A stretch of DNA of 64,000 nucleotides, taken from assembly GCA_949318235.1 (NCBI GenBank), contig OX439134.1, positions 23,324,662 to 23,388,661 on the forward strand, written 5' to 3'. Below the pieces are notes generated by a model. That model did not search any database and was not told the DNA's origin. It was given only the letters and a program-made list of their open reading frames with translations. Origin of the DNA: Ecdyonurus torrentis. Taxonomy: Eukaryota; Arthropoda; Insecta; Ephemeroptera; Heptageniidae. The position numbers and the translations under genes are program-made. This document shows positions 1 through 64,000 of the stretch, one piece after another. Within the stretch, counting starts at the first letter, position 1. Every line of letters starts with the position of its first letter.

Positions 1-3000
1 CAACGAGTCAACACTGAGGCATAACAAGGACTTGCAACTGAACCCAAGCACTTCTGACTATGATCAACATCCATACCCCATTGGTCTGGACCCAATCTGG
101 CAGGTAAAACAAAAATAAAGTTAACATGCCTACAAGTTTTTTTTTTATTTCAATGATAACTTCAAAGTTTGGGACTGCACTGTTTTTATGTTTCTTCACT
201 TAATAGCAGACATTGCAAAAGTAGGTTTAGTGATAAAATAAACAAACTGACAGCTCAACAATACTAACAAAGTGCTAGCAGACGACTTTGTGTTCCTGTC
301 TACATTATTTAACATGCTTTCTTATGGGGCAATGAAGCAGCTATAACTTGAGTTAGAATTATTTTTCAAAGCTGAAATTTTTACTGTAGCTTTCTGAGCC
401 TCAGAGCTTTTGTTTTCCTAGGTTTCAAGTGATTTGGTTCAAATTATTTTTTACCCAATTGACTTGAAATCCAGGAAAACAAAAGCTTTGAGTCTCAGTA
501 AGCTACAGTAAAAATTTCAGCTCTGAAAAATAATTCTAACTCAAGTTATAGCTGCTTCATTGCCCCATAAGAAAGCATGTTAAATGTAGACAGGAACACA
601 GAGTCGTCTGCTAGCACTTTGTTAGTATTGTTGGGCTGTCAGTTTGTTTATTTTATCACTAAACTTACTTTCGCAAGTCGTCTATTGCTCAATGTATATT
701 TATTATTATTGTTATTATTATTATTTCATACTATTCTAAAACAAGACATTGTCCTATATCGATTTATATGTTAAATTTTTAATTTTTGAATTCATTAAGT
801 ATTGAAACTTGAAAAATGACATAGGTAACATTAATGCTGTTCGTAAACCCTGTTCTCTTGCACCAAAAAATGCGCATTCCATTTGAATAACCATAGGCGA
901 TCGTCATTTTTGGTGCAGAGAACAGGGTTTACGAACAGCATTATTGCAACTTTAATAAATAAAATAAAAATACGGTTCCACTTAATCAAGTAAAAAGTTA
1001 TTCATATATCTTGATTCAGGACAATAAGAATATGATATAAATTAGGCCCTAAACTTTTGTCATTGTTGCCATAACAATAAGGTTTGAAATTGTAGCTGCC
1101 TTGTTATTGTGACAGAGATACTACAAGCTCTCTGATTGGCTAGTGAGTTGCCACTGATTGGCTAGTGGGTTGCCACTGGGCCAATCAGAAGTTTTACAAT
1201 AACAAGGTGCACTAGCTGTCTCTACCTAAAAGTGTAGATGTGTGCTATATGGTATGTATAATTAAGTAGAAAAAAACTACATATAAATACATAACGTGTT
1301 ATTACTGCTTTACATAACTCTCCATTAACTCTCCATTTTATGAAGTTCAATGAGGAAGGTGAATTGAAATGTTTTTGTTGAGTTTATGATATTTTTGGAA
1401 AGAGCTTTAAAAAATTTTGAGGTGTTATTTTTATTAGGACGATTGGAGCATGGGAAGCATTTTTAATTAAATTTTGAAAATCGACCTAAAAAGTCTGTGA
1501 CGTCATCAGTTCACTTTTTTCTCAGAAAATACTAATTGTTCGAGGTTCAGTAACCAGTTTAATAAAATCAGCTCGTCCTCAGGATTTCCAAAATTTGGCT
1601 ACTGAACCTTCTACGGTCAATACTTTCCGAAATAAATGACCGATTGATGACGCCACAGGCTTTTTAGGTTGATTTTCAAAAATTAATTAAAAATACTTCC
1701 CATGCTCCAATCGTTCTAAGAAAAAATAGTGCCTCAAAATTTTTTAACTTTCTTTTCAAAAATGTCATAAAAAGTGGCGGTTAAAAAACATTCACCTTCC
1801 TCATTTTGTATATTTCTCAATTTTGTGACCTGCTATGTTGTTAGCAGATTTCAATAAGCATTGTGATGTTAAAGCTCTCCGTTTTGTGCATTTCAAATTT
1901 GTGAAATGTCCTTTTTCTGGTTCCCTTGCGATATCACAACATCAAAAGTTTAATGTATAAACTATATATACTGTAAGCCTATATAAAATTTGTTATTTAT
2001 TTGCTAATGTTTATTTTGTTGTCAGGTTGCTGAGAACAAGATTATATTCATGAACTCTTACAAAATGAAGATCTCCATCATCATTGGAGTGTTCCACATG
2101 TTGTTTGGAGTGATGCTCAGTCTGTGGAACCACGTGTAAGTCTAAGCTATCTTTAACATGCATCACTTTATTTCAGCCCCCTTGCACATCCTTGTGCTTT
2201 GTCACCATGTTTGTGGTGCCTAATGCATTGGCCAGCATAGGGGAAACATCATTTCTACTAATTTTTCACATTAAAAGAGTATTTCAACTGAACTAATTTT
2301 TCTCATATTCTTCAATCTTATTAGGAGCTAGAAATTAGGCTTTGATTGACCTTTGAAGCTTCTTTTGCTATTAAAAATATAAAAATGAAGTTTTTCCTAT
2401 GTTGGCCTATGTATTCCTGACCAACAAAATGGCAGCTCTTAAATATGAGTGCAACCAGTCTATAGCAGCCTAGAACAGCTAGTCATTCTTAGGCAGCTAT
2501 TACAGTGAGTGACAGAAAGAAGGTGCTCTCTGATTGGTGGATCAGAATGTTCCGGGCTGCTATTGGTGGCTTGAGATAAAGTTTACTGTAGTGTATGTTT
2601 ACTGTTTTGTTTGTGTATCTGCCTAATGTAACTTCCGTATATAAATATAAAAGGTGCCTTGTGCTTGCAATATTGTTTCACCCCCTTTGTTGTATCTGTT
2701 AATTAAAGATTTTCACGTCATGTAACTTTCAATATAATCTGTTGCTTTTCTTTGATTTGCCTAAAGTCACTTGTATGTTAAAATTATTCTGTAGCTACAG
2801 CTACATACAGTCAGGGCCAGCACTAATGTTAACTATTTTGCAGATATTTCCGCAACCGCCTGAGTATTCTGACAGAGTTCATCCCTCAGATCATCTTCAT
2901 GTGCTTCTTGTTCTTGTACATGGTGCTGCTCATGTTCATCAAGTGGGTCTACTACGGTCCAACCAACGAGGTGAAGAGCGGGCCTTACTGCGCTCCCTCC

Positions 3001-6000
3001 ATCCTCATCACCTTCATCAACATGGTGCTCTTCAAGTCAAGCAAGAGTCCTGATGTATGCGACGACTACATGTTTGCAGGCCAGGTGAGAATTGCCTACC
3101 TATATCTCTGCTAGGTGATGAAAATCACAGGGAAAGTAGGTGGTGTGTAGATCTTGCTGGCACAGGTAACACAAATATTTGTATAGGCTAGTGTAGCTTA
3201 CTGTCTTAAAACATGTCTAGTATTCCACATTTAAATATTTGTGACCTCAGTGCAGTAATTTTCTCACAAACACATTAACAAGAGGCTTCTACAATGTTAA
3301 ATTAGTACATTTTACTGTCTTAAAACACGTAAAAGTATGTCTAGTATTCCACATTGAAATATTTGTGACCTCAGTGCAGTAGTTTTCTCACAAACACACT
3401 AACAAGAGGCTTTTAGGATGTTAAATTAGTACATTTTACTGTTGTAAAAACTACCTAACACTTTCAGTTTAAAAAGTTAACTACCCAATGCTAGGCTATA
3501 CTTAATGTGTGATACCCATATGTTATGTGTGACACAGGGAGGACTACAGAAGCTGCTGGTGGTGATAGCTCTCCTATGTGTACCAGTCATGTTGTTGGCC
3601 AAGCCAATCATCATCATGAGAGCTCAGAACAAACATCAGCCTGTGAGTATACTCATCAAGTCCATGCCCTAGCATATTACATACATACATATATATCATG
3701 ATGCTATAGTCCCTAAGCCAACAACATAGATGTGACCCAGTGATAGACCTCCACAACTTTCTATCCTGACATACTTCACTTGCTTCCTCCAGTCTCAAAC
3801 CTTGTTTCATACATTTCCTTTTGCATCTCATACTGCAGCGTACATTCTTATTTTTTAAACATCTTCCAACCATGATGTTTTAGGCAAGCTGCCTCTATCT
3901 CTCCTTCCATCTACCCTGCTATGAAATATGTACCTGTTTTGCAATTCTTTCATCACCCATTCTCTCAACATGACCAAACCACCTTACGTAACACACTGCT
4001 CTCGTACTTCTCAGTCACAGTTTTTTCACTCCACATTTCTCCATCACCCAAGTATTCCATACACTATCTAATCTTGTTTTACCTAGCATTTTGACTCCAT
4101 ATAATAATATTAATAATATAGGGTGGATGCATTCATGTTAAAGTCATTGCCACTTTTACATTGATTTGCATTTTAAACTAATGGTTTATTTTTACACTAT
4201 ATATTTACACTGTAGTGCACTCGTCATAATGGTCCTTCATGAGATGGATTATTTCCCTTGCTATCTCAAATATGTAGCAACGACTAACTTAACCTAGAAC
4301 GTGACTGACTTGGACTGGACATTGTTAAAAGAAGAACTATATTTTCACAATAATTCTTTGCACATTCTTTATTTCCAACAAAACAAACACTGCAATTTTC
4401 AAACAAAATCAAGTAAATTTATATTTAGTTTTTTTTTTTTTCCAGAAAAAGTTTTAATAATATTTTTAATTTTAAAAAAAGTTTCTAATTTGCCTAAAAT
4501 TCGCCGCTCAAATTAAAATTTTCACATATACATGTTATCTTTAAAATGTAATAACTTAAATATTTGATCATTTTTTTTTACATGTTTCACATAACTAAAT
4601 TTTAAATAACATTGCTTCTTTAAATTGTGTTTATATTATAATTAGCCACCGTCTAGTTTGCGAGATATCAGTCGGTCACCTACCCCCTTCAGTGGTTTTA
4701 CGTTGTATGTATGTTGACAGTTGACCAACGCAGGGCACGCTAACAACGCTGCAGAGAACGGTGACGCTGGCTACCAGGCTGATGATTCCATGCAACAAGG
4801 TCAGATGGCAGAACCAGCCACACAACACGAGGAAGAGCACGATATTGGAGAACTTTTCATACACCAGGTAAGAACTGCTTACGTTCATTGTAGACAAGGC
4901 AACTTACCCTGTCTTGGCATTTACATCATAAAACACTTGATGGGACGTACATAGCTAAATAACATTAGTTTGTCTCAAAACTCAGCTGTAATGCTGTAGC
5001 ATTGATTAGAAAATGTTCTTTTTTTTTATACAAATTAACTAGCACTGCATTAGTAAATTTTAATACTCATTTTTGTGTTGCTGACGCCTTAAAGGCCTTG
5101 TCAACTTAATTTTTTATTATATAGAATACTATATTAATAATTAAAATACCTTATTATCCATGAATTAGACACCAACATGTTGATTTTGTATTTATTTTCA
5201 TTTTGACTCTTACAGTACAGTATATCACGTATCTGACGTCACAATGTACAGATGGGGCCGTGATAGGGGTAAAGAACTTGAGGGAGGGGCTTAAATTTAT
5301 CACGTGACCAGAGCGGTGACTGTGATTGGCGGCGGTACATTGTGACGTCAGATACGTGAAATAATAGTCAAAATGAAAATGAATGAAAATAAATACAAAA
5401 TCAACGTGTTGGTGTCTAATTCATGGGTAATAAGATATGGTAATTATCAATTTAGTATTCTAAATGATAAAAAAGTAAATTGACAAGGACTTTAATAATA
5501 ATAACGTGTATGACTAGTATCTTCGTCTTCGTCTATGTCTCGTGTTAGACTTCAGTATATCAAGCAGTAAATGTATATTTATGTTGTTGTATTGTGCAGG
5601 GTATCCACACCATTGAGTACGTACTCGGCTCTGTGTCCCACACTGCCTCGTATCTTCGTCTCTGGGCTTTGTCTCTGGCTCATGCTCGTAAGTAATTGTG
5701 TTTAATTTATCTTTAATATCTCAAATTTATCTCAAATATCACAAATCAATGCTGTTAATTATTTTTAAAGTTCAATTTCGTAACTTCATTTTCCCCCACC
5801 ATTATATTTTTAATTTTAACCACTTAATTATGAAGCATCCTTGCTAAAAATTGCCTAATTTTATTACCTTTAAGTATCATTCACATGGAGTGCAAATTCT
5901 ATGTCCGTCATTGACGGTTACCCGAATTTGTTTGTTTCACATGAGAAAAAAAATTGCATTACTGTGCATGCGCGGAAAATCTGACGGATACCGACGGAAG

Positions 6001-6870
6001 GAGCTGCGCTTATGTAAACAAATGCAACCATTCACATGCACCCGTCGCTCCCCATCAGTATCTGTAGTTTTGACGTATAGTGACACGTAGAAAAGCTGGG
6101 TGTTGCCAGCTGTCGGTATCCGTCAGTTTTAAAACAATTTGAAAGTTTTTTTTTTTTTTTTTTGGTGTTGCATTATAAACAAGTTGCAACAATACTTTTT
6201 CAACTTTGTTTACCTGTCAACGTCTGTACGTCACCAGAAGTAAAATTTTCACTCCATGTGAATGATACTTTAGGTGAAGTGGAAGTTACGTAAATAATTG
6301 TCTTACAGAAAAAATAATTGTTTACGTGAACTTTATTTATTTATTTTTTATTATTTTTTTTAATTGCCTTTAAAATAGTAATTTAATTTGTATTTCTTTT
6401 TAATTCTTACCGTAGGTATAATTTATAAGGTTGTAAAGAAAATGTGTAAAAAGTGTATAAATGGCTTGTGAAGCTGCTAGCGTCAATCATACACTGGATT
6501 ATTTTTGTTGCAGAGCTAAGTGAAGTGCTGTGGAACATGGTCATGAGAAATGGACTTATCTTCGAGGACTGGGTCGGAGGTATCGCTCTCTGGGCAATCT
6601 TTGCTTTCTGGGCAGTGCTCACGGTGGCCATCTTGGTGCTCATGGAGGGTCTTTCTGCCTTCCTGCATACCTTACGTCTGCATTGGTACGCTCTTTTTTC
6701 CCACATACACACAGATTAGTTGATGCAACAGCTTCAGTGACGTTGTGTCATGTTTTGTTTTTGATTTCAGGGTGGAGTTCCAAAGTAAGTTCTACGTGGG
6801 CCAAGGTTATGGATTCCAACCTTTCTCCTTCGAGGCAATCCTTGACTCTGCTCAGGCTACCGAGGAGTAA
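1..6870 (+). CDS. ATP6V0A: V-type proton ATPase subunit a (116 kDa V0 subunit), 3' part, eight exons
   Basis: Subunit a of the membrane V0 sector forms the proton half-channels of the vacuolar ATPase, which acidifies endomembrane compartments. Exons: 1-103, 2026-2135, 2844-3084, 3538-3642, 4721-4867, 5600-5687, 6514-6685, 6771-6870. All junctions are GT-AG, phases agree, and the stop TAA is at 6868. They encode the last 354 residues of a protein usually about 830 long; the N-terminal cytosolic half lies before the window. Seen: the PIGLDPIW segment, hydrophobic membrane helices in exons 2-4, an acidic variable loop in exon 5, and [15 protein letters not shown] across exons 6-7. The arginine of that motif (about residue 255 of the fragment) matches the essential proton-path arginine of yeast Vph1 (R735), and the later TLRLHWVEF holds the second conserved arginine. 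No frameshift or stop is present. The family call is near certain; the paralogue (a1 to a4) is not determined. Confidence 0.96.
206..688. mobile_element. Foldback MITE, family I copy 1
   Basis: Two arms of about 230 bp are near-perfect reverse complements around an AT-rich centre near 445. The outer part reads AAACAAACTGACAGCTCAAC on the left and is mirrored at 640-665. It lies in intron 1 of the V-ATPase gene. A second copy is at 44003-44455 and a fragment at 52250-52350. No coding capacity. Confidence 0.85.
833..943. mobile_element. Short palindromic MITE (about 110 bp)
   Basis: Arms of about 40 bp, starting AATGCTGTTCGTAAACCCTG and mirrored at 905-943, flank a centre of about 30 bp. A decayed relative is visible near 41600-41690. 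It is in intron 1 of the V-ATPase gene. Confidence 0.8.
1060..1235. repeat. Inverted-repeat sequence with an internal 22-bp direct duplication
   Basis: The segment CCTTGTTATTGTGACAG near 1100 is mirrored by the sequence at 1190-1215. Between them TGATTGGCTAGTGAGTTGCC occurs twice in tandem (1132-1176), the second time with one change. Probably a small decayed MITE. Confidence 0.5.
1349..1806. mobile_element. MITE, family B copy 1
   Basis: Terminal inverted repeats start AATGAGGAAGGTGAATTGAA and extend more than 100 bp into the element. It carries TGACGTCA at 1498. A truncated copy is at 54270-54593. It lies in intron 1 of the V-ATPase gene. Confidence 0.8.
2165..2470. mobile_element. Interspersed repeat, family H copy 1
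   Basis: This stretch in intron 2 of the V-ATPase gene matches, in reverse orientation, 58240-58528. Shared segments include the CATCCTTGTGCTTTGTC end, ATTCCTGACCAACAAAATGG, and the ATATTTAAGAG-type terminus. At 58240 the family interrupts another MITE, so it is mobile. A fragment of one end recurs at 44758-44800. Confidence 0.7.
3197..3445. repeat. Tandem duplication of about 118 bp, related to MITE family F
   Basis: Two consecutive units share TGTCTAGTATTCCACATT, GTGACCTCAGTGCAGTA and CACTAACAAGAGGCTT with few differences. The TATGTCTAGTATT core also occurs in the family F elements at 29613, 45105 and 48090. It lies in intron 3 of the V-ATPase gene. Confidence 0.75.
3660..4110 (-). pseudogene. 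Non-LTR retrotransposon (LINE) remnant, C-terminal part of the reverse transcriptase ORF
   Basis: Reading the minus strand in shifting frames gives the familiar LINE tail: [18 protein letters not shown], then GRRDRG and PKTSWLEDV, then [19 protein letters not shown]. Known: this block follows the reverse transcriptase domain in several LINE clades. Frameshifts and stops interrupt it, and no 5' part or poly-A tail is seen, so it is a dead fragment. It lies antisense in intron 4 of the V-ATPase gene. The clade is not determined. Confidence 0.72.
4113..4290. mobile_element. MITE family E, one end only
   Basis: ATATAGGGTGGATGCATTCA followed by GTTAAAGTC matches the terminus of the family E elements found from 40 to 63 kb. 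The interior cannot be followed far. Confidence 0.5.
4910..5020. mobile_element. MITE family C fragment
   Basis: The block from CATAAAACACTTGATGGGAC through TTTGTCTCAAAACTCAGCTG matches the interior of the family C copies at 42280, 51544 and 55098. It begins about 45 bp after the exon 5 donor of the V-ATPase gene. Confidence 0.65.
5089..5495. mobile_element. MITE family A copy 1, flanked by TTAA
   Basis: Inverted termini (AGGCCTTGTCAACTTA on the left, mirrored by GACAAGGACT on the right) are each bounded by TTAA (5089-5092, 5492-5495), the target duplication expected for Kolobok or piggyBac elements. Arms include TTATCCATGAATTAGACACC and its mirror. TGACGTCA occurs at 5234 and 5343. Other copies: 46732-47120, and one split by an insertion at 40905-42165. 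Confidence 0.85.
5866..6278. mobile_element. MITE with TIR AAGTATCATTCACATGGAG
   Basis: The left terminus is mirrored by CTCCATGTGAATGATACTT at 6250-6272. Inner segments around GACGGATACCGAC and GTCGGTATCCGTC are also mirrored. It lies in intron 6 of the V-ATPase gene. Open frames here are too short and too palindromic to be genes. Confidence 0.75.
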
Positions 6871-7006
6871 ACCATTGATCTGATGTTTAACCAGCATACT
6901 TATGTATCTGAGCGTCTGCTCGGAGCATTGCACTTTGTGCCACAAATCACTGTCGACTAATACAGCAAAGTCAAATTATATCAAGTAAATCTAATTATGT
7001 AGCTTC
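6871..7006 (+). other. Start of the V-ATPase subunit a 3' UTR
   Basis: The sequence after the stop codon is plain AT-rich DNA and holds no AATAAA before the MITE at 7007. AATAAA-type signals occur further on, around 7382 and 7418. If one of these is used, the MITE is transcribed within the UTR. Confidence 0.5.
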
Positions 7007-7327
7007 TTAAGGGAGTAGGGTACCGACCTTATATCACAAAAACTAGAATGTGTTTTGGGTCTAAATTTGGTATCACACCTAGCCATGATAAAAATGTCAA
7101 TATGTTCGAATGTCTTGAAAAAAAGAAAAAAATTATTGAAATTAATATTGAGCTTTTTGGGCTTAAAATTTCAAAAAAATCACATAAAATCAAATTGAAC
7201 GGTAACCCCTTAAATTTTTTATATATTTGAATTTGTCTCAAGCTGAAGTATCATTGTGCAAAATTTCAGATTTTTTTGTGGTTATAAGTTTGAATCTAAT
7301 GGCCGACGTCGGTACCTACTCCCTTAA
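7007..7327. mobile_element. TTAA-flanked MITE with TIR GGGAGTAGGKACCGAC
   Basis: TTAA at 7007-7010 precedes GGGAGTAGGGTACCGACC, and GTCGGTACCTACTCCC precedes TTAA at 7324-7327. The 313-bp interior is AT-rich and non-coding. Ends and target duplication are intact, suggesting a fairly recent insertion only 136 bp after the V-ATPase stop codon. Confidence 0.85.
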
Positions 7328-8959
7328 TACAAATTTTTTGTCAAAACTTAGACAAATATTACTGTATAAATTAATGGTAATAATAAATATAATTATAAAT
7401 TTTCATCAAATATAAAGCAAATAAAATTAATAGTAAAAAATGCTGGTTATAACTGAAGATTCACATAAAAAAAAGTATTTAAAGGTAAAAAAAAATTATC
7501 ATTCCACTTTAAGATGATCTGATATGTAGCTATAGCTGGGTGGTAACATTAAATAAAATATAGAAACTTAAAATTAATTAATTTGTTAGTTTTAATTGCT
7601 GTGATTTGCGATCAAGTATATTAATTAATTAAATACTCTTTGACTTAATTAAGTTATTGCAAATATTTTGTACAGAAACGTATTTATCAAATATCGTCGT
7701 GTCGTTTGCATTGCATTTTCTAGACGTTGCCTCATATTTTTGTTACAATCATCTTTGCTACTTGCTTATTGTTTATTATTATTATTTTTTTGGTCACTTC
7801 ATTTAAGTCCTCTTATTTTTATTTTCAATGTATTTTTAGTGTTGTCTCCACATAATGAAAAATATTAGTCCTCAGGAAAAAAAAAAAAAAAAAAAAAAAA
7901 CTTTCAGAATCTTTTAAAGTTTTTTTTTAAAAATATTATTTTGAAAGATCCAATAAGACATAAAATTGTATTGTTAATTGTAATTATTGATCTTAATTAA
8001 ATCAATATATAGGAAGTCACATTACAACAAGAGTATGGAAAACAAGTTTTTTTAATGTAAAAAATCAAAGTTAATTCAAGATACAGAAGGTACATGGTAT
8101 AATTCGCCATTTTACTGTCATCACAACTCGGTTTCCTTCATATAACTTGTAATTTTGACATACGTCATACAAGGTGACAGAGCCACGTCGTCTCTCAGGT
8201 ACAATACATTATGTACCTGAAAGAGAAGAAGGGACACAAAATTTTCCCTCTTTCAGCGCTAAATTTCCCCTCTTTTTTTTATTCATCTGGTGTCATGTTT
8301 CGTACCTGATGCTACCTAGGCAAACTACACTACACCAGTTAATTATAAAAATAAAGCTGTTATCACAATATGCAATATAATTGTTATCTATGCATGGGTA
8401 CCTAATATAACTTAAATCATTAAGTCAACTCTTGTTCTTGTGAAATTACAAAAGGGACCCAGGAAATGGTCATTTCACACGATGGAAATGCTTTAACATT
8501 GGAAATAAATCCTCTTTTGGTTCAAAATTAAAAGTTTACTAATAAAAAAAAAAATGAGCTGTCATTAGAAAATGCAATACAAAATTATCATTATTAATTA
8601 TATACAACTTAATTTCTTATAATTTTATGACTTTTTTTTTCTTTTTCTTCTTCTTTTTTCTTTTTTTTTTTCATTTAGAAACTAATATTTTGAGGCAACT
8701 GCCACAGTAAATCAACTTTATTTTAACGGATTTTTTTTTAACACTAATAGTATGTTTTAATTTCGAAGTATCATTTGTAATTCCAAAACTGTGTTTGTTG
8801 TGTTGAACAATTAGTTATTGTTATTGATTTAAATGTTATTGTAGATATATACATAGATATATATGTGTACAGTGTTAAATAATATCACTATATAGGAGGG
8901 AAATGTATTGTAAAATTTGGTACATCAAATTGTTATTGGTTTATTTAAAAATAAAATTA
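7328..8959. other. AT-rich non-coding DNA, nothing further recognised
   Basis: Homopolymer A and T runs (7881-7900, 8630-8672), a small perfect palindrome around CAGGTACAATACATTATGTACCTG at 8190-8222, and no convincing ORF or RNA gene. Confidence 0.5.
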
Positions 8960-9269
8960 TTAAAGGCGCAGAACAAGCTGAACAAAAAAATTTGCTTAAT
9001 GTCCTCACGTACCGGAATATCAAAGTTGATTTGGCCGTAGTCATTGATTTCTAATTTATTGTTCACTCACAAAAAAGTTAGCTAACCACAATGTCGTCGC
9101 TTGTTTTACGTGTGCGTGGATCAGTGAGCTGTGACGCCAGAGTCACATCTGACATTTCGTGAATGTAAAATAAATTAAAAATCAATGACTTTGGCCAAAT
9201 AAACATTGATTTTAAGATATGTTAGGATTTTAAGCAAATTTTTTTGTTCAACATGTTCTATGCCTTTAA
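8960..9269. mobile_element. MITE family D copy 1, flanked by TTAA
   Basis: TTAA at 8960-8963 and 9266-9269 bound inverted termini AGGCGCAGAACA and its decayed mirror TGTTCTATGCCT. Inner arms around AATCAATGACTTTGGCC are mirrored. Copies are at 43189-43480 and 45234-45540. Confidence 0.85.
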
Positions 9270-9800
9270 TGGTAAGTAAAATTTGGTAAGATGAAACCAA
9301 ATTGTGTGGTATATAGATTTATGATCACATTTTCTATTTAGGTTGCAGTGCATACATAACAGTAAAGTAAATTAGCTGTCTTTGTTATTTTGAACTATGA
9401 ACCAAGCTCCAAACCTTTTGTTTTTCTATCATTTTTTGATAGAAAATTCACAACTTAAATTATACATACTTATATTCATTTCCCGATTAAAAAAGCACAG
9501 TAATAATAATTCATACCACTAAATATACTAAATTTTATGTACATTTTCCCCCCAAAATAAATTATATTTAATAGTAATTAAATTTGCATTTAATCCACGA
9601 TATATAAAAAGTGACATATGTCAGAAAATTGTTCACATATTGATAATAAATATAATGGAGTTAATTCGTAGACTTATTAAATATCAAAATTAATCAGAGC
9701 GTACATTAATTGACTTTTGAGGATATCAGTTTATTTAAAAATTCATATCTTGCAGAACTGGTCAAACTATAAAGATCAATAATAATAAAAAAATGATAGA
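9270..9800. other. AT-rich non-coding DNA
   Basis: No coding, RNA or clear repeat signal seen. Confidence 0.4.
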
Positions 9801-10253
9801 ATTAGCAGCACTGGCCTTACTTAATTACCACAGTAAAGTTGTATGAAGTTTTTGTCATGTTTTAATGACATTATCAATCAAAGAAGAGATTTACTTGAGC
9901 ACATCACTGAGCAGTGTTGTACTGTACTGTGATGTGCTCAAGTAAATCTCTTCAATATTGATTTGTATACAAGTTAGCAGCTTCAGTAGCCAGTTCAATG
10001 TAAGCCTGGTGATGAGCTGATTACATTGAACTGGCTACTGAACCTGCTAACTTGTACACAAGTTAATATTGAAGAGATTTACTTGAGCACATCACAGTAC
10101 AGTACAACACTACACACTGATGTGTGCTTAAGTAAATCTCTTCTTTGATTGATAATGTCATTACAATGACAACACTTATATAAACATTATAACAAAACAC
10201 TGAGCCACGTGACACCACTCCGTGCTAGGTAAGTAAGGCCAGCACTGCTAATT
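9801..10253. mobile_element. Multiply nested palindromic foldback element
   Basis: The outer arms ATTAGCAGCACTGGCC and mirror (10235-10253) enclose a second mirror pair (AATGACATTATCAATCAAAG at 9866, reversed at about 10147-10166). Inside that is a third pair built on GAGATTTACTTGAGCACATC, present four times in alternating orientation, and finally a central hairpin on CAGTTCAATGTAA. Four levels of symmetry in 450 bp. Confidence 0.85.
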
Positions 10254-10732
10254 GTATATTTTTCTACAGTTGGTCGTAACTGCGATGGTTTTTCATTCAA
10301 TTAATAATAAGATTATCCTAAATATTTGCAGTTATTGTTATTTAAAAATAATTTATTTTCTTTTTTTAAATTAAATTTAAATTCTCTTTGTAAATTTGTC
10401 ATAGTGTTTGATTATATATTTATTAATGTAGCACATTAATAACTGCCGTTTTTCGAGTCCATACATTGAAAATAATAGGGAATATAAACAGAAAATTAAT
10501 AAATTTTTGTCGGTACGCTCTGTATATATTTGAGGTAATTAAACAATATTATGTGAAGTAACTATATTAAATAGTGTATGTTATACCTATATGGAAATGC
10601 ATTAATCAAGGTATGTGGTAATATGTAATTAAACATGTAGTACATTGGTGAATAATAAACATTATGTCGAACTATAAGGCCAATGCACTTTTATTTCATT
10701 TGTAAACTTTTTTTTTTTTTTTTTTTTACATG
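10254..10732. other. AT-rich non-coding DNA with a poly-T run
   Basis: Contains T(18) at about 10711-10728. No ORF or RNA signal recognised. Confidence 0.4.
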
Positions 10733-11050
10733 TAATCAGCTTCAGTAACCAGTTCAATGTAATCCTGGTGACGAGCTGATTACATTGAACTGTCTACTGA
10801 AGCTGCTATCAATCAATATTGATTTGTTTACAAGTTAACAGCTTCAGTAACCAGTTCAATGTAATCCTGGTGACAAGCTGATTACTGATTACATTGAACT
10901 GGCTACTGAAGCTGCTAGCATCAATCAATATTGATATGTATACAAGTTAGCAGCTTCAGTAACCAGTTCAATGTAATCCTGGTGACGTGCTGATATTACA
11001 TTGAACTGGCTACTGAAGCTGCTAGTATCAATCAATATTGATTCTATATA
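10733..11050. repeat. Tandem array of palindromic units of about 100 bp, three copies
   Basis: Each unit reads CAGCTTCAGTAACCAGTTCA, then a spacer CCTGGTGACGAGCTG, then the mirror TGAACTGGCTACTGAAGCTG, then ATCAATCAATATTGAT and a linker. The unit is the central hairpin of the foldback at 9801-10253, so that core has been amplified separately. Confidence 0.85.
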
Positions 11051-11164
11051 TTTTATTGATTAGTATAGAAGTTAGCATAACTTGAATCCTAAGGAAAAGA
11101 CAATTACCAGGGCTAATGATTTTGTAATATTTTTGCTAGGTTCTGTTTTGTTTTTGTTTTATTA

Positions 11165-11290
11165 TGTCCAGAAGTCTGGTACTTTTACCTGGGTCGAACT
11201 CGAACCGATAACGAACACTTTCGAACACGAACATTTCGAAGTCGTCACGAACTGTTCGATCGAACTATGTTCGTAAGTGTTCGAATAAGT
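11165..11290. repeat. CGAAC-rich low-complexity stretch
   Basis: The pentamer CGAAC or its variants recur about ten times (TCGAACTCGAACCGATAACG and onward). The short ORF across it is not credible. Confidence 0.5.
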
Positions 11291-11394
11291 TATTTAAAAA
11301 AATACTGTAAAAATATAAAAACTTTTTTGTTAGTTAATGAAAATCGTTGGAAATTATTTGATTTTACATATCGATCTTCTCGCGTCAAGATGAA

Positions 11395-11487
11395 GCTATG
11401 CGGTTGACGTCATATTAAATAAAATAAATAAATTTTTTGATCAGAAGATTACATGTGCTTGGAGGCCATACTGGAGTAGTGCATATA
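11395..11487. mobile_element. MITE family E, degenerate fragment
   Basis: TATGCGGTTGACGTCATATT and GCTTGGAGGCCATACTGGAG match the first 70 bp of family E, with an extra stretch between. It includes TGACGTCA at 11405. Confidence 0.6.
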
Positions 11488-12700
11488 CAGGGTTGGGCAC
11501 CTAAATCCGGATTTTTTTCTTTTTTTTTAATTGTCATTTTTTTAAAGAAATATTTACAGTAGTGCCTTGAAGTGATGTGTGGTGATGCTTAGGGATGTGT
11601 AGAAGGGGTTTACTCGATGTAACCGCCATCAGCTGCAATAGCAGCCTCGAGACGGGGGGGGGGGGGGGGGGGGGGACTGCTGACACGCCCTCTTTAGCTC
11701 CTCCCCCTTTAATTTCCTGAATCTAGCTTAAATGGCTTTCTTCAGAGAGTTGACATTGGGGTGTCTGGACTTGTTAGTGTCCCTCTCAACTACGCCCCAA
11801 ACATAGTAGTCCAGGGGGTTCAGGTCGGGGCAATTTTGGGGGCCAGAACTCCTTGGGCCAATACATGTCCATGTTGTCGTCTAACCAATTCTGCACATAG
11901 TGACTATTATGGGCGGGGGCACCGTCTTGCTGAAACACGTATAGCCTCCCAGCAGCTACCTTTTTAATCCAAGGCTTTACTTTCTTCTTTAAAACATCGA
12001 GGTACACCTCTTTTGTAACCGTTTCCACCTTTTTGAAAAAAATGGGGTGGCATGACGTCCCCTTCACTTGACACGACCCCTAAAACGTGAACACTTGCTG
12101 GAAACTTCACTCTAGGCACTACAGGTACTTCATCAGGGTCCCGAGCAAGGCACCTGTCATTTCTACGGTTCAGATATTCCTCCACAGTAAACATTTTCTC
12201 GTCAGAAAAGAAGCGAATGCGACCTGACGCCTCGTGCTTCAGAGACGTGAGCAAAAGATTACCCTTGGTGACTCTCTTCCTTCTCGCATCCTCTGACAAC
12301 ATTTGGCGGACTTTTAATACATAAGACTTGTACCTGAGATCTTCTGCTGCAATACGACCCTTTGTACGTCTGCTGACCTTGACCTTTGACCCCAACACAG
12401 TCAATGGTGTACGAGGGTTCTTTTCAATGAACTTTTGTGCCCTTTTTATTGCATTTAGAGTCCTCATTGGCCTAGTACGGGCATGCACCTTGCGTGCCGG
12501 TGTACCAAAACTTCCATCCACATCTCTTGGAGCCCGGAATCGCTTAGCAACATCATACACCGTCGATGTCGCGTAATGAAAGAACTCGATAATTTCAGGA
12601 ATTGTCCTTCCGGCGTGAAGTGCTTAAGTATTCGCCACTATTCTATTATATTCCTCGCTTAAAGGCACTCTTTACCCTGGAATTATATCCCTTTTATATA
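11488..12700 (-). pseudogene. Tc1/mariner (maT-like) transposase, inactivated
   Basis: On the minus strand a mariner-type transposase can be followed across frames. An N-terminal helix-turn-helix region (GRTIPEIIEFFHYATSTVYD, 12550-12690, with stops) is followed by VAKRFRAP, then the first catalytic aspartate in RFFSDEKMFTV (about 12200), LGVVSSEGDVMPPHFFQKGG, and the second in VFQQDGAPAHNSHYV (about 11900-11940). PDLNPLDYYVWG follows in a third frame (about 11790-11840). The second to third aspartate spacing is about 37, fitting the DD37D (maT) clade. Frameshifts lie near 12030 and 11830, and a G(23) run sits at 11655-11677. One end, CAGGGTTGGGCACC after TA, is visible at 11488; the other is not. 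Inactive. Confidence 0.82.
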
Positions 12701-13190
<490 letters not shown>

Positions 13191-13745
13191 TAATACATCG
13201 ATTATAATAATACTCTATGATATTACAAGAGTTAGTAAATGAACCAGTATATATGCTAGATTACGCTGTGAAGAAGTATCCAAACTGCCGAACGAGTGAC
13301 CTGAAACAAAATACATTATTTATTGTTATTTTTGTACATTTTAATTGTATAATTAATTACCCTAGCTGGTTAATTTCTTTGGTGTTATCCACATTGCTAT
13401 ATAAGCGCGTGTGAAAAATTTAAATAAATTAAATTTTGTATTGGCTGAGTGCATATAAAAATTAAAAAACATATTATAACATCCTTATTTATTTAAGAAA
13501 TTTTATTATTATTTATTTTACGTTGTATATTTTATATGAAAGTTATCGTAGAAAAAATCTTATAATTTTATTGTTATTTTTATCTATATAATAAATATAA
13601 CTATTACATAAATAATTAGTTTTTTACTGCATACATATATTATGTAAGAGCAAAATAATAATAATAATATTTTGTGTATTACGTAAATTTTTATATTCCT
13701 AATATATATAATAAACAAATATTATGAGCGACTGTGTGTACTCAC
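13191..13745 (-). other. Probable 3' UTR and 3' intron of the Kolobok-like transposase gene, plus AT-rich DNA
   Basis: On the minus strand the transposase stop TAG is followed directly by GTGAGT, a consensus donor (13745 downward). A possible acceptor, TATGTATGCAG, lies near 13629-13639. The element's terminus should be in this region, but I could not find a pair of terminal inverted repeats. Confidence 0.4.
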
Positions 13746-15808
13746 CTAAACTAAACGACTGCTGTGAATCGGTACACTGTCTGCATCTGGTCTTGGTTCT
13801 GGTGCGCTCGAACTTGGTGATGGGACAATGGAGAACAGGACATCGAATTCTTCTCCATAATCTTCAATTCTTGGTTGATTATGAAGATCAATGATGCGAA
13901 GATGAAGATTTAAGCGCCAAGCCGAGTCTTTTTCTTCGTAGATGCTTACCCACTTCCAGCGCTGGGTTTTTTTGGAGTATATAAGTTTGCTTCCGACCAC
14001 CTCTCTGCCCACGTTGGAGTTATTATCCAGAGCTGCTAGAATCGTTCTGTCAATCATACCTTCATGCGAGAAACTTAGTCTCTTTGGCATATACAGAAGT
14101 ATGAGATTGTGAAACGATTCTAGCGGCCCTGTGTGCATATTTTCGTACGCTTCACGTAGATCTCGTAAGAACGATGGTTCTAAGATTAGTTTTTCTAAAG
14201 CTTTGTAGTCGGCGTCATCACGGATAAGGTATCTCTTATGGGGGTCATGTAAATCATCGTCATCTGTATGGTAGCATCCGAACTGAAGTTGAGTCCCATC
14301 ACTTCCTTCTTCAAACCATACCTGCACATTACAAATGTGGTTAAGCGTGGACTTGAACATTTCAATCAGCTTGTCACCATCTCCGTCACAATGTGCACAG
14401 CAGAACCAGATGTGACGAATTATATTGTATTTCCAATCTTTCAACTTACCCATCCCAGACTTTTGCGATAAAGCAGTGTACTTTTTGTTGAAAGATTTTG
14501 TTAGGTGCCATACGTCATACGTATGTTTTACCTCTTTATATTTATCTCTCATTAATTTTGATACACCAAGATGGCGGTCTGTGCATAGTACGTTGAAGTA
14601 CTGCAGCTCTGTTGACAGACGCTCAAGTAGGATGTCACACGCTAGAACCTCCAAGGAGGCGCTCGTCTGCGTTGGTTCTTTTTTTAATACAATGAAGTCT
14701 AATATTTTATTAGACCTAGCAGTCATAGTTGTGTGCGTATGAAGGTACGCACAGTATCCTGGTGAATCATATCTTCCATCGGAAATTATTTTGGTGCCCT
14801 TATCGTCCTTGGAAGCAGCTTCATTTTCTTCCTCTAAGTTTTGTTTTCTTCCACTTGTAGCGGAGGTTTGGTGACACAAACTCTTTTACATTGCTGTAGA
14901 ATGATGTTTGACATATGCTAGGTAATTGAAGTGTACGTGTAAAACGTTCGAATCCAGCATAGGGCAGGCCGCTGAGGTAAGCTGCTGATGTGAGTGCAAC
15001 ATTTCCAACTGGTTTTTTATTGACATCTACTTGAGATTGCCAAACATTGTTATGATGCTGTAAACACTCTGTTTCAATTTCAACCATGCTCCCACACTGT
15101 CTTTTCACTTTGCTATAACTTACTGGGGAACCACACTCAGGACAAAATCTAAAAAGTTGTTGCAATTTAGATTTCTGCACTAACACAAATTCAAATTCAG
15201 CATTTTCCCGCCACATTTCATCACTATATTTTAGGGTGTTTTCACATTCACTTTCACTTGATGTCTCAAAGTCTAATGTTTTAACAGTTGCGTCATTGAC
15301 ATCGCACTGTTCATTTAAATTCACATCTGAATAGTCTGAAAAAAAGGATGAATTTTGTCCAATGTTGCTAACACCTGTATCAAAATTGTATTTAAAGTCT
15401 TTCTGCTTTTTAAATGGAGTTGAGGTAATAGGCAAACTATTTTGCAGCGATGAAGAGGTAAAATTACAACCTGACACACCACTGTCAATTGTTTTAGCAA
15501 TTTTGGATGGAGGTTCACCCAACTCTTCAGGTGTGGTGGTGATTTCTAAGCTTGAGCAGATTGAGTTGTCGTGAAATAAGTAGAGGGATGGCACTGCAGT
15601 TTCCTTAATTCGTAATGTATTAAATTCCAAATTAGCTATGTCTTCACCATGGTGAACTTTAAACTGTCCATCGACAAAATCATCGTCACTGAAGTGAAGT
15701 GAACATATGTTGCTGGTGGTGAAAATTTCACTTCCTTGCCGTCCAGTAGCAAGTATAAACTTTTCATACCTATAAAACAAACAAAAACAATAAGCACACA
15801 AATAAAAA

Positions 15809-15809
<1 letters not shown>

Positions 15810-15854
<45 letters not shown>

Positions 15855-15865
15855 ATAAATAAATA

Positions 15866-15904
<39 letters not shown>
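15810..15904. repeat. (GTCT)n, (CT)n and (TA)n compound microsatellite
   Basis: GTCTGTCTGTCT, then CT repeats, then a TA run of about 30 bp, all in the transposase intron just upstream of its acceptor on the minus strand. Confidence 0.9.
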
Positions 15905-15907
<3 letters not shown>

Positions 15908-16532
15908 GCTGACCATATATATTTAGATGCAAAATCGGGACACTATAACCGTAGGAGAGAGGCAACTTGGCACGTGGGGGCGAAGGCCTTAAAAGGGGTG
16001 TGGTCCCCGATTTTTAAGTGTATTTTGATCGATTTACAAATGGCCATTATTAAAAAACAAAAATTTAAAAATTAAATTTTCTATAGAAAACAATTAAAGA
16101 ACTACGTCCACTTTTTTTTTAACATAAATTTTAAATATTTTTCTTTTTTGCTTCAAAAACAATTTTTTTACGTACAGTCATTAAAATTAGCTCAAAAAAT
16201 TGAAATTTCAATAAAAAATATTATTATTGTTATTAATATTTTTTATTGTATTACCAACTATTTACCAAGCAAATTATTAATTTAGCAAAAGAAAAAAACA
16301 AACAAAGAAACAAACAAAAAAAACGGAGATTAATTATTAATAAAGCACGACATTTTTATATATTAAAATAAATCATATGTGTGTGTGTTTTATAGATTTT
16401 TTTTAATTTTATTTTTTCTATTGCTAACTATTTATTCCCTTCATGAGAGATCGGGACATTTTAAATTTTAGCCGGGAAAAGGGGTCAAAATCGGGATTGT
16501 CCCGGGAAAATCGGGACGTCTGGTCAGCCTTA
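15905..16532. mobile_element. hAT-like non-autonomous element in the transposase intron
   Basis: Termini AGGCTGACCA (15906) and TGGTCAGCCT (16521-16530) are inverted. Both continue into imperfect CGGGACA/TGTCCCG-rich arms. This terminus (GGCTGACCAGACGTCCCG type) is common among hAT elements. The interior is AT-rich with no transposase. The flanks are TA-rich, so the 8-bp target duplication cannot be read with confidence. Confidence 0.72.
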
Positions 16533-16936
16533 TATAATATAACAATAATATAAAATAATATATATATATAATAATTAATAATATATAATAATATATTTTA
16601 ATAAATTAAATTACTATAAATAAATTGATTTATTTTGTGTATTTATTTGAATTATAAAATTTAGCATATTTTATTAATTTGCATCATTGTCGTAACAACA
16701 ATACTTTTTCTAATATTTAATAAAATATTTTTATATTGTTTTTAGGGCTTCTATATGGCTTAAAAATATTCGTATAAAACTGGAAAGAATGCGAGCAACA
16801 AATTAAATACATATTATGCTCACCTTTGATCTTCTTTCTTTGGAAATTTTTGATGTGCAATTTTTCTTTCTGGAAAATCTTCGTTTTTTCTTCCAATTGT
16901 CCTGCATCCTAACACAGAACACTTCCGTGGAGGCAT

Positions 16937-17271
16937 GCTGCATATGCACGGAATAATATTTTTGTAAAGTGAAGCTTGATCTTGTTGTCTTGGGTTCGCG
17001 AAAATACTCAGGTGTTGTTTTTCTACCTTTTTTATTGTTATGATTTTTAGTTAACGATGACTAATGCGCATAACTCTTAATGACATATAGTACACAGCCA
17101 TTAGCAGGTGACCAACACCTCTTTTTTTTTTTTTTTTTTTCCATTATTATAAAAATTCACGAATTTTTTTTATTGCACTTGCCAGCCAGTCTCAAATTAT
17201 TTTTAGAGAGTGTAGCATCACTTTTTTCAACGTCAACATAATTTACAAAGTGAATTTTTTTAATTAAAATA
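16937..17271. promoter_or_regulatory. Divergent promoter interval of the Kolobok-like element
   Basis: This 335-bp gap separates the start codons of the THAP transposase (minus) and the ballast-domain gene (plus). It contains a T(22) run at 17119-17140 and moderately GC-richer blocks near 16937-17000 and 17180-17230. No element or gene interrupts it, so both genes probably fire from here. Inferred from layout; no TATA box is certain. Confidence 0.5.
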
Positions 17272-17823
17272 ATGAGTGGAGCATTAGGAACAATGCCTGA
17301 ACCAGTAGCCACTGAACAAGAATATCAAGAGTATTTAGAACGTTTACGTCAAATTAATGAAGTTGAGGAAGAAAGAAAAGGACGTTCAGTTAATACAGCT
17401 TGGTGTGATTGCGAAGTTTGTATCGCAATGCCAAAAGATGTGGAATGTTTCTGCTGCAAAGAGAGTACTCTATTACAGGAAATTATGCAGAAAGAAAATT
17501 TGCAATGCGTGACTGCGCACAGTGAGTTTAATACTTTTGTGACAGGCAGTAGAATACTTAAAATATTACGCGGTGATAAAATAAAAAGAAATAAGCCAAA
17601 TTATTTAAGAGACCAAGACTCCAATAAAATGTGGCGCTATCTAGCTTATTCTGCATTTATTAAATTTGTTAGATCATATGTGCAGTTAGGAAAAGACAAT
17701 GAACGTTGAGTGCGTTATGTAATTCCCGCATGTGTCGTCGGAGAGATTAGACGTAAATATCCCAGTCCTGATGGGAATTACAAAGGATTTTGCTCCAGAT
17801 TTGGACCCAAATTCCCTGCTTGA
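17272..17823 (+). pseudogene. P2X7 'ballast'-domain-like protein, accessory gene of the Kolobok-like element, one in-frame stop
   Basis: The frame opens at ATG 17272 (AAAATAATGA context) and runs to TGA 17821, about 183 codons, interrupted by TGA at 17707-17709 (codon 146). Residues 1-44 are an acidic, coiled-coil-like leader (EQEYQEYLERLRQINEVEEE). A Cys/His cluster follows: WCDCEVC (C45, C47, C50), CFCCKE (C59, C61, C62) and C79-x3-H83. Then come YLAYSAFIKFVRSY and, after the stop, YVIPACVVGEIRRKYPSPDG and YKGF. This order matches the zinc- and guanine-nucleotide-binding cytoplasmic ballast domain at the end of vertebrate P2X7 receptors. No P2X channel domain is present, so it is a stand-alone domain. 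It is divergent from the THAP transposase across 335 bp. The stop could be a CGA-to-TGA mutation. Function unknown. Confidence 0.78.
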
Positions 17824-18218
17824 TACATAGGTAAGTTTATTATTATTATTTGAATCATGCTTAATTTTAAATCATTATCATGGTTCTGGTTAAAAAACCA
17901 TCATATTTTAAATTTTAAAACGATAATGTGTTAGTAAACTTCTAACCATGATAATCATATTACTCATGTGTGTGTGTTTGATAAGAAAATATAACAATAA
18001 TATAGAAATAACTTGTAAAATTAAATTTTATTACACCTTTTTCTTATATTCTTTATAGGTTATGGATTGCTGCTAAGTGCGTTTGAAAATAAGAGCCTGA
18101 TTTGAAACTGCGGGAGTCGCAATTTTCGTCACATTATAAATTTACATATAATGTATAATTTTATATAATATTATTCTATAAAATATAATTTTGTCTTTTT
18201 CTTAACTGAAATAATAAA
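17824..18218 (+). other. 3' UTR of the ballast-domain gene with a spliced intron and poly-A signal
   Basis: Seven bases after the stop codon a consensus donor GTAAGT begins at 17831. A pyrimidine-rich acceptor, TTCTTTATAG, ends at 18058, predicting a 228-bp UTR intron. AATAAA stands at 18213-18218. The transposase gene has a comparable donor directly after its stop codon. Confidence 0.55.
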
Positions 18219-18560
18219 TAATGTTATGTGTATGTTATGCTTCTTATTTAATATAATATTATTATTCTAAATTACGAATCATGTTTAATCAGTTTTATAT
18301 TTACTTTTATTATTATTTTTTTGAACAATAATTATCTGTCTTCAATAGCTACATTCTTTCATTCATTTTTTAGTAATAAACTATAAATTTTAAATTTTAT
18401 ATGTTCATGCTGTATATTTTGTCAAAATGCAGCATATTTTTACTATAATATAATAGAGAATTAATAGTAAAAACCAATTAAAAGACTAAAAAACTACCCA
18501 TATATACAATATTATATACATATAATGCAAAAATCATTTCGTAGAGAGTAAATTGTTGTT
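18219..18560. other. AT-rich DNA probably holding the right end of the Kolobok-like element
   Basis: No gene seen. Several TTAA tetramers occur, but none pairs with an obvious inverted repeat near 13.2-13.7 kb. Confidence 0.3.
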
Positions 18561-18569
18561 GCATATACT

Positions 18570-18745
18570 TGAAATTTGCTTTTGCCGCTCAAATCCCCAC
18601 ATCGCTCCTCTCACGCTGACGTCACGGTGATCTGCCAATCACAGGTATTTTGCTCCTACCACCTGACTTCATAGCAAATAGCTAAAGCGGCGTTGCTTCC
18701 TCGCTCACGCTGACGTCAGCGTGAGCGCTCTTAAGGGTAGCCTCA
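18570..18745. repeat. GC-richer segment with two CREB-type palindromes
   Basis: CTCACGCTGACGTCACGG at 18610 and CTCACGCTGACGTCAGCGTG at 18705 share a 15-base core, and GCTAAAGCGGC echoes TTTTGCCGCTC of the left part in reverse. It looks like a decayed small MITE. Confidence 0.45.
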
Positions 18746-18904
18746 ATTTTTTTTCTCCCTAACGGTGCATTTGATGGGCACAACTTTGGTATACTGATTA
18801 TCAGTAAAAATTTTTAAAGAAAATAAAAAATACTTGCTTCTACCGTGAAGAGGGCCTTTAATTCAAACGACTCATCCATTTTTGCACACGAAATTAAATC
18901 TACA

Positions 18905-20408
18905 TCCAGTTGGTAATTCGAGGTCGCCTTCGACATCGCCCACCGTCGTATGGAAAGTCGCCGACGCTCGCTGGCGAAGTCGCCAGCGAAGTCGGCGAAC
19001 GAGACCACTTTTGCCGACTTTCGCGGGGGCGACTTAAGTGCAATAAATGGGCATTAAATTTTTTTTTTTTTTTTTTTTCATTTTAACCATTTTTTCTGTG
19101 AAAAAATTTGTCGACATATGCCGACTATGGGCGACTTTGGTGGAGACCTCGCGTGAGTCGCGTGGAATAATAATAGAAATAATAATTATAACAAAAATTA
19201 TATTATTTTGTTAATTCGTAACGATCTTAATTGAAGTTATTATATTACGTTTCACAATTTCGTATATTAATTTTTTTTTACCCATCCAAGTATTGACCAC
19301 GCTCGACGTTGCTTGGCTTCCGTGATCACCTATGCAGCGGCCTGAAACATTCTGACAAAGCATTAGTATGCGAACGCTTTGACTTAATGTTCTACTTATA
19401 CCACGATATTATTTCTACATGCTTATCTTGACTTCTACCGCAGTTTTAATAAAAAATATTCACCATAGGATAAAATTATTGGTATTTAATTATTTTAAGA
19501 GCTGTTTTCCAATAGAATAATTTAAATTTAATAATTGTAGATGTGTTTTTATACTTTTTTATCATAGCCAAAAAAAAAAAAAAAAAAAAAAAAAAAAGAC
19601 CCTGAGCAAAATTGCAGCTTTTCAATTTTAATGGAAACAACGACATATAACCAGGGTAACTGAACTTGACAATAACTCTAGTATACAAACATCGCTGAAA
19701 ATCGTCCATAGTCGTATTTCTGACTTGAGTTCTTATTATTCTTTTATGCAAATCTAAATTCCTGTGCGACATAATTTTTAACGGTATATAGAAATTTTTT
19801 TTATGCTTCTCATAATTTTTATGAGCTAAAATTAAAATCGTCTATAGTCGCCTTTAGTCGTCGAAAATCGTTGAAAGTCATATTTATTCGATGTGTTTTT
19901 TTATTTACTTTTATATATATTTTAATCTAAATGTGCGACTTTTTATTTTATTTTTTCTAAAAATATATATTTTTTCTTTTCTTTAAGCAATTTTAAAGAG
20001 TAAATCTAAAGTCGCCGAAAGTCATCATGTCGACTAAATATTTGTGTAAATCGAATATTTAGTCGACCAAGATCGTCTTTGCTCGAACAATCTAATTTAC
20101 ATGCCTAAAGGTCAAAGGTGCCAAATCTGTCACTAAAAAGGTGATTATATACATACATTTCGTGAATAAACAAAAAAATGTAAAAAAAGTCAAAGTCGAC
20201 GGTTTTGTCGAATTCAGTCGACAATTTGACTCAAAATAAAAAAGTAGTATAAAATCAATAAATATGGAAATAATTTGTTAGACTTTTGTCTAATTATTTA
20301 CCCAATCATCTAGTAGTAACCTAAATTTACAATAGGTTCAAATTTCCAAAATCGACTTATAAATTTTGAAAATCGCCCCTACTCGCGCGACCTCGAATTG
20401 CCAACTGG
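18905..20408. mobile_element. 1.5-kb non-autonomous element with TIR CCAGTTGGYAATTCGAGGTC
   Basis: The left terminus at 18905-18928 is mirrored at 20385-20408 with one substitution over 22 bp. The ends are rich in repeated GTCGCC and AGTCG motifs on both sides. The interior has T(20) and A(27) runs, a 5S rRNA-like fragment at 19279-19340, and no transposase. The superfamily is unresolved. Confidence 0.75.
19279..19340 (-). pseudogene. 5S rRNA-derived fragment
   Basis: Read on the minus strand, GATCACGGAAGCCAAGCAAC, then GTCGAGCGTGGTCAATAC and TTGGATGGGT follow the central and 3' part of metazoan 5S rRNA, including the internal control region and the TACTTGGATGGG box. The 5' third is absent and the sequence ends in an A-rich stretch. 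It is a pseudogene or the head of a 5S-derived SINE, not a functional gene. Confidence 0.85.
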
Positions 20409-20512
20409 GACACTTCCTTGTGATTCTAATGGGCGCCACAAAGTTGTGGCTGCACATCTCGAGGGGAAAAATTGGCGGCAAAGTTGTTCCGGATTCAAAT
20501 GCGCAACCCTTA

Positions 20513-20702
20513 ACATTTCTCAGCATAGGACCAACTTCATTATTGAAGCCAAGTTTCTTTGGGAAATAGGTTAATTTTTTGTTATTGCTATTTTTCTCAC
20601 ATACTTGAGTTACTAATACAACATATTAACAGCATCAATGCTCTCAAAAATATTACATAGTGTTTTTAAATTGGCAAAATGATTTTTTGTCCTATGCCAC
20701 CT
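20513..20702. mobile_element. MITE family E fragment
   Basis: From CTCAGCATAGGACCAACTTC through ATGCTCTCAAAAATATTACA to CCTATGCCAC it follows the interior of family E copies at 40267 and 52576. Both termini are missing. Confidence 0.7.
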
Positions 20703-21077
20703 GTAGTATAAACGACTAGACATATATTTGTATGATAAATAATAATGAATTAAGTATAAATTTATACGGTTGTCTACACTGAATATCTACTTGTATGGTC
20801 CTCTTCGACAACGGCGAGCCACGCCCTGAGCAACAAGCCAGTGGCAGAAAGTCGCTCGTACATGCAAATAACATAGGAGTTATAGCTAAAAGAACCATTT
20901 TGTTAGAGAGGGTTAAAATTAACGCAGGGACTTAAAACTTGGTGGATGTTAATACAATTAAATTAACTTTAAGTTGTCCAAGTTTCAAACCCCAGATCTA
21001 CCTCTTTCACCCTTTTTAGGGGTGGTAAACATAACTATAATCGATTACTAGGGTGCATAGTAGACCTCGTGATTAAC

Positions 21078-22152
21078 CCCCAACCTGGTGCCGGTTTAGG
21101 TGACTAATAATGGTCATCCGTGGGGGGGTCAGAAACATTAGTTTATAAATATGGGACGCCACATTAAATTTGACCACACTCTGGGGGTGAAAACCCCTCA
21201 AAATTAAAGTTCACCGATTTTGATGAAACAAACGTCCTGACTGGAGTATCTTGACCATGCAAGAACAATGATGACACCAAAATTGTTAAAACCCAACCCC
21301 TGATGACCCCTGAGGACCCAGGGGTCGGTTGACCCTTAAAATTCAAGTTCTCCGATTTCGATGAATCAAACGGCCTGACTAGGGTAACTTGACCGTGCGA
21401 GAACATATACGACCACCAAAATTTTCTAAACCCAATCCCTCTTGACCTCTGAGGATCCAGGGGTCAGTTGACCCTTAAAATTCGAGTTCTCCGATTTCAA
21501 TGGAAAAAAGTCTGACTAACTAATTAACGTGTGTTCATTGGAGTAACTTAATTAATATCATGGGAAAATTTACTGTATCCACCAAAATGTTTTAAACCTA
21601 ACCCTTGATGACCCAGGCCATCAAAAGTCATATCTATCATCAGGGGTTAAGTTTAAAAAATTTTAGTGGTCATTTGTTCTTGATAGGTCAAGTTACCCCA
21701 GTCAGACCGTTTTTTCCATCGAAATCGGAAAACTCGAATTTTAAGAACTGACCCCTGGATCCTCAGAGGTCATCAGGGGTTGGGTTTAGAAATTTTTGGT
21801 GGTCATCATTGTTCTCTTGAGGTCAAGTTACCCCAGTCAGGCCGTTTTTTCCATCAAAATCGGAGATAACTTAAATTTTAAGGGTCAACCAAACCCTGGG
21901 TCCTCAGGGGTTATCAGGGGTTGGGTTTTAACAATTTTGGTGGTCATCATTGTTCTCGCAAGGTCAAGATACCCCAGTCAGAACGTTTGTTTCATCAAAA
22001 TCGTTAAACTTTTATTTTGGGGGGCTTTCACCCCCAAACCTCCCTTAGGGGGTGGTCAAATTTAATGTGGCGTCCCATATTTATAAATTAATTTTTCTAA
22101 CCTCCCACGGATGACCTTTATTGGTCACCTAAACCGGCACCAGATTGGGCCC
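21078..22152. repeat. Nested foldback with arms of about 500 bp
   Basis: CAACCTGGTGCCGGTTTAGG at 21081 is mirrored by CCTAAACCGGCACCAGATTG near 22131-22150. GGGACGCCACATTAAATTTG is mirrored near 22055-22075, and matching continues to the axis near 21610. Each arm itself repeats a unit of about 120 bp (CCCTTAAAATTCAAGTTCTC, TGAGGACCCAGGGGTC, GACTAGGGTAACTTGACC), so the arm is a tandem array facing its own mirror. Confidence 0.85.
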
Positions 22153-22324
22153 GCTAGATCCAAAAGACTTCTTTTAGGACATCCCCTAAGGTCCACGCGA
22201 GACCTCCCCCGAGATGTCATATAAGATGTCATTTTAGACGTCTAAAAAGATGTCCCGAACGAGACCCATAATTGAGGACCTCTCCCAGAAATCCTTCGTG
22301 GGGACCTTAGGGGACAACTAAATA

Positions 22325-23345
22325 CTTTGGCTCATTTTTAGCAAAAAAATTATTTGGGCCCCACTTAGGGCCCCCTCTTTCAGAATGTCCGCTCGATGTC
22401 TCCCCTGGGGACCTCAGGAGACATCTCAATATTTCATTGCTCTGTAAAAAATGGATTAAATGACAAATAAGTTGAGGGCCTACTTGGGGCCCTTCGTTCA
22501 GGATGTCCGCTCGATGTCTCCCCTAGAGACCTCAGGAGACATTTCTGAATATTTCATTGCCCTGTTAAAAATGGATTAAATGACAAATAAGTTGAGGGCC
22601 TCTTTGGGGCCCCTCGTTCAGGATGTCCGCTCGATGTCACCCCTAGGGACCTCAGGAGTCATATCAATATTTTAATGCCCTGTAAATAATCGATTAAATG
22701 ACAAATAAGTGGAGGGCCTACTTGGGGACCTTCGTTCAGGATGTCCGCTCGATGTCACCCCTAGGGACCTCAGGACACATCTCAATATTTCAATGCCCCG
22801 TAAATAATGGATTTAATGATAAATAAGTTGAGGACCTACTTGGGGCCCCTCGTTCAGGATGTCCGCTCGATGTCTCGTACCTGGGGACCTCAGGAGACAT
22901 CTCAGTATTTCAATGCCCTGTAAAAAATGGATTAAATGATAAATAAGTTGAGGGCCTACTTGGGTCCCCTCGTTCAGGATGTCCGCTCGATGTCTCATTC
23001 CTGGGGACCTCAGGAGACATCTCAGTATTTCAATGCCCTGTAAAAAATGGACCAAATGACAAATAAATGGAGGGCCCACTTGGGGCCCCTCTTTCAGGCC
23101 GCTCAATGTCTCACCTGGGGACCTCAGCAGACATCTCAATATTGCAATGCCCTGTAAATAATGGAATAAATGACAAATAAGTTGAGGGCCTACTTGGGGC
23201 CCCTCGTTCAGGATGTCCGCTCGATGTCTCATACCTGGAGACCTCAGAAGACATCGCAATATTTCAATGCCATGTTATAACAAAGGATGAAACATAAATA
23301 ACTTAGGGCACTTGGTTCAGGATGTCCGCTCGAATTCTTACCGTG
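22325..23345. repeat. Tandem array, unit about 119-120 bp, about nine copies
   Basis: GGATGTCCGCTCGATGTCTC recurs at about 22500, 22620, 22738, 22857, 22977, 23213 and 23315, with variants at 22383 and 23095. Each is followed by GGGACCTCAGGAGACATCTC and AATGCCCTGTAAAAAATGGA. One unit near 23095 has lost about 10 bp. It lies within the 5.1-kb foldback. Confidence 0.92.
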
Positions 23346-23399
23346 GGACCTCAGAATTAAAAGACATCTAAATATTACAAGTTTCCGTAGACAATAAAT

Positions 23400-24230
23400 G
23401 AAAAATAAATAAGTTATTAGTTATATTGCCATTTATTTGTTATTCGTGCAATTAAAACTTATTACTAACTGTAAAAGTCAAAAAGCCATGATCATGCTTA
23501 CTAAAAAAAATACATAATATATAAGACATTTTGAAAAAAAAAATAATGCTTAAAAAAAGACAAAATTATGAAGAATAAAAAAGAACAAAAAAAATATACG
23601 CAAGGCCATTAAATCTACGTTGTATTATTGAATTATAATACAAAAACACATATTTCACTAATCTAATAATTTATGTATTATAGATTATTTAATGGGCATA
23701 TATAATCAGGGTTATACATTAAAAAAAGTCAGTTATTATACAAAACATGCAGGAAAAATAATTTGTACAGTTAAAAAACTCCACCGATATTTGTCTACTT
23801 ATACAAAACAAAAATATGCGAAGAGAATTAACTAAAGTTGAAATAACTGAAGTACGTATACGAACTACAAAATCTTGAGTTTGGTTCGCACTTCTCTGTT
23901 ATTTCAACTCGGGTAATTCTCTCCGTATGCATGCAGTACATTTATATAATATGCAGAAAACCCATCATATGTATATATATATAAATCATAGCATTACCTC
24001 GTAATTAGTTTACGTCTCAAATTACATGACAAATAATGTTGTATCCGTTTGCATGGCACAAACACTCGAGAACGGGCCGTTACATGAAAAAAAAAAACGT
24101 TTCTTTTATGATTAAACGCGCATGAAACGACTACAGTTAATATTCTTACCTTTAATAAAGTTTTTCTGCATGATAAAACACTGGTAATAACACACATTAA
24201 AATTAAAAACTTAAAAAATCTTCATAACAA
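23400..24230. other. AT-rich interior of the foldback element
   Basis: No gene seen. A weak inverted pair around GAAGAGAATTAACTAAAGTTG (23819) and CGGGTAATTCTCTCCG (23909) is present. Confidence 0.35.
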
Positions 24231-24358
24231 TACAAAAAGTCCAACTCAATCACGCCACACAATATCTCGGCACTAGCCTGGCTGTGCGCTGTGCTGTCGC
24301 TCGCTAGCGCTCGCTAGGCAAGCATGCAGCATGCATGGCGAGTAAGACTCGGTTAGAC

Positions 24359-24762
24359 TATAGTAACTATAAAGGTAGTTCAGTCGATTCAGCAAAAGTG
24401 TTTTTTTGCTTCACACCGTCCTATCTGAACCCATGTTAAAAGGGGTCACTTCAATAAATCATAGCGCAACTAATACAAATTGTCAGGACATAAAAATTAT
24501 ATCAAAACATGCCTTAATAAGTCAGCTATTGTTTTTAATTTTATAAATATCTTCCTGAGTTGATTAATATTATTAATCAATGATTTTCTGAGACATTGTA
24601 ATCCGCCGCTAAGATTGGCTGTCGAAGTGACTTCGGGCATCTCCGCAAAAGCGGTTTTCTCTCTCCGCCAATCATAGGCCTGTAAAATGTGGTTTTTCAC
24701 CTCCCCTGCACCCCCTACATAAGAAGAATGCGGTGACCATACTACCTCTTATAGTTACTATA
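24359..24762. mobile_element. 404-bp MITE with TIR TATAGTAACTATAAAGGTAGT
   Basis: The left terminus is mirrored at 24741-24762 with one extra base. The interior is moderately GC-rich and non-coding. It is nested in the 5.1-kb foldback. Confidence 0.75.
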
Positions 24763-26139
24763 GGTAAGACCGTTTTACCCGATTGCTGATTGCCTGTTCA
24801 AAATCAACAGTTGCGGTTTTTCGCACAGCTGCGGCCAACTGGCCAATCACCGCGCCGCGTTTTCGAGGAAACCAGGAAACCTCCAAAAATGTATAGTCAC
24901 GGGCAAAAAGACTCTGACTGTACAGTCAATGACAAAAATTATTAAATTTTAAATAATTACACAATGTAATTTATTGCACATTATAACTAGGAAAATTTAG
25001 GATCAAAAGTCAGACTATTTTTATTCAATATGAAAAATTGAAAAAAAAGTGCATAAAAAAATGAAATCCCGCTTTTAAAAAAATATATATAAATTTAACA
25101 AATTACAGAGAAGAATAAATTTTATTTTATTCTTTTGAAATTAACTTTTTTATATATACTTTTTCCTCCCCCTCCCCACTTTTTTTTCCATTGTCCCGAG
25201 AGGTCTCGCCGTAAGACGTCTTTCAAGACATCTCCACTGGTCTCGAGATGACTCATGTTTTTAAAAATATTATTTAATGAACTCTAAATTTATAGACTAC
25301 AAAAATATATATAAAAAATGTATTTAATTATTGAAGTATGCACAAAATTGCATTTTTTTTATGTATGAAGTCCCGCGAGGTCCCACCGAGAGATGTCTTT
25401 TGAGACATCTCCTCTGGTCTCGAAAGTGTACTTTTATTTCAAAATGATGTAAAATTAGCATAACAACGATTTAAAAAACATATTAGTGATCTCAAACCCA
25501 TTAAAATAATATTTAGAGACCGTTCTGACCAAACCTTAGCCAAAAAAGTGATGTCCCCTAGAGGCCCCCCGAGGGGACGTGTCGGGGAGACCTGTCTCGC
25601 ACTGGTCTCCTGGACTTAGCGGAGGTTATCACGAGGTCTACTATGCACCCTAGTACTCGATTATAGTTATGTTTACCACCCCTAAAAAGGGTTAAAGGGG
25701 TTGATCTGGTGTTTGAAACTTGGACAACTTGAAGTTAATTAATTGTCTTAACATCCACTAAGTTTGAAGTCCTTGCGTTAATTTTAACCCTCTCTAACAA
25801 AACGGTCCTTTTAGCTATAACTCATATGTTATTTGCATGTACGAGCGACTTTCTGCTACTGATTTGTTGCTCAAGGTCGCGAAGGGGGCGTGGCTCGCCG
25901 TTGTCGAAGAGGGCCATTTCTGGTATGTTGCTTTGTTCTATGCAATAACTCGGTGTAGTATGTAAGAGGCTAGCCTAGAGTAAACACGTGAACTGGAATT
26001 ACTGCTGTTTTATTTCTATATATTCCCATATCTTAAAATGGCTACGTGGCTATCGAACTCAGGTGTGTGTTAACATATTGAACAGTAATTAAGAGTTAAT
26101 TTTGAAGTTAATTAAGTGTTAATTAAGTGAATTTGAATA

Positions 26140-26310
26140 AGTGTCAAGATGCTTATGAGCCTGCGTGGTAAGGCTGAGTTATTTGAAACAGAATAATCAG
26201 AACACGAGGTATGTTGAATAAGTCGTGAATAAATTAAGTGTCAAGATGAGAATGAGCCCTGCGTGGTAAGGCTGAGTTATTTGAAACAGAAATATCAGAC
26301 TACGATCGAG
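26140..26310. repeat. Direct duplication of about 95 bp
   Basis: GTGTCAAGATG, GAGCC(C)TGCGTGGTAAGGCTG and AGTTATTTGAAACAGAA occur at about 26143-26190 and again at 26238-26292. A third, poorer copy follows near 26340-26400. Confidence 0.75.
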
Positions 26311-26635
26311 GTATTTTGTTGAAATTGGTTAAAAGTGCTGGGCCTGTGGGAATACTGATTATTTGAAAGAATAAAGTAATAGACCACGAGGTAGGCAAGA
26401 AGATTATAGCGTCTGATGCATGTGGCGATCAGAGCTTGCATGTTGTGTTGTGATATAATGCGGCCAGATTACATACTATAACCCTTGGAAATAAAGCCCT
26501 CCAAGTAAAATAAACTTGGTGAATTAGTGAACATTTATTTTCAACAAATAAATTAGTAGCTATATAGCTGTATGCTATTGAATATGCTATTTTGAATTCA
26601 ACAATAATTATAATTTATATTTTTTAATTAATATA

Positions 26636-29577
26636 TATATCGCTCGTTTGCTGTGATTTTCTCGTATCAGATAAATTTGTTCTCTTAGAAAAAAAAAGTT
26701 TGATCTGCATTTACATTGTTTGTAGCAGTAGTAGAAAAAAAATAAAATTATGAACAGGAATATAAATTTAGTGGCTATTAGAAGAATTTTTTTGGTATTT
26801 TAAAAATTATTAATCTTTCCGCGATTATAAAAAATGTAAAAATTATCCATGATTTTTACCAACTCACCCCGCACACCTTGACTTTGAGATGCTTTAAAAA
26901 ATTGATGTAATACATGAAATTTTTTAATGCTTGGTAAACATACTCCATACATGATTGCTTATGATTTAAAATAAAAATATTTTTTATTTTTACAAATATG
27001 CACCTGTAATACCTAATTAGTTAAATTATTGCTAACTCCATGTATTTTGAAGATATTGGAATAATTTTTTTTACAATATTCACTATCGAGTGATTAAATT
27101 TCTAATCGATTTTAAATTAAAAGGAGGAGAGCGAATATAATTTTTAACAATACTTTTAATTTTAATCATTAATCTTTACTTGAGAGAAAAATGAGAAGAT
27201 GATTTTGGCAACGATGTTGAAGTCTTCTCTCTCTGTTTACCTTCTCTCTCGTGATTCCATCTTCGAGTCAGGTGCTCACGACATTCGGACCATCTCGGAG
27301 CGGTGTGTCATGCACTATAGACGAAATTTTACCTACATACACAAATCACTTGCCTGTGATATTTTGTACTATTTAACAAATATTTTTGCACATCACTATA
27401 AAAATAAATTATATTTTCTAAAAATATTAAATTATTTATGACTTTTATGATAAAATTCTAACTATAATAGTCAATATAATAATATAGTTCAATTTGTTTT
27501 TCTAATGTGCTCCATGCAAATAAAATAACAAAATAAAAGTAATACCATCCCTAGAGCATCAAAAATTTATCCAAGTAGCTTTTGTAATCAATTAGTGTGC
27601 ACAATGAACAGTAATAGCTATCATTTTTTATTTCATATTGTAATGTGTAAGACTAATATAAAATAAATTACTGAAAATTTTTTATTTTGCGAAGAAAGTA
27701 TGAAAAATCTTTTTTTTTACTTTATCAGTTTACGTTTTACAATTGTTTATTTTTTTCCGTTTTTTTTTTAATGTTAAAACTTTTATTTTATGTATTAGAA
27801 ACTTATTAGGAAATAATATTTTGCCAAGATTATAATATTTTGTCTTTTTACGTTATTTTTATAGCGGGAAAAAAGGGATACAAATTTACGTTCAATATGC
27901 TATGAGTTTAAAAGAATTAAAATAATTTTAGACAGTGCTCCGTCTATAGTAAGTTAGACTTGATAAGTTTTTCTGCATATTTCTGCGTCTATATCATAAC
28001 ATATTATAATTACACATGGAATAAAAACACAGAGTAAAAAAAGTTTTGTTTACGATATTGCAAAAACAGTAAAGTAAACGTGATTAAAAAAATATTGTTT
28101 TAAATAATGTTTTATGTTATTTGGACTTTAAATAAGAAAAATAAAGATAAAACATCCGCATGAGCTAACACCATAAAAGAATTGGAAATAATTATTACAG
28201 TACTTAAGTAAACATAAAAACGGTATATACATATAATACCAATTTCATTTCCATACTTGAAATAAAAAAATAACATAATATTTAAATGTATTATTGTACA
28301 CTGAAACTGGTAAAAATTAAAACTCAAATTTGAGATTTATTTTATATTTTTCCAAATTACCAACAAAACTTTCATTGTATTGTGATTTTATTATTATTTT
28401 TTGTTTGTGTTATAAGCAATCGTTTCATATTTTATGTTTGTTATCAATGAATAAAATATTAAATGAAATAATTTAACTCATTTCATATGTCAATTGCTTC
28501 CTCCAATAATTATTTATAGATAGAAATGTATCTTTCAATGCAATGTGTGGTAAAGCTGTATGGATAATAATACGGATAAAAAAACACGACTTTTCAATAA
28601 TTCGTACCTAAAAATTTTAATTTACTTTTAGTATAATTATACATTATATATAAAATGTAAAGTAATAAAAATATTTTTATATCAATAAATATTTTATACA
28701 TTATATTATATGTCAAGACTATTTAAAAAAATACGATACATCGTTACATATAAAGTTAAACGATAGCATACATTTACTAATTGCTAAACAAATTTGAAAA
28801 GAAAACAATATTTAATTTTTTTATTTTAATGACTTGATTTCATCATTCTGTGGAAAAATATTATACAACACTTTTATAACAATATCACAGGCAAGTGACT
28901 TGTGTATGTAGGTAAAATTTTGTCTATAGTTCATGACACACCTCTCCGAGATGGTCCGAATGCCGTGAGCACCTGACCCGAAGATGGGATCACGAGAGAG
29001 AAGGTAAACAAAGAGAGAGAAGACTTCAACATCGTTGCCAAAATCATCTTCTTATTTTTCTCTCAAGTAAAGAATAATGATTAAAATTAAAAGTATTGTT
29101 AAAAATTGTATCCGCTCTCTTCCTTTTAATTTAAAATCGATTATAAATTAAATCATTTGATAGTGAATGTTGTAAAAAAAAATTATTTCAATATCTTCAA
29201 AATACACGGAGTTAGCAATAATTTAATTAATAAGGTATTACACGTGCAAATTTGTAAAAATAAAAAAAAATTTATTTTAAATCATAAGCAATCATGTATG
29301 GAGTATATGTTTACCAAGCATTAAAAAATTTCATGCATTACATCAATTTTTTAAAGCATCTCAAAATCATGGATAATTTTTACATTTTTTATAATCGCGA
29401 AAAGATTAATAATTTTTAAAATACTAAAAAAATTCTTCTAATAGCCACTAAATTTATCTTCCTTTTTATAATTTTTTTTCTACTACTGCTACAAACAATG
29501 TAATTGCAGATCAAACTTTATTTCTAAAAGAACACATTTCTCTGATACGAGAAAATCACAGCAAACGAGCGATATAC
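26636..29577. mobile_element. 2.9-kb foldback element with arms of about 750 bp
   Basis: ATCGCTCGTTTGCTGTGATT at 26640 is mirrored by the sequence ending at 29577, and matching continues inward to about 27385 and 28885. The innermost 300 bp of each arm (27165-27370 and 28888-29080, with CTTCGAGTCAGGTGCTCACG and TCATGCACTATAGACGAAAT) look better conserved than the outer arm. The 1.5-kb loop is AT-rich with no transposase. The ends overlap TATA, a possible target duplication. Confidence 0.82.
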
Positions 29578-29612
29578 ACTTTATTTAAGGCTATAAAATA
29601 TAGCTGTTTTCA

Positions 29613-29827
29613 ATGGAGGTTATCGGTTTAAAAAATTGTTAAAATTTTTCTATGGCTTAAAACTTAAAACACGTGCAAGTATGTCTAGTATTTCTCATTT
29701 AATTTTCTCCTAAATCGGTGGAGTAATTTTCTTAAAAATCGCAAAAAAACGTGGTTTTCTCTATAAGCGTCATGTTAAATTAGGGGACCCTTAGCTTTCC
29801 CAGCAGCGCTATACCGATAACGTCCAT
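29613..29827. mobile_element. MITE family F copy 1
   Basis: ATGGAGGTTATCGGT at 29613 is mirrored by ACCGATAACGTCCAT at 29813-29827. The interior has TATGTCTAGTATTTCTCATT and CTCTATAAGCGTCATG. Other copies: 45105-45620 (split) and 48090-48315. Confidence 0.82.
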
Positions 29828-30800
29828 TAAAAAAATATAAGTAAATATATTTTATATATCAAAGAAGAAAGTAATAAAAGAAATAACGTCGACTAGACGG
29901 TTCAAAATATTAAAATAATATCACAAATAGTAAGGATAATTTTTATTTACAAAATAATTCACGTACTTTGCATGCCAAATTGATATATAATTGTATAATA
30001 TTTGTTTTAAATTTTATCAGTTTATTTATACACACCGTTTTTAAAATTTACATGTAATAAACTGAAATATATAGACATATAAAATAAAAAATATCCAATT
30101 CTTACATACATCACATCATCTTCAACCAATAGTGTATATTACCGTATTTTTACTCGGTTTTGAAGCCCAAGACCAATATATTTCATCATCTTTACCAAGT
30201 CAGCTCGATCAAACGTTAATCATGAAAGCAAAAATACACATTTTTCAGCTTAAATAAACAAATGACTTACAGAACGATTACTAATTATAAAGCTTACCTT
30301 TATGTATAACTTCCGCGAAAAAAAAAAGTCACTATACTTTGTCATTCACAAGAAAATTAAATTTAAACATTAGAAATATACGTTGCATCCATTGTGTTCA
30401 CAATATCAACAAAATCTGTCATGAGGAAATAGCTGTTGCTTGTGTAACGGTCCTTTTTTAAATAGGCCAATCAGAATGCTTTGTTTTTAAAACTTCGGAA
30501 GTTTTCGCTTTTATTTGGGAAATTTAAAATTTGAATTTCTCAACCGGTTGCCAAATTAATAAAATTTATGTTATTTCATTTAAAACCATATAATGGTATT
30601 AAAAAATGTAATACGTGAGATAATATTAAAATGCATTTGGTTGAGAAAGTGTAAGAAACCATTCAAAAGTATAACACATTTTAATTATTAAATAAATATA
30701 ATAAGTTCACATTTTAAATGTTAAAAACCATGTAATAACATATAAAAATATTTAGGTTTCAAAGAATTCATAATATGAAATTTTGTTAAAAAAGTTTAGT
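29828..30800. other. AT-rich non-coding DNA
   Basis: No gene, RNA or clear inverted repeat recognised. Confidence 0.4.
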
Positions 30801-30809
30801 ATTATAAAT

Positions 30810-31400
30810 ATAAAAAAACATTTAAAAGTATGAAATAACATTAAATAATATTTAATATAAAATATATATTTAATAATGTAAAAATAATTTAATATAATAA
30901 ATGTTATAGTATGTTAAAACATTTAAAAGCATAAAATAATATCTATAATAGTATTCATCAATGTAAAATATATATATATATCATTTAATACCATGCAATA
31001 ACATTCACAAATATGAAATAACATATAATAGTATTTAATTGTTAAAAAAATTTCACATGATATTTTTTTTAATATTATATATATACCATGCAGAAACATT
31101 TAAAAGAATGAAAATAACATTATATAATATTAAATATAAAATACATATTTATAATAATGTAAAAAAATATTTAAATATAGTATGTCAAAACATTTAAAAG
31201 CATAAAATAACATCTATAAACATTTAACATCTGTAAAAAAGATATATATCATTTTAATAATACCATGCAATTACATTCAAAAATATGAAATAACATGTAA
31301 TAGTATTTAATTGTTTAAAAAATTTCACATGGTAATTTTTTTAATATTATATATACAATGCAAAAACATTTAAAAGTATGAAATAGCATATAATAAAAGT
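30810..31400. repeat. AT-rich tandem repeat, period about 275 bp
   Basis: CATTTAAAAGTATGAAATA-type segments at about 30820, 31096 and 31370 mark the units. TTAATTGTTAAAAAAATTTC, TTTAATATTATATATA and TAACATCTATAA-type blocks recur at the same spacing. Confidence 0.7.
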
Positions 31401-31407
31401 TATGTCA

Positions 31408-31548
<141 letters not shown>

Positions 31549-32780
31549 CCCGCTGAGACAAAGGACTTCATTAGTAGTTCACCGTGAATTCATTTACACC
31601 TTCATATTTATTTAAAAAGTTAACTTCATCATGAATTCACGGTGAGCCGTTGAGAAGCCTCCTTCATAATGAAGCTTTATTATGAAGCTCAAAAAGGAAG
31701 CGGAGATGAGGCAGTATATGAAGCGGAGAGGAAGCATAATATGAAGCGGAGAGGAAGCATAATATAAAGCGGAAATCCTTATCGCTTGGTTTTGTCTGGC
31801 TTTACAGCATGCACCTGGTCACTCCTGGACTTTTGAAAAAAAATTAGCGCGCCAAAAATAACCGTCTCCTTGCTCCTTGCTTGCATTCTACAAATAACAG
31901 TCAAACAGAAACTATTATACACTAACTACACAACATACAACTTTTATACAAATGCATTCATGCATCTACATATTTTTAATTGCATGCAAATGAGCCACAC
32001 GTTCAAATTAATATAATAACTACCTGGAAATCATGCAATATAAATTTTAACACTACTTTCAAGCATAGACGCAATGTATTTTTTTTATTATAACAAACAT
32101 ATACACAAAATACAAAATCAATCAGCATTAACAATTATATAATATTGAAAACAAAGAGAAAAAACATGAAATCTTACACAATTCTCCCAGAAGTCGCCAT
32201 TTCATCAGCGCATGAAACATAAAAACAATTCTTTTATCAGCAAAAATATGACAAAATAACTGGAACTTATACACATTATTTACTCACGTTTTACGAAAAG
32301 TGATCGGTCGTCAAATAAACACATAAATCTATATATAAACTTGTAAAAGAACGCAAATTATATCACACGTACTTCCCCAACGGGTTACTAGCTTGCTGCT
32401 TGCTTGCGACTGGCGTCCACTTCCTCTCCGCTCCGCTCTCACATCTCGCACACACTCGCTATCCTGTCGCTGCCGCGCTCTTCTCGCTCTCCCGGCCCGG
32501 CTCTTCGCCTGCCACCGCTCTTCCGTCATGCCACACAGCCAGCCAGCAGCTGCCTCGCCCCAACGGCTGCTTCACTTTCCGCTTCACCTTTGCTCAAAAA
32601 GTGAAGCTGGAAGTGAACTTCACTTCAGCTTCATTTTTGCTCCAACCGTGAAGTTGAAATGAAGTTGAACTTAAAATATGAGCTTCACTTTGCTCGTTAA
32701 TGAAGTGAAGCTAAAAAGGAAGCTTCACCTTGGCTTCACCTAGCTTCACCTTCTTCCCCGTGAAGTCATATGCATACCAG

Positions 32781-32783
<3 letters not shown>
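31549..32783. mobile_element. Probable non-autonomous element between two (TA)n tracts, rich in GAAGC and TTCAC motifs
   Basis: The ends are TATACCC...GACTTCA on the left and TGAAGTC...GGGTATA on the right, imperfect inverted termini. Subterminal parts contain many GAAGCGGAGA, GTGAAGCT and GCTTCACTT repeats in both orientations, and GTGAATTCATTTACACC is mirrored by CATGAATTCACGGTGAG at 31630. A GC-rich patch at 32400-32560 is unusual here; its overlapping ORFs in several frames are not credible proteins. Confidence 0.55.

Positions 32784-32840
<57 letters not shown>
32783..32840. repeat. (TA)n microsatellite
   Basis: TA run of about 54 bp at the right edge of the element ending here. Confidence 0.95.
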
Positions 32841-32842
<2 letters not shown>

Positions 32843-32984
32843 ATGAAATATTTTATTTTATTTATTTTACCAAAGAAATTTATAACATATGGGGAAACGC
32901 CCCTCAAGTAATTTTATTTTTAAAATTTCGCGGTCGAGTTTTAGTCGCGACGTCGAAAATTTCTCAAGGATTTTACTTGAGATT

Positions 32985-33272
32985 ACTCAGACAAAAATGA
33001 GGAGTATTCAATAAGTATTCATATCCAGGTAAAAAATACAAAAAGAATACTACATTGTATTCATTTTGTATTCTTTTGTGTCAAATTCAATACAAAATGA
33101 ATACTTTTTCTGGATAAATACAAAAAGAATACTAAATTTTTATTGCCTTTTTTCGAGTGAATACATATGGGTAGTAAATGAATACAGTTTCAATACACTT
33201 CTCAGGTAAAGGGTAGTAAATGAATATAAAAAGAATACATTTTGAATACTCCAATTTTTACCTGAGTAGATC
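32985..33272. mobile_element. MITE-like repeat built of GTATTC/GAATAC motifs
   Basis: The left end ACTCAGACAAAAATGAGGAG, with TATTC following, is imperfectly mirrored by GAATACTCCAATTTTTACCTGAGT at 33246-33269 (given here in part as GAATACTCC and ACCTGAGT). The interior repeats AATACAAAAAGAATACTA and its mirror several times. Confidence 0.6.
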
Positions 33273-34690
33273 GCGTTTGTTGATGTTTTGAGGAGTTGTT
33301 TTGTATGTGTAATTTGGGTCCGTTTATCACATACTGGACCTGTTTTAGTGTATTTAATCAATATAAGAAGTAATTCTGCACGGCTGAAGATTACACGTAA
33401 GCATAAATAATAAATAGGTATGTAATCATTTTAATGTGAAGTTAGCGTCATATTTTGGTGGGTGTTGTGGGTAAACAAAGGCTATAAGAAATTTAATTTT
33501 TTATAATATTTGGCTTATTTGAGGCCGAATATCTGAAATTAAATATGCGTATGAGCACAGTTTGATATAGTGAAAGAGAACGATAAGTAATGGTGGTTGT
33601 TTAACTCATGAAATGAGATTTCTGAGTAATATAAAAAGTGATAAAAAGTGGGTTTGTTTGGTTGAAGATTTGGTTCTCAAAACAAACTGTTGCATATTTA
33701 CTGTGAATAATAAAGGGGAAAGGAGCACAGTTAAATATTACATATCACCTATATGCATATTATCATATTCAAATCTCATATATTTTGGATTGTGTGTGAA
33801 TTTTTATTGACTTTAAGTGAGAGAGAAAGTTAATTAAAATTATTTTACATAATGCATTTTGTATGCATTTTGGTCCATAGCACTGATTGGTGGAAAGGGG
33901 TTGCTATGGGGTACAGTGAGTGAGGCGGGCGAGTTGCTTGAGAAAATCACGAGCACAAGAGAGTTTTTGTCTCCAAAACACATGGCCTTTTTTCTTAGGA
34001 GAAGGGGGTAGAAAAATGCAGTTTTAGCTAGGGGAGATTAGATATTTTATGCAGCCGTCAGATTTTTGGTGTGATTTTTGTGTCCTTGAGCGCTTATAAG
34101 TAGCCTAAAATTTAACATTGCATTTTTTATGCATAGTAAAGCATACAAGAATTAAAATTATTTATTTTTCTATTTTTTATTTAATATTAAAAATCATCAG
34201 TTTTTCATTTAATTTCACAACGTTCAAGCACACAAAAGTCATAATATTTTAGTATAGGTTAAAATATGTTTTATTGTCACTTCCAAATTTATAATTTTAT
34301 TAAACTTTGGTTTTATATTGATATTATTGAAATAATTTGATGGTCATTTAATGCAACATTTTTCAATATTGTTATATTTTTCTTTGTCAATAAATTTATA
34401 ATTTGTTTTGCTTGTTTAATGGTTCATTTTAAAATATTGAGAACATTTAAATTATTAAACAAGTATTATAATATTTAAAAACATTAAATATTATTAAAAT
34501 AAATTATTTCATTGATGTCATATATTTTTACTGTATTTTGGGAAATAGTGCATGTCAGTTTTCAATGATAATTTTAACCGAAAAATTAGCATTTTTTATA
34601 TGTTATATAGCAAAAGCGATGGATTATTTTTATTTTTAAATATTTTCAAGTAAAATTATTTTGTTCTTAAAATTCTAAAATTTTAATCAT
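33273..34690. other. AT-rich non-coding DNA
   Basis: Several short ORFs, none with codon structure or domain I recognise. No RNA gene or clear repeat seen. Confidence 0.4.
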
Positions 34691-34947
34691 GGCAGTCAAG
34701 TTGAAAGAGAGAGGGAGGGAGTCGTGACGTTTCACCCTCAAAGAGCGTCATGATTGGTCCAGAGTCATCGAGAGGGGATGATTCTGGAGAAATATTTACT
34801 CTTAAGGCTTGATCACGGCCATGTTAAGTCAGTCTTGGATAGGCAAACTATTGGTGAGGTTCAGTGTGGCACCCCAGCAGGGCAAAGCGCACCCTTCAGC
34901 AATGATCTTTATTTTAATGGCGTTAAAATAGAGACAGAGTCTGGCTC

Positions 34948-35090
34948 CTTGGTAAGTTTGAATACTTAACTTACTATAGAAATATTATCAAGTATTAACA
35001 TTTCATTCAGGGAGAGGAGTAACCTTTGTAAGTTTAAATACTTAACTTACCCTGGTAATATTGTCAAGTATTAACATAACATTCAGGGCG
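34948..35090. repeat. Tandem duplication of about 75 bp
   Basis: GTAAGTTT(G/A)AATACTTAACTTAC, ATATT(A/G)TCAAGTATTAACAT and CATTCAGGG(A/C)GAGG occur twice in order (34950-35018 and 35027-35093). Confidence 0.75.
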
Positions 35091-35279
35091 AGGTGGAATT
35101 ATGATGGACGGTCAAGTGGTTAATTAATTGGTGGTTGTTAAAGGGAAAATTGGTCGTTATTTCATCATGCCTGTATATTATATTAAATTTTATACAGAAG
35201 GAAAATAGTTAAAATTTAAAAGGAGTTGAGATTTTTTGGCTTTTTGTGCAATATGGAGTGGGGGAAACATCTCTTGTCT

Positions 35280-35650
35280 GAGAGGCAAAGTACAGTGGTG
35301 GTCGAAATTAATTTATTAATTTTGAGAGTTAAGTCGACGGTAGCGTCAAGTGGTGGTGGGAAGAAGTAAAAGTGGTTGCCAGTTTATAATATTGTCATTT
35401 TTCGAGTAGATGGCGGTATTATATACGAGAAGAGCCAAGTGGAGGCGGAACGAGTTAATGGTGGTTGTTTTTATATAATATTGTAATATGGGGATATGCA
35501 ATGTTATATAAGCGAGGTTATAGCCAAGTGGTGGCGGAATGAGTTAATGGTGGTTGCATTTTTATAGTATTGCATAAAAATGGGTTATATGTAATACTTT
35601 AATGGAAAGTAGAGCCAAGTAGTGGCGGAAAATAATACTATGGCGATGTC
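35280..35650. repeat. Degenerate tandem repeat, unit about 95-100 bp
   Basis: AGCCAAGTGGTGGCGGAA-type blocks recur at about 35432, 35522 and 35613, each followed by GAGTTAATGGTGGTTG or a decayed version and by TATAATATTG. A looser unit starts near 35345. Confidence 0.65.
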
Positions 35651-37340
35651 ATGATGGAGCGTGACAAAATACAATTCAATAGTTTGACATTCAATATTTT
35701 ACAATTTTTGGCTTCAATTAAATTCAATAGTAATCATACAAAAATTAATTCATATAATCCATTGTTTTCCAATTTTCATGCAATTAATAATTAATAATAA
35801 AATATTTTTAGGTGTTTATTATTTATTAATTATTACCAAATTTGAACATTTAAATTTTATATTTATAAAAATATTATTTTTGTTCAATATTTCAATGTAT
35901 AAGACTGTATCCTAAATATTTGTGACAATTAAAATATAATATGTTTTCTTTACAAACATATACTTCAAACAGAAATTTTGTGCATTTCCTATTTTACCTG
36001 ATAGAACCTTATGCTAATATTAAGTTAATTTTAATTAATTTTAACTTAAGCTAAATTTACTGATTTTATAATTTAAGCTTTTTGGCTATTTATTCTAAAA
36101 TAAAATCTTCATAATTAAATACTTGGTCATAATATATCATATGAAATTGATTGTTAGAATAAACCGAGTTAAAGTTGGTGGTTAAAGATTTTAATAGTCA
36201 ATATAACAGCATCATATGATAATCAACATCAAAATTAGTCAATAAGAGAAATTGCAGGTCTTTATCAATTATTGATTAATTAAAATACTATTAATTTTTA
36301 ATTAATAATATTTACCAAATATGACCAAAAATAGTCAAAGTAGTTTAAATTATGATTTTTTCTATTGATAGCTAATTAACCAATAGTCCACAAGTCAGCA
36401 CTTAAAAACTTCAATAAATTCATTGAAGTGGTAGATTTCTAAGAAACTATCACTTCAAAAGTATCAATAGTTAAAATCTGTGACGCGGTGGTTTTGACAT
36501 CATATCTCTAAGACGCAATATGAGCTTTCCACCACCAATGATGGGGCTGCAGAGACCTTCACCTCCAGTCAACCACGAGTCCCAGGCTCGCCCCCCATCA
36601 TTTCTACCAACCCCCAAAAGCCGCTACGTCACAAATTCTAACAAAGTGTGCGTTTTAAAATTATCATGCAAAAAACAAACAAACATGTAACACTCGAATT
36701 ATTAGTCGAGTTTAAAGTTATTACATTTTTTAAAATTCATTGCAAAAGCTTTGTTAAAAATTTAAAAATAATAAAATTATAATATATTTATATTTCATGC
36801 AATTTTTTATTTGGACCAAATATATATAAGTTGCTGTTTATAATCTAATATTTTTAGATCTCTTAAACAAAGTATATTTTCACTTGCCTTATTGTAAAAT
36901 TCAAAAATATATAGTTTAAAATATGTTTTTGGATGCTTTTTATTCAAGAGGGAACACACGTTTTATTTTATTTTTTATAAAATTATTAAATATACTTTTG
37001 TATGCATATAAATGTTATTGGATTTCTGCAATAACAGAAATGTTGACCATATAAGTTTCAAATCAATATAATATAATGTTTTTTAAGGCTTTGGGATGTT
37101 CTTTTATGGTTTTTAATGAACGTTACAATCATTTCATACTTTATTTCTACATAATATGTTTTAAATGTTATTGAAAATTTTTGAATGCATATGCAAATCA
37201 CTATTGTTATAAGGTGCAATTTTCCTACTATTAAATGTTTTTAAATGGTATTAAATGGTTTTTCATACACAGGCCAAATATAAATATTATTTAACATATT
37301 AAAATATTATTTTTGTATAATGATTATACATATTTTCTAG
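35651..37340. other. AT-rich non-coding DNA with one GC-rich patch
   Basis: 36485-36630 is GC-richer (ATGATGGGGCTGCAGAGACC and onward) but has no open frame of use. The rest is AT-rich without recognised features. Confidence 0.4.
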
Positions 37341-37747
37341 TATTTAATTTCATTTATTCTTTTGACTTTTGAGGCGCTTTGTACGAGTCAAATTTTTAAA
37401 AGTGGCGTCTTGACATTAAAAATAATGATATCGAGAAACTAACTTCATATTCATGATTTGCAACGTGAAATCAACTACTAAAAGAAACAAGTATTGTACC
37501 AAAATTTAAGACAAAAAGTTATTCGATTCCAAATTAAAACAAAGAAGAGTACCTATCCCCTTCTATCACCACCTCTTAAAATTGTTTTTCGGGGTTTAAA
37601 AATGTTTCTTAGTTGATTTCACGTTGAAAATCACGAATCTGAAGTTAGTTTCTTGATATCATTATTTTTAATGTCAAGACCCCACTTTTAAAATTTTAGA
37701 CTCGTATTAGCGTCTCAAAAGACGAAAGAATAAATGAAATTAAATGC
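37341..37747. mobile_element. 407-bp MITE with long inverted arms
   Basis: TTTAATTTCATTTATTCTTT at 37342 is mirrored near 37727-37746. Inner arms (GACATTAAAAATAATGATAT, TGAAATCAACTA) match over more than 100 bp. The loop is about 100 bp. Confidence 0.82.
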
Positions 37748-39255
37748 TTAAAAAAGTTCGATGTTATAAATTATGTATGTAAAATTACCTTTTTTTATGT
37801 TTTAAACATTTCTGCCGTATTTGATAGAAAAATGTCAAAAAAATACGAAAATAATAGCTCAATTACAAATTTCCAATGTTGTTTATTGGTAAAAATTGAC
37901 TTGTGCCCTTTAGATGCTGAAAACCAAACGACTTGTTTCCTTCATTGTTATGGCATCCAAACGACTTGTTTCCTTCATTGTTGTAAAACCCAAACGACTT
38001 GTTACCTTCATTGTTTTAAAAACCAAACGACTTGTTACACGGAGAAAAATAGTTACCTTGCAGCAAAGTAACTTTCCGTTTTTACTAGAAGAAAAGTAAA
38101 AAAGTTACTAGAATCAAGTCAAATTGCAAGGTAAAAAGAGAGCCGAGTAAATTTTTACTTTGCACGCAGTAGGATTATAACATTGTTGTCTATGTAATTT
38201 TTTTACTTTGCAGGGATGGTTTAATATTAACTTTGTAATAAAGTAAATTTTTACATTTTGCAAGGTAACATTTTACTAAGTAAGCACTGAAATGTAAAAA
38301 ACTTACCTTGCAGCAATGTTAACGTTTCACCCTAATTTATAGTAAAAATGCACTTTTTTGATCGCAGTAAAATTTCACGTTGCACCGTAAGTAAAAAAAT
38401 TACCTTGCATTCTAGTAACTTTTAACAACATATAGCAAGGTTACTTTCATGCATTGCGCAGTAAACAAAGTAGAGAATAAATCTGATGATTCTAATAATT
38501 ATTTTAATAATTATTATTTAATTAATATTTTTATTCCTTGTAAATTTTTAGTATGTGTCAATCAGTGTCAAGTTTTTTTATTAGCTTTATACGTGGATAA
38601 GAAAAATTAAGTAATTATATAGTGGTGCATTTATAGATTACTATATGCTTGAATTGCCAAAATAAGTATTAGCAACATAGTGTACAACATAACTGCTTTG
38701 CTGCGCAGCATAATTATAGTATAATACAACTTAAATGATTAATTATTGAATAAATATCGCTAAAGGAGGACTATATAGCATTAACAATGTGCGTTGTTTT
38801 TTTTTCGGTTTTAGGAAAAAAAACATTTCTGTGTGTATTATTATTTTAATTATTTCATTTTTTCATTGCTGCCATGCATATTAAATTATAATAACTTAAT
38901 CTAATGTGTAACAAATTATTGAAATTTTTTAAACAGAATCTTGCCAAAAATAAATATTAAAATAATCATCGAAAAAGAGGGAGAGAGAGAGAAATTTATT
39001 TGAGCCTTAATTAAAAGTTTGGAAGAATTACATCATGCTATACAGCCCAGATTTAAAAAGATAGGAAGAGAAAAACATATATATTTGTTAAATTATATCA
39101 CTGGCGAATAATTGTTCTAATGGCATTATGTAAGAAAAAAAAATACTGTATTATATATATATAAAGTTTTAAATAGTCGCGCGTGAATACTTATACAATT
39201 TTTTTCTACTCCCCCACTTTCTTAGTTTCTAGTTTATAAAAGTATTTTACATTTC

Positions 39256-39450
39256 GATGCTTACCCGTCGAAGTGAACGAACTACACTTTACAAATTTGG
39301 GGAAAAATGAACGTTCTACACTTTACAATTTCCAAGTTCCCCCACCTAGTTCTCATGTTAAAACGCGTAGAAGCGCCAAACGCAGATCGTTCATTTTGAG
39401 TGAAATTTGTAAAGTGTAGTTCGTTCACTTCGACGGGTAAACATCGATTT
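39256..39450. mobile_element. Nested palindromic MITE
   Basis: ATTTCGATGCTTACCCGTCG at 39251 is mirrored by CGACGGGTAAACATCGATTT at 39432. TACACTTTACAAATTT is also mirrored, and a shorter internal repeat of CTACACTTTACAA follows at 39316. Confidence 0.8.
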
Positions 39451-39463
39451 CTAAAACCTATAT

Positions 39464-39550
39464 GTAACGATGGTCGAACGGTTAACGTCGGTAGTTTAGG
39501 CAGGCTAGGTTAGGTAGGTAGGTAACGTGTTCAAATCCCACCCCATATGT
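39464..39550 (+). repeat. tRNA-like segment, possible SINE head
   Basis: TGGTCGAACGG (39471-39481) fits a pol III A box and GTTCAAATCCC (39529-39539) a B box, 58 bp apart. Between them is a GGTTAGGTAGGTAGG expansion. The T-arm stem does not pair well and no acceptor stem closes, so this is not a functional tRNA gene; it may be a tRNA-derived SINE or coincidence. Confidence 0.35.
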
Positions 39551-40264
39551 CTGTGAGGTTAACATGCCTTGCAACTTAAATTTTAAATTTTTACTTCATA
39601 CCAAAAGATTCGTCTCGTTAATACCTATAAGAATATATAAAAATAATTTTCATTAGTTCGCAAATTGTTTAAATACAATTAATTTTAGCATGCAAAAATA
39701 TTTTAGAATAAAGCAAGAATTGACTTTGCTTGCAATGTAAAAATTGTACCTAGCGTGCGTGGTTAAATTTTACTTTGCGCTGCAAGGTAACTTTTTTACT
39801 TTGCGCGCAACGTAACTTTTCCACTACATGCAAGATAAATTTTAACATTATTCCAAGTTAACTTTTACTTTGCAAGCAAAGTTAATATTTTACTGTAAAA
39901 ATATCGTGCCATAAAATTTACTTTGCATTCTAGTAAAAACTTTACTTTATTCTGGTTACTTTTTTCCTCCGTGTACCTTCATTGTTTCAACAATCAAACG
40001 ACTTGTGCCCTCCTTGCGGAACTGCAACGATTTGCAATATACAAAGTTACAATTGTTGAAGGTTTTATGGGAATTGTCAATGTATTTACAAATTATATCT
40101 AAAACCATATAATACTGTATTTGTAAACTATTTTTACAATTTATGCAGTAAATTTTTAACAATAAAAATATTTTTATTTAGTTGATATTTAAAAGAAAAT
40201 CTTTCATCATTGTAGGAGAAATTATTAAAAAATGTATTCTCATCCACTTTCTTGAAACTTATTT

Positions 40265-40505
40265 GTAGGGTGTATGCGGATGACCATGACGTCATATTTA
40301 ATGCGGTTGGAGGACATACTGGAGTAGTGAATAACATTGTTCAGCATAGGACAAACTTTATGAAAGCCAATTTTCTTTCAGAAATCTGTTTATTTTTTTG
40401 TTATTGTTCTTTTTGTCTCATATATTTTAGATACTAATTCAACATATTTACAACATCATGAATGCTCTCAAAAATATTGCATAGTGTTTTTAAACTGGCA
40501 AAATG
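40265..40505. mobile_element. MITE family E copy
   Basis: TAGGGTGTATGCGGATGACC, then TGACGTCATATTTAATGCG, GGACATACTGGAGTAGTG and ATGCTCTCAAAAATATTGCA follow the family consensus. The right end is lost at about 40505, where the AAGATCTTGCA repeat begins. Confidence 0.82.
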
Positions 40506-40514
40506 GGTTATTCC

Positions 40515-40745
40515 CTGCTTAAAAATCCTGCGCAGGATCTCTTGCAAGATCTTGCAAAACACATTTTATAATCTTGCGCGGGAAGCTTGCACAAGATCTT
40601 GCAAGTAAAATTAAAAGTCTTGTTCAGGACATCTTGCACAAGATCCTGTATGATCTTGCACGGGTTTTTGCAAGATCCTGCAGGACAAATTTCATTTGTC
40701 TTGTGCAAGATGTTTTTTTTTTTTTTGCAAATCCAGTTCAAGATG
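40515..40745. repeat. Irregular repeat of self-complementary ATCTTGCAAGAT / CAAGATCCTGCA motifs
   Basis: CTTGCAAGATCTTGCA, CTTGCACAAGATC, CAAGATCCTGCAGG and related words occur about 14 times in 230 bp in both orientations, separated by 5-20 bp of AT-rich spacer. ORFs on both strands follow from the repeat and are not genes. Confidence 0.75.
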
Positions 40746-40904
40746 TTAATATTTCTTATTACGAATCCTGAGTTTTTTTGGGGGGCGGGGGGATCTTGTG
40801 CTTTCCTCAGCAGGATAAAACGCACCCCTAATTTTTCAACCCCTAATAAATAAAAAACATGTTTAATTTTCCAAAAAATATTAAAATTGTTGGTAGCTGA
40901 ATTA

Positions 40905-42165
40905 TTTCTATCATGTGACGTCAGATGCGTTAAATAACCGCTAAAATAAAAATAAATGAAAATATAATTATACAAAATCAACGTGTTGGTGTCTAATTCA
41001 TGAATATAATAAAGGAAATGGCGGTACGTCCTATATAGGGGGGATTGATGGGCGGATATCCCTGGGCCCACTAGGCTTGGGGGACCCGGAACGAGGCCTA
41101 CATATAACAAATTCAAAGCTAAACGGAAAAAAAAGGAAGAAAGGAAGGAATTAAGGTAAGGTACGGGAAGAAGAGAGAGGAGAGAGAGAGAGAAAAGTTT
41201 ATGAACCAATTTTTAATGATTTTATAGTTACTAAAATTATCCCTAAAAATTATCCAAAAAAATTTATAATATAAAAAAAAAAAAAAAAAAACTTAAGCAT
41301 ATAAATTTACAGATATAAAATACAATACCTCTTAATTTACTATATATAGTAATAATTACAACTTTATTCAGTATTTTTTAATAGACTTAATGAACTTAGA
41401 ATTTTCAAATAAATCGATTCAGGACAATGTCTTCTTTTAGAATATGGAATAAAATCTTACCCTTGAAAACATTTTTAGTCATCCTCCTTGGCCTGGCGTA
41501 GGTAAAAAATTGTCAATTAATGATAAATAAACACTAGCTCGATCTTTCTAAATTTTCTCTCTTTCTATTAATCAAATCGACCCTGTCCTGCCCCTAAAAC
41601 GATGATGACGATCAACTTTGGTTATTCAAATGGAATATATCTTCTTTTTTTTTGCAAGAGAACAGGGATTATGAACAACACCTTGGTTTTGGAAATTTAA
41701 AAATAATTATAATTTTAAAAAAATAGCTTTTTGAGAATATGAAAATTTTTTTTTTTTTTCTATTTGCTTAATCTGGCCTAAATCAACAAAGTAATAAAAA
41801 ATAAATGATTTTTCATTATGAATTTCTTTATACTTATTTTCTTTTCTTCCTTTTTTTTTTTTTTTTTTTTTTTTAATATTTCACTTTATTTTACTCAATT
41901 TAAAAACATAAAATAAAAAGAACATTATTATTTTTTTCTTAAAGCTGCTATCTACATTGACAATTATACTGAATTGCCTGTAAATATAGTCACGTGGTAA
42001 AAAAAATCGGGCTATTGGCGCTTCGCGCATCTATTGGTGGGGCCCAGTCAGATTTCTGTCCCCTGGCCCAAAATACGTAGGACCGCGCGCCACTATAATT
42101 AAAGGTATGTTAATTATCCATCTATAGTATTCTGAATGATAAAAAAGTATGTTGACAAGGGATTT
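40905..42165. mobile_element. MITE family A copy 2, split by an insertion
   Basis: 40905-41018 matches the right half of family A (GTGACGTCAGATGCG, AAAATCAACGTGTTGGTGTC). 42106-42165 continues it (TTAATTATCC, TGATAAAAAAGTATGTTGAC, AAGGGATTTAAA). A separate element of about 1.1 kb lies between. Confidence 0.75.
41019..42105. mobile_element. hAT-like element inserted in MITE family A
   Basis: Imperfect inverted ends (ATGGCGGTACGTCCTATATA; right end GTAGGACCGCGCGCCACTAT) lie next to similar flanks ATAATAAAGG and ATAATTAAAGG, compatible with an 8-bp or longer target duplication. The interior has GA-rich and poly-A/T runs, a decayed short MITE near 41600-41690 and no ORF. Confidence 0.55.
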
Positions 42166-42275
42166 AAATAAATATCAAGTCATCCATATATTCTAATTGT
42201 TGTTTATTTATAATTCAACAATGATACCCAATGCCCTGCATTGTATATAACAAGCTACATACATATTTACATCGC

Positions 42276-42647
42276 TTAAAGGCATAGACCACTTAAAACC
42301 ACAAGTTCTTTTTAATCAATAAACACGAAATGGGATCTTAAAAACTGATGACAATTTTTACCAGAATGTAAAAAATAGCCCCACGAATGTAAAATGTAGC
42401 CCCACGAGAAAGCGTGAAAATACTGTAAAGTATGCAATTTAAGTGAATATTCATGTTTATGACGTCAGAAACGTACAAAATTAGTATGAAAATGTTATGT
42501 GGGTTGCATAAAACGACATTTCTGATCACTGCTACGGAGCTACAGTTGGGTTTTGAGTTTTGAGACAAACTAAAGTTATTTATGTAAATCCCATCAAGTG
42601 TTTTGTAATATAAATGCCCATGTTTTTTTCTGGTATATTCCTTTTAA
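42276..42647. mobile_element. MITE family C copy, flanked by TTAA
   Basis: TTAA at 42276-42279 and 42644-42647. Left terminus AGGCATAGACCACTTAAAAC; right end CATCAAGTGTTTTGTAATAT then a decayed GGTATATTCC. Contains TGACGTCA at 42460. Confidence 0.78.
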
Positions 42648-43188
42648 TATTGCAATTCTTTTCATTTCTAAAATACGCTAGCAATTTTTTATAATATATA
42701 TTATATATAGCCATTTTTTGTTTAATGAATTGATCAAGCATTTGATATATGGTTTTGTATGCAACACTCTAATAAGTGGTGCATTATTTTAAAAACGTAC
42801 CTTAACTTATTTAAAATATTTACTTTTAAATTATTTTGAGTTGCTAAAATGATCTATTTTAGCAAATTATTAAAAACAGCTAATTTAAGTTTTATTTTTA
42901 AGTTAAATTTGTAATTTTTTAAAACTTTCTAAAAAAAATTATTAGTTTAGCTACTATAAATAACTTAAAATTGATTATCTTATATAAGTTAGTATTCGAA
43001 ACTAAAGTAATGCACTACTTTTTACAGTGTATAGTTGCTTTTAAAATAAAAAAAAAAACACATATTTCATACACGTTAGTTTGTATGGCAATATTTTATG
43101 TAAAAAAAAAAGCAAAGATATCAATAGAATCTAAACAATGGAATGTAGTATTTTACCAAACAATAAAAAACCATTTGCAAAATTTACA

Positions 43189-43480
43189 TTAAAGGCGTAG
43201 TACATCTTGAACAAAAAACATGTCTAACATCCTAACATACCTAAATATCAACGTCAATTTGGCCACCAGTCATTTATTTCTAATATATTTTAATTTAAAA
43301 AATGACAGATGTGGGTTTATGACGTCACAGCTCACTGACAACGTCAGCTGTGACGTCATAAACCCGCATCTGCAATTTTTTGAATGTAAAATAAATTGGA
43401 AATCAATGACTATTAATGACGCGTTGATATTTAGCTATATATGTTTGGAATTTTTTTGTTCCTTTTTGTTCTGCCTTTAA
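43189..43480. mobile_element. MITE family D copy 2, flanked by TTAA
   Basis: TTAA at 43189-43192 and 43477-43480. Termini AGGCGTAGTACATCTTGAAC and a mirrored GTTCTGCCT. The centre is a hairpin around GTTTATGACGTCACAGCTCA and its mirror, giving TGACGTCA at 43320 and 43351. Confidence 0.85.
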
Positions 43481-44002
43481 GAATAAAATAAAATGTAAAA
43501 ATTATTTAATTAACTATTATATAGTTATTTATTTTGTAATAAATTTTACTAAAATTAAATGTTTTCATTAAAATTTTCATTTTTTTTACTTGCTGAACTT
43601 TCAAAACCTTTCAATTCCTTTTAACATTTTTTTTTTTTTTTTTTTTTTTTGCAAAATGGTTTATTTTTATTTCCATATTTTTATAAATTCAATTATTATT
43701 ATAAATGCATTATTATTATGGAATATTTTTAGTTAATAATTGAGTTTACAAAAATATATCAAGTGTTTTATTTAACTAACAAGAATAACAATTTATTCAT
43801 GAAATAACACAAAAAAATGTATCGGAATTTTTTCAATTTTTAATTTTTTTTAAGCAAATCTTAAACTTTAAAAAAAACTTTAACAAGTTTTTAAAATTGC
43901 TAAAATATAAATTATTCAACAAAAAAAAAATCAAATTTGCATTTTTATGTCTTTTTAAATTGGAACAAACAAAGAAAAGCAGACGTTTCAAAATTGTGTT
44001 TA

Positions 44003-44455
44003 GTAATAAAGTAAACAAACTGACAGCTCAACAATACTAACAAAGTGCTAGCAGACGACTCTGTGTTCCTGTCTACATTTAACATGCTTTCTTATGCGGT
44101 AATGAAGCAGCAACTTAGAATTATATACTGATATGTTTATTGTAGTTTACTGAACCTCAAAGTTTTTCTTTTCCTGGATTTTTATTCATTTTAGTTTCAA
44201 ATTATTTTTTCAAAAAAATTGACTTGAAATCCAGGAAAACAAAAGCTTTGCTTTGAGGCTCAGTAAGCTACAATAAAAATTGGCACTCGATCCTGATAAT
44301 TAGTTCTAATTCAAGTTATATAACTGCTTTATTGCTCCATAAAAAAGCATAATAAATGTAGACAGGAACACAAAGTCGTCTGCTAGCATTTTGTTAGTAT
44401 TGATGGGCTGTCAGTTTGTTTATTTTATCACTAAACTTACTTTTGCAACATCTTT
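44003..44455. mobile_element. Foldback MITE, family I copy 2
   Basis: Same arms as 206-688 (AAACAAACTGACAGCTCAAC; mirror at 44410-44432) with more divergence in the centre. Confidence 0.85.
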
Positions 44456-44470
44456 TATTTTTTTAATTTT

Positions 44471-44473
<3 letters not shown>

Positions 44474-44509
<36 letters not shown>

Positions 44510-44525
44510 AAAAAAAAGTAAAAAA
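44474..44525. repeat. Poly-A run
   Basis: A(30) followed by GTA(9)GTA(6). Confidence 0.9.
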
Positions 44526-44872
44526 AGATTTAACAACATTTAGGCAAATTTTCCCACTATTCTATAGTTATTATGTAACGAACAATATATTCATCATTTA
44601 ATATTTATTTATTTAAATATTTTTAATAAGAGTTCTAAATACCTAATTTAAAATAAAATATTACAAATTTTTTAAACTTAAAAAATATATTTTTTGTAAC
44701 GATGTTATTGTGAAATTATTTACAAAGCTTTGTTTTAAACTTAGAAACAATAAAATGTTTTAGGCACCACAATCATGGCGACAAAGCGCAAGGATAGAAA
44801 TTTAAAAAGTAGTAAATAAAAAGTGATTTACAGTTTTAAATTGAATTCTACAAAAATATCTTGAACTTTACA

Positions 44873-44875
<3 letters not shown>

Positions 44876-44954
<79 letters not shown>
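44876..44954. repeat. (TA)n microsatellite
   Basis: Uninterrupted TA of about 76 bp. Confidence 0.95.
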
Positions 44955-44956
<2 letters not shown>

Positions 44957-45104
44957 ATATTTATATTACTGAACCCAAAATCGTAGTTGACAAAAAAAGC
45001 AAATTAAATGTGCGTAAGTAAAAAATAACCATAGCATGTATTTTAATTACAAAACAACGCAATATAACAATATTATAAATTAAATTTGTTGTTTAAGAAT
45101 TTTT

Positions 45105-45620
45105 TATATCTTAAAACACGTAAATGTCTAGTATTTCTCATTTAAAAATCTTCAAAAATCGGCGCAATTTCCTAAAAATCGCAACAAATCGTGTTTTTCT
45201 CATAAGCGTATATAATGTTAATGTTAAAGACATTAACACTTTGAACAAAATATAGTTTTGTAATATTCTTACAAACATGAAAATCATTTTTGATTTGGCC
45301 AAAGTCATTGATTTCTAATTTATTTTGCATTCACAAAATGCCACGAGTGGTCATTACCGTCACAGCGCTCGCTTATTTTACACGTGCGTAGAATAGGTGA
45401 TCTGTGACTTCAGTGACTGCTAGCACCATTTTGGGAATACAAAATAAATAAGAAATCAATTTTGCCAAATCAACATTGATTGTCAGTTTTGTTAAAATAT
45501 TAGAAAATGTTTTTGTTCAAGATGTTTTCTATGTCATTAACATTATGTTTATGGGAAAAGTCATGCCTTTAAGAGATTCTTAGCTTTTTTTGCTTTTCTC
45601 CGAGCGATAAACCGATAGTG
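45105..45620. mobile_element. MITE family F copy 2, split by a family D element
   Basis: ATGTCTAGTATTTCTCATTT and CTCATAAGCGTATATAATG precede the insertion at 45234. GATTCTTAGCTTTTTTTGCT, then CGATAAACCGATAGTG, continue family F after 45540. Confidence 0.75.
45234..45540. mobile_element. MITE family D copy 3, nested in family F
   Basis: TTAA at 45234-45237 and 45537-45540 bound the family D interior (GATTTGGCCAAAGTCATTGA and mirror). Nesting shows family D was active after this family F insertion. Confidence 0.8.
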
Positions 45621-45804
45621 AAGTATATTTTGGTTTTGGTTTCCAATCTATTCCAAAATTATTGTTAAAAAAGAAAAAAAAAAAACTATTATTTTATAAT
45701 GCAAATACAACATTTTTATAAAAACATTTTCTGTTTATACAAACTGTCATCATTTTTAAAATTACGAAACATTTAAATATCATTTCTAAGCTATGTACAT
45801 TTTG

Positions 45805-45858
45805 TATATATATATATATATATATACATAATGTGTATATATATATATATCAATATAT

Positions 45859-45940
<82 letters not shown>
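45805..45940. repeat. (TA)n microsatellite, interrupted
   Basis: TA runs separated by CATAATGTGTA and CAATATATCAA near 45826-45862, then an uninterrupted run of about 75 bp. Confidence 0.95.
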
Positions 45941-45943
<3 letters not shown>

Positions 45944-45959
45944 GTACATATACATATAT

Positions 45960-46730
45960 ATAAAAGGATAAAACAATAAATTCTAAATACAATAGCATTT
46001 AGATAAATGTATAATTATTATTATGTACACATATAGGCCTCTAAATTTTATTTTATAATATTTTTAAATCCCTCGTATTTCGTTGTTTATACATGAAAAA
46101 TTTGCATTTTTGTTAAGAAATTCATTAAACACACAAATAATTACAAAAATTAGAATTATTAAGTTTTTAACACACTCCAATGCTTTTTTATATGGGATAT
46201 AGCAAAAGAAGTTCATAATTTTTATTTATTTCGATCTGTTCGAAAACTTTTGAAACTCGATCAATGGAATGTAAAAATTTAAAGCTTGGGATTTTATTTT
46301 TAATTTTTTGAAATTTATGAAATTTTTTTAATCGTTATTTAGGCTTTATAGAATTTTCAAAGTATTGAAACATATTTAGCAAAAAAAATAAAAAAATAAA
46401 ATAAAATTATAATAATAATAAATAAAAAATTAAAAAAAAAATCAAAACTGTTAAAAAAAATAAACAAATAAAAATGCTTTAATTTTTAAAATAATTTCAG
46501 GAACTCAAGTTTAATCGATGTTATTGACTTATAAATGCAAATTTTCCTCTGTGACTTGGGGATCACACATGTTGGTTAGTAAGTTATAACATTAAGTTGA
46601 TACGCACAATACATTATGAGCTTCATTTTTATATTTGAGATTTAAGTAATAAAATTGGTCTAGTCCACTAATGGTCATTTTTTTTCACACATATTTTCTC
46701 CCATCCATGTTACCAGTTTTAACACACACT
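45960..46730. other. AT-rich non-coding DNA
   Basis: No gene or structured repeat recognised. Confidence 0.4.
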
Positions 46731-46731
46731 T

Positions 46732-47120
46732 TTAAAGTCCTTGTCCACTTACTTTTTTATCATTTAGAATACTAGATTGATAATTACCATACCTTATTAT
46801 CCATGAATTAGACACCAACACGTTCATTTTGTATTTATTTTCATTTTGACTGTTATTTCACGTATCTGACGTCACAGTGTACCACCACAAATCACAGTTA
46901 CCACTCTGGTCACGTGATAAATTTAAGCTTCTCCCTCAAGTTCTTTACCCCTATCATAGCTCCATCTGTACATTGTGACGTCAGATACGTGATATAACAG
47001 TCAAAATGAAAATAAATACAAAATCAAGGTGTTGGTGTCTAATTCATGGATAATAAGGTATGGTAATTCTAGTAAATCTAGTATTCTAAATGATAAAAAA
47101 AAGTAAGTTGACAAGGGATT
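46732..47120. mobile_element. MITE family A copy 3
   Basis: TTAA precedes AGTCCTTGTCCACTTACTTT. The right end GTTGACAAGGGATT lacks a clean TTAA (TTGA instead). The arms TTATCCATGAATTAGACACC and TATCTGACGTCACAGTG are mirrored, with TGACGTCA at 46867 and 46976. Confidence 0.85.
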
Positions 47121-47188
47121 GAATGGAATACATTTTCAACTTCAAAAAAATAACTTTAAAAATCTTTCACTTCAGTACTTGTAATATA

Positions 47189-47463
47189 TAGGGTGTATCC
47201 GCATGACGTCATATTTAATGCGCTTCGACGCCATACTGGAGTAATAAATAACATTGCTCAGCATAGGACAAATTTTGTTTTTCTTTGAGAAATCAGTTAA
47301 TTATTATTTTTCTCACATACTTGAAATTCAAGCTATAACCAACATAAGAAATATTGTATAGTAATTTTAATATGTCAAATTGAGCTATTTTTCCTATGCA
47401 GCCCATGTTATTGAGTGATCCAACATGGCGTCAATTTTAACATGAATGCATACACCCTATATC
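47189..47463. mobile_element. MITE family E, complete copy with TA duplication
   Basis: TATAGGGTGTATCCGCATGA at the left and GAATGCATACACCCTATA at the right are inverted at the extreme ends and flanked by TA. Length is about 270 bp, with TGACGTCA at 47204. The TA target and GGGTGTAT terminus fit a Tc1/mariner-dependent MITE. Best reference copy in the window. Confidence 0.85.
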
Positions 47464-47760
47464 TATGCCAAATATTTAGGGAACAAAATTAAAATTTCAA
47501 CATTTTCATATTTTATTTTAAAGTTAAATTTTTGTGTTATTTAAATAAAAAACCATTATTATTAGAATAAAAACAACGCATAAATTTTTGCAAATTTTTT
47601 AACAATTAGTTTTATAAACTTCTATTTGTTTCTTTCTTTTTCAAAAAGATGAATTAATTTTTTTTTACATTTTTTATTTTAAAATCTTTTTTTCGAGATC
47701 AAAATTTCTTCTAACACAAAGCATTTTATTTTTCATGCTCCAAAATTATTAACCTAATAT

Positions 47761-48016
47761 TATATGGCCACATTGTTATGGCCTTATTTTTTTATGACCA
47801 CAAAGTTATGGCCATATATTTATGGCCTTATATTTTTAGTCAAATATTTAAGACCAGTTATTTATGGCCACAAGCTTAAGGCCATATTTACTTATGGCCA
47901 TATGTTTATGGCCCTATATTTATGGCCACACATTTATAGTCATTTATTTATGGCTATATACTTATGTTCAAATATTTATGGCCATGTATTTATGGCCGTA
48001 TATTTATGGCCATGAT
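47761..48016. repeat. Minisatellite TATTTATGGCCATA, period about 15 bp
   Basis: TTATGGCCATA-type cores recur about 16 times with drifting spacing. The predicted frames (YLWPYIYGH-like) are by-products of the period. Confidence 0.85.
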
Positions 48017-48089
48017 TTAAACATAAATACAGAATGTCGTTGTATATTATATTTATTGTTAATGCTTTTTAGTTTTTATACACATATAA

Positions 48090-48315
48090 ATGGAGATTAT
48101 CGGTAATGAAAAGTATTCCAAAAAATACAAATATATATTTATATTGAAACGCATAAAAGTATGTCTAGTATTTTTCATTTAATTCACTTAAATTATTGCA
48201 GTAGTTTTCCCAAAAACTAAAAAAAAAAAAAGTTATTTTTTCTTATAAGCGTAATGGTAAATTAGAAAACCTTTAAATTAACCCGCGCGCTAACAAGTAA
48301 GCCAATAACCTCCAT
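48090..48315. mobile_element. MITE family F copy 3
   Basis: ATGGAGATTATCGG at 48090 is mirrored by CCAATAACCTCCAT at 48302-48315. It shares AAAAGTATGTCTAGTATTTT and TTATAAGCGTAATG with the copy at 29613. Confidence 0.8.
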
Positions 48316-49150
48316 TAAATATCAGTTAGAATTTAAACTTTAAAACATAATTAAAGAAAATTAATATTAAACTATCTTCATAATAATACCACTTACTTTT
48401 TTACTGATATTTTATAGTGTAGTTTTAAAATCGAAGCATTTTTAATATTAACTGATCTGTTTATATAACGATCTTTATTTTTATTTGGTTTTAACATCTG
48501 CAGTTTTACGAGAATATTTTAATATGAACAAAATCATTGTGATTTACTTATACAATTAATATCAAGTATTGAAAATCAATTAGCCAAGTATCATTATCTC
48601 TATCCTCACAATTTCTAGTGAACAATTTGAATAATTTTGTTAACAAAATTTTTTATTTTTGTAATTTAAAAGTTTTTTCCCGCCAGTTTGTGAGGCTAAT
48701 ATGAATTACTGAACATAAAATTTGCTTTTAACACAATATATCTTTAACTGACAATTTTGTTCATTTAACGATTTGCTTTTTTTTTTTACTGTTTGAAAAA
48801 TTTTAGATTGAAATTTATCTTTCAAAAAAAAAAAAAAATTATAATAATAATAGTAATAAATATTAAAAAAAAAAAAAAAAAAATTACAAAAATTTCGTTA
48901 AAATGAGCCAAAAACAATCGTATTTACCAAAACAAATCGTATTGCTTAAAAAAAAAAAATAAACCTAAAAAAATTATTGAGTGAAAAAATTCAATTTCTG
49001 ACTTAACAGCAAAATTGAAAACTTTTTTTTCAAAATAAAACTAATTAAATAAGATTTTAAAAACAAGTTGAGATAAATGTTCTCTGCCGCGACGTAATTC
49101 TCGTAGTAATTGCAGACTTAATGAAGTAGCCAACATTGACGAAGTCCAAG
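48316..49150. other. AT-rich DNA downstream of the uridine phosphorylase gene
   Basis: A-rich runs at 48820-48870 and no ORF of note. The 3' UTR of the minus-strand gene should occupy the part next to 49150; no unique poly-A signal can be chosen. Confidence 0.4.
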
Positions 49151-49151
49151 T

Positions 49152-61425
<12,274 letters not shown>

Positions 61426-61499
61426 TTTGTACTGCGAAGTAATTTAAATGTTATTCGAGCAACGGTTGCTTCTGTACTGAGGTATTGTGAGTATGTGTG

Positions 61500-61556
<57 letters not shown>
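61500..61556. repeat. (GA)n tract upstream of the uridine phosphorylase start codon
   Basis: About 27 GA units, 75 bp upstream of the ATG at 61425 on the minus strand, where it reads (TC)n. It probably lies in the 5' UTR or core promoter. Influence on expression is possible but not shown. Confidence 0.95.
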
Positions 61557-61557
<1 letters not shown>

Positions 61558-61689
61558 TATTTTCAAACCTTAGACTACACGGCAGATGTTCACATTGTCA
61601 ATAAGGTTCTGTATTTAATTACTTAACATAATAATATCGAACTTATTGAAAAAGTTTCGCCTCACTTGAAAGTTTGCCAAGATGTTATT

Positions 61690-61770
61690 ATATATATAAA
61701 CCACGCCCCTTTATTTTATGACGTCAGAAAGTAAAGGGGGGCTCGTTCCTTACGTCACAGTGTTCATAAT
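61690..61770 (-). promoter_or_regulatory. GC-richer block with a TGACGTCA palindrome upstream of the uridine phosphorylase gene
   Basis: CCACGCCCCTTTATT, TGACGTCA at 61719-61726 and TACGTCAC at 61752 lie about 300 bp before the start codon. This is one of few such octamers outside a recognised MITE, so it is a candidate CREB/ATF site for this gene. No transcription start is known. Confidence 0.35.
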
Positions 61771-61799
61771 TGTTTAAATATTGTGTTAGATAAACATAT

Positions 61800-62290
61800 A
61801 TAGGGGAAATTCCAGCGGAAATTTGCGTGTAAAAAATTGATAAGGAAAAAAAAAAACAAAAAAAAAAAAAAAAACAGGATAATGTATATTTATATATATA
61901 TTTTTTACATTATACATAATTAATAATTATTAATTTATTTACTTACATAAATTTATTGTACTGTTTTTTCTTCGTTGTTATAAAAATAAAGAGAACGCAA
62001 ATTGTGTATAGGCATTTGCCTTTTTCTCACCCCAGTTGGGTAAATCACTATTAATATATTTTTTTCTCCTACTTTGTATCATGCTATACCCCATAAAGAA
62101 TTATTATTATTATTAAATGTCACTATAGCCTATAATACAATTAACACTAATCTTTTTTTAAGGTTGTATTTTACTTTTATGTTGTAATTATTATTATATC
62201 CAAATTGTGTTATTTAATAATTAAATAAATATAGTAAATATATTATATTAAATGATTAATTAATTAATATAATTAATAATAAATATATAT
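61800..62290. other. AT-rich non-coding DNA
   Basis: Poly-A runs at 61840-61875. Nothing further recognised. Confidence 0.4.
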
Positions 62291-62307
62291 TATAAATATA
62301 GTTAATA

Positions 62308-62374
62308 GGTGAGTGAGTGAGTGAGTGAGTGAGTGAGTGAGTGAGTGAGTGAGTGAGTGAGTGAGTGAGTGAGT
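62308..62374. repeat. (GAGT)n microsatellite
   Basis: About 16 perfect GAGT units. Confidence 0.97.
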
Positions 62375-62455
62375 AAAAAAAAAACAGTTTTTTTTAAAAA
62401 AATATCACTAGTAATTATGTATATTACTAATCAATTTAAAATAAAATAAATAAAA

Positions 62456-62746
62456 TAATGGTTTCATTCATGTTAAAGTCGACGTTATAAGTGAGTACTA
62501 AATAACATTGGTCATTGATCAGTATAGGTAAATATCAAATTTTGCCAGTTTAAAACCACTATGCAATATTTTTAAGAACATTGATGATGTGGAATTAGTA
62601 TCTCAAGTATGTGAGAAAAATAACAATAGCAAAAAAAAAAAAAAAAATAGCCAAAAACTACGTTTGTCCTATGCTGAGCAATGTTATTCACTGCCTAAGA
62701 AGAGTTTCAAAAAGCATTCAAAATGACGTCATGCGCACACACCCTA
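62456..62746. mobile_element. MITE family E copy, reverse orientation
   Basis: ATGGTTTCATTCATGTTAAA at the left to ATGACGTCATGCGCACACAC and CCTATT at the right, with TGACGTCA at 62724. Confidence 0.8.
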
Positions 62747-62797
62747 TTGTGGTAAAAATGTACGGGAAATTTCAATGGAAATTTGCTTGTAAAAAAA

Positions 62798-62799
<2 letters not shown>

Positions 62800-62861
<62 letters not shown>

Positions 62862-62862
62862 T
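62800..62862. repeat. (TA)n microsatellite
   Basis: TA run of about 55 bp. Confidence 0.95.
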
Positions 62863-62898
62863 ACATAATATATAAATAATGAAATTAATTTATTGTAT

Positions 62899-62947
62899 AT
62901 GGTGTATGCGCGTGACGTCATATTTAATGCGCTTGGAGAACATATAT
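62899..62947. mobile_element. MITE family E, left-end fragment
   Basis: TATGGTGTATGCGCGTGACG, then TCATATTTAATGCGCTTGGA; broken after about 48 bp by a CT run. TGACGTCA at 62913. Confidence 0.75.
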
Positions 62948-63193
62948 ACTCTCTCTCTCTCTATCTATGTTTAAAAATATCAAGCCAGCAATAATATAAT
63001 ATATAATTACGATTAATCAATACAATCTGTTTAATTATGCAATACTTGAGCACTTATATAAACGTGATGTCGAGTAGCGACAAACATTATTATGTTATGT
63101 AATCAAAATTATTTTCTTAACAGCTAATTTTAAACTATCCAATACAAACACAGCACTTTAACACAAAGTATTTTTAATTTGTATATATATATA

Positions 63194-63973
63194 CTGGGTG
63201 TTTATTTAAATTTTTCCTTTTTTAGACGCGTTTTTTAATATGAAGTTTATTGACAAATTAGACTTATTATATACATCAAATTAAAGCTTCAGTTTTGACA
63301 TTTTCTTTTCTGTTTTTAAAAATGTGATCGGTCGATTTTTCTTTTGGCTAGGTGCAAAACAACACGAAGTGCGATTTTTTCGAAAAACAGACGTTAGCTA
63401 ACAGCGTTTTCCTAAAAAAATAAAAAAACATCTTATTAATTTTTTTTCTTAGTTAAAAGTGATAATAAGCAAATAACATTAAGGTTTCTCCATGTGGGAA
63501 CCATTTGTAGCCCGGCAGTTGTCAAGTCGAAACTGTAGTTCGAGCCACACGCGTTGCAGAGCATCTAAGCCGTGATGGACTCGATAGCATCAGTAATCCT
63601 GATGGCGTCGCTTCAACTCAGGGATATATCTTGCACTGGAGTCTTAAACACTTTGTCTTTGACGTCTCACAAGAAAAAATCAGGTGGGGTGAGGTCTAAT
63701 GATCTCGGTGCCCAAGCTGTGGGTCCATCTCGGCCAATCCAGCCTTTGTTTACATCGAAATCTGGCGCAATCGAGAGTTTTTTCTTCAAAAATGGACTCT
63801 TACGCCACTTACTGATTAAAATGAAAACCACTTGACATAACTTTTTTTTTTGCAATTTTTTTTAAAAATGTCAAAATATGTTCTTTAATTTGATATATGA
63901 CAAGTTGGGATTGCAAACAAATTTCATAGTGAAATCAGCCTCTAAAATAGTAAAAAATTAAATAAACACCCTG
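63194..63973 (-). pseudogene. Mariner-like element remnant with transposase C-terminal fragment
   Basis: Inverted termini CTGGGTGTTTATTTAAATTT (63194) and AAATTAAATAAACACCCTG (ending 63973) sit inside TA-rich DNA, giving a 780-bp element. On the minus strand 63667-63855 reads FDVNKGWIGRDGPTAWAPRS and LDLTPPDFFL, the familiar block at the third catalytic aspartate of mariner-type transposases. After a frame change KDKVFKTPVQDIS continues toward 63600. The first two catalytic residues are gone, so it is an internally deleted, dead copy. Confidence 0.8.
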
Positions 63974-64000
63974 TATATATATATATATATATATATATAT
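63964..64000. repeat. (TA)n tract at the window edge
   Basis: TA follows the right end of the mariner-like element and runs off the window. Confidence 0.9.

Follow-up and report, generated by a model that had tools for sequence, protein, structure and literature searches.

A decayed Kolobok-type DNA transposon with a P2X7 ballast-domain gene in Ecdyonurus torrentis, and the genome-wide pairing of its two genes

Based on its ends, insertion site and predicted genes, we assign an element of 6,195 bp in the genome of Ecdyonurus torrentis (503 Mb in 117 contigs), with a probability of about 0.9, to the cut-and-paste DNA transposons of the Kolobok superfamily (Kol0 type), as a decayed copy that carries a second gene, KolX, besides its transposase. 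The element spans positions 12663-18857 of the window, the whole stretch of 64,000 nucleotides analysed here (contig C15, 23324662-23388661), and is flanked by TTAA on either side. The assignment is made from the TTAA, the AG ends, a DDE domain with DxWH, a THAP domain and KolX. The features in the window are as follows.

11786..12658, minus strand: mariner-like ORF fragments of the left flank, the insertion target, outside the element (ORFs; empty site)
12659..12662, no strand: left TTAA target-site duplication (homology with L020/L028 stops there)
12663..12682, plus strand: left terminus, starting with AG, an imperfect terminal inverted repeat (end comparison)
13746..14885, minus strand: DDE (catalytic) part of the transposase, with a frame break towards the upstream part near 14.85 kb (35-99% identity to seven other rows)
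14821..15769, minus strand: transposase exon 2 with the remaining THAP, linker and Cys-rich part (ORFs, THAP profile, splice reading)
15770..16823, minus strand: proposed transposase intron, GTGAGC ... TTTATAG (splice sites read off the sequence)
16824..16936, minus strand: transposase exon 1, with the ATG and the first part of THAP (spliced THAP profile match)
16937..17271, no strand: gap of 335 bp separating the two divergent genes, a putative shared promoter region
17272..17823, plus strand: KolX, the P2X7 ballast-domain gene, with an in-frame TGA at 17707-17709 (P2RX7_C profile match, ORF)
17831..18058, plus strand: candidate 3'-UTR intron, GTAAGT ... TTTATAG, right behind the KolX stop (read off the sequence)
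18838..18857, minus strand: right terminus, AG inward (end comparison)
18858..18861, no strand: right TTAA target-site duplication (end comparison)
18862..18883, minus strand: right flank, the beginning of the interrupted mariner-like ORF (empty site)

Boundaries and genes of the element

The closest relative of the window copy is L020, which lies in inverted orientation on contig C37 and is 98.4% identical in KolX, 97.1% in transposase exon 2 and 99.2% in the DDE part at the protein level. The alignment of the two copies runs from 12659 to 18861 and breaks off at both sides; inward of the TTAA both copies read AGGC, and the terminal inverted repeat is imperfect, with 15 of the 20 outermost positions agreeing between the two ends of the element. 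Both flanks belong to one ORF interrupted by the insertion, which we take to be mariner by its motif and which had only sub-cut-off matches (HTH and DDE_3) in Pfam. When the flanks were fused over one TTAA, query bases 2-86 matched an uninterrupted sequence at C20:576868-576952 with 87% identity, which constitutes the empty site and settles the boundaries. The extent of 13746..18218 proposed in the initial annotation was too narrow. Both genes of the window copy are broken, owing to the TGA in KolX and to a frame change in the transposase near 14.85 kb, where two ORFs overlap.

The description of the minus-strand gene as a THAP and DDE transposase was upheld. A predicted splice joins exon 1, with its GTGAGC donor, to exon 2 from 15769, and the joined piece matched the THAP profile PF05485 with 40.0 bits (cut-off 23.9). 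Among the other loci, L009 reached 37.7 bits, while L014 (20.9 bits) and L018 (16.3 bits), for which the exon-2 part alone was scored, stayed below the cut-off. The DDE alignment of eight rows, two of which (window and L020) are near-identical, revealed D24/D28, D91, D112-x-W-H115 and E244 to be invariant in all eight, together with C154, H171, C192 and H194 between DxWH and E, the interval in which Koloboks have an H2CH-type zinc finger; which of the aligned Asp residues would be catalytic is assigned by analogy. The best over-threshold Pfam name for the L012 DDE piece was PF20700, Mutator-like transposase (57.9 bits, cut-off 26.5). MULE or Mutator matches of the L014 and L009 pieces were all under cut-off, and the name Kolobok was given to none of the transposase pieces. 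A protein-database search with the L018 transposase scored 8,000 candidates and yielded no match at E <= 0.001.

KolX stands head to head with the transposase, as initially described, with ATGs at 16936 and 17272 on the two sides of the 335-bp gap, and its frame comprises 183 codons (17272-17823). In the profile comparison with the P2X7 intracellular domain, the window protein reached 58.2 bits against P2RX7_C (cut-off 23.5) when its stop was treated as X, and the stretch ahead of the stop scored 27.3 bits on its own, in agreement with the likeness first proposed from motifs. Those motifs, a Cys/His cluster and a C-terminal YVIPACVVGEIRRKYPSPDG...YKGF, are both present, but the in-frame TGA precedes the second and cuts it off from the 145-aa ORF. 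The alignment of KolX proteins contained eleven of the 20 loci found in the genome; excluded were the window, L019 and L022, which have one stop each, L015 and L016 as near-duplicates of L014, L017, which has a shortened frame and is nearly the same as L012, and the fragments L024, L026 and L027. All eleven proteins keep the seven zinc-site cysteines. A ballast fold is predicted for KolX, a small protein of which this fold makes up the greater part. A protein-database search with KolX returned nine proteins, three with an organism name (oyster, chiton and fish) and none with genomic context. A splice donor had also been noted just after both stops; a donor-like GT occurs there in the window copy, but overall only in a minority of rows (6 of 15 KolX rows have a donor-like motif no more than 20 nt from the stop, and 3 of 11 transposase rows have GT straight behind it), and it was rejected as a general feature of the two genes.

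Pairing and co-divergence across the genome

A genome search with the P2RX7_C profile gave 21 matches, which were reduced to 20 loci by merging two matches on C26 by hand, and a search with the DDE part gave 36 matches, merged by hand to 25 loci; these transposase counts cover relatives matched by the window-type DDE part, and second-clade (L014-type) copies without KolX, as well as further ballast genes, may be missed. A transposase match was located within 12 kb of 17 of the 20 ballast loci (widest gap 9.2 kb), compared to about 0.02 loci expected by chance. The two genes are divergent in 16 of these 17 pairs and convergent in one, L010, which sits within its own TTAA-flanked inverted repeats. 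Both TTAA ends, enclosing both genes, were placed for seven of the 20 loci, namely the window, L020/L028, L010, L013, L014, L015 and L016, which amount to four distinct families because window and L020 are near-identical and so are L014, L015 and L016. The KolX-side end alone was seen in four more (L012, L017, L018 and L019), and the remaining nine loci stand outside the end counts. AG points inward at both ends of the seven two-ended loci, except for AA at one end of L015. L014, L015 and L016 are copies of about 6.9 kb at three places, each with both genes and with inverted repeats of about 1.6 kb.

Unpaired loci were few or fragmentary. Three of the 20 ballast loci have no transposase match, two of them on C20 (one a 97.5% segmental duplication) and the third near a contig end. 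A ballast match is lacking at eight of the 25 transposase loci, all of them short or interrupted, at 180-875 bp; for the one looked at among them, a C-terminal piece on C39, KolX was absent from the 5.8 kb upstream. The expectations of the initial annotation that ballast genes lie near transposases and divergent from them above chance, that TTAA-bounded ends enclose both genes, and that the ballast gene counts among the ordinary accessory genes of this lineage of transposons were thus borne out, and the opposite pattern it had named, Kolobok copies without the ballast gene and ballast genes standing alone, did not emerge among the loci matched here.

Codon comparisons (Nei-Gojobori) of nine chosen pairs gave KolX dN/dS values of 0.062-0.115 in seven pairs, in which dS was at least 1.75, so that these ratios are rough although the restraint on the amino acids is still clear; window/L020 gave 0.165, and one pair was dS-saturated. 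By this measure KolX is under purifying selection. Distances of KolX and transposase among seven elements, whose KolX proteins are 26-75% identical, correlated with r 0.89, a value reached by 7 of 5,040 label permutations in a Mantel test. The test used seven of the 20 loci; the window, L015, L016, L017 and L019 were dropped as near-identical to those used or incomplete, and the rest had no aligned transposase. On these distances, the two genes have stayed together and changed in step over deep divergence, down to 26% KolX identity.

Relation to known elements and to P2X7

According to the available text of Kojima and Bao (2022), the Kol0 elements among the Koloboks carry genes for a transposase and for KolX, a protein that resembles residues 476-595 of P2X7, with the ballast fold and seven conserved Cys (PMC9587614). 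The features by which Koloboks are recognised, a TTAA duplication, RR...YY termini, a DDE transposase with C/DxxH and an N-terminal THAP domain, are all present here, and the element also encloses the gene that marks Kol0, a KolX with its ballast domain. The C/DxxH motif is described as common to Kolobok, MuDR, P, hAT and Dada (PMC9587614), and a Xenopus study, in the sections available, gives DDE, THAP and H2CH motifs as usual in Kolobok, with full copies having AG termini and TTAA (PMC6004289). The window element agrees with Kol0 of the Kolobok-1_XT type in its TTAA duplication and RR (here AG) termini, in a transposase that combines THAP and DDE domains, DxxH and conserved Cys/His columns (PMC9587614, PMC6004289), and in its second gene, KolX, which has the ballast fold and the seven conserved Cys described there (PMC9587614). 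We see no difference in kind; the orientation figures (16 of 17 divergent, one convergent) are those of the present genome alone, in which three copies have the long inverted repeats. Nanor and nanor-like proteins are ballast proteins that stand alone, and for which an origin by domestication of KolX has been proposed (PMC9587614), whereas the present ballast gene belongs to a transposon.

Homology between KolX and the P2X7 ballast (PF20478) was confirmed at the level of sequence profile, the seven cysteines and predicted fold. Two of the P2X7 guanine-nucleotide contacts, R546 and R578, have equivalents in all eleven aligned KolX proteins. KolX differs from P2X7 in having no channel part, and H547 is kept in 2 of 11 and replaced by Tyr in 9 of 11, while R574 (Val or Ile) and K583 (Ser or Glu) are kept in none. 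Non-mammalian P2X7 is likewise reported to be without two guanine-nucleotide contacts (PMC7016195). A PF00864 search of the genome revealed six exon-like matches, all within C1:10650192-10656069, which we read as one P2X gene; since the P2RX7_C search of the genome gave no ballast match on contig C1, no P2X-ballast fusion was detected in this genome. Kojima and Bao propose that P2X7 arose when a P2X4-like gene fused with KolX, and they also state that KolX belongs to Kol0; the accessory-gene and P2X7-capture ideas, which the initial annotation had put forward as inferences, were therefore both already published in 2022 and are not new (PMC9587614). In that published scheme the P2X7 tail would be a captured KolX. 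Our data bear out the homology, but a tree built from one P2X7 piece, the eleven KolX proteins and nine relatives taken from the database could not root the exchange: the P2X7 branch, at about 4.6 changes per column, was very long and unplaced, and leaves the direction of transfer undecided.

Two other histories can be weighed against an accessory gene that belongs to the transposon and was later captured. The ballast gene could be a host (Nanor-like) gene family beside which Koloboks inserted or which they picked up repeatedly, and in its favour ballast genes that stand alone have been described in animals at large (Rump et al. 2020, PMC7016195), and three of the 20 loci here have no transposase match. 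This explanation is already largely refuted and we consider it very improbable, given that both genes lie inside shared TTAA-flanked ends at seven of the 20 loci, that the near-identical L014, L015 and L016 carry both at three places, and that the co-divergence speaks against repeated fresh capture. Alternatively, the transposon could have acquired the domain from a P2X7 gene, a direction compatible with the homology and with a tree that cannot root the exchange. The chance of this seems smaller still: KolX is very diverse within one genome, the P2X matches lie on a contig where ballast matches were none, and outside vertebrates ballast domains occur unjoined to P2X, with examples in sponge and cnidarians (PMC7016195).

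Proposed role of KolX

In transposases of this kind the THAP domain binds the element ends, and the DDE domain cuts and joins. By analogy, the THAP domain of the present transposase would bind the ends of the element and its DDE domain would cut and join at TTAA. For KolX we lean towards a dedicated cofactor of the transposition reaction, a zinc-stabilised module that would assemble with the transposase or its DNA complex. In the available portions of the literature on KolX, Kolobok and the ballast domain, no mechanism for KolX was found. The main alternative concerns the mechanism only, and makes KolX a regulator, which could for instance repress transposition, titrate the transposase, or act on the chromatin or the innate sensing of the host. 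Purifying selection and co-divergence are compatible with any element-level function and hence also with this one, which we hold to be possible though on balance unlikely; the accessory proteins of other Kolobok lineages, described as nucleases and a helicase (PMC9587614), favour a role in the DNA reaction, by analogy only.

A cofactor might act through a nucleotide. The P2X7 ballast binds GDP, and KolX may bind guanine nucleotide in the same way, a doubtful proposal, with two of the five contact residues kept. The Drosophila P element transposase resembles the present one in its THAP and DDE domains and in the C/DxxH motif shared with Kolobok (PMC9587614); it needs guanine nucleotide (GTP), and the bound GTP is reported to position the transposon end (PMC7776569). 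The P transposase carries the GTP-binding insertion itself, whereas KolX is a separate gene with a ballast fold. A loose Pfam scan of four Kolobok transposase pieces, in which the filters drop most weak matches, listed no P-type GTP-binding domain. The GTP requirement of the P transposase and the GDP bound by the P2X7 ballast together suggest a guanine-nucleotide role for KolX, in which KolX would bring the nucleotide to the transposase complex in trans. The strongest form of this idea, that KolX serves the Kolobok transpososome as an obligate subunit which senses guanine nucleotide and supplies in trans what the built-in insertion does for the P transposase, appears improbable to us.

To the published account the present work adds exact ends with an empty site, a count of the association, one convergent variant, and figures for selection and co-descent. 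P2X7, a drug target in inflammation, ends in a ballast whose role is, to our knowledge, poorly understood. With P2X and ballast present as separate genes, the genome examined here provides a setting for testing the ballast's first job: alongside P2X exons that lack a ballast, it holds eleven divergent KolX proteins that have an open frame and no channel, the majority of them still within a transposon. Two questions thereby become testable, namely whether the binding of zinc and guanine nucleotide is older than P2X7, and what job the domain does for the transposon. If the nucleotide-sensor subunit reading were true, it would mean that P2X7, an ATP-gated immune receptor, has reused the nucleotide sensor of a transposon as its ballast.

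Insertion site and interior of the window element

The decayed Kolobok transposon of the window was inserted into a mariner-like ORF, parts of which lie at 11786-12658 and 18862-18883, and this target ORF is also decayed. Within the proposed transposase intron, both ends of a stretch at ~15908-16532 resemble inverted repeats (GGCTGACCA ... TGGTCAGCC); judged by eye only, this stretch may be another small inserted element.

Other features of the window

A tandem repeat occupies 22363-23275 (7.7 copies of a 120-bp unit). An exon-like stretch on the minus strand (~49746-49856) resembles the phosphorylase superfamily (PF01048; 24.7 bits, slightly under the cut-off of 25.1) and may belong to a uridine phosphorylase gene.

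Related loci in the genome

Two ballast genes on contig C20 (L021 and L022), ~100 kb apart, are without a transposase match and both lie within a segmental duplication; the frame is open in one, while the other carries a TGA. The gene pair of the Kolobok element L010 is convergent, not divergent (G000:C11:36242100-36252000, at 2967-8935 therein), and is enclosed by inverted repeats with TTAA flanks. Three loci of a distant KolX family, L014, L015 and L016 (contigs C8, C15 and C12, respectively), are near-identical 6.9-kb copies with terminal inverted repeats of ~1.6 kb and differing flanks; this family has transposed recently.
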